Source of the DNA: Gammaproteobacteria bacterium
Lineage (GTDB): Bacteria > Pseudomonadota > Gammaproteobacteria > Thiohalomonadales > Thiohalomonadaceae
DNA length: 40,068 bases
Assembly: GCA_026196275.1 (NCBI GenBank)
Contig: JAPHTQ010000008.1
Span: forward strand, 1 to 40,068
Reading direction: 5' to 3'
Every line of letters begins with the position of its first letter. Position 1 is the first letter of the stretch. Shown here in pieces: positions 1-40,068 of the stretch. The notes under the pieces are model-generated. The model was not told where the DNA came from and did not search any database. It saw nothing but the letters and a program-made list of their open reading frames with translations. A program made the position numbers and the translations under genes.

Positions 1-738
1 CCGGTTGCCCTGTTCGACCACGGTGGTCATGCCCAGCCCCTTGCGACTCATCTCCAGCAGCGCCTCACTCAGGCTGGCCGTGGCCTCCACCATCGGCACG
101 CTGTCGCCGCTGTGCATCAGGTCCTCAATGCGCAGCAGCAGGCGCCGTCCGAGGCTGCCGGCGGGATGGGAGCGGGCAAAATCCTCCTCGGTAAAACCGC
201 GTGATTCAAGCAGCGCCACCGCCAGGGCATCGCCCATCGCCAGCGCGGCGGTGGTGCTGGCGGTCGGGGCCAGCCCCAACGGACAGGCCTCTTTTTCCAC
301 GCTGACATCGATGTTGGCATCCGCTGCTCGCGCCAGGCGCGAGTCGGGATTGCCGGTGAGGGTGATGAGCGGTACGTTCAGGCGTTTGATGATCGGCAGG
401 ATCGTCAGCAGCTCTTCGGTCTCACCGGAATTGGACAGTGCCAGCACCACATCCTTGGGCGTAATCATGCCCAGATCGCCGTGGCTGGCCTCACCGGGAT
501 GGACAAAAAAGGCCGGGGTGCCGGTACTGGCCAGGGTGGCGGCGATTTTGTCGCCGATGTGACCGGACTTGCCCATACCGCTGACCACAATGCGTCCTTC
601 ACAGTGGAGCATGTACCCGCAAGCCTGGATAAAGGCCTCATCGATACGCGGTTTCAGCGCCAGGATCGCCTGTGCCTCGGTCTCAAGTACTGCCTGGCCG
701 AGCTGCCGAACCCGTTGCTGGTCGATGCTGCGTGGCAT
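1..738 (-). CDS. kdsD: Arabinose-5-phosphate isomerase KdsD (C-terminus cut by window edge)
   Basis: Interconverts D-ribulose 5-phosphate and D-arabinose 5-phosphate, the first committed step of KDO synthesis for lipopolysaccharide, in the cytoplasm. The 246 codons present begin MPRSIDQQRV. The SIS domain carries SGMGKSGHIG (residues 53-62) and SNSGETEELL, and the first CBS repeat begins near residue 209 (EDLMHSGDSVP). The family is usually about 325 residues, so roughly 80 C-terminal residues (rest of the CBS pair) lie beyond position 1. It is the last visible gene of a minus-strand unit with yrbG and a small HMA gene, starting 7 bp after the HMA stop codon. The order yrbG-kdsD matches Escherichia coli, where kdsC and lpt genes follow. 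The SIS-CBS layout and the context make the call firm. Confidence 0.95.
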   Translation of the reverse strand, partial: MPRSIDQQRVRQLGQAVLETEAQAILALKPRIDEAFIQACGYMLHCEGRIVVSGMGKSGHIGDKIAATLASTGTPAFFVHPGEASHGDLGMITPKDVVLALSNSGETEELLTILPIIKRLNVPLITLTGNPDSRLARAADANIDVSVEKEACPLGLAPTASTTAALAMGDALAVALLESRGFTEEDFARSHPAGSLGRRLLLRIEDLMHSGDSVPMVEATASLSEALLEMSRKGLGMTTVVEQGNR

Positions 739-745
739 GTTCCGC

Positions 746-946
746 CTATACCTCGGGGTAGCCGAGCTGTTTGAGTTTGTCGCTGATAGCCTCTCGGGAG
801 AGCGATTCACCGGAGACCGTGACCTGACCGCCCTCGATGGTCACCTCGACACTCTCCACCCCGGTCAGCTCCTTGAGGCCGCTTTCGATGGCGCTGACGC
901 AGCCGCCGCATTTGACGTTTTGCACTGTAAATTGTTCGTTGGACAT
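746..946 (-). CDS. Small heavy-metal-associated (HMA) domain protein, CopZ-like
   Basis: A 66-residue protein that is a single HMA domain. The metal site is CGGC at residues 13-16, in NVKCGGCVSAI; the usual GMTCxxC start is replaced by NVKC. The rest fits the ferredoxin-like fold of copper chaperones (ESVEVTIEGGQVTVSG, then the KLKQLGYPEV end). By family it should bind Cu(I) or another soft metal and pass it to a partner, but no metal ATPase gene is in view. It sits between yrbG and kdsD with gaps of 9 and 7 bp, so it is very probably co-transcribed with them. A role in envelope metal balance would be inference only. Confidence 0.85.
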   Translation of the reverse strand: MSNEQFTVQNVKCGGCVSAIESGLKELTGVESVEVTIEGGQVTVSGESLSREAISDKLKQLGYPEV

Positions 947-955
947 GATTGTCTC

Positions 956-1933
956 CTAGCCGTTTAGTGCATGGTACAACAGACCCAGGTAGCCGAGGTA
1001 GCCGGCCAGCAACAGGAGCCCTTCAAGACGGGAGATGCGTCCTGGCCGGAGAAAGCCGTAACCCATGAGGAACAGGGCGATGGTCAGGCCGATCATCACC
1101 GGAAAGTCACGCAACATCAGCTCTGCCGGAGTGGCCCCGGGTTGGATCAGTCCCGGCATCCCCAGTACCGCCAGGAGGTTGAACATGTTGGAGCCCAGGA
1201 CGTTGCCGATGGCGATATCATGTTCACCCTTCAGGGCACTCATCACCGATGCGGCCAACTCTGGCAGGCTGGTGCCGATGGCGACGATGGTCAGGCCGAT
1301 GATGAGATCACTGACGCCAAACCACTGCGCCACATTGACCGAGCCCCAGACCAGCAGGCGTGAGCTGCCGAGCAGGACCACCATCCCCAGCAGCAGCCAG
1401 AAGATAGCGAGCTTCATCGGCATGTGGGAGGGGATTTCGTCGATATACTCACTCTCCATCGGATCGCCGTTGTCCCGCCGTTCGCGCAGCCCCAGCGCCA
1501 CCATCCAGTAGACCAGCATTGCCATGCCGATGAGTAGGATAATGCCGTCATAACGGTTCATCTCCCCGTCCAGCAACAGCGCCAGGGCGATAAGCATCAC
1601 CGCGAACAGCAGGGGAAACTCCCGTTTGAGGGTCTCCGAGCGTATGCTAAGGGGGGTAACCAGGGCGGTGATGCCCAGCACCAGACCGACATTGGTGATA
1701 TTTGAGCCGATGGCATTGCCGATACCCATATCCGGGTTGCCCGCCCAGGCGGCCATGGCGGAGACCAGCATCTCCGGGGCGGAGGTGCCGAAGCCGACGA
1801 TGGTCAGGCCGATAATGAGCGGGCTGACCCCCAGGTTGCGGGCGGTCGCGGAGGCGCCGATGACAAAGCGATCGGCTCCCCAGACAAGCAGGGCAAAACC
1901 GGCGACGATGGCAAGAAACGATGTCCAGAGCAT
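956..1933 (-). CDS. yrbG: Sodium/calcium antiporter family protein (YrbG-like)
   Basis: Inner-membrane cation exchanger of the CaCA superfamily, 325 residues, with about ten hydrophobic segments. Both inverted alpha repeats are clear: GFGTSAPE ending at residue 54, followed by GNAIGSNITN, and AIGTSLPE with GTSLPE at about 220-225, followed by GNVLGSNMFN. These acidic GTS(A/L)PE motifs line the ion site in this family. A hydrophilic loop near residues 150-170 (ERRDNGDPMESEYIDE) separates the halves. It is the first gene of the yrbG-HMA-kdsD unit. In E. coli yrbG also precedes kdsD and is divergent from mlaFEDCB. The substrate (calcium or another ion) cannot be read from sequence. Confidence 0.93.
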   Translation of the reverse strand: MLWTSFLAIVAGFALLVWGADRFVIGASATARNLGVSPLIIGLTIVGFGTSAPEMLVSAMAAWAGNPDMGIGNAIGSNITNVGLVLGITALVTPLSIRSETLKREFPLLFAVMLIALALLLDGEMNRYDGIILLIGMAMLVYWMVALGLRERRDNGDPMESEYIDEIPSHMPMKLAIFWLLLGMVVLLGSSRLLVWGSVNVAQWFGVSDLIIGLTIVAIGTSLPELAASVMSALKGEHDIAIGNVLGSNMFNLLAVLGMPGLIQPGATPAELMLRDFPVMIGLTIALFLMGYGFLRPGRISRLEGLLLLAGYLGYLGLLYHALNG

Positions 1934-2002
1934 GGTGTCACGGTGCTGGGCAGTGGCTGGGAGCTGGCATTAAATAGATCGATGGGCCGCTTTGCAAGCC
2001 GT

Positions 2003-2770
2003 TCAGGGTGTTTCTGCCGGGGCGACGGGCTCTTCCAATGGGTCGAACTCCTCGGCGAAGGGGTCGAACTCCTCCGCGATCGGCGGGTTACCGTCATGGA
2101 CCAGGCTCTGTCGCCGCTGCAGGTAGGCATCACGCATGAAGCTGTAGGGGTCCAGCGAGGCGGAATCGATTACCCGGCTTGCCTGTAACAAGCCGGCCCG
2201 CGTGTCCACCGCCTTGAGGCCGATCAGGCCCCAGCGGGTATCCTCACTCTCGACCTCTGCCAGCAGATCGACTTGCCAGTCGACCACCAGAGCGGGGCCG
2301 TCACGCACGGTGGAGGGGCCGAGGAAGGGGAGCACCAGGTAGGGGCCGCTGTTTACCCCCCAGTAGCCGAGGGTCTGTCCGAAATCCTCATGATGCTTGG
2401 GCAGATCCATGTGGCTGGCCACATCAATGAGGCCCAGTAGCCCGACGGTGCTGTTCCAGCTGATACGCCCCAGGTCCGAGAGCCCCTGCTTGAACTTGAG
2501 CTGCAACAGGTCGTTGAACAGGACCACCACATCGTCAAGATTGCTGAAAAAGTTGCTGATGCCTCTGTTAATCGGTTTGGGCGTTACCTTGTCGTAACCC
2601 TCGGCCAGCGGTTTGAACAGGGCACGGTCGAAATCATCGTTGAAAGCGTACATGGCCCGGTTGTAGCTTTCCAGCGGATCCCTGGGATCCTTGTAACCAT
2701 CGACTGTGGCGCAGCCGCCGAGGAGCAGGAGTAGCAGTGACAGCAGGGGAATTTGCCGGGAGAGGGGCAC
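2003..2770 (-). CDS. mlaA: MlaA (VacJ) outer-membrane lipoprotein of phospholipid retrograde transport
   Basis: MlaA takes phospholipids out of the outer leaflet of the outer membrane and hands them to the Mla pathway. The 255-residue product has a lipoprotein signal peptide with lipobox LGGC (Cys20). It then shows the family landmarks DPLESYNRAMYAFND, KPLAEGY, ISNFFSNLDD, the LLQLKF segment, FGQTLGYWGV and YLVLPFLGPST. The tail is acidic and contains a 7-residue tandem duplication (EEFDPFA then EEFDPLE), encoded by a 21-bp repeat around 2040-2076. The gene lies 1 kb from mlaFEDB but on the opposite strand, a linkage not found in E. coli, where mlaA is unlinked. Confidence 0.95.
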   Translation of the reverse strand: MPLSRQIPLLSLLLLLLGGCATVDGYKDPRDPLESYNRAMYAFNDDFDRALFKPLAEGYDKVTPKPINRGISNFFSNLDDVVVLFNDLLQLKFKQGLSDLGRISWNSTVGLLGLIDVASHMDLPKHHEDFGQTLGYWGVNSGPYLVLPFLGPSTVRDGPALVVDWQVDLLAEVESEDTRWGLIGLKAVDTRAGLLQASRVIDSASLDPYSFMRDAYLQRRQSLVHDGNPPIAEEFDPFAEEFDPLEEPVAPAETP

Positions 2771-2833
2771 GCGATGATCCTTAACTTTTATTGTTGGTCG
2801 CGATTATGCGCAGCACGGCAGGCAGGATCAAGT

Positions 2834-3019
2834 TCAGCGACTCTCCACTTTGGTGGCGCCGCAGCGCGGGCAGCGGTAACGAGTGACGAGCTTGCCGCTT
2901 TTGACATCGAAGGGATTTCCCTTGGCCACCTCCCACTTGTGAAAACCGCTGCGGCAGAGGGTCTTGCCCTTGTGTTTCTCCTGCAGGCCGGGGCGTTTGA
3001 AACGCACAATCTCCCCCAT
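2834..3019 (-). CDS. Small conserved cysteine-pair protein, function unknown
   Basis: A 61-residue basic protein starting MGEIVRFKRPG. It has an internal TLCRSGFHKWEV segment and a C-terminal CPRCGATK knuckle. The three cysteines and the His/Lys context suggest a small zinc-ribbon-like fold, but one half-site has only Cys22 plus His26, so metal binding is inference. The start is well supported: AAGGAG lies about 7 bases upstream on the minus strand. I believe similar short proteins occur in other sulfur-oxidising gammaproteobacteria, but I assign no function. It runs in the same direction as mlaA (63-bp gap) and is divergent from the gene at 3119, with which it shares a roughly 100-bp intergenic region. 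Confidence 0.6.
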   Translation of the reverse strand: MGEIVRFKRPGLQEKHKGKTLCRSGFHKWEVAKGNPFDVKSGKLVTRYRCPRCGATKVESR

Positions 3020-3118
3020 GGGTGCTCCTTGTTTGAGTTGTGATGCGCTCGTGATGGTATTTTGGCAACTGGCGTTATATTAGTGTACTGCGCGATTGCG
3101 ACATCTGTGGAGTGGACG

Positions 3119-3679
3119 ATGGAAGTTGAAGTGGCTGCCTGGGGCTGGTTGGGCGCGGCATGGGCCGAGGCCTATCCGGCGGATCTGCCCGAAGCGTGGC
3201 GTCTGGACTACCTTGCCAATGAATACGAGGCGGCAGTGGTGCCTTGCCGGGACTGGCAGTCGTGCGATCGGGAGATGCTGGAGGGATGGCTGGAGCAGGT
3301 GCCGGCGGAGTTTCATCTCTACTGGGAGGTGACCTCGGATATCGACCCCGAACCGCTGCTGTCACTCTATCGCTCTTGCGCGGGGAGCTTGCCGCCCCCT
3401 GCCGGCTGGCTGCTCTCATATAGCGGCCGGGATGAGGTGGTGCAAACGGCGTTGCGGAGATTTGCCCCGGTGGCGTTGTGCACGGAGGGGGGGTGTGATG
3501 GTGAGGCCTTCACTGTGTTGCCGGCGGCGGAGACGCAGGACCTTCGTCAGCTGCGCCGACAGCTCGATGAACTTGCCGCGCAGGGGTGCAAAAGGGTGCT
3601 ACTGCCGGTCAGGCCCTCAGCCGAGGCGGCCGCACAGCTGCAACAATTGCATACCTTTTGCCAGCTCTATCGCGGTTGA
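3119..3679 (+). CDS. Divergent DUF72-like protein
   Basis: A 186-residue protein. I chose the ATG at 3119 because GGAG lies 6 bases upstream; a longer reading from 3062 would need a TTG start and has no ribosome site. The N-terminus (AAWGWLGAAWAEAYPADLPE, then RLDYLANEYEAAVVP) resembles the opening of DUF72/YecE proteins, which have a GWxYxxW-type start, FYP and an rL.YYa..F..VE pattern. It is shorter than the usual 240-280 residues and lacks obvious later motifs. The C-terminal half ends in a Leu/Arg-rich helical segment (DLRQLRRQLDELAAQG). The family has no settled biochemical function. It is divergent from the small CxxC gene and lies 89 bp upstream of mlaF. The family call is tentative; the coding call is firmer. 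Confidence 0.6.
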   Translation: MEVEVAAWGWLGAAWAEAYPADLPEAWRLDYLANEYEAAVVPCRDWQSCDREMLEGWLEQVPAEFHLYWEVTSDIDPEPLLSLYRSCAGSLPPPAGWLLSYSGRDEVVQTALRRFAPVALCTEGGCDGEAFTVLPAAETQDLRQLRRQLDELAAQGCKRVLLPVRPSAEAAAQLQQLHTFCQLYRG

Positions 3680-3768
3680 CCTCTCTGGCCGATTCGATGA
3701 CACTTGCGCAACAAAACAACAATGGGCAGCACGGCCCTTTCATATCAACGGCAGCTTAAGGACGGTTG

Positions 3769-4596
3769 ATGCCACAGAGTGATACACCCCCACTGGTGGA
3801 GATCCGTGGACTGCGTTTCTCACGCGGTTCGCGCATGATCTTTGACGGCGTCGATCTGGATATCCCGCGCGGCAAAATCACCGCGATCATGGGCCCCAGC
3901 GGCACCGGCAAGACCACCCTGCTGAAACTGATCGGCGGTCAACTGCGTCCCCAGGCGGGCAGCATCAGGGTGGACGGGAAGGAGGTGCACAAGCTCTCCC
4001 GCGACCGGCTCTATGCGTTGCGCAAGCAGATGGGACTGCTGTTCCAGAGTGGTGCACTGTTGACCGATCTGGATGTGTTCGAGAACGTTGCCTTCCCGCT
4101 GCGCGAGCATACCGACCTGCCCGAGACGATGCTTCGGGATCTGGTGCTGATGAAGCTGCAGGCGGTGGGGCTGCGTGGCGCACGCCACCTGATGCCCAGT
4201 GAGCTTTCTGGCGGGATGGCTCGGCGGGTCGCTCTGGCCCGCGCCATCGCCTTGGACCCGATGATGATCATGTACGATGAGCCCTTCACCGGGCAGGACC
4301 CGATCTCCATGGGGGTGCTGGTGAAATTGATCCGCCAGTTGAATGACGCGCTGGGCCTTAGCAGCATCGTGGTCTCCCACGATGTGGCGGAGACCGTCGC
4401 CATCTCTGACTATGTCTACCTGCTCTCGGGGGGGAAGGTGGTGGCCCACGGCACTCCCGATGAACTGGGCGGGGATCAGTCGGAGTGGGCGAGACAGTTC
4501 CTCGAAGGGCTACCCGATGGACCGGTGCCGTTCCACTATCAGGCCAGGGATTTTGCCGAGGATCTGATGGCCGGTACGGAAGGGGGGCGGGAGTGA
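3769..4596 (+). CDS. mlaF: MlaF, ATPase of the phospholipid ABC transporter
   Basis: Cytoplasmic ATPase subunit of the MlaFEDB complex, which moves phospholipids between the inner membrane and the periplasm. The 275 residues show Walker [10 protein letters not shown] (42-50), Q-loop LLFQSG (90-95), signature LSGGM (146-150) and Walker B ending in DEP (170-172) with the MlaF-typical [10 protein letters not shown] switch histidine follows in VVSHDVAE. The ATG at 3769 is preferred over a TTG at 3766 because AAGGA lies 5 bases upstream. The stop codon overlaps the mlaE start by one base (TGATG), so translation is probably coupled. It is the first gene of mlaFEDB-ibaG-murA-hisG. Confidence 0.97.
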
Positions 4597-5378
4597 TGCT
4601 CGACGGGTTGCAGAGACTCGGCCAGGCCGGTCTGCGTTTTTTTGAGCGCCTGGGGCGTGGCCATATCCTCTTCTACTACATTCTTGCCGGCATCCCCAGT
4701 GTGCTGGTTCGCCCGCGCCTGCTGCTGCAGCAGGTCTATTCAGTCGGGGTACTGTCACTGTTGATCATCGTGGTCTCGGGCCTGTTCGTCGGCATGGTGC
4801 TGGGGCTGCAGGGTTACAATACGCTGGTCGATTTCGGTGCCGAGGAGTCGCTGGGGACCGTGGTGGCGTTGAGTCTGGTGCGCGAGCTGGGACCGGTGGT
4901 GACCGCACTGCTGTTCGCCGGCCGGGCCGGTTCGGCACTGACTGCGGAGATCGGCCTGATGAAGGCCACCGAGCAGCTCTCCGGGATGGAAATGATGGCG
5001 GTGGACCCGATCAAGCGGGTACTCTCCCCGCGTTTTCTTGCCGGTTTTATCTCGATGCCGCTACTGGCAGCGATCTTTAGTGCCGTGGGTGTCATGGGTG
5101 GTTACTTCGTCGGTGTGGGTCTGCTCGGGGTGGATGAGGGGGCCTACTGGTCGCAGATCCAGGCCAGTGTTGATTTTGATGATGACATCATCAACGGCGT
5201 GATCAAAAGTCTGGTGTTCGGTGTGGTTGCAGGCTGGATCGCCATTTACGAAGGCTACGATGCGATCCCGACCTCTGAAGGGGTTAGCCGCGCTACCACA
5301 CGTACCGTGGTGCACACATCCCTGGCGGTGCTGGGGCTGGACTTTATCCTCACCGCTTTGATGTTTGGAGAGAACTAA
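4596..5378 (+). CDS. mlaE: MlaE, permease of the phospholipid ABC transporter
   Basis: Integral inner-membrane permease that pairs with MlaF and sits under the MlaD ring. The 260 residues open with an amphipathic interface helix ([19 protein letters not shown]) and then give five to six hydrophobic segments. Between them are the family hallmarks [41 protein letters not shown] and the C-terminal [22 protein letters not shown]-type cytoplasmic loop. The start ATG overlaps the mlaF stop. A 1-bp gap (TAA, A, ATG) separates it from mlaD, so the three genes are tightly coupled. Length matches the family (about 260). Confidence 0.97.
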
Positions 5379-5379
5379 A

Positions 5380-5853
5380 ATGTTGCAATCAAGGAGTGTC
5401 GAGATTTGGGTCGGGCTGTTTATCGCCGCGGGGATGGCAGCGCTGTTCATGCTCGCCATGCAGGTGAGCAATCTCACGGTAATGAATGACGATGCCGGTT
5501 ACAGTGTGACCGCCCGTTTTGAGAATATCAGCGGTCTTAAGGTGCGCTCGCCGGTCACTATGGCCGGGGTGCGTATCGGTCGTGTCACCGGCATCGGCTT
5601 CGACCCGAAGACCTTTCAGGCCGTGGTTACCATGAATATCAGCAGCAGTTACAACGAACTGCCGCTGGATACCAGTGCCGCGATCTATACCTCTGGGCTG
5701 CTGGGGGAACAGTATGTCGGGTTAGAGCCCGGCGGGGATTTTGAGGTGCTGAAAGAGGGTGACGAGATCATGCTGACCCAGTCGGCGATCATTCTTGAGC
5801 AGATGATCGGTCAGTTCCTGTTCAGCCAGGGTGCGGAGAGCGAGAGCAAGTAG
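5380..5853 (+). CDS. mlaD: MlaD, MCE-domain phospholipid-binding ring subunit
   Basis: A 157-residue protein with one N-terminal membrane anchor (about residues 8-27, WVGLFIAAGMAALFMLAMQV) and one MCE domain (about 40-115). The domain shows ARFENISGLKVRSPVTMAGV and GVRIGRVTGI, and the pore-loop-type segment with YTSGLLGEQYVGLEPGG. MlaD hexamers form the periplasmic channel above MlaE that normally exchanges lipid with soluble MlaC. The tail MIGQFLFSQGAESESK is typical of short MlaD proteins. In the canonical operon mlaC follows directly; here only 104 bp separate this gene from mlaB. Confidence 0.96.
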   Translation: MLQSRSVEIWVGLFIAAGMAALFMLAMQVSNLTVMNDDAGYSVTARFENISGLKVRSPVTMAGVRIGRVTGIGFDPKTFQAVVTMNISSSYNELPLDTSAAIYTSGLLGEQYVGLEPGGDFEVLKEGDEIMLTQSAIILEQMIGQFLFSQGAESESK

Positions 5854-5957
5854 TGGCACTATGGCAAGAGAATACTTCGATACCTTTTCCGCTGCGCCCC
5901 TTTATCGAGGCGGAGCGGGGTGCTGTGATGCGTCTTCATTGATGAGGGGGGGAGACG
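5854..5957 (+). other. mlaD-mlaB gap where mlaC would be expected
   Basis: 104 bp lie between the mlaD stop and the GTG of mlaB. In E. coli and Pseudomonas this slot holds mlaC, about 630 bp. I see no MlaC-like sequence in any frame. The gap has one possible hairpin: GCGCCCC (about 5892-5900) can pair with GGGGTGC (about 5917-5923), including one G-U pair, around a 16-base loop. A 36-codon reading frame at 5861-5971 has no clear ribosome site or recognisable content. The gap ends with the strong purine-rich ribosome site of mlaB. Confidence 0.6.
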
Positions 5958-6278
5958 GTGAACAGCCTTAATCAGGATGCCTCGATCAGCGCCGTCGACT
6001 CGGGGCTGATGCAGATCAGCGGCGAACTGACCTTTGCCACCGTAACTATCCTGCTGGAACAGAGCCGCCCGCTGCTGCTGTCCGCCAAAGGCGGATTGGT
6101 GATGGAGCTGGCTGGGGTTGGACGGGTGGACAGTGCCGGCCTGGCGCTGCTGATTCAGTGGATGCGCATGGCCCGTGAGCAGGGCGTCGATATCCTGTTC
6201 CGCCATGTGCCCGAACAGCTGCTGGCCATCGCCCATGCCAGCGATTTGGACACAATCCTGCCACTTGAGCAGGGGTGA
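5958..6278 (+). CDS. mlaB: MlaB, STAS-domain subunit of the Mla transporter
   Basis: A 106-residue cytoplasmic STAS-domain protein that binds and stabilises MlaF in the MlaFEDB complex. The core reads GELTFATVTILLEQ, then LVMELAGVGRVDSAGLALLIQW; the DSAGLALL loop is the conserved STAS helix-cap site. It starts with GTG, preceded by the purine-rich stretch GGGGGGAGA at about 5946-5955. It follows mlaD after the gap that lacks mlaC. Length fits the family (about 97-110). Confidence 0.92.
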   Translation: MNSLNQDASISAVDSGLMQISGELTFATVTILLEQSRPLLLSAKGGLVMELAGVGRVDSAGLALLIQWMRMAREQGVDILFRHVPEQLLAIAHASDLDTILPLEQG

Positions 6279-6323
6279 GTATCCTGTCAGCGCCCCCCCG
6301 GCGGCAGTTGGCCGCTGTCGAGG

Positions 6324-6353
6324 GTTACATAATTCTGCCCTAAACGGTATGAT
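6324..6353 (+). promoter_or_regulatory. Possible sigma-70 promoter before ibaG-murA-hisG
   Basis: In the 111-bp mlaB-ibaG gap, GTTACA (6324-6329) and TATGAT (6348-6353) are separated by 18 bases and match the consensus at four and five of six positions. Transcription would start near 6360, leaving a short leader before ibaG. A GC-rich imperfect inverted sequence lies just upstream (6289-6318). This would let ibaG-murA-his be made apart from mla. Confidence 0.35.
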
Positions 6354-6389
6354 TTCCGATTCCTTTTAGCCGTGCGGATGAATGAGTCT

Positions 6390-6644
6390 ATGCAGCCTGA
6401 AGACATTAAAGCGATGATTGAGACGGGGATGCCCGGTGCCGAGGTAACGGTATCCGGTGACGGCAGTCACTTCGATGTGACCATTGTCAGCCCCGAGTTC
6501 GAGGGCAAGACCATGGTGCAGGAGCAGCAGATGGTCAATTCACTTTTGTATGAAAAAATCACCTCCGGCGAGATTCACGCCATTAATATCAAGGCTTATA
6601 CCCCGGATGAATGGAAGACCGCCAGCCAGTTGCGGATATCCTGA
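6390..6644 (+). CDS. ibaG: BolA-family protein IbaG
   Basis: Small cytoplasmic BolA-like protein that works with monothiol glutaredoxins in iron-sulfur or iron handling; IbaG is linked to acid and envelope stress in E. coli. From the ATG at 6390 it has 84 residues. Motifs are EVTVSGDGSHFDVTIV and, near the end, GEIHAINIKAYTPDEW with the conserved histidine ligand. The start at 6390 (MQPEDIK) aligns with family starts; an in-frame ATG at 6378 and a GTG at 6372 are alternatives, and none has a strong ribosome site. Placement between mlaB and murA is the same as in E. coli and Pseudomonas. Confidence 0.9.
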   Translation: MQPEDIKAMIETGMPGAEVTVSGDGSHFDVTIVSPEFEGKTMVQEQQMVNSLLYEKITSGEIHAINIKAYTPDEWKTASQLRIS

Positions 6645-8638
<1,994 letters not shown>

Positions 8639-8672
8639 GTCTTTTAGGCATCGTCGCAACGGCACAACTTCA

Positions 8673-8820
8673 ATTTTCTGCCACAGAGAACACCGAGGGC
8701 ACTGAGAACGGAAAGCGCGGCCGGGCCTTTCGCAGAAGTGGTCTACCCGGCCTCCACTACTTCGTGATTCCGGGTACAGTATCCCCTCCCTGTGATCTCT
8801 GTGCTCTCTGTGGCAAATTT
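8673..8820. repeat. CAGAG-rich palindromic repeat element between hisG and hisD
   Basis: The 214-bp hisG-hisD gap contains an imperfect inverted repeat. The left arm (8673-8706) contains TGCCACAGAGAACACCGAGG, and the right arm (8791-8820) reads, on the opposite strand, TTGCCACAGAGAGCACAGAG. The centre holds smaller self-complementary segments: GAAAG/CTTTC at 8711-8731, and GAAGTGG with CCACTACTTC at 8734-8763. The transcript would fold into a long branched hairpin inside the operon. The repeated CAGAG unit and overall plan match the element at 10161-10276. I recognise the pattern as one seen in intergenic DNA of many environmental proteobacteria but know no settled name. Confidence 0.75.
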
Positions 8821-8852
8821 GGTTTTCCTCATTATTATTCTTACGGGATTAG

Positions 8853-10160
8853 ATGACCATGGTTGATATCACCCGACTCGACAGCACAAGTAACGACTTC
8901 TGGAATACTCTGGAAAAGTCCCTGGCCTGGGAGGGTGTCTCCGACGACAAGGTCAACACCATTGTCCGCGAGATCCTTGCCGGCGTTCGTGAGCGCGGCG
9001 ATGCGGCGCTGTTGGAGTACACCAATCGCCTCGATCGCATGAATGCCTCCTCCATGGAGGAGCTGGAGATCCCGCAGGTTCGTTTGCACCAGGCGCTGGA
9101 GGCGATCCCGCAGGAGCAGCGCGAGGCACTGGAGCACTCTGCCGAGCGAGTGCGCATTTACCATGAAAAGCAGAAGCAGGAGTCATGGTCCTATACCGAG
9201 GCAGACGGCACCCTGCTGGGTCAACAGGTGACCCCGCTGGATCGTGCCGGCCTCTATGTGCCGGGCGGCAAGGCGGCCTACCCCTCTTCGGTACTGATGA
9301 ATGCGATCCCGGCCAAGGTCGCCGGAGTAAAAGAGCTGATCATGGTGGTGCCGACGCCGGATGGTGAGGTCAATGAGCTGGTATTGGCCGCCGCCGCGGT
9401 CTCCGGTGTCGACCGGGTCTTCGCCCTGGGTGGCGCCCAGGCGGTGGCTGCACTGGCCTACGGCACCGAGAGTGTACCGCAGGTGGACAAGATCGTCGGC
9501 CCCGGCAACATCTTTGTCGCCACCGCCAAGGGGATGGTCTTCGGTACCGTCGGCATCGACATGATCGCCGGCCCCTCCGAGATTCTGGTGGTCTGCGATG
9601 GCCAGACCGAACCGGACTGGATCGCCATGGATCTCTTCTCCCAGGCCGAGCACGATGAGGACGCCCAGTCGATCCTGGTCTGTCCCGACGGCGAATTCCT
9701 CGACAAGGTCGCCGCCAGCATCGACAAGCTGCTGCCGACCATGGAGCGCGGCGAGATTATTGCCACCTCACTCACGGAGCGCGGTGCGTTGATCAAGGTA
9801 AGGGACATGGACGAGGCAGTCGAAGTGGCCAACTTCATCGCCCCGGAGCACCTTGAGCTGTCGGTGGAGGATCCGCTGGCGATGGCACCGAAGATCCGCC
9901 ACGCCGGGGCGATCTTTATGGGTCGCTATACCGCCGAGGCGCTGGGCGACTATTGCGCCGGTCCCAACCACGTGCTGCCCACCTCGCGCACAGCCCGTTT
10001 CAGTTCGCCGCTGGGGGTCTATGACTTCCAGAAGCGCTCCAGTCTGATCATGTGTTCGGCAGACGGTGCCTCCGAACTGGGCAAGACCGCCTCGAAGATG
10101 GCCCGGGGCGAAGGGCTCACTGCCCACGCCCGCTCCGCCGAGTACCGGATTAAAGACTAA
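8853..10160 (+). CDS. hisD: Histidinol dehydrogenase HisD
   Basis: Zinc enzyme that oxidises L-histidinol to L-histidine in two NAD-dependent steps, ending the pathway. The 435 residues contain [18 protein letters not shown] (133-150) and the family signature [20 protein letters not shown] (194-213) followed by GPGN. Zinc ligands by position are Gln264 and His267 (in SQAEHDED), Asp366 and His425; the catalytic pair Glu332-His333 sits in APEHLEL. The start ATG at 8853 follows ACGGGA at about five bases; a second ATG at 8859 is in frame. Palindromic repeat elements flank the gene on both sides, so coupling to hisG and hisC is looser than elsewhere in this window. Confidence 0.97.
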
Positions 10161-10276
10161 TTTCAACGCAGAGGACGCGGAGGCGCAGAGGTCGCAGAGA
10201 TCGTGATTGCTTTCCTGTCGTGGAAAGCGCCACAAAACCTTTGCGACCTCTGCGCCTTTGCGCTCTCTGTGTTAAA
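10161..10276. repeat. CAGAG-rich palindromic repeat element between hisD and hisC
   Basis: Starting right after the hisD stop, a 39-bp left arm (10161-10199) is mirrored by a right arm (10238-10276). Both arms contain the 15-mer GGCGCAGAGGTCGCA, in opposite orientation, and each is built of a reiterated 7-9-base CGCAGAG-type unit. In the centre a perfect 7-bp stem, GCTTTCC (10209-10215) with GGAAAGC (10222-10228), closes a 6-base loop. It fills nearly the whole 127-bp hisD-hisC gap. Its right edge abuts the AAAGG ribosome site of hisC, so the folded RNA could affect hisC translation. It belongs to the same type as the hisG-hisD element; both also share the core GGAAAGCGC. Confidence 0.85.
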
Positions 10277-10287
10277 GGCTTTTTGTG

Positions 10288-11367
10288 ATGAGCATTAACG
10301 ATCGAGTTTCGCAGTGGGTGCGGCCTGAAATTCAGGCGATTAACGCCTATCATGTGCCCAATCCGGGCAATCTGATTAAGCTGGATGCGATGGAGAATCC
10401 CTACCACTGGCCGGAGGCGATGGTCGAGCAGTGGTTGGCGCTGCTGCGCCAGACCCACGTCAACCGCTACCCTGATCCGGCAGCGCGTGAACTGACCGAG
10501 GCGCTGCGCCACAGCATGGCGATCCCCGAGGGGATGTCGCTGATGCTGGGCAACGGCTCGGATGAGATCATCCAGATCCTCGCCATGGCCCTGGGCGGGA
10601 AGGGGCGCACGGTGCTGGCGCCGGAGCCGGGCTTTGTCATGTACCGCATGATCGCCACCTTCTGCGGCATGGAGTATGTGGGGGTGCCGCTGAACGATGA
10701 TTTTGCCCTCGACCTGCCGGCGATGTTGGCAGCGATCGAGCAGCACGATCCGGCGGTGATCTATCTGGCCTATCCCAACAACCCGACCGGCAACCTCTTC
10801 GACGAGGACGCCATGGAGCAGATCATCCGTGTCGCCAATGGCCTGGTGGTGGTCGACGAGGCCTACCATGCTTTTGCCGGAAAAAGCTTCATCCCGCGCC
10901 TCGGCGAGTTCGACAACCTGCTGGTGATGCGCACCGTCTCCAAACTGGGGCTGGCCGGGCTGCGTCTGGGGATGCTGGCCGGACCGGCCGAGTGGCTGGA
11001 GCAGTTCGACAAGGTGCGCCTGCCCTACAATATCAATGTGCTGACCCAGACCAGTGCCACCTTTGCCCTGCAGCACATCGAGACCTTCGAGCAACAGACC
11101 GCAGTTATCCGTGGGGAGCGCGGACGCCTGTTCGATGCCCTGTCACGCCTCGGAAAATTGACGGTCTATCCCAGCGACGCCAATTTCATTCTGTTCCGCG
11201 TCCCGGCTGGCGAGGCAAACCGGATATTCGAGGCGATCAAGGCCGAGGGGGTACTGATCAAGAACATGAAGGCCGACAACGGTCCGCTGGCCGACTGCCT
11301 GCGGGTAACCGTCGGCACCCCGGAGGAGAATGATGCCTTCCTGGCTGCGCTGGGGAAGGCGTTGTAA
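10288..11367 (+). CDS. hisC: Histidinol-phosphate aminotransferase HisC
   Basis: PLP enzyme that converts imidazole-acetol phosphate to histidinol phosphate using glutamate, in the cytoplasm. The 359 residues show the class I/II aminotransferase fold: NPYHWPEAM, RYPDP (60-64), LGNGSDEII (87-95), YPNNPTGNL (162-170), VVVDEAYHAF (187-196) and the Schiff-base lysine Lys219 in TVSKLGLAGLRLG. The ATG at 10288 is favoured over a GTG at 10285 by AAAGG at 10274-10278. That ribosome site touches the end of the upstream palindromic element. The gene is convergent with degS downstream. Confidence 0.96.
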   Translation: MSINDRVSQWVRPEIQAINAYHVPNPGNLIKLDAMENPYHWPEAMVEQWLALLRQTHVNRYPDPAARELTEALRHSMAIPEGMSLMLGNGSDEIIQILAMALGGKGRTVLAPEPGFVMYRMIATFCGMEYVGVPLNDDFALDLPAMLAAIEQHDPAVIYLAYPNNPTGNLFDEDAMEQIIRVANGLVVVDEAYHAFAGKSFIPRLGEFDNLLVMRTVSKLGLAGLRLGMLAGPAEWLEQFDKVRLPYNINVLTQTSATFALQHIETFEQQTAVIRGERGRLFDALSRLGKLTVYPSDANFILFRVPAGEANRIFEAIKAEGVLIKNMKADNGPLADCLRVTVGTPEENDAFLAALGKAL

Positions 11368-11370
11368 TTT

Positions 11371-11486
11371 CAGTTCAAGGTTTCAAGTTCAAAGTTCAAA
11401 GAATAGTATCGGGCAATAGCGCGCGTAATTGCTGAAAGGTACCGTAGGAGGGGAGTGCGCCCCTTTGAACTTGAAACCTTGAACTG
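11371..11486. repeat. Perfect 24-bp inverted repeat, TTCAAAG-type, between hisC and degS
   Basis: The left arm 11371-11394 (CAGTTCAAGGTTTCAAGTTC followed by AAAG) is the exact reverse complement of the right arm 11463-11486, with a 68-bp unrelated spacer. The arms consist of near-repeats of a heptamer, TTCAAGG / TTCAAG / TTCAAAG, and a further TTCAAAG follows the left arm. It lies between convergent hisC and degS and may act as a two-way transcription stop, though neither side has a T-run. A related but less perfect sequence occurs at 23274-23322. Confidence 0.85.
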
Positions 11487-11496
11487 CCCCTGCGCA

Positions 11497-12648
11497 TCAC
11501 CGCTGCTGCGGACGCTCGGCAACCACTACCTCCAGCTGAAGTGGCTTTTTGTTGCGTACTCCGGTTACGGCGATTGAATCGCCCGGCGGGGTCTGGGCGA
11601 TGGCATTGAGTGCGCTGTGCACGTTCTCAATGTTTTGACCGTTGAGCTGCAGAATGATATCACCAGGCTCCAGGCCCGCTTGGTCGGCCGGGCCATTTCG
11701 CAGTATGCCGGCAATGATAACGCCTTTCTCTCCCTTGAGGCCGAATGATACTGCCAGTTCCGGACTCAGCGCCTGGATCTCGACACCGAGCCAGCCGCGG
11801 CTGACATAGCCCTTTTCGATGATTTGCGCCATGCTCACCTTGGCCAGGCTGACCGGGATGGCGAAACCGATCCCCTCCGACCCTCCGGACTGGCTGAAGA
11901 TCGCCGTGTTGATGCCGATTAACTCGCCGCGAGCGGTGATCAGCGCGCCGCCGGAGTTGCCGGGATTGATCGCCGCATCGGTCTGGATGAAGTTCTCAAA
12001 GGTATTGATCCCCAGCTCACTGCGACCGGTGGCGCTGATGATCCCCTGAGTGACGGTCTGCCCGACCCCAAAGGGGTTACCGATGGCCAGTACCACATCA
12101 CCGACACGCAGCCCGTTCGAGTCGCCCAGGGTGATCACCGGCAGGTTGTTCAGTTCCACCTTGAGTACCGCCAGATCCGCTTCGGCATCACTGCCAACGA
12201 CTGTCGCATCAGTGGTACGCCCGTCGTGCAGCGCGATCTGTATCTCCTCGGCACCGTCGATCACATGGTTGTTGGTCAGGATGTAGCCCTGCTGACTGAC
12301 GATAACACCGGAGCCGAGCGAGGCCTCCTGACGCTCACGCGGCCCCAGGCCGAATTGATCACCGAAGAAGCGTCGGAACAGGGGATCATCGAAGAGCGGA
12401 CTGGACTGGATAACGGTCTTGCTGCTGTGGATATTTACGACCGCCGGGGCTGCAATATCTACCGCCTCGGCGTAGGATACAGGACCGGTGGTGGCCAGCC
12501 GGGCCTCCGGCGGCTTGTTTTCGATAAAGGCGACCACGTTTCGGCCGTTATCGAGCAGCTCGGGAAAGCCGACCACGATCAGGAAGGCGAGGGCAAGGCC
12601 GACGGTGATCGACTGGAACAGGAAAACAATCACTTTGTGCAGTTTCAT
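11497..12648 (-). CDS. degS: DegS/AlgW-type site-1 serine protease with PDZ domain
   Basis: Membrane-anchored periplasmic protease of the HtrA family that, by family role, cuts anti-sigma factor RseA/MucA when outer-membrane proteins misfold, releasing sigma-E. The 383 residues have one N-terminal membrane segment (about 5-29) and no cleavable signal. A trypsin-like domain carries the triad His128 (TNNHV), Asp158 (AEADLAVL) and Ser232 (NPGNSGGAL). One PDZ domain lies at about 280-372 (SRGWLGVEIQ, GVIIAGILRNGPADQAGLEPGD). A single PDZ and a membrane anchor separate it from DegP/DegQ, which have two PDZs and a signal peptide. It is divergent from the NIF3 gene; 63 bp must hold both promoters. 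Confidence 0.94.
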   Translation of the reverse strand: MKLHKVIVFLFQSITVGLALAFLIVVGFPELLDNGRNVVAFIENKPPEARLATTGPVSYAEAVDIAAPAVVNIHSSKTVIQSSPLFDDPLFRRFFGDQFGLGPRERQEASLGSGVIVSQQGYILTNNHVIDGAEEIQIALHDGRTTDATVVGSDAEADLAVLKVELNNLPVITLGDSNGLRVGDVVLAIGNPFGVGQTVTQGIISATGRSELGINTFENFIQTDAAINPGNSGGALITARGELIGINTAIFSQSGGSEGIGFAIPVSLAKVSMAQIIEKGYVSRGWLGVEIQALSPELAVSFGLKGEKGVIIAGILRNGPADQAGLEPGDIILQLNGQNIENVHSALNAIAQTPPGDSIAVTGVRNKKPLQLEVVVAERPQQR

Positions 12649-12711
12649 GGGGCTACTCTTGCGCTAGGAGCGGTGAATAGGCAAATCTTACCTGAAGGAG
12701 AGACAGAACGC

Positions 12712-13470
12712 ATGGCAAGCCTGACAGAATTGGTTCAGTACTGCGACGCACTGCTCGATGTGTCGGCCTATCAGGATTACTGCCCCAATGGCTTACAGGT
12801 GGAGGGGGTTAGCGAGGTCCGGCGCATCGTCAGTGGCGTGACCGCCTCCCAGGCGCTGATTGACCGGGCCGTGGAGCTTGATGCGGACCTGTTGCTGGTG
12901 CACCACGGCTATTTCTGGAAAGGGGAGTCCGCCCCGATCACCGGCATCAAGCGGCGGCGGATCAAGGCCCTACTGGAAAACGACATCTCGCTGCTTGCCT
13001 ACCACCTGCCTCTGGACGGTCATGACAGCCTGGGTAATAACGCGCAACTTGCCCGTTTGTGGGGGATCGCCGTGGAGGGGCGCTTCGGTCAGGGCCCGGA
13101 TGGCGGTCTTGGCATGTTCGGTTCGCTGCAGCCACCCCTGTCAACGGCTGCGCTGGGTGAGAGGCTCGATGAGCTGTTGCAGCGCGAGCCCATGATTATC
13201 CAGGGTGGTGACCAGCCGATTCGCCGCCTTGGCTGGTGCAGTGGTGCCGCTGAGGGCTACATCGAAGCTGCGGCAGCTGCCGGGCTGGATGCCTTTATCA
13301 GTGGTGAGATATCGGAACCGACGGTACACGCTGCGCGGGAGCTGGGTATCCACTACTTTTCGGCCGGTCACCATGCCACAGAGCGTTATGGCGTTAAGGC
13401 CTTGGGCGAGCATCTATCCGAGTATTTTTCTCTGGAAAATCATTTTGTTGATATCGCCAATCCGGTCTAA
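12712..13470 (+). CDS. NIF3-like dinuclear metal centre protein (YbgI family)
   Basis: A 252-residue member of the NIF3/YbgI family: toroid-forming proteins with a dinuclear metal site and no agreed reaction. Metal-site motifs are visible: VHHGYFWKG (His64-His65), LPLDGHDSLGNNAQLA, and near the C-terminus SGEISEPTVHAA with HYFSAGHHATERYG. GWCSGAAEGYIEAAAAAGLDAF is also typical. The ATG at 12712 follows GAAGGAGAG after about 11 bases. It is divergent from degS, a pairing I recall next to algW in other gammaproteobacteria. Annotations as GTP cyclohydrolase I type 2 rest on weak evidence, so I leave the symbol empty. Confidence 0.93.
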   Translation: MASLTELVQYCDALLDVSAYQDYCPNGLQVEGVSEVRRIVSGVTASQALIDRAVELDADLLLVHHGYFWKGESAPITGIKRRRIKALLENDISLLAYHLPLDGHDSLGNNAQLARLWGIAVEGRFGQGPDGGLGMFGSLQPPLSTAALGERLDELLQREPMIIQGGDQPIRRLGWCSGAAEGYIEAAAAAGLDAFISGEISEPTVHAARELGIHYFSAGHHATERYGVKALGEHLSEYFSLENHFVDIANPV

Positions 13471-13487
13471 GTGCCGAAACGACCGGC

Positions 13488-13661
13488 TTGACCTGGCACT
13501 GCTGTTTATAAGAAACTATGCGGCTAAATATCGTGGTCGATAAGAATTTTCTTATTTTCTGAATTTTCTCGCGCGAGATGTTGCGCGGTTGTGTGCAAGA
13601 GGGTTTCGCATACATAAATACGGTTTATTAACCGAAGTCTTTTATTGTTGGGAGAGGCTTA
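13488..13661 (+). promoter_or_regulatory. AT-rich leader region of petABC with repeats
   Basis: The 191-bp gap between the NIF3 gene and petA is clearly more AT-rich than its surroundings. It contains TTGACC (13488-13493) with no good -10 at standard spacing. It also holds a direct repeat GAATTTTCT (13544-13552 and 13561-13569, 17 bp apart) and a perfect 12-bp palindrome TCTCGCGCGAGA (13567-13578). A weak -10-like CATAAA lies at about 13613-13618, 18 bases after a TTGTGT. The petA promoter must be here and the repeats may be an operator, but I cannot tie them to a known regulator. Confidence 0.35.
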
Positions 13662-14267
13662 ATGAGCACAGAAGGCGTAGATAAGGGTCGTCGCCGTTTC
13701 CTCACCGCCGCCACCACTGTCGTTGGTGCCGTTGGTGCGGGTTATGCAGTCGCCCCGTTTGTAATGTCCATGTGGCCGAGTGCACGCGCGCAAGCAGCCG
13801 GTGCGCCGGTTGAGGCCGATGTAAGCAAGCTCGAGGCCGGTCAGAAAATGACGGTCGAGTGGCGCGGCAAGCCGGTGTGGATTATTCGTCGTAGTGAACA
13901 AAACCTCCAGGACCTGCCGGGTCTTGACGGGCAACTGGCCGATCCGGGCAGCGAGATGCCTTCGCAGCAGCCGGAGTATGCGGCCAATCCGCTGCGCTCA
14001 CGGGAAGAGAAACCCGAGTATGCCGTGCTGGTTGGTATCTGTACCCACCTGGGTTGCTCACCGACCTTCCGCCCCGACATCGGTGCTGCTGACCTTGGCG
14101 GTTCCGAGTGGAAAGGCGGCTTCTTCTGTCCCTGCCACGGTTCCAAGTTCGACCTGGCCGGTCGTGTCTATAAAGGGGTTCCTGCACCGACGAACCTCGT
14201 GGTACCACCCTACATGTTCCTGAGCGAGAACGTGATTCTCGTGGGTGACGACGGAGGCGCAGCATAA
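13662..14267 (+). CDS. petA: Rieske iron-sulfur subunit of the cytochrome bc1 complex
   Basis: Carries the 2Fe-2S cluster that accepts the first electron from ubiquinol in complex III. The 201 residues have a twin-arginine-like start (GRRRFLTAAT, 9-18) and an uncleaved membrane anchor to about residue 38. The periplasmic domain binds the cluster via CTHLGC (127-132) and CPCHGS (156-161), giving ligands Cys127, His129, Cys156 and His159 plus the disulfide pair Cys132/Cys158. GGGAGAGG lies upstream of the ATG. Its stop overlaps the petB start by one base (TAATG). It is the first gene of petABC. Confidence 0.97.
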   Translation: MSTEGVDKGRRRFLTAATTVVGAVGAGYAVAPFVMSMWPSARAQAAGAPVEADVSKLEAGQKMTVEWRGKPVWIIRRSEQNLQDLPGLDGQLADPGSEMPSQQPEYAANPLRSREEKPEYAVLVGICTHLGCSPTFRPDIGAADLGGSEWKGGFFCPCHGSKFDLAGRVYKGVPAPTNLVVPPYMFLSENVILVGDDGGAA

Positions 14268-15502
14268 TGAATAATATGATGACCCAACTGCTGGGGTGGG
14301 TGGATGCTCGCTTTCCGCTGACCAAAATGTGGAAAGAGCACCTGTCCGAGTACTATGCCCCGAAAAATTTCAACTTCTGGTACTTCTTCGGTTCACTGGC
14401 CATGCTGGTGCTGGTGATCCAGATCGTCACCGGCATCTTCCTCACCATGAGCTACAAGCCTGATGGCGCTCTGGCCTTCGGTTCCGTGGAATTTATCATG
14501 CGGGATGTGAACTGGGGCTGGGTGATCCGCTATGCCCACTCCACCGGCGCCTCTGCCTTTTTCGCGGTAGTTTACCTGCACATGTTCCGCGGCCTGATGT
14601 ACGGCTCCTACAAGGCTCCGCGTGAGCTTCTCTGGATCTTCGGCTGCCTGATCTATCTGGCACTGATGGCCGAGGCGTTCTTCGGTTACCTGCTTCCCTG
14701 GGGGCAGATGTCCTACTGGGGTGCCCAGGTAATCGTTAACCTGTTCGGTGCCGTGCCGTTTGTCGGTGAGGAGCTTTCCATCTGGATCCGTGGTGACTAC
14801 GTTGTCTCCGATGCGACACTGAACCGCTTCTTTGCCTTCCACGTCATCGCCGTACCGCTGGTACTGGTTGGTCTGGTTGTCGCGCACATCATCGCCCTGC
14901 ACGAGGTCGGTTCCAACAATCCCGATGGCATTGAGATCAAGAAAAACAAGGGTCCGGATGGCAAGCCGCTGGATGGCATCCCCTTCCACCCCTACTATAC
15001 GGTCAAGGACATCGTCGGCGTGGTGGTCTTCCTGATGATCTTCTTTGCCATCGTCTTCTTCGCTCCGGAGATGGGCGGCTTCTTCCTTGAGCACCCGAAC
15101 TTCGAGCCGGCTGATCCGCTGAAGACACCGGCACACATCGCCCCGGTATGGTACTTCACCCCGTTCTACGCCATCTTGCGTGCGGTACCGTCCATTGCAG
15201 GTTCTGCCTTCCCGGGGGTACTGGCCATGGGTGCGGCGGTCGTGATCCTGTTCTTCCTGCCGTGGCTCGACCGTCAGCCGGTCAAGTCCATCCGTTACCG
15301 CGGTCTGTGCTTCAAGGTGCTGCTGTTCCTGTTTGTGGCCGATTTCATCATGCTCGGTTACCTCGGCATGAAGCCGACCACCGATCTGTTCAAACTGCTG
15401 GCACAGATCGGCACCATCTACTACTTCGTGTTCTTCATCGCACTGGCGATCATTCCGAAGTTTGAAAAGACCAAGCCGGTACCGGAGAGGGTGACAGAAT
15501 GA
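14267..15502 (+). CDS. petB: Cytochrome b subunit of the bc1 complex
   Basis: Membrane subunit holding hemes bL and bH and both quinone sites. The 411 residues give eight or more hydrophobic helices. Heme ligands by position are His91 and His105 (RYAHSTG, YLHMFRG) and His192 and His207 (FAFHVIAVP, VVAHIIALHE), the second pair being 15 apart rather than the usual 14. The Qo-site PEWY motif reads PVWY (APVWYFTPFYAILRAVP). An extra hydrophilic stretch (KKNKGPDGKPLDGIPFHPYY) follows the fourth ligand, as I recall from other beta/gamma-proteobacterial cytochromes b. GGAGG lies ten bases before the ATG. It overlaps petC by four bases (ATGA). Confidence 0.97.
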   Translation: MNNMMTQLLGWVDARFPLTKMWKEHLSEYYAPKNFNFWYFFGSLAMLVLVIQIVTGIFLTMSYKPDGALAFGSVEFIMRDVNWGWVIRYAHSTGASAFFAVVYLHMFRGLMYGSYKAPRELLWIFGCLIYLALMAEAFFGYLLPWGQMSYWGAQVIVNLFGAVPFVGEELSIWIRGDYVVSDATLNRFFAFHVIAVPLVLVGLVVAHIIALHEVGSNNPDGIEIKKNKGPDGKPLDGIPFHPYYTVKDIVGVVVFLMIFFAIVFFAPEMGGFFLEHPNFEPADPLKTPAHIAPVWYFTPFYAILRAVPSIAGSAFPGVLAMGAAVVILFFLPWLDRQPVKSIRYRGLCFKVLLFLFVADFIMLGYLGMKPTTDLFKLLAQIGTIYYFVFFIALAIIPKFEKTKPVPERVTE

Positions 15503-16233
15503 AAAAACTGATTATTGCACTGCTGTTCGCATTGCCGGTTGCCGTCATGGCCGCCGGTGGAGCCCACCTGGAAAAGGCCAATATCGACCTGAGTGACAAG
15601 GCCTCCCTGCAGCGTGGCGCGAAACTGTTCGTCAACTACTGCCTGAGCTGCCACTCGGCCGCCTACCAGCGCTATAACCGTATGGGTCGGGACATCGGGC
15701 TGAGCGATGCCCAGGTGCAGGAGAACCTGATGCTGGCCGGTGAGAAGGTGGGTGAGACCATGACCATCGCCATGCCGCAGTCGGATGCCAAGCGCTGGTT
15801 CGGCAACCCTCCGCCGGATCTCAGCGTAATGGCGCGTGCCCGTGGCACTGACTACATCTACACCTACCTGAAGACCTTCTATATCGATGAGAATCGTCCT
15901 TTTGGCGTGAACAACGCTGTGTTCCCCGACGTCGGTATGCCTCATGTGCTGTGGGAACTGGAAGGTCAGAAGAAGGCGATCACCAAAACCGAGACCGATG
16001 CCGACGGTAATGAAACTACCGTGATCACCGGTTATGAGGTGGTCAAGCCCGGCAGCATGAGTGAGGCTGAGTACGACCAGGCCGCCCGTGACATGACCAA
16101 CTTCATGGTCTACATGTCGGAGCCGGTGGTGCTCAAGCGTCAACAGATCGGCATTTGGGTGCTGCTGTTCCTGGGTATCTTCTTCATCGTGGCCTATGCC
16201 CTGAAGAAGGAGTATTGGAAGGACGTGCACTAA
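15499..16233 (+). CDS. petC: Cytochrome c1 subunit of the bc1 complex
   Basis: A 244-residue c-type cytochrome that passes electrons from the Rieske centre to a soluble cytochrome c. It has a Sec signal peptide (MKKLIIALLFALPVAVMAA, cut near residue 19), covalent heme site CLSCH (48-52), the conserved MGRDIGLSD region, PPDLSVMARARG, a candidate Met ligand in VGMPHVLW, and a C-terminal anchor (QIGIWVLLFLGIFFIVAYAL). Its ATG lies inside the petB stop, so the two are translationally coupled. A strong terminator follows 86 bp downstream, closing petABC. Confidence 0.97.
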   Translation: MKKLIIALLFALPVAVMAAGGAHLEKANIDLSDKASLQRGAKLFVNYCLSCHSAAYQRYNRMGRDIGLSDAQVQENLMLAGEKVGETMTIAMPQSDAKRWFGNPPPDLSVMARARGTDYIYTYLKTFYIDENRPFGVNNAVFPDVGMPHVLWELEGQKKAITKTETDADGNETTVITGYEVVKPGSMSEAEYDQAARDMTNFMVYMSEPVVLKRQQIGIWVLLFLGIFFIVAYALKKEYWKDVH

Positions 16234-16318
16234 AATCCTGACGGCGGGCTAATTGTGTTAAAATAACCAGCCGGCCCGCGCCAAAAACCGACAGCAGGAT
16301 AGTCGGTACAGGATAATC

Positions 16319-16349
16319 GAAGGGGGGCCTTGTGCCCCCCTTCTTTGTT
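16319..16349 (+). terminator. Strong intrinsic terminator after petABC
   Basis: A 10-bp stem, GAAGGGGGGC (16319-16328) with GCCCCCCTTC (16334-16343), closes a 5-base loop and is followed by TTTGTTT. A second small stem, ACCGAC with GTCGGT (about 16287-16307), lies just upstream. The next gene, sspA, begins only 28 bases after the T-run, so its promoter is either upstream of this hairpin or overlaps it. GATAAT at 16312-16317 is a possible -10. Confidence 0.85.
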
Positions 16350-16377
16350 TGGAAGAACTTGCTAGCAGGAGATGAAG

Positions 16378-17004
16378 ATGGGTGTGGTTGCGAACCGACG
16401 CTCTGTAATGACGCTGTTTTCCGGTGATAACGATGTGTACAGTCACCGTGTGCGTATCGTTCTGGCGGAAAAGGGGATTAATGTCGATATCGTATCAGTC
16501 GACCCTGATGATTTGCCTGAGGACCTTATCGACCTCAACCCCTACAACTCTGTTCCGACCCTGGTGGATCGTGAACTGGTGCTGTATGGCTCCCAGGTGA
16601 TCATGGAGTACCTGGATGAGCGTTTCCCGCACCCGCCGCTGATGCCTGTGGATCCGGTCTCCCGCGCCACCAACCGCTTGATGCTGCAGCGAATCGAACA
16701 GGATCTCTACCAGCACTTTGATGTGGTGCTGACGGGTAGTGAGAAGGCCGCTACCAAGGCGAAGAAGGAGATCCGTGACAATCTGGTGATGGCCAGCCCG
16801 ATCTTCGAACAGAAGCCCTATTTCCTGAGTGATGAGTTCTCGCTGGTGGACTGTGCCTTGATGCCACTGCTGTGGCGACTGCCCGCACTGAATATTACCC
16901 TGCCCAAGCAGGCGGCCCCTCTGCAGGCCTATGCTGACCGCGTGTTTGCCAGAGAGTCCTTCCAGGCGAGTCTGAGCGAGCCCGAGCGCGAAATGCGCGA
17001 TTGA
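16378..17004 (+). CDS. sspA: Stringent starvation protein A (SspA)
   Basis: RNA-polymerase-associated protein with a glutathione-S-transferase fold that alters transcription in stationary phase. The 208 residues show a thioredoxin-like N-domain with the SspA signature VYSHRVRIVLAEKGI, DLNPYNSVPTLVDRELVLYGSQVIMEYLDERFPHP, and an all-helical C-domain. The usual GST catalytic Ser/Cys is absent, as in true SspA. The ATG at 16378 is chosen over 16372 because AGGA ends at 16370, giving 7-base spacing; it also gives the MGV start I recall from Pseudomonas SspA. It is followed by sspB in the conserved order petABC-sspAB. Confidence 0.95.
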   Translation: MGVVANRRSVMTLFSGDNDVYSHRVRIVLAEKGINVDIVSVDPDDLPEDLIDLNPYNSVPTLVDRELVLYGSQVIMEYLDERFPHPPLMPVDPVSRATNRLMLQRIEQDLYQHFDVVLTGSEKAATKAKKEIRDNLVMASPIFEQKPYFLSDEFSLVDCALMPLLWRLPALNITLPKQAAPLQAYADRVFARESFQASLSEPEREMRD

Positions 17005-17068
17005 TGCGGCGTCGCTTTTGCGGTCTCTCTGTGGATGCCGCCGCTTACGAAGCTTTCGAGAGAGGTTT

Positions 17069-17458
17069 ATGACACCCAGCCGACCCTACCTGATACGTGC
17101 CCTGTACGAATGGATTATGGACAACGGCCTAACCCCCTACGTCCTTGTGGATGCCGAAGCGGAGCAGGTCGTTGTCCCTCGGCAGTTTGTCGAGGGGGGG
17201 AAAATTGTCCTCAACATTACCCCCTCTGCGGTGCAGAACCTGGAGTTGGGTAACGGTTTTGTCGAAATGGATGCGCGTTTCAGTGGTGCACCGATGCATG
17301 TCTGCGTCCCGGTGATGGCGGTGCTGGCGATCTACGCGCGCGAAAACGGCAAGGGGATGGTGTTTACCGAGGAGGATGGCGGTGGAGACGGGCCCCCTCC
17401 GGACAAGACGCCGGATGAAGATACAGCGAAACGTCCGAGTCTAAGAGTGGTCAAGTAA
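17069..17458 (+). CDS. sspB: ClpXP adaptor SspB
   Basis: Adaptor that binds the ssrA tag of stalled-ribosome products and delivers them to ClpXP. The 129 residues comprise the substrate-binding domain (SRPYLIRALYEWIMDNGLTPYVLVDA, VPRQFVEGGKIVLNI, GAPMHVCVPVMAVLAIYARENG). A flexible acidic, proline-rich linker (from about 100) follows, and the protein ends in PSLRVVK, matching the ClpX-binding tail. I start at the ATG at 17069, which has GAGAGAGG just upstream and gives the family N-terminus; a longer frame from 17018 is not supported. The gap from sspA is 64 bp. Confidence 0.95.
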   Translation: MTPSRPYLIRALYEWIMDNGLTPYVLVDAEAEQVVVPRQFVEGGKIVLNITPSAVQNLELGNGFVEMDARFSGAPMHVCVPVMAVLAIYARENGKGMVFTEEDGGGDGPPPDKTPDEDTAKRPSLRVVK

Positions 17459-17521
17459 GTATCAAGAATCTTTTCCGCTCTTTAGAACGACGTGCCATCT
17501 GTTTGTAGCTGTTGAGTAGCA

Positions 17522-18925
17522 CTACCGAAAATCGGGCAAGGCCTTGCCCGGGTTGAGTAGGCCGTAGGGATCGAACTGCTGCTTTATCTGTTGCATCAGA
17601 CGCAGCGCTACCGAATCGAGCTCGCGGGAGACGAATTCGCGCTTGACCATGCCGATCCCGTGCTCCCCTGAGAGCGTGCCATCGAGCTCGAGTACCAGCT
17701 GAAACAGTGCGTCGAGACAGGGCCCGGCATTGGCCATCTCTTGCGCATCATCGGGGTTGACCAGCAGGTTGACGTGGATATTGCCATTGCCGGCATGGCC
17801 GAAATTGACAATGGTGACGCCAAAGCGTTGCGCGAGCCCGTCGATCCCGGCGATCAGGGCGGGGATCCGCGACACCGGAACGACCACATCTTCATTGATC
17901 TTTTTCGGCGCAACCGTACGCAGAGCCGGAGAGAGCGCCTTGCGCAGCGTCCACAGCGCATCCACCTTCTGCGGCGTATCGGCCAGCAATACCTCAAGAC
18001 ACCCCTCACCTTCGGCTACACCTTGTACCGAGCGGCTCGCCTGTTCGATGCAGGAGGCGGGGCCATCAACCTCGATCATCAACAGTGCCCCGGCATCGGC
18101 GGGCAGGTCGTTCTCGGCATAGTCGCGGATCATGGCCAGTGCCTTGCCGTCCATAAATTCGAGTGCGCAGGGGATCACCGGCTGGGCCATGATCCGCGAA
18201 ACGGCTCGGGCGGCACTCTCCATGTCACGGTAGAGTGCGCGCAGGGTACGTTTCGCCTCGGCAAGCGGGGTCAGCTTGAGGGTGGCCTCGGTGACCACTG
18301 CCAGTGTGCCTTCGGAGCCGATAAGCAGGCGGGTCAGATCATAGCCGACTACCCCTTTGGTGGTGCAGGTGCCGGTGGTGAAACACTCCCCGGCCATGCT
18401 GACGGCGCGCAGCCCCAACGTGTTCTCCCTGGGGGTACCATACTTGACCGCCCGGGGTCCCGCGGCATTGCAGGCGAGATTGCCGCCGATGGTACAGATA
18501 GCGGCGCTGGTGGGATCCGGTGGCCAGAAGAAACCGTGTTGGGCGGCGGCCTGTTGCACTTGCTGGTTGGTAACGCCGGGTTGTACCCGCATGGTACGGT
18601 TGTCCGGATCAACGGCGATGATGCGATTGAGCTTCTCGGTAGAGAGGACGACGCCGTGATGGAGCGGCACGGCGGCGCCGGCGGTGCCGGTGCCGCTGCC
18701 ACGGGCCACCACCGCTATACGGTACTCGTTGCATAATCGCAGCAGCGCGGCGACCTGCTGTTCGGTCTCTGGCATAACCACCAGATCCGGCAAACTGTGC
18801 TGCCGGCTGTTGTCGTAGCCGTAGGTCCAGCGTTCCGCCTCATCCAGACGCAGTAGCCGATCATCGAAGGTTTGCCGCAGGGACTGGAGAAATGCCGCGG
18901 GAGGGGCTGTATGCGGAGTGCTCAA
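17522..18925 (-). CDS. FAD-linked oxidase, D-lactate/glycolate dehydrogenase (GlcD-like) family
   Basis: A 467-residue flavoprotein of the GlcD/D-lactate dehydrogenase group. The N-terminal FAD-binding domain shows RGSGTGTAG (75-83), GGNLACNAAGPRAVKYG and GYDLTRLLIGSEGTLAVVTEATLKL. The C-terminal substrate domain shows FGHAGNGNIHVNLL, SGEHGIGMVKREF and the closing DPYGLLNPGKALP. No iron-sulfur cysteines are present, so it would need a partner subunit or act alone as a D-2-hydroxyacid dehydrogenase. Substrate (D-lactate, glycolate or D-2-hydroxyglutarate) cannot be told apart here. It starts 9 bp after dolP and ends the lpoA-yraN-gmhA-dolP unit; it is not part of that unit in E. coli. It converges on sspB across 63 bp. 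Confidence 0.9.
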   Translation of the reverse strand: MSTPHTAPPAAFLQSLRQTFDDRLLRLDEAERWTYGYDNSRQHSLPDLVVMPETEQQVAALLRLCNEYRIAVVARGSGTGTAGAAVPLHHGVVLSTEKLNRIIAVDPDNRTMRVQPGVTNQQVQQAAAQHGFFWPPDPTSAAICTIGGNLACNAAGPRAVKYGTPRENTLGLRAVSMAGECFTTGTCTTKGVVGYDLTRLLIGSEGTLAVVTEATLKLTPLAEAKRTLRALYRDMESAARAVSRIMAQPVIPCALEFMDGKALAMIRDYAENDLPADAGALLMIEVDGPASCIEQASRSVQGVAEGEGCLEVLLADTPQKVDALWTLRKALSPALRTVAPKKINEDVVVPVSRIPALIAGIDGLAQRFGVTIVNFGHAGNGNIHVNLLVNPDDAQEMANAGPCLDALFQLVLELDGTLSGEHGIGMVKREFVSRELDSVALRLMQQIKQQFDPYGLLNPGKALPDFR

Positions 18926-18934
18926 CGCGACGAC

Positions 18935-19513
18935 CTAGCTGCTGTACTCAAAAACCTTGACGATGCGTACCACGCCCTTCGTGCTGCGCGCGACCTTCAC
19001 GGCGAGCTCAGCTTCTTGATGGCTGACCAGCCCCATCAGGTAGACGTTGCCCCTTTCAGTGACCACCTTGATAGTGACGGCGTCAAGTTTTTCGTCGGCG
19101 ACAAGGCGGGACTTGAGCCGGGCAGTGAGCTGGATATCACGCTTCCTGCTGGAAGCGTCGCTGAGCGGACCGATCTCCACTGCATTATGCACTTCCCGCA
19201 CCTTGTTCTGCTGCCGGACAATTTGCTCAATCCGCTGTTTGTAGAGTGGCAGGAGCGCCTCGCCGCTCAGCAGGACCACACCGTTGTAGCTGGTGATATT
19301 GATATGGCTGTTGTCGAGCAACTCGGCATCGGCGGTGAGTTGCTGCTGGACTTTGAGTTCGATCGCTTGATCATCAAGCATGGTGCCGACACTGCGCCGG
19401 TCCTTGGCTACCATCACCCCGGTGATGGCCGCACCGCCGGCGATCACCAGTGGGGCGGCACAGCCATGTAACAGGAGCAGGGCGCAGAGCAGGGGGATGA
19501 GGCGAAATCTCAT
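18935..19513 (-). CDS. dolP: DolP (YraP)-like dual BON-domain lipoprotein
   Basis: Outer-membrane lipoprotein with two BON domains. The E. coli counterpart sits at division sites, binds anionic lipid and supports the BAM machinery. The 192-residue product has a lipoprotein signal with lipobox LHGC (Cys18), followed by the typical glycine-rich GGAAITGVMVAKDRRSVGT. BON1 covers about 46-115 (IELKVQQQLTADAELLDNSHINITSYNGVVLLSGE) and BON2 about 120-190 (LTARLKSRLVADEKLDAVTIKVVTERGNVYLMG). It follows gmhA with a 1-bp gap, the same order as yraM-yraN-diaA-yraP in E. coli. Confidence 0.93.
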   Translation of the reverse strand: MRFRLIPLLCALLLLHGCAAPLVIAGGAAITGVMVAKDRRSVGTMLDDQAIELKVQQQLTADAELLDNSHINITSYNGVVLLSGEALLPLYKQRIEQIVRQQNKVREVHNAVEIGPLSDASSRKRDIQLTARLKSRLVADEKLDAVTIKVVTERGNVYLMGLVSHQEAELAVKVARSTKGVVRIVKVFEYSS

Positions 19514-19514
19514 C

Positions 19515-20459
<945 letters not shown>

Positions 20460-20485
<26 letters not shown>

Positions 20486-22349
20486 CGACTTCCATTACAC
20501 GTTCTTGCAGCAGGCGGGGAGTGCCACTGATAAATTGTGCCCAAAGCAGGCTGCGTTTTACGCGCTGATCCTCCGTGACTGAGAGTTTTCCGGTCTCCCC
20601 CCGATAGTGCTCAAATGGCGAACTCTCCAGTATCGGCAGCAGCGGCACCAGTTGATAGGCATCCACCCCGAGTGCTACAAGCCGCTGCAACTGCCCGCTG
20701 TGGCGCTGGAACTCCGCAGCATTTTTTTGCCGCAGTGCCTGTTGCGGGCTGTCGCCACTCAGAGTCCATGGCATGTCGCAGAAGGTGATGTCGTCCATGT
20801 CACGATCGGCGTCGCGGTTGAGCTGACCATTATACAGGTGAGAAGTGGCAAGGATGGGCAGGTCACCGGCATGGTGGAATTTCAGCTGTGGACGAAGCAG
20901 ACGCGCCTGACGCGGGAAGGCGGAGATAAAGATGAAGTCGACGTCCTGGCGCCGACGGGGAATGAACTCCAGCCCTCCCGCCATCAGCTGGTTGAGACGG
21001 CGCTTGCGCAGTTCGCTATCACTAAGATTAAGCAGGGACTTAATCGGGATGGAGAAGTCATTAACCTCTGGATCGTAGCGGTTTTCGCTGGCTAGCGTGC
21101 CGCCCAAAGCCTGCCAGCGCTCGGCAAACGCTTCGGCGAGGCGATCACCCAGAGAGCTTTTGGGCAGCAGCACCGCTGCCCGGGTGTGTCCCTCCTGCCA
21201 GGCCCGTTCGGCCACTTCACGGGCCTCATCCTCGGGTGAGAGGGTGAACTGGTAAAGACGCTCATTGTCGGGGGTTTTGGCATAGTTCAGGGCCAGGGTC
21301 GGGGCCGGCAGTGTCTGCTTGTTAGCCAGGCGCTCCACGGCACCCTTGTCAAGTGGGCCGATGACAAACTCGGCGCCCTCGTCAACAGCCCGCTGATAGA
21401 CCCTCTCGACCTGTTCCGGGTCATCGCCGAGGTCATAGATGCGAAGTGTGATGGTGTCACGCCTCGGGTCCTGATAGTAGGCAGCCAGCAACCCATCCTG
21501 AATGGCCTGTGCGGCAGCGGCGTAGCGTCCGCTGAGCGGAAGCAGCAGGGCGATGTTGGCAGGGCGCTCGGCCAGTTCCCGGCTGCGCTCGACCAGCATC
21601 TGCAGGAGCCGTTCACCTGCAGGATGGCCACGGTAGCGCTGGCGCCAATCGTTAAGACGCTGCTGTACAGCCTGCGGGCTCAGTGTGTAGTCCCTGGAGA
21701 TTTTCACCAGTTCCACCCAGCCGCTCAGCACATCCGGCGGGGGTTGCAGTTGCTGCTGACGCAGTGAACGGGTGCTTAGCAGAGAAAGGGATTGCCAGAT
21801 GGCCAGCTGGTTGGCCTCAATGTGTGCCGGATGCTGCAGGTACAGTTCGCGCACGATATATTCCCGCGATGCATCAAATTGCTCACCCAGCTGAGCAAAG
21901 GCCCGGGCACGGAGCAGGTGGTAGCGGGCGTAGAGTTCGTTGCTCAACGCCAGTTGGTGCTCCATGACCGCCGGGGTGCGCAGCAACTCCAGAGTAATCG
22001 TCGGATCGCGCTTGATTGGCAACTCGGCACGGAGCAGCTGCAGCTTCATGCGCAGATCCGGCGTCAGCGCCCTCCCGGCCAGTATATCCAGCTGCTCATT
22101 TGCCTGGTTGGACAAGCCGGCCCGGAACATCGCCTGTGCGGCCAGGTAGCGATATTCGTGGGACTCGGGTGACGGGCTGGTTTCGGCCAGCTGGCGATAG
22201 AGAGAGATAGCCCGTTCGTAGTCGCCCTCGAGCATGGCTCGGGCAGCCAAAGCCGGCCTCTCTTCCGCGGGGAGGGTTTTGCGTACTGGGCCTTCGGCAC
22301 AACCGAAGAGCACAGCCGTGAGCAGGAAAATGAGTAAGCGCTTTTGCAT
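20460..22349 (-). CDS. lpoA: LpoA (LppC), outer-membrane lipoprotein activator of PBP1A
   Basis: A 629-residue lipoprotein that reaches through the periplasm and stimulates the transpeptidase of PBP1A. It has a signal peptide with lipobox FGC (Cys17), then a helical TPR-like N-domain (about 30-260; MLEGDYERAISLYRQLAETSPSP and similar repeats). The C-domain has a periplasmic-binding-protein fold starting at about residue 263 (ANIALLLPLSGRYAAAAQAIQDG, VIGPLDKGAVERLA, AAVLLPKSSLGDRLAEAF). The length is close to E. coli LpoA (about 680). It is first in the minus-strand unit and divergent from rsmI. Confidence 0.95.
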
Positions 22350-22428
22350 GGATTTAATGTACGATGTTCTGCGGTCAGGGTCTGAGAGGTACTCTGCAAT
22401 CTATACAGTATCTTGGCGGGGTGACGAA

Positions 22429-23274
22429 GTGTCAATTCAAGCAGGCATTCTTTATGTGGTGGCCACACCGATCGGTAACCTGGGAGACCTCTCCCCCAGG
22501 GCAGTCGATATCCTGCAGCGGGTCGATCGTATCGCCGCCGAGGATACCCGCCACAGCGCCGGCCTGATGCGTCATTTCGCGATAACCACACCGATGCTCT
22601 CGCTGCATGAACACAACGAACGGCAAAAGACGCAACTGCTGCTGCAGCGGCTGGAGGGGGGGGAGAGTATCGCCCTCATCGCCGATGCCGGTACACCGCT
22701 GATCAGTGATCCGGGCTATATTCTGGTGCGCGAGGCCCATATGGCTGGACTGCGTGTGGTGCCGATCCCCGGTCCCAGTGCACTGATCGCGGCACTCTCA
22801 GCCAGCGGTCTGCCCACCGACCGTTTCAGTTTCGAGGGTTTTCTTCCCGCCAAGGACGGAGCCCGGCGCAAGCTCCTGGAGGCACTGGCTCAGGAGCGGC
22901 GCACCCTGGCTTTCTACGAGTCGCCCCATCGGATCCTCGACAGCCTCGCCGACATGGCCGGGATCTTCGGCGAGACGCGCGAGGCGGTGGTGGCTCGGGA
23001 GCTGACCAAGACCTTCGAAACCATCCGCCACGACAACCTGGGCAACCTGCTCGAGTGGATGCGGGGCGATGCCAACCAGCAGAAGGGGGAATTTGTGGTT
23101 CTGGTGGGAGAGGCACCGAAGGATGAGGGGGGAGAAGGCCCTGCTGCCGAGGCCTGTCGTATCGCCGATATCCTGGTGCAAGAGTTGCCGGTGAAACAGG
23201 CTGCGGCGCTGGCCGCTAGCATCAGCGGTGAGAAAAAGAACGCCCTGTACAAGTATCTGTTGGACAGGGGGTAG
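22429..23274 (+). CDS. rsmI: 16S rRNA 2'-O-ribose C1402 methyltransferase RsmI
   Basis: SAM-dependent enzyme that methylates the ribose of C1402 in 16S rRNA. The 281 residues contain YVVATPIGNLGDLSPRA (9-25), AAEDTRHSAGLMRHF (36-50), ADAGTPLISDPG (84-95), VPIPGPSALIAALSASGLPTD, FEGFLPAK and FYESPHRI, all hallmarks of the family. I start at the GTG at 22429, which has GGGGTGA upstream and fits the family N-terminus; an in-frame ATG at 22357 would add 24 residues without a ribosome site. It is divergent from lpoA over a 79-bp gap and followed by rnpB. Confidence 0.95.
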   Translation: MSIQAGILYVVATPIGNLGDLSPRAVDILQRVDRIAAEDTRHSAGLMRHFAITTPMLSLHEHNERQKTQLLLQRLEGGESIALIADAGTPLISDPGYILVREAHMAGLRVVPIPGPSALIAALSASGLPTDRFSFEGFLPAKDGARRKLLEALAQERRTLAFYESPHRILDSLADMAGIFGETREAVVARELTKTFETIRHDNLGNLLEWMRGDANQQKGEFVVLVGEAPKDEGGEGPAAEACRIADILVQELPVKQAAALAASISGEKKNALYKYLLDRG

Positions 23275-23322
23275 GGGGAGTTCAAAGTTGAAAGTTGAAA
23301 CTTTGATTTTGAACTTTCCCCC
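23274..23322. repeat. Imperfect TTCAAAG-type inverted repeat between rsmI and rnpB
   Basis: Starting at the last base of the rsmI stop, GGGGGA (23274-23279) pairs with TCCCCC (23317-23322) and GTTCAAA (23280-23286) pairs with TTTGAAC (23308-23314). Inside, AAAGT and ACTTT can close a 4-base loop. It resembles the 24-bp repeat at 11371-11486 in its TTCAAAG/TTGAAAG units. It could act as the rsmI terminator. Its right arm also contains the -35 hexamer proposed for rnpB. Confidence 0.7.
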
Positions 23323-23336
23323 ACAAAGCGTATCTT
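23309..23336 (+). promoter_or_regulatory. rnpB: Promoter of rnpB
   Basis: TTGAAC (23309-23314) and TATCTT (23331-23336) are 16 bases apart, each matching the sigma-70 consensus at four of six positions. The predicted start falls 7-9 bases later, which coincides with the RNase P RNA 5' end inferred independently at about 23345. The -35 box lies in the right arm of the inverted repeat. Confidence 0.6.
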
Positions 23337-23344
23337 ATGCAGCG

Positions 23345-23700
23345 GGAGTCGGCCGGACAGTCGCTATATCTTCACGGTATGGAGGAAAGTCCGGGCTCCG
23401 CAGGGCAGGGTGCCAGGTAACGCCTGGGCGGTGAGAGCCGACGGAAAGTGCAGCAGAGAATATACCGCCGATGGTCTCTTCATTGAGACACAGGTAAGGG
23501 TGAAATGGTGCGGTAAGAGCGCACCGCGCCGGTGGTAACACGCGGCGGCATGGTAAACCCCACCCGGAGCAAGACCAAATAGGGGGGCATTGGTGTGGCC
23601 CGCATCGCCCCCGGGTAGGTCGCTTCAGGTGTCCGGTGACGGACATCGCAGATGAATGACTGTCCACGACAGAACCCGGCTTACAGGCCGGCTCCCACCT
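23345..23700 (+). ncRNA. rnpB: RNase P RNA (rnpB), bacterial type A
   Basis: Catalytic RNA of RNase P, which removes 5' leaders from tRNA precursors. The sequence follows the E. coli M1 plan. The 5' strand GGAGTCGGCC pairs with the 3' GGCCGGCTCC to form P1 (10 bp with one G-U pair). GACAGTCGC follows, then the highly conserved GAGGAAAGTCCGGGCTCC (from 23382), CAGGGTGCCAGGTAACGCCT, CAGGTAAGGGTGAAA, GGTGCGGTAAGAGCGCACCG, CCACCCGGAGCAAG, GATGAATGACTGTCCACGAC and AGAACCCGGCTTA near the 3' end. Length of about 356 nt is normal. The position next to rsmI and upstream of mraZ matches Pseudomonas. Confidence 0.97.
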
Positions 23701-23713
23701 CCAATTTCTCTTG

Positions 23714-23774
23714 CCTCTTGAGACTTCACATTAACTTGCCAACTCAAGGGGCTGATTAAAAAACACTCTTTTTT
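23714..23774 (+). terminator. Probable terminator after rnpB
   Basis: CCTCTTGAG (23714-23722) pairs with CTCAAGGGG (23743-23751), 9 bp with one wobble, around a 20-base loop. The sequence then runs into an A-run and a T6 run (23769-23774) that can itself form an A-T stem. The large loop and the 17-base distance to the T-run make this a moderate call. Confidence 0.45.
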
Positions 23775-23795
23775 GACCCTCCTCACAACCTCTTC

Positions 23796-23810
23796 TCCCA
23801 CCACGTCCCA
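23796..23810 (-). promoter_or_regulatory. Inverted pair of MraZ-type boxes upstream of mraZ
   Basis: On the minus strand, TGGGA (23810-23806), five bases, then TGGGA (23800-23796) reproduce the 10-bp-period TGGGN direct repeat bound by MraZ in E. coli. The boxes are preceded by GAAAG, as in the forward boxes. They lie about 100 bp upstream of the forward boxes and point the other way; no minus-strand gene is seen here that they would serve. Confidence 0.45.
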
Positions 23811-23868
23811 CTTTCCGTAAGTTGTTGTCATATAAGCAGGAAGTTTGTGATTTGAAGCCTGTTTTAAC

Positions 23869-23898
23869 TTGACAGTTCGGCTATATGCTACCTATAGT
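23869..23898 (+). promoter_or_regulatory. Sigma-70 promoter of the dcw cluster (Pmra)
   Basis: TTGACA (23869-23874, perfect -35) and TATAGT (23893-23898, five of six) are 18 bases apart. Transcription should start near 23905, giving a leader of about 58 bases before mraZ. This is the best promoter match in the window. It would drive mraZ, rsmH, ftsL, ftsI and the mur genes, which show almost no further gaps. Confidence 0.75.
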
Positions 23899-23907
23899 GT
23901 AGAAAGG

Positions 23908-23932
23908 TGGGGGAAAGTGGATCAAAGTGGAA
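23908..23932 (+). promoter_or_regulatory. MraZ operator boxes
   Basis: TGGGG (23908-23912), TGGAT (23918-23922) and TGGAA (23928-23932) occur at a strict 10-bp period with AAAG-containing spacers. MraZ of E. coli binds three TGGGN repeats with 5-base spacers in its own leader and represses the cluster. Here only the first box is a full TGGGN; the other two are TGGAN. The boxes start about three bases after the predicted transcription start, a good place for a repressor. Confidence 0.65.
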
Positions 23933-23962
23933 ATGGAGATTCAACAAGGGGGGAGTCAATAA

Positions 23963-24421
23963 GTGTTCCGGGGAGTCACAGAGTTAAGTCTCGATACCAA
24001 GGGTCGTATTGCGATGCCAACGCGCTATCGCGAGCGACTGCTGGATCGTTGCGCCGGGCACATGGTGATCACCATCGATATCGCCGAGAAGTGTCTGGCG
24101 ATCTACCCCTTGCCTGAATGGGAAGCGATCCAGCAAAAACTCGATGCCCTCTCCAGCTTCAATCCGAAGACTGCCATGGTGAAGCGCCTGCTGATGGGCA
24201 ATGCCACCGATGCAGAGATGGACGGCAACGGCCGCATCCTCATCCCCACCAAGCTGCGCAAGCACGCCAACCTGACCAAGAAGGTGGTTATGACCGGTCA
24301 GGGGAAGAAATTCGAACTGTGGGACGAGGAGACTTGGGATATTCGCAGTGAGGCTTGGCAGGCCGAGGCGTCTCTGGACGAGGGCGAACTGCCCACTGAA
24401 CTCGAGTCGCTCTCCCTTTAA
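23963..24421 (+). CDS. mraZ: Transcriptional regulator MraZ
   Basis: DNA-binding regulator of the division and cell-wall cluster, with two SpoVT-AbrB-like half-folds forming a ring. The 152 residues contain both DxxGR-type repeats: [19 protein letters not shown] (9-27) and [19 protein letters not shown] (near 85-103). The start is GTG, giving MFRGV as in the family, and AAGGGGGGAG lies about eight bases upstream. It is the first gene of the cluster, behind a good promoter and its own operator-like boxes. Two bases separate its stop from the first possible rsmH ATG (24424). Confidence 0.96.
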
Positions 24422-24435
24422 CCATGGAGGCGCCG

Positions 24436-25359
24436 ATGGAACACCGCCCGGTCCTGCTTGATGAGGTACTGGAGGCACTAGCTATACGCCCTGATGGGAT
24501 CTATCTGGATGGCACCTTTGGCCGGGGCGGACACAGCGCCGCCATCCTGCAGGAACTGAATGAAAACGGTCGCTTGCTGGCCGTGGATAAGGATCCACAG
24601 GCGATCGCGGTGGCAAAACAGCGATTTGGTGGAGATTCAAGATTCAGCATCGTGCGAGGGAGTTTCACCATGCTTGGGCAGGAGGTGGAAAGTCGTGGCT
24701 GGAAAGGCAGAGTCGACGGAATCCTGCTCGACCTCGGGGTCTCGTCGCCGCAACTTGATGATGCGCAGCGCGGCTTCAGCTTCCGTCATGATGGCCCGCT
24801 GGACATGCGCATGGATCCCGACAGCGGTATCAGCGCCGCCGAGTGGCTCAACAGTGCCAAAGAGGCGGAGATCGCCCAGGTGCTTAAGGAGTACGGCGAG
24901 GAGCGCTTTGCCAAGCGGATCGCCAGGGCCATTGTGCAGCAGCGCGAGCTGGCGCCGATCATCACCACGGCGCGCCTGGCGAAGATTGTCGCCGAGGCCA
25001 ATCCGAAGTGGGAACGGGACAAAAACCCGGCTACCCGCACTTTTCAGGCGATTCGCATCTTTATCAATAGTGAACTCGATGAGCTGGAGCTGGTCTTGAA
25101 TCAGTCGGTGGCGATGCTGGCGCCCGGGGGCCGGCTAGCCGTGATCAGTTTTCATTCACTGGAGGACCGGCGGGTCAAACGTTTCATCCGCGATGAGGCG
25201 CGTGGGGGTGATTTTCCGCCGGATCTGCCGCTGACCGACATCCAGCTCAACCGCCGACTGCGTGCTGTGGGCAAGGATATCAGGGCGAATCAGCAGGAAC
25301 TGGCTGTCAATCCGCGGGCGCGTAGCGCGGTGTTGCGGGTGGCGGAGCGGCTCGGCTAG
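24436..25359 (+). CDS. rsmH: 16S rRNA m4C1402 methyltransferase RsmH (MraW)
   Basis: Methylates N4 of C1402 in 16S rRNA, the same nucleotide whose ribose is methylated by RsmI upstream in this window. The 307 residues show [13 protein letters not shown], the SAM site [11 protein letters not shown] (24-34), [43 protein letters not shown] and [16 protein letters not shown] use the ATG at 24436 because GGAGG at 24426-24430 sits five bases before it; an in-frame ATG at 24424 is the alternative. Its TAG overlaps the GTG of ftsL by one base. Confidence 0.96.
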
Positions 25360-25622
25360 TGGGGCGGCTGATGGTACTCCTGCTTGCCGCCGCGGTTTTC
25401 GCCAGCGCCCTTGGCGTGGTCTTCAGTACCCATGAGTCGCGCCGGCTGTTCGTTGAGTTGCAGGCATTGCAGAAGGTACGTGATGAGATGAATGCGCAGT
25501 GGGGAAGATTGCAGCTGGAGCAGAGTACCTGGGCGACCCACGGGCGCATCGAGCGGATCGCAAACGAGAAACTGGATATGATAATTCCGCCCCCCGGGGC
25601 TGTGGTGATCGTACGGCCATGA
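25359..25622 (+). CDS. ftsL: Cell division protein FtsL
   Basis: Short bitopic membrane protein that joins FtsB and FtsQ in the divisome and signals to FtsW-FtsI. The 87 residues have a short N-terminus, a membrane helix (about 4-23) and a periplasmic coiled coil (RRLFVELQALQKVRDEMNAQWGRLQLEQ), then the conserved THGRIERIANEKLDM. The GTG at 25359 overlaps the rsmH stop; an ATG at 25371 has GGGGCGG upstream and would shorten the already small cytoplasmic end to none. Its stop overlaps the ftsI start (ATGA). Confidence 0.93.
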   Translation: MGRLMVLLLAAAVFASALGVVFSTHESRRLFVELQALQKVRDEMNAQWGRLQLEQSTWATHGRIERIANEKLDMIIPPPGAVVIVRP

Positions 25623-27340
25623 GTCACAAAAAGAACAAAACCGGTTATCCGCAAAGACTGCTGTTCCTCAAGCTGCTGATGCTGCTGGGTGTTGCCGCGC
25701 TGTTCTGGCGTATGGGCGATCTGAATCTCAACCAACGTGAGTTTTTGCAGGGGCAGGGTGATGCCCGTTACCTGAGGGAAGTCTCGATCCCTGCACATCG
25801 CGGCATGATCACCGATCGCCACGGTGAGCCACTGGCAATCAGTACTCCGGTCGAATCTGTCTGGGCCAATCCGCCGGCGCTGGCACAGGCGCGCGAGCGC
25901 TGGCCGGAGCTGGCGAGGGTGCTGGAGCTGGAGCCGGCACAGCTGGAGCAGCTGTTGGGACGGCGTATGGACCGCGAGTTTGTCTACCTGCGCCGCCACA
26001 TCAATCCGGATCAGGCTGAAAGGGTGATGGCTCTGCGTATTCCGGGGGTCTCTCTGCAGCCGGAGTATCGGCGTTATTACCCGATGGGTGAGGTGGCCGC
26101 CCATGTGCTTGGGTTCACCAATATCGACGACGTTGGCCAGGAAGGCATAGAGCTGATGCTTGACCAGACTCTGCGCGGCACCCCCGGCAGCAAGCGTGTG
26201 TTGAGGGATCGTCTTGGACGTATCGTGGAAAATGTAGAGAGCATTCACGAACCGCGGCCGGGGGATAACCTGCAGCTGAGCATCGATCGCCGTATCCAGT
26301 ATCTGGCCTACCGTGAACTCAAAGCGGCGGTGAACCGACACCGGGCGAGCTCGGGTTCCGCCGTGGTGCTGGATGTGATCACCGGCGAGGTACTGGCGAT
26401 GGTGAACCAGCCGGCCTACAACCCGAATAACCGCAGTGACCTGGATAGCTCCCGCTTTCGCAACCGCGCCGTGACGGATGTCTTTGAGCCGGGTTCGACG
26501 ATGAAGCCGTTTACCATCTCCGCGGCGCTGGAAAGTGGCAAGTATCGTCCCAAGACCCCGGTTGATACCCATCCGGGCCTGTTGCGTCTTAGCGGGTATA
26601 CCATTCGTGACAGCCGCGACTATGGCCTGATTGACGTCTCCACCGTGATCCAGAAATCGAGCAATGTCGGCGCCAGCCGGATCGCCTTGTCACTCGAGCC
26701 GCAGCGTCTCTGGGATGTGTTCTCCCGGTTCGGGTTTGGCTACGACAGCGGCAGCGGTTTTCCCGGCGAGGCAGCCGGCCTGCTTAACGCCTACCAGGAG
26801 TGGCGTGATGTGGAGCAGGCCACGGTCTCCTATGGCTACGGCCTGTCGGTCAGTACGCTGCAACTGGCCCACGCCTATGCCACGCTGGCGGCAGACGGGC
26901 AGCAGCGGCCGGTGAGCCTGCTCAAGCTCAAATCGGATAATCTGCCGAAGAGTCGTCAGTCCATCGATCCGGCCATTGCCCGGGCCGTGCGCGGGATGCT
27001 CGAGTTGGCGGTACAGAAAGGCGGTACCGGTACCCGTGCCCAGATTGCCGGTTACCGCGTTGCTGGCAAGACCGGTACGGTGCGCAAGGCCGGTGTCGGC
27101 GGCTACAGCGAAGAGAACTATATCTCCATCTTTGCCGGTATGGCTCCGGCCAGCCGCCCGCGGCTGGCAATGGTCGTGGTAGTGCATCGCCCCGACGACG
27201 GGGAATACTATGGCGGAGTCGTTGCCGCACCGGTCTTTGCCAGGGTGATGGAGGGGGCGCTGCGCCTGCTTGATGTGGCCCCCGATGATCTGGAGAGCCT
27301 TCGGGGCGTCAAAGTGGCAAGGGCGGAGGGAGTGCGATGA
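25619..27340 (+). CDS. ftsI: Septal peptidoglycan transpeptidase FtsI (PBP3)
   Basis: Class B penicillin-binding protein that cross-links septal peptidoglycan with FtsW. The 573 residues have an N-terminal anchor (about 13-30) and a pedestal domain with IPAHRGMITDRHGEPLA (57-73). The transpeptidase domain carries Ser293 in STMK, the SSN motif at 347-349 and KTGT at 484-487. Typical YAYNPN-like segment is NQPAYNPNNR. The true start is the ATG at 25619, overlapping the ftsL stop by four bases. Its end overlaps murE by four bases. Confidence 0.97.
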   Translation: MSHKKNKTGYPQRLLFLKLLMLLGVAALFWRMGDLNLNQREFLQGQGDARYLREVSIPAHRGMITDRHGEPLAISTPVESVWANPPALAQARERWPELARVLELEPAQLEQLLGRRMDREFVYLRRHINPDQAERVMALRIPGVSLQPEYRRYYPMGEVAAHVLGFTNIDDVGQEGIELMLDQTLRGTPGSKRVLRDRLGRIVENVESIHEPRPGDNLQLSIDRRIQYLAYRELKAAVNRHRASSGSAVVLDVITGEVLAMVNQPAYNPNNRSDLDSSRFRNRAVTDVFEPGSTMKPFTISAALESGKYRPKTPVDTHPGLLRLSGYTIRDSRDYGLIDVSTVIQKSSNVGASRIALSLEPQRLWDVFSRFGFGYDSGSGFPGEAAGLLNAYQEWRDVEQATVSYGYGLSVSTLQLAHAYATLAADGQQRPVSLLKLKSDNLPKSRQSIDPAIARAVRGMLELAVQKGGTGTRAQIAGYRVAGKTGTVRKAGVGGYSEENYISIFAGMAPASRPRLAMVVVVHRPDDGEYYGGVVAAPVFARVMEGALRLLDVAPDDLESLRGVKVARAEGVR

Positions 27341-28863
27341 TGGCTGCCATCCGTCAGGACAACCACGGCGTGGAGCTGCAACAGCTGTTTGCCGGTTTTG
27401 CCGATGCGGCATCGCTGCCGTCGCTGTCGGTTACCGGCTTGACCCTGGACAGTCGCCAGGTCGAACCAGGCTGGCTGTTCCTCGCCTGTGCCGGCATCCG
27501 CCAGCACGGGGTGCACTTCATTGAGGAGGCCATCGTCAATGGCGCTGTCGCAGTGGCGCTGGAGCCCGCTGCCGATGCCCAGGGAGTGGAATTGGACCGC
27601 TTCAATGTACCGGTGTTCCAGGTGGAGCGACTGCACGGGGTGGCCAGTAAGGTGGCGGCACGTTTTTACGGTGATCCGAGCGGGCAGATGAAGGTAGTGG
27701 GGATCACCGGTACCAACGGCAAGACCTCTATCAGCCAGTTCATCGCTCAGGCAGTCGCCCACGATGCAGTCTGCGGCGTGATCGGTACGCTGGGCAGTGG
27801 GCTTTACGGACAACTGGATACCACCGGCCACACCACCCCGGATGCGGTGAGCCTGCAGCGACAGCTGGCGAAAATGCGCGATGCCGGTGCCGGCCAGGTG
27901 GCGATGGAGGTCTCCTCCCATGCGCTGGATCAGGGGCGAGTCAACGGGGTGCATTTTGATCTGGCGGTGTTTAGCAATCTCAGCCACGAACACCTGGACT
28001 ATCACGGCGATATGCTTAACTACGCCGGCGCCAAGCGTCGCTTGCTGGAGATGCCGGGACTGACACGGGCGGTGATCAACGCCGATGATGCCATCGGTCG
28101 CGAGTGGCTGGCTGCCATGCCTGCAGGGGTCGAGTCAGTCAGTTACGGTCTGGCCGGCGGTGAAGGGGAGATGCTCAAGCCGGACCTGTTTGCCGATGAG
28201 CTGAGACTCGACGCCAGAGGTCTGTCGATGAGGATCCGCGCCGGCGAACAGAGCGCAATGCTGCAAACCGGCCTGCTGGGTCGGTTTAATGCCTCAAACC
28301 TGCTGGCCGCACTGGGCGCCCTGCTCGGCCTGGACTATGCGTTTGGCGATGCCCTGCAGCGGCTGACCGGAGTGACCACCGTACCGGGTCGCATGGAGGC
28401 CTTCGGCGGTGGTGACCGCCCGTTGGTGGTGGTGGACTATGCCCACACCCCCGATGCCCTCGAGCATGTGCTGCAGGCCCTGCGTGAGCATACCGCACGG
28501 CAGCTGTGGTGCATCTTCGGCTGCGGTGGCGAGCGTGACCGCGAAAAACGGCCGATGATGGGGGGAATTGCCGAACGGTTGGCAGACAATGTAGTGATTA
28601 CCGATGACAATCCCCGTCGCGAAGACCCTTTCAACATTATCGAAGATATCCTCCGTGGCATTGAACATCCGGACTCCATCTATATCAGCCGCAACCGTTC
28701 CGGGGCTATCGCTCACGCCATCACTCTTGCACGGGCGGGAGATGTGATCCTGGTCGCCGGCAAGGGGCACGAAACCGAGCAACGGATTGGTGAGCAGAGC
28801 ATCCCCTACAGTGACCGCCGCGAGGTTGCCTCCCTGCTGGGCGAGGAGGTGCGCCATGGCTGA
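27337..28863 (+). CDS. murE: UDP-MurNAc-tripeptide ligase MurE (meso-DAP adding)
   Basis: Adds the third amino acid of the stem peptide in the cytoplasm. The 508 residues have the N-domain (TLDSRQVEPGWLFLACAG), ATP loop GTNGKT (125-130), EVSSHALDQGRV (191-202), SHEHLDYHG and the C-domain YAHTPDALEHVL and FGCGGERDREKRP. The substrate-choosing motif is DNPR (424-427), which marks meso-diaminopimelate rather than lysine enzymes. It overlaps ftsI by four bases and murF by eight. A strong GAGGAGGT near its end serves murF. Confidence 0.97.
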   Translation: MMAAIRQDNHGVELQQLFAGFADAASLPSLSVTGLTLDSRQVEPGWLFLACAGIRQHGVHFIEEAIVNGAVAVALEPAADAQGVELDRFNVPVFQVERLHGVASKVAARFYGDPSGQMKVVGITGTNGKTSISQFIAQAVAHDAVCGVIGTLGSGLYGQLDTTGHTTPDAVSLQRQLAKMRDAGAGQVAMEVSSHALDQGRVNGVHFDLAVFSNLSHEHLDYHGDMLNYAGAKRRLLEMPGLTRAVINADDAIGREWLAAMPAGVESVSYGLAGGEGEMLKPDLFADELRLDARGLSMRIRAGEQSAMLQTGLLGRFNASNLLAALGALLGLDYAFGDALQRLTGVTTVPGRMEAFGGGDRPLVVVDYAHTPDALEHVLQALREHTARQLWCIFGCGGERDREKRPMMGGIAERLADNVVITDDNPRREDPFNIIEDILRGIEHPDSIYISRNRSGAIAHAITLARAGDVILVAGKGHETEQRIGEQSIPYSDRREVASLLGEEVRHG

Positions 28864-30214
28864 GGGGATCCGCACCATGCTCGCCACTGTCGCCAGCTGG
28901 CTCGATGCCCGGCTGCTCGGCAGTGATCGGGAGTTCCATGGAGTGAGCACCGACTCACGGGCCATCGAAGAGGGCATGCTGTTTGTCGCCCTCAAGGGCC
29001 CTCATCACGACGGTCACGAGCATGTCGCGGCCGCCGCCGCCGGCGGGGCCGTGGCAGCGCTGGTGGAGCGTCCGCAGGATGTGCCGATACCACAGCTGCT
29101 GGCGGCGGATACCCGTCTGGCGCTGGGGCGCCTTGCCGCGCTCTGGCGCGAGCATCTGGCCATCCCGCTGGTAGCGGTGACCGGCAGTAACGGCAAGACC
29201 ACGGTCAAGGAGATGTGTGCTGCCATTCTCGCCCAGGCCGGTCGCACCCTCTCGACCCGCGGTAACCTGAACAATGAGATCGGCGTACCGCTGACCCTGC
29301 TCCGTCTGGAGAAGGGACACGACTTTGGTGTGATCGAGCTTGGCGCCAACCACCCGGGGGAGATCGCCTATCTGACAGGGCTGGTCAAGCCACAGGTGGC
29401 CATTATCACCAACGCCGGTCCGGCACACCTGGAGGGTTTCGGCACGATCGAGGGGGTAGCCCATGCCAAGGGCGAGATCTACCAGGGGCTGAGTGACGAC
29501 GGTGTGGCGGTGATCAATGCCGATGATGCGTATGCGGATCTCTGGCGTGAACTCACTATCCGCCATCGCACTCTCAGCTTCGGGCTGGAGCGTCCGGCAG
29601 ACATCGGAGTACGCGGCATGGGAGATCTGCACGGCAGCGAGCTGGAGGTGCTCACTCCTCTTGGTGAGTTTCACCTCAGCCTGCCGCTACCGGGGCGACA
29701 CAACATCATGAATGCGCTGGCGGCTATCGGTGCCGCTATTGCACTGGGTATCGAGCTGGAGGTGATCGCTGCCGGGCTGAACAACATGGTGCCGGTAGGC
29801 GGGCGTTTGCAGATCCGTGACGGTATCAACGGCGCCACCATCCTGGATGACAGTTATAACGCCAATCCCTCATCGATGCATGCCGGGCTGGAGGTTCTGG
29901 CCGGTTGCGACGGTGAACGCTATCTGGCGATGGGGGATATGGGAGAGCTGGGTGAGCAGGCTGATGTGCTGCACCGTCAGGTCGGCATCGATGCCCGTGA
30001 GCTGGGTATCGACCGGCTCTATGCCACCGGCCGGATGAGTCGTTATGCCAGTGAGGCTTTTGGCGAGAACGGTTTTTTCTTCAGCCAGCAGCAACAGCTC
30101 ATCGATGCGTTGCTTGCGCAGCTTAACAACAATACAACCGTGCTGGTCAAGGGTTCGCGCAGCAGCCACATGGAGCGTGTGGTCGAGGCGCTGACAGCCG
30201 GTGGGGAGGCCTGA
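28856..30214 (+). CDS. murF: UDP-MurNAc-pentapeptide synthetase MurF
   Basis: Ligates D-Ala-D-Ala to the UDP-MurNAc tripeptide, finishing the cytoplasmic stem peptide. The 452 residues show VSTDSRAIEEGMLFVALKG (30-48), ATP loop GSNGKTT (110-116), STRGNLNNEIGVPLTLL, ELGANHPGEI, LPGRHNIMNALAA and DDSYNANPSSM. I start at the ATG at 28856, inside murE, with GAGGAGGT about seven bases upstream. Three bases separate its stop from mraY. Confidence 0.97.
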   Translation: MAEGIRTMLATVASWLDARLLGSDREFHGVSTDSRAIEEGMLFVALKGPHHDGHEHVAAAAAGGAVAALVERPQDVPIPQLLAADTRLALGRLAALWREHLAIPLVAVTGSNGKTTVKEMCAAILAQAGRTLSTRGNLNNEIGVPLTLLRLEKGHDFGVIELGANHPGEIAYLTGLVKPQVAIITNAGPAHLEGFGTIEGVAHAKGEIYQGLSDDGVAVINADDAYADLWRELTIRHRTLSFGLERPADIGVRGMGDLHGSELEVLTPLGEFHLSLPLPGRHNIMNALAAIGAAIALGIELEVIAAGLNNMVPVGGRLQIRDGINGATILDDSYNANPSSMHAGLEVLAGCDGERYLAMGDMGELGEQADVLHRQVGIDARELGIDRLYATGRMSRYASEAFGENGFFFSQQQQLIDALLAQLNNNTTVLVKGSRSSHMERVVEALTAGGEA

Positions 30215-30217
30215 CCG

Positions 30218-31300
30218 ATGCTGCTCTATCTGACTGAATACCTGACCCAGTTCCATACCGGGTTCAGTGTGTTCCAGTACCTGACCCTCAGGGCGATCCT
30301 CGGAGTATTGAGCGCGCTGCTGATCTCCCTGCTGCTCGGGCCCTTTATCATCCGCAAGTTGAGCCATCACCAGGTGGGACAGTTCGTGCGCGACGATGGT
30401 CCGCAGAGCCACCTTACCAAGGCGGGTACGCCGACCATGGGCGGAGCCCTGATCCTGGCAGCGATCGCCATCAGCACCCTGCTGTGGGCGGACCTTGCCA
30501 ACCGCTATGTCTGGGTCGTGCTGGTGGTGACCCTGCTGTTCGGTGCGATCGGCTTTATTGATGACTACAAGAAACTGATCCAGAAACAGTCAGAGGGGCT
30601 GAAGGCGCGGCACAAATACCTGTTGCAGACCATTGTCGGTCTGGGCGCGGCGATCTTCCTCTACAGCACGGCCAGGGTACCGGCAGAGCTGGAGCTCATC
30701 GTCCCCTTTATCAAGACCGTGGCCTTGCCGATGGGGATCTGCTTCATCGTGCTGACCTATTTTGTCATCGTCGGTTCGAGTAACGCAGTCAACCTCACCG
30801 ACGGCCTCGATGGTCTGGCGATACTGCCCACTGTGATGGTCGGCGGGGCGCTGGGTCTGTTTGCCTATGTGACCGGTAACGTCAACTTCTCCGCCTACCT
30901 GGGGATCCCCTACATCCCGGGTGTGGGTGAGGTGTTGATCTTCTGTGGCGCGCTGGTCGGTGCGGGACTCGGTTTTCTCTGGTTCAACACCTATCCCGCA
31001 CAGGTCTTCATGGGCGATGTCGGTGCGCTGGGCCTGGGGGCCGCTCTGGGGGTGATCGCAGTGGTCGTGCGTCAGGAGCTGGTGTTACTGATCATGGGCG
31101 GGGTGTTCGTGATGGAGACGGTGTCGGTCATTATGCAGGTGGTCTCCTACAAGCTGACCGGGCGGCGTATTTTCCGCATGGCACCGCTGCACCACCACTT
31201 TGAACTGAAGGGGTGGCCCGAACCGCGGGTCATCGTGCGTTTCTGGATCATCACCGTGATTCTGGTGCTGATTGGTCTCTCCACCCTGAAGATTCGTTGA
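30218..31300 (+). CDS. mraY: Phospho-N-acetylmuramoyl-pentapeptide transferase MraY
   Basis: Integral membrane enzyme that moves phospho-MurNAc-pentapeptide onto undecaprenyl phosphate to make lipid I. The 360 residues contain about ten membrane helices and the family landmarks [50 protein letters not shown] and the cytoplasmic [14 protein letters not shown] with its histidine cluster. The usual GDVGSLALG reads GDVGALGLG here, a conservative change. Its stop is followed after 6 bp by murD. Confidence 0.98.
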
Positions 31301-31306
31301 GGCGAG

Positions 31307-32674
31307 ATGATACTGGCGATGAACATGGCGACGAAACAACCGGCTGACAGCCTCACCCTGGTGGTGGGACTGGGACAGACGGGTCTTGCCTGTGCGCGTT
31401 TTCTCTCGGCGCAGGGTGAGCCGTTTGCCGTGGTCGACAGCCGTAACAACCCGCCGGGACTGGAGACGTTACGCCGCGAGTTTCCGCAGGTGCCGGTCTA
31501 TCTTGGCGAATTCGACCGTGAACGGTTTCTGACCGCCGGTCGTCTGCTGCTCAGCCCCGGTGTGGCGCCGCAGCAGCCGGTGGTGAGCGAGGCACAGCAG
31601 GCGGGGATCGAACTGCTGGGCGATGTCGAGCTGTTTGCCCGCCATGCGAAGGCGCCGGTGATCGCTATCACCGGCTCCAATGGCAAGAGCACGGTCACCG
31701 CACTGCTCGGTGAGATGGCAAAACAGGCCGGCAAGAGGGTGCTGGTGGGGGGCAACATCGGTACTCCGGCGCTGGCACTGCTGGAGCAGCCGGTGCCGGA
31801 ATTGTATGTGCTGGAACTCTCCAGTTTTCAGCTTGAGGTGACCAGGTCGCTTAACTGCCGCGCAGCGGCGGTTCTCAACCTTAGCGAGGATCACCTGGAC
31901 CGTCACCGGAGCCTGGCCAACTATGCGGCGATCAAGGCGCGGATCTATGCCGGTGACGGGGTGATGGTGATCAACGCCGATGATCCGCTGGTCGCTGCGA
32001 TGGCGGAGGGTGGTCGCCAGGTGACCCGCTTCACCCTCGGTACGCCAAAGGGTGAACACGATTACGGCCTGCTGGTGGATGAGGGTAGGGACTGGCTGGC
32101 ACGTGGCGGGCAGCGACTGATGCCGGTCAACCAGATGCGCATGCCCGGGCGCCACAACCAGGCCAATGCGTTGGCCGCCCTGGCGCTGGGTGAGGCCGCC
32201 GGACTGACACTGGCGCCGATGTTGCAGACCCTGCGCGAATTTGCCGGCTTGCCGCACCGTTGCCAGTGGGTCGCCGAGATCGATCAGGTGAACTATTACG
32301 AGGATTCCAAGGGTACCAACGTCGGTGCAACCCTGGCGGCACTGGCCGGGTTGCCGGGCGAGAAGGTGGTGCTGATCGCCGGTGGGCAGGGGAAAGGCCA
32401 GGATTTCGCTCCATTGCGGGAGGTTGTGGCGCAGCGCGCGCGCTGTGTGGTTCTGATCGGTGAGGATGCGCCGGTGATCGCCCGGGCACTTGAGGGGGCT
32501 GCCGAGCTCGAATTTGCCAACTCGATGGAGCAGGCGGTAGAGGTCGCGGCGGGTGCCGCCCGTACAGGGGACAGTGTATTGCTCTCTCCGGCCTGTGCCA
32601 GTTTCGATATGTTCAGTAATTATGCCGCGCGTGGCGAGGCCTTTGTTGCCGCAGTGCAAGGGAGGAGGAGATGA
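31307..32674 (+). CDS. murD: UDP-MurNAc-L-Ala:D-Glu ligase MurD
   Basis: Adds D-glutamate to UDP-MurNAc-L-Ala in the cytoplasm. The 455 residues have an N-terminal Rossmann domain (LVVGLGQTGLACARFL), ATP loop GSNGKST (123-129), ELSSFQLE, LSEDHLDRHRS, MPGRHNQANALAA, GLPHRCQWV, YYEDSKGTN and SPACASFDMFSNYAARGEAF near the end. Starts at 31307, 31319 and 31325 are all in frame; I keep 31307, with TGAGG just upstream, but the family usually begins close to residue 10. The stop overlaps ftsW by four bases (ATGA). Confidence 0.96.
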   Translation: MILAMNMATKQPADSLTLVVGLGQTGLACARFLSAQGEPFAVVDSRNNPPGLETLRREFPQVPVYLGEFDRERFLTAGRLLLSPGVAPQQPVVSEAQQAGIELLGDVELFARHAKAPVIAITGSNGKSTVTALLGEMAKQAGKRVLVGGNIGTPALALLEQPVPELYVLELSSFQLEVTRSLNCRAAAVLNLSEDHLDRHRSLANYAAIKARIYAGDGVMVINADDPLVAAMAEGGRQVTRFTLGTPKGEHDYGLLVDEGRDWLARGGQRLMPVNQMRMPGRHNQANALAALALGEAAGLTLAPMLQTLREFAGLPHRCQWVAEIDQVNYYEDSKGTNVGATLAALAGLPGEKVVLIAGGQGKGQDFAPLREVVAQRARCVVLIGEDAPVIARALEGAAELEFANSMEQAVEVAAGAARTGDSVLLSPACASFDMFSNYAARGEAFVAAVQGRRR

Positions 32675-33849
32675 GCATGACTGCCGTCTTCCCGGGCAAC
32701 CGTTCCCAGCGCAGGGGACAGTCGATCTCGGTCGACTGGTGGTTGTTGATCGCGGCACTCAGCCTGTTGGGGCTGGGGCTGGTGATGACCGCCTCAGCCT
32801 CGGTGGGGATCGCCGATCGTCAGGTGGGTGACCCGAGTTACTATCTGGTGCGTCAGGCACTCTATGTCGGGCTGGGACTGGCCGCCGCACTGGTGGCCTG
32901 GCAGGTGCCGCTCAAGTTGTGGGAGAAAAGCGGGCCGCTGTGGGTGCTGGTGTGCATCGTGTTACTGCTGGCACTGTTTGTCCCCGGCCTGGGACGTACC
33001 GTCAATGGCAGCACCCGCTGGCTGATGATGGGACCGTTCAATCTGCAGGTTTCCGAGCTGGTGAAACTGGCCATGGTGATCTATCTGGCCGGCTACCTGG
33101 TGCGCCGTGGTGAACAGGTGCGTAACAGTATCAGCGGTTTTCTCAAACCGATGGCACTGGTGTTGCTGTTCGGTGCACTGTTGCTGGCGGAGCCCGATTT
33201 CGGTGCCGCCGTGGTGCTGGGGGCGACGGCGCTGGGGATGATGTTCCTGGGTGGTGTGAAGTTGTGGCTATTCGGCCTGCTGCTCATCTCGGCGACGGGA
33301 TCGCTGGCGCTGCTGGCGATCACCTCCCCCTACCGGCTGGAACGCCTGACCGCATTTCTCAATCCGTGGGCCGATCCGTTCAACAGCGGTTTTCAGCTGA
33401 CCCAGGCACTGATCGCCTTCGGCCGGGGAGAGTGGTTCGGTGTCGGCCTGGGGGCCAGTGTACAGAAACTGTTCTACCTGCCGGAGGCGCATACCGACTT
33501 TGTCTATGCCGTGCTGGTCGAGGAGCTGGGCATGGTCGGTGGTGGCATCGTGGTGCTGCTGTTTTTGCTGCTGGTCGGGCGGATCTTTCATATCGCCTCC
33601 AACGCCGCCAGAACCGGGATGCACTTTGCCTCATACCTCTGTTACGGCGTGGGGATCTGGTTTGCCCTGCAGGCCTTTATCAACATGGGCGTCAATATGG
33701 GATTGCTGCCGACCAAGGGGTTGACGCTGCCGCTGATGAGCTATGGCGGCAGCAGCATGATGGCGATGTGTGTGGCGCTGGCACTGGTACAGCGTGTGGC
33801 GATGGAGACGCCGCAGCACGGGGTGACGGTCAGGAGGTCAAAGGCATGA
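32671..33849 (+). CDS. ftsW: SEDS-family peptidoglycan polymerase FtsW
   Basis: Septal glycosyltransferase that polymerises lipid II and pairs with FtsI. The 392 residues give about ten membrane helices and SEDS landmarks: MTASASVGIAD near the start, GLGRTVNGSTRWL, QVSELVKLAMVIYLAGYLVRR, LLLAEPDFGAAVVL, QLTQALIAFGRGEWFGVGLG, LPEAHTDFVYAVLVEELGM and LPTKGLTLPLMSYGGSSM. The catalytic aspartate expected in the TDF loop is present. GGAGGAG lies just before the ATG. It overlaps murD and murG by four bases each. Confidence 0.97.
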   Translation: MSMTAVFPGNRSQRRGQSISVDWWLLIAALSLLGLGLVMTASASVGIADRQVGDPSYYLVRQALYVGLGLAAALVAWQVPLKLWEKSGPLWVLVCIVLLLALFVPGLGRTVNGSTRWLMMGPFNLQVSELVKLAMVIYLAGYLVRRGEQVRNSISGFLKPMALVLLFGALLLAEPDFGAAVVLGATALGMMFLGGVKLWLFGLLLISATGSLALLAITSPYRLERLTAFLNPWADPFNSGFQLTQALIAFGRGEWFGVGLGASVQKLFYLPEAHTDFVYAVLVEELGMVGGGIVVLLFLLLVGRIFHIASNAARTGMHFASYLCYGVGIWFALQAFINMGVNMGLLPTKGLTLPLMSYGGSSMMAMCVALALVQRVAMETPQHGVTVRRSKA

Positions 33850-34949
33850 GCAGCGGACATATCCTGATCATGGCCGGCGGTACCGGTGGACATGTCTTTC
33901 CGGCCCTGGCGGTGGCAGAGGGGCTCAGGGCGCGGGGGATCGCGGTGAGCTGGCTCGGCACACAGCGCGGGCTGGAATCGGAGCTGGTGCCCGCGGCCGG
34001 CTTTCCCATCGACTATATCCGCATCGCCGGCCTGCGCGGCAAGGGACTCGCCGGCTGGTTGCTGGCGCCGTGGCGTCTGAGTGTGGCATTGGTGCAGGCA
34101 CTGGGGGTTATTCGCCGGCGCCAACCGGGTCTGGTGCTGGGCATGGGCGGTTTTGTCACCGGTCCCGGGGGGGTTGCTGCCAGACTGACCGGACGGCCGC
34201 TGGTGATCCATGAACAGAACGCTATTGCCGGGCTGACCAATCGATGGCTTGCACGCATTGCAAACCGGGTGCTGGAGGCCTTTCCGGACACCTTTGTTGG
34301 CCGGCATGTGCAGCACACCGGTAATCCTGTGCGCAGTGACATTATGCAGCTGGCCACGCCGCAGCAGCGTTACGCGGGACGCCAGGGACCGCTTCGCCTG
34401 TTTGTGCTCGGCGGTTCGCTGGGGGCGATGGTCTTCAATCAGACGCTGCCCGCCGCACTGGCCAGGCTGCCGGAGGCGATGCGTCCCCAGGTCCGCCATC
34501 AGACCGGCAAGAGGAACCTCGAGGTGACCCGCCGGCACTATGCCGAGGCCGGGGTGGATGCCGAGTTGTTGCCGTTTATCGATGACATGGCGGCGATGTA
34601 CGAGTGGGCGGACCTGGTGTTGTGCCGGGCCGGTGCCCTGACCGTGAGTGAGCTTGCCATGGCGGGTGTACCGGCGTTGCTGGTGCCCTATCCCCATGCG
34701 GTGGATGACCACCAGACGGCCAATGCGCGTTACCTTGCGGATAACGGGGCTGCCAGGCTGGTAGCTCAGAGCGCATTAAATGAAGACACGCTTTCCGAGC
34801 TGCTGCGTGAATACTGCGAACAGCCGCAGCAGGCCCGGGAGGTGCTGCGAGAGATGGCCGAACATGCCCTCAAACTGGCGATGCCCGGGGCAACCGGCGC
34901 GGTGGTCGAAGTGTGTCTCTCGCTGCTTAACGAGGAGAAATCAGCATGA
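33846..34949 (+). CDS. murG: UDP-GlcNAc:lipid I transferase MurG
   Basis: Peripheral membrane enzyme that adds GlcNAc to lipid I to make lipid II. The 367 residues show the GT-B fold: [17 protein letters not shown] (11-27), [56 protein letters not shown], and the donor site [35 protein letters not shown]. The start ATG at 33846 overlaps the ftsW stop by four bases; the longer open frame upstream is not used. It overlaps murC by four bases, and AACGAGGAG lies before the murC start. Confidence 0.97.
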
Positions 34950-36382
34950 TCAAGGGTACCCCGGCGGAACTGGCAGGCATCAACGTCATGGGACGTATAC
35001 GCCATATCCACATGGTGGGTATCGGCGGCTCGGGGATGGGAGGGATCGCCGAGGTGTTGCTCAATCTGGGCTACACCGTCTCCGGCTCCGACCTGAAGGC
35101 GAACCCGGTAACGCACCACCTTGAGGCGGAGGGGGCGACCATCCATATCGGCCATACCGAGAGCCATATCGAGGGCTGTGATGCGGTGGTGATCTCCTCG
35201 GCAGTGAGGGAGGACAATCCCGAAGTGCAGGCCGCCCGGGAGGCGCGTATTCCGGTGGTTCCGCGCGCTGAAATGTTGGCGGAGTTGATGCGTTTTCGTC
35301 ACGGCATCGCGGTTGCCGGCACCCACGGCAAGACCACCACCACCAGCCTCATTGCCAGTCTGATGGCAGAGGAGGGGCTAGACCCGACCTTTGTGATCGG
35401 CGGACGGCTGAACAGTGCAGGGACCAATGCCCGACTGGGTGCCGGCCACTACCTGGTGGCCGAGGCCGACGAGAGCGATGCCTCGTTCCTTCACCTGCAG
35501 CCGATGACAGCAGTGGTCACCAATATCGATGCTGACCACATGGCCACCTATGGCGGTGATTTTTCCCGTCTGCGTCAAACCTTTATCGAGTTTCTGCACA
35601 ACCTCCCCTTCTATGGTATGGCGGTGATGTGTCTGGATGATGAGGAGGTACGTAACCTCCTGCCGAGCGTCACCCGCCGGGTGGTCACCTACGGCTTCAG
35701 TGCCGAGGCGGATATCCGTGCTACGGACGTACAGCATGATGGCCTGCGCACCCGTTTCCGTGTGGCCAGAAACGGCAAGGAGAACTGGCTTGAGGTGACG
35801 CTTAATATGCCGGGACGGCATAACGTGCTCAATGCGCTGGCGGCGATTGCGGTGGCGTACGACCTGGGCGTTTCCGATGCGGCAATCATCGCCGGCCTGG
35901 ACAAATTCGAGGGGATCGGCCGCCGTTTCCAGGTGGGCGGCGAGGTAGCCACCGCTAACGGCCGGGTTACTCTGGTGGATGACTATGGTCACCACCCGCG
36001 TGAGCTGGCTGCCACCCTGCAGGCGGCCCGCGCTGCCTGGCCCGAGCGTCGGCTGGTGGTGCTGTTTCAGCCACACCGCTACAGCCGTACCCGTGATCTG
36101 TTTGAAGATTTTACCGAGGTGCTTTCCGAGGCCGATGCCCTGCTGGTGCTGGAGGTTTATCCCGCCGGGGAGGAGCCGGTGCCCGGTGCCGATAGCCGCA
36201 CCCTCTGCCGTGCCATTCGGGCGCGGGGCCAGGTGGACCCGGTATTTATCGGTGAACAGTCGGACCTGGTACAGACTATTTCAGGCGTGTTGCGGGACGG
36301 TGATGTGCTGCTGACTATGGGAGCCGGGGATATCGGCGCCATTGCCCAGCGTCTGCCGAAAGCGCTGGAGGAGCTGACATGA
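34946..36382 (+). CDS. murC: UDP-MurNAc:L-alanine ligase MurC
   Basis: Adds L-alanine to UDP-MurNAc, the first Mur ligase step. The 478 residues contain the nucleotide-binding start [22 protein letters not shown] (22-43), GSDLK, ATP loop GTHGKT (125-130), [68 protein letters not shown] and GAGDIG near the end. Order murG-murC-murB-ddl-ftsQ is the normal gammaproteobacterial dcw order. It overlaps murG and murB by four bases each. Confidence 0.97.
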
Positions 36383-37290
36383 TGGCAATGCAGAAGATCC
36401 CATCGCTGCGTGGTGAATTGCTGGAGCACGAGCCGATGTCGCGCCACACCACCTGGCGCATCGGCGGTCCGGCACGCCGCTACTATCGCCCGGCGGATAT
36501 CGACGATCTGGTGCTATTCCTGCGACAACTGCCGGAAGGTGAGCCGCTCTATTGGGTCGGTCTGGGCAGCAACCTGCTGGTGCGTGATGGGGGCGTTGAC
36601 GGGACAGTGATCGCGACCAGTGGACGGCTCAACGACATCGAGCTGACCGGGGAGGGGCGTGTGCGAGTCGAGTGCGGTGTCTCCTGTGGCAAGGTGGCAC
36701 GTTTTTGCGCCCGTCAGGGGCTCGTTGGCGCAGAGTTTCTTTGCGGGATCCCCGGCACGATGGGCGGAGCCCTGGCGATGAATGCTGGCTGTTTCGGTGG
36801 CGAGACCTGGTCGTTGGTGGAGAGAGTCGAAACCGTCGACCATCACGGCAATACACACCTGCGAGCGCCCTCTGAATATCGTATCGGCTATCGCCAGGTA
36901 CGCGGGCCGATCGGCGAGTGGTTTGTCGCTACCCACCTGAAACTGCAGCCGGGGGATAGCAGTGAGCTGCAGGCCCGTATACGGACCTTGCTGGAACAGC
37001 GCAGCAGCAGCCAGCCCACCCAGCTGCCTAATGCCGGTTCGGTTTTCAGAAATCCGCAAGGGGATCATGCCGCACGGCTTATCGAGGCGGCCGGACTCAA
37101 GGGACGTTGTGTCGGTGCCGCCTGCGTATCGGATAAACACGCCAACTTTATCGTCAATACCGGTGGCGCCAGCGCAAGCGATATCGAGATGTTGATCGAG
37201 CAGGTTCAGTCAGAGGTGCAGCGGCAGTTCGGGGTTCGCCTGCAACGCGAGGTGCACATTATCGGCGAGGCAGGGGGAGGGGTGGCATGA
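36379..37290 (+). CDS. murB: UDP-N-acetylenolpyruvoylglucosamine reductase MurB (type II)
   Basis: FAD/NADPH enzyme that reduces the MurA product to UDP-MurNAc. The 303 residues show [60 protein letters not shown], and the catalytic-serine segment [25 protein letters not shown], then [11 protein letters not shown]. It lacks the extra loop of the 340-residue type I enzyme of E. coli, so it is the short type. ATGs at 36379, 36382 and 36388 are in frame. It overlaps murC and ddl by four bases each. Confidence 0.96.
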
Positions 37291-38237
37291 GCCGACCTGT
37301 CACCAATCCGAAAACCTTCGGCAAGGTTGCCGTGCTGATGGGTGGCGCCTCCGCAGAGCGCGAGGTGTCGCTCAAAAGCGGTGCTGCGGTGCTGGCAGCA
37401 CTGCAGCGTCGGGGGGTGACGGTGGATGCCATCGATATTAGCCGGGAGAACCTGCCGCGACTGTTCAGCGGAGATTATGCGCGCTGTTTTGTCATCCTTC
37501 ATGGCCGTGGCGGTGAAGATGGGACGATGCAGGGGATGCTCGAACTGATGGGTCTGCCCTATACCGGCAGCGGGGTGATGGCCTCGGCACTGGGGATGGA
37601 TAAGTGGCGCAGCAAGTTGTTGTGGCGTGCCGCGGGGTTGCCGGTGCCGGAGTGGGCCGTAGTGGAGGAGGGGGGTGATTTTACTGCGGTAGAAAGAGAG
37701 CTGGGGTTGCCGTTGTTCGTCAAGCCGGCCAATGAGGGTTCAAGTGTCGGGATCAGCAAGGTCTGCCACAGTGGTGAGTTGGCGGCGGCCTACCGCAAGG
37801 CGGCCCAGCACGATACACGGGTGCTTGCCGAGCAGTACATCGGTGGTGGTGAATACACCGTGGCGGTTCTCGGCAATGAGCCGTTACCGGTGGTGAAGAT
37901 CGAGCCTCAAGGTGAGTTTTACGATTACGAAGCCAAGTACCTGAGTGATGCGACGGCCTATCTGTGCCCCTGTGGTCTATCGGCCGAAAAGGAGCGCGAG
38001 TTGCAGCAGTTGGCGCTGGAGGCTTTCAAAGTCCTTGGCTGCCGCGGCTGGGGGCGTATCGACATACTGCTTGATGAGAGGGGGAAGGCCTATCTGCTGG
38101 AGGCCAATACCCTGCCGGGAATGACCGATCACTCACTGGTGCCGATGGCGGCAAGCGCTGCGGGCATCGATTTTGACGAGCTGGTGTGGCGAATTTTGGA
38201 AAACAGTATGGAGGCGGCCAATGGCAAGGGCGCGTAA
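37287..38237 (+). CDS. ddlB: D-alanine--D-alanine ligase Ddl
   Basis: ATP-grasp enzyme joining two D-alanines for MurF. The 316 residues show [117 protein letters not shown] and a closing helix. The tyrosine in [12 protein letters not shown] and the serine in EGSSVG fit a D-Ala-D-Ala rather than D-Ala-D-Lac enzyme. It overlaps murB by four bases and ftsQ by 17 bases. Confidence 0.97.
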
Positions 38238-38982
38238 GGGGGCGACATGTCGTGAAACCGCGGGCGACAAGCCGCGGCTTCCACTCTATCTGTTGGCGAT
38301 ACTGCTACTCGTCCCTCTCGGGCTGGGGGTGTTGGTCTGGGGTGGAGCGCACCTGTTCGACCCAAAGACACTGCCGGTGAATACGGTGCGTATTGAAAGC
38401 CCGTTGCAACAACTGGACCAGGCGGCGGTGCGCAATGCGGTGTTACCGCACGCCAAGGCGGGATTTTTGCGCGTCGATGTTGCCGCGATACGCGCAGAGC
38501 TGGAGGCGCTTCCATGGGTGGCAAAGTCCTCCGTGCGACGTGCCTGGCCGGATCGGCTGGTGGTGCGTATCAGCGAGCAGCAGGCGATGGCGCGCTGGGA
38601 CAGTGGTGGCTTGCTAAATCCGGAGGGTGAACGGTTCGCGGTGAACGACAGTGCTGTGTGGCAGGATCTGCCGCTGCTCCGTGGCCCGAAACAGACTGAG
38701 AAGGTGTTGATGAAAGAGTATCGGGCGATGCAGAGGGCACTTGAACCGCTGGGTCTGAATATTACGCAGCTGAGCATGGACCAGCGCCGGGCCTGGAACC
38801 TGTATCTGGACAATGGTTTGCAGTTACGCCTTGGGCGCAACGACAGCCATTTGCGACTGCAGCGTTTTGTCCGTGTCTATGCCGGGGTATTGCAGCCGCG
38901 TCTGAAAACTATCGACAGCGTAGATTTGCGTTACACCAACGGCTTTGCCGTTCGCTGGCGTGAAGGGAAAGCGGCGGCCTAG
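38221..38982 (+). CDS. ftsQ: Cell division protein FtsQ
   Basis: Bitopic divisome scaffold that recruits FtsL-FtsB. The 253 residues have a short basic cytoplasmic end ([19 protein letters not shown]) and a membrane helix (about 21-42). The POTRA domain covers about 50-117 ([47 protein letters not shown]), followed by the beta domain with [11 protein letters not shown] and [12 protein letters not shown]. The ATG at 38221 lies inside ddl with GGAGG six bases upstream, which decides the start. The gap to ftsA is 20 bp. Confidence 0.95.
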
Positions 38983-39002
38983 CGCCCGGAGGGAATGAGG
39001 AT

Positions 39003-40068
39003 ATGTCGAAAAAGTCGGAAAAAAACCTGATCGTCGCCCTGGATGTAGGTACCTCCAAGGTAGTGGCCATCGTGGGTGAGATAAACGCCGAAAACGGGGT
39101 TGAGATCATCGGTATAGGCTCACATCCGTCACGTGGGCTGAAAAAGGGTGTGGTGGTCAACATCGAGTCGACCGTGCAGTCGATACAGCGCGCCGTCGAG
39201 GAGGCGGAGCTGATGGCCGGTTGCCAGATCCACTCGGTCTATGCCGGTATTGCCGGTAGCCACATCAAGAGCCTCAACTCCCACGGTATTGTGGCGATCC
39301 GCGAAAAGGAGGTGACCCATGGCGATGTTGAACGGGTGATCGATGCGGCCCGCGCGGTGGCGATCCCCGCCGATCAGAAGATCCTCCATGTGCTGCCGCA
39401 GGAGTTCATCATCGACAACCAGGAAGGGATCCGGGAGCCGGTGGGTATGTCAGGTGTACGGCTGGAGGCGAAGGTCCATCTGGTCACCGGGGCGGTGAGT
39501 GCGGCGCAGAACATTATCAAGTGCGTACGTCGTTGTGGTCTGGATGTGGATGACATCATCCTCGAGCAGCTGGCCTCAAGCCATTCGGTATTGAGTGAGG
39601 ATGAGAAGGAGTTGGGGGTCTGTCTGGTGGATATCGGTGGCGGGACCACGGATATCGCGGTGTTCAGTGAAGGGGCGATTCGGCATACCGCGGTGATCCC
39701 CATCGCCGGCGATCAGGTAACCAATGATATCGCAGTGGCGATGCGTACCCCGACGCAGAATGCTGAGGATATCAAGATCAAATACGCCTGTGCCCTGACC
39801 CAGCTGGCCAATGCTGATGAGACCATCGAAGTGCCCAGCGTGGGCGATCGCCCGCCGCGACGTCTGGCCCGCCAGACCCTGGCCGAGGTGGTAGAGCCGC
39901 GTTACGAGGAGCTGTTTACCCTGGTGCAGGCGGAGCTGCGGCGCAGCGGTTTTGAGGATATCTGTGCCGCCGGCATCGTGCTCACCGGCGGCACCGCCAA
40001 GATGGAAGGTGGCGTGGAGCTGGCGGAGGAGATCTTCCATATGCCGGTGCGCCTGGGAATGCCACAGG
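39003..40068 (+). CDS. ftsA: Cell division protein FtsA (C-terminus cut by window edge)
   Basis: Actin-like ATPase that tethers FtsZ to the inner membrane and recruits later divisome proteins. The 355 codons present include the phosphate-1 motif LDVGTSKVVAIVG (13-25) and the 1C subdomain unique to FtsA (THGDVERVIDAARAVAIPADQKILHVLPQEF). Phosphate-2 follows as VDIGGGTTDIAVF near residue 208, then AGDQVTNDIAVAMRTP and the adenosine site IVLTGGTAKMEG. The family is about 410 residues, so about 55, including the membrane-targeting helix, lie beyond 40068. GGAGGG is nine bases before the ATG. Confidence 0.97.
   Translation, partial: MSKKSEKNLIVALDVGTSKVVAIVGEINAENGVEIIGIGSHPSRGLKKGVVVNIESTVQSIQRAVEEAELMAGCQIHSVYAGIAGSHIKSLNSHGIVAIREKEVTHGDVERVIDAARAVAIPADQKILHVLPQEFIIDNQEGIREPVGMSGVRLEAKVHLVTGAVSAAQNIIKCVRRCGLDVDDIILEQLASSHSVLSEDEKELGVCLVDIGGGTTDIAVFSEGAIRHTAVIPIAGDQVTNDIAVAMRTPTQNAEDIKIKYACALTQLANADETIEVPSVGDRPPRRLARQTLAEVVEPRYEELFTLVQAELRRSGFEDICAAGIVLTGGTAKMEGGVELAEEIFHMPVRLGMPQ

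Follow-up and report, generated by a model that had tools for sequence, protein, structure and literature searches.

The mraZ promoter of the window (the whole 40,068-nucleotide stretch of DNA that was analysed) is accompanied by two sets of MraZ-type boxes, the main array just past the promoter and an inverted pair about 100 bp upstream of it. The position, helical phasing and flanking bases of the inverted pair give good support to its assignment as a second, inverted MraZ operator cluster. The best explanation, to which we give a probability of about 0.5, is that the pair genuinely serves as an auxiliary MraZ operator, of opposite orientation to the main one and situated on the same face of the DNA, and that the DNA would form a small loop or wrap when both are bound jointly. 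The genes of the dcw operon specify the machinery of cell division and wall building, and the control of the operon's main promoter is incompletely understood. The features of the region are the following.

23345..23699, plus strand: RNase P RNA (class A) gene, rnpB, the upstream neighbour (Rfam RF00010, 334.7 bits)
23796..23801, minus strand: upstream inverted MraZ-type box, distal, GTGGGA, at -22 from TAAGT
23806..23811, minus strand: upstream inverted MraZ-type box, proximal, GTGGGA, at -12 from TAAGT
23818..23836, plus strand: conserved TAAGT element TAAGTTGTTGTCATATAAG, likely site of a putative regulator
23869..23898, plus strand: mraZ promoter TTGACA-18-TATAGT, 11 of 12 consensus letters
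23907..23931, plus strand: main MraZ operator GTGGG, GTGGA, GTGGA with 10-bp period (starts 23907, 23917, 23927)
23963..24421, plus strand: mraZ, whose product represses the dcw operon (NCBIfam TIGR00242, 155.5 bits, cut-off 98.35)
24424..25359, plus strand: rsmH (mraW), the next gene of the dcw operon (NCBIfam TIGR00006, 391.1 bits)

The gene order at the locus is rsmI, rnpB, mraZ, rsmH, and the genome comprises 2.54 Mb in 88 contigs. The window protein passes the cut-off of TIGR00242, which is an equivalog model for MraZ, and the solved folds nearest to its structural model are those of MraZ, including PDB entries 9sz7 (Z 19.6) and 9r4j (Z 18.9). As far as the entry titles go, both are Mycoplasma genitalium MraZ-promoter complexes, i.e. 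the same protein family bound to promoter DNA; the title of 9sz7 names a '4 box promoter', and neither title mentions a two-site complex. An A+T-rich stretch, ACATTAACTT...TGATTAAAAA, lies between rnpB and the inverted boxes at 23725-23765 and looks, by eye, to be kept in the family (relatives L002, L004 and L010). In L002 it forms, also by eye, a near palindrome, TTAATGT-N3-ACATTAA.

The upstream pair had originally been predicted as TGGGA-N5-TGGGA on the minus strand at 23810-23796, and both the coordinates and the letters are right; read as GTGGG, the boxes occupy 23811-23807 and 23801-23797. The three boxes with 10-bp period that were said to follow the mraZ promoter (TGGGG, TGGAT and TGGAA) are present as claimed. 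The predicted distance of about 100 bp corresponds to 106 and 96 bp, measured from the G of each upstream box to the first G of the array. The upstream boxes are also nearer to TGGGN, as had been stated (2 of 2 boxes vs 1 of 3 in the downstream array). The loose similarity of the purine-rich flanks was not substantiated, as the local-alignment score was matched by 228 of 1000 shuffles.

TGGGA-N5-TGGGA was found once in the window, with 0.12 matches expected, and 12 of 100 shuffled windows contained at least one; in the whole genome it has 4 matches compared with 1 for the reversed control pattern. The more general GTGGR-N5-GTGGR resulted in 5 matches in the window with 0.74 expected, a number reached in none of 100 shuffles, and 3 of the 5 fall in the 135-bp mraZ promoter stretch. 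Judged from the window alone, the pair is thus suggestive but weak evidence, and it is counted as more than chance because it is conserved in relatives. With two boxes at a 10-bp period on one strand, the pair has the build of an MraZ operator. The main array is positioned just past the -10, over the start site; the pair is not, being upstream of the -35 and inverted, and it is therefore termed here an auxiliary operator and not a canonical one.

The upstream regions of mraZ were compared in a first set of 56 genomes (50 with mraZ) and a family set of 20 genomes (19 with mraZ), both including the window's genome, and in 370 genomes drawn across the class (322 with mraZ), part of which were retrieved; 80 named loci served as an additional source. 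Deduplication resulted in 124 promoters, to which 99 further regions were added, giving 223. A clear three-box array was found in 219 of these, the window included, which represent 147 sequence clusters; the 4 promoters lacking it were dropped. Too short an upstream stretch removed 3 of the 219 from the weight-matrix count of the TAAGT element (216 promoters, 144 clusters) and 4 from the weighting of phased boxes (215 gammaproteobacterial promoters, 143 clusters). Loci retrieved through the element pattern were excluded from every promoter count, and at least five of the matches listed for the class draw are absent from the promoter set, as are all matches beyond those listed. One relative, L011, has only 108 bp of upstream sequence. 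The array of L023, probably misplaced as judged by eye, was kept in the counts, as were 10 of the 99 further regions that have no ATG, GTG or TTG at the assumed start.

The anatomy, conservation and phasing of the upstream boxes can be read directly from these promoters. Among the 15 element-bearing promoters of the window's family, 11 have YCCAC (the reverse of GTGGR) at 22 bp ahead of TAAGT and 7 have it at 12 bp, the window belonging to both groups, and every other offset occurs in at most 4. The -22 box is lacking in 4 of the 15 (L003, L007, L014, L032), and L008 and L009 carry three inverted boxes, at -33, -22 and -12. The absence of the upstream boxes from every relative, which the original prediction had named as an outcome against it, was searched for; the -22 box was present in at least one member of 7 of the 9 family genera with the strict element. 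Of the 98 element-bearing promoters outside the family, 12 have YCCAC at -22 and 7 have it at -21, the mean being 0.275 per offset, and the forward GTGGR reached a maximum of 2 at any offset from the element.

The distances from the inverted boxes to the main array peak at 95-96 bp (14 matches), 105-106 bp (20) and 116-117 bp (9), with a mean of 0.69 per distance over the 219 promoters. The near-integral helical spacing between operators that characterizes looping repressors is therefore found both in the window (96 and 106 bp) and in its relatives. The cluster-weighted sum of phased inverted boxes (about 85, 95, 105 and 116 bp) was 25.6, compared with a mean of 2.4 and a maximum of 7.6 in 500 shuffles; this set of distances was picked after the data had been seen, but the best single distance, which is independent of that choice, scored 7.0 vs a shuffle maximum of 4.5. 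Phased boxes were detected in 13 families of the 370-genome draw (matched by hand). Some unphased distances also stand out, namely 186 bp (6 matches) and 163 bp (5) without weighting, and 99 bp (2.5) and 174 bp (2.0) with cluster weighting. A Rayleigh test of the phasing (R 0.49 at 10.5 bp) was dropped, since permuted pentamers overlapping CCCAC reached values up to 0.60.

These comparative data in the main refute the reading of the pair as a chance match or as an inverted duplication of the leader. The pair's occurrence in 12 of the shuffled windows would fit chance, whereas conservation and phasing would not; for the duplication, also raised in the original prediction, the leader similarity is not significant by the shuffle test above, and within the family conservation is concentrated in the box columns, most of the neighbouring ones being much less conserved. 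Such an origin is hardly credible.

The TAAGT element, located just downstream of the inverted boxes, has the form cTAAGTnnYTGTCnnnWAAG. Its strict core TAAGTnnYTG was found in 113 of 223 promoters, and with a weight matrix the element scored above the 99.5% null level in 131 of 216 promoters and 75 of 144 clusters. The profile was trained on strict members that are also included in this count; the ten best non-strict matches, at 66, 77 and 88 bp from the array, provide independent support for it. The distance from the element to the main array was 66-67, 76-81, 87-91 or 99-101 bp in 128 of the 131 promoters, and 93 bp (once) or 106 bp (twice) in the rest. The distance to the -35 was 50-52 bp in 45 of 61 promoters and 38-42 bp in 9 of 61, i.e. 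one helical turn apart. Similarly, of the 42 promoters in which both TATAGT and the element were found, the window included, 41 have the two separated by 62-65 or 74-76 bp. Two element to -35 spacings separated by one turn are the signature expected of a protein that would face RNA polymerase, and the element is likely to be the site of an activator or other putative regulator.

With the exact element pattern, 37 matches were obtained in the 370 genomes, 26 at mraZ, 9 elsewhere and 2 undecided; 30 of the 37 were checked by sequence and the others were placed by coordinates. The reversed control of the exact pattern also gave about 37 matches (hand count). As most exact matches are at mraZ, the element looks devoted to the dcw operon. 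A role as a widespread regulon site was rejected, as the loose pattern had 71 matches in the window's own genome vs 87 for the reversed control, in addition to the 26 of 37 exact matches at mraZ. A widespread phased element with seemingly one target per genome points to an identifiable regulator.

To our knowledge, none of the PhoB, CRP, Fnr, LexA, DnaA, PmrA, RcsB and PdhR motifs and neither the sigma-S nor the sigma-E promoter seemed to fit the element. Weak binding of PdhR upstream of E. coli mraZ has been reported (PMC3265435). A divergent minus-strand promoter with its -10, TRACTT, inside the element and the inverted boxes as its operator was also considered and rejected; the first letter of this -10 shows hardly any conservation (information 0.15 at position 6), and by eye there is no -35 at the right spacing. 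In L080, L087, L115 and similar MAGs, all of one clade, the element resembles TAAGTTATTGACGTTATTGAG, suggestive of a core repeated with a 9-bp step, and L045 and L080 have a second TAAGT copy about 52 bp upstream.

The bases flanking the upstream boxes were compared with those of the array in 43 upstream boxes from 34 promoters and 21 clusters. The frequencies of A at -3, -2 and -1 were 0.56, 0.61 and 0.50 in the upstream boxes and 0.57, 0.70 and 0.62 in the array, compared with 0.20, 0.23 and 0.21 in the background. The phased inverted boxes as a set thus have the A-rich flanks of an MraZ operator, but the base before GTGG disagrees with the array, being G in 45% of upstream boxes, 8% of array boxes and 44% of the background. 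With a flank profile derived from clusters without upstream boxes, 25 phased-box clusters scored above 87 background clusters (Mann-Whitney p 1e-7); the contrast was weaker, p 0.0006, when the comparison was restricted to the 29 boxes at unphased distances within 60-180 bp. Both boxes of four g8 relatives (L019-L022) keep CCAC unchanged, and variation in them is confined to the two letters that are not fixed in MraZ boxes. The variants seen among the upstream boxes were GTGGGA, GTGGAT, GTGGGG, GTGGAA and GTGGAG. The positions fit a single protein for the two operators, one on each side of the promoter, and we infer that this shared protein is MraZ.

At 10.5 bp per turn, the 96 and 106 bp of the window correspond to 9.1 and 10.1 helical turns, so that both box sets can face one ring; we therefore favour a model in which the two sets are bound together and a small loop or wrap encloses the TAAGT site and the promoter. 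MraZ on the main array would cover the start site and repress its own operon, and one ring, or two touching rings, would also grip the upstream boxes. About 100 bp of DNA holding the TAAGT site of the putative regulator and the promoter could thereby be closed off. The upstream boxes would make autorepression more cooperative, and MraZ may shut out or restrain the putative regulator upstream. Binding of MraZ to the upstream boxes, the looping and the effect on the putative regulator are what we infer from sequence comparison. Should the boxes bind MraZ, a testable reason for the ring form would be given, one ring holding two stretches of DNA. A broader reading is held more tentatively: in many gammaproteobacteria the dcw operon may be governed by a three-part switch, in which a phased TAAGT..YTGTC...WAAG site for a dedicated putative regulator is framed by two inverted MraZ box sets and an MraZ ring clamps both ends of the promoter, the regulator being shut in or out.

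Looping by the ring-shaped MraZ, as originally proposed, is plausible and holds up as regards spacing, which is compatible in the window and in relatives (about 9, 10 and 11 turns). However, the boxes are locked more tightly to the TAAGT element than to the array, which leaves room for a loop-free role. As the distance between boxes and element is fixed while that between element and array shifts by whole turns, a local interaction fits as well as a loop. MraZ on the upstream boxes might then simply block or recruit the protein on the neighbouring element, the phasing with the array merely reflecting that of the regulator with RNA polymerase. This local role is the main rival, since the boxes mostly keep 22 or 21 bp from the element across three of its registers (78-79, 88-89 and 100 bp from the array) and the boxes are rare without the element; cluster-weighted, phased boxes were found in 19.7 of 74.5 clusters with the element and 3.2 of 68.4 without it, i.e. 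between five and six times more commonly. The two element to -35 distances would equally suit an activator touching the polymerase. On the other hand, boxes are also present at -32/-33 (L007, L008, L009, L176, L227, L239), and those of L068, L074, L082, L094 and L127 are phased although no element is above threshold, which indicates that contact with the element is not the sole constraint. A purely local role is possible but less likely than the favoured reading. Compensation between the box-element and element-array distances was considered as proof of a loop and set aside, the cases being too few: 5 long-register promoters have a -21 box (4 at 89 bp and 1 at 88 bp) and 16 a -22 box (8 at 88 bp and 8 at 89 bp).

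That the YCCAC at -22 is unrelated to MraZ and forms the outer portion of the putative regulator's own site is improbable. The fixed spacing to TAAGT, the association of the boxes with the element and the base before GTGG, unlike that of array boxes, would agree with it. However, the remaining flank letters agree with MraZ boxes, the degenerate letters show the same variation as those of MraZ boxes, further copies follow at 10-11 bp steps (-12 and -33), and about three quarters of the element-bearing clusters have no phased box and no such YCCAC. Still less probable is a roadblock, in which MraZ bound upstream would stop read-through from rnpB and so insulate the dcw operon. It is in keeping with an rnpB gene on the same strand whose end lies about 100 bp upstream, with the absence of a terminator from 23650-24000 in a simple scan, and with the finding of rnpB as the immediate upstream neighbour of mraZ in 7 of the 8 relatives' loci scanned; yet L018 has the box and no rnpB match in its locus, and a roadblock would require neither phasing nor inversion.

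GalR and LacI are looping repressors, in which two operators for one oligomeric repressor flank the promoter, and in gal the operators lie about 100 bp apart with the site of another regulator between them. The window is alike in the positions of the two box sets around the promoter and in the candidate regulator site between them; looping is here a proposal. MraZ belongs to the AbrB-like superfamily and, unlike GalR and LacI, reads tandem boxes and not palindromes.

Autorepression of the operon by MraZ has been reported for E. coli and Mycoplasma genitalium (PMC8475190, PMC7761207). In E. coli K-12, the usual model, mraZ is preceded by TGGGA/TGGGG/TGGGA, and the MraZ operator there consists of the same GTGGR boxes with 10-bp period after the -10 as in the window; neither the inverted pair nor the TAAGT element was found in the 631 bases read. 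In Burkholderia cenocepacia, four repeats reportedly overlap the start site, and a gel shift showed no binding of MraZ to the fragment from -386 to -136 (PMC7761207). The window differs in having a second, inverted set some 100 bp ahead of the main array. The auxiliary operator appears recurrent but optional, because many element-bearing promoters, E. coli K-12 and the B. cenocepacia fragment give no sign of the boxes or of binding. Tandem MraZ boxes past the mraZ promoter are known; for the inverted upstream set and the TAAGT element, no description was found in the literature searched, which included few subscription papers.

Two further box arrangements were observed. An extra forward GTGGR box lies 51-52 bp upstream of the first array box, near the -35 and separated from the array by about 5 helical turns, in L016, L050, L110, L118, L177, L188, L205, L244 and others; its cluster-weighted count was 8.8, compared with a mean of 0.31 and a maximum of 3.0 in 300 shuffles. 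The five promoters with no above-threshold TAAGT element named above (L068 to L127) belong to Endozoicomonas relatives and others, and their inverted boxes are located 95-96 and 116 bp from the array. One of them, L082, has a weak variant of the element, TAACTTATTAATTTTAAAAG, at 79 bp.
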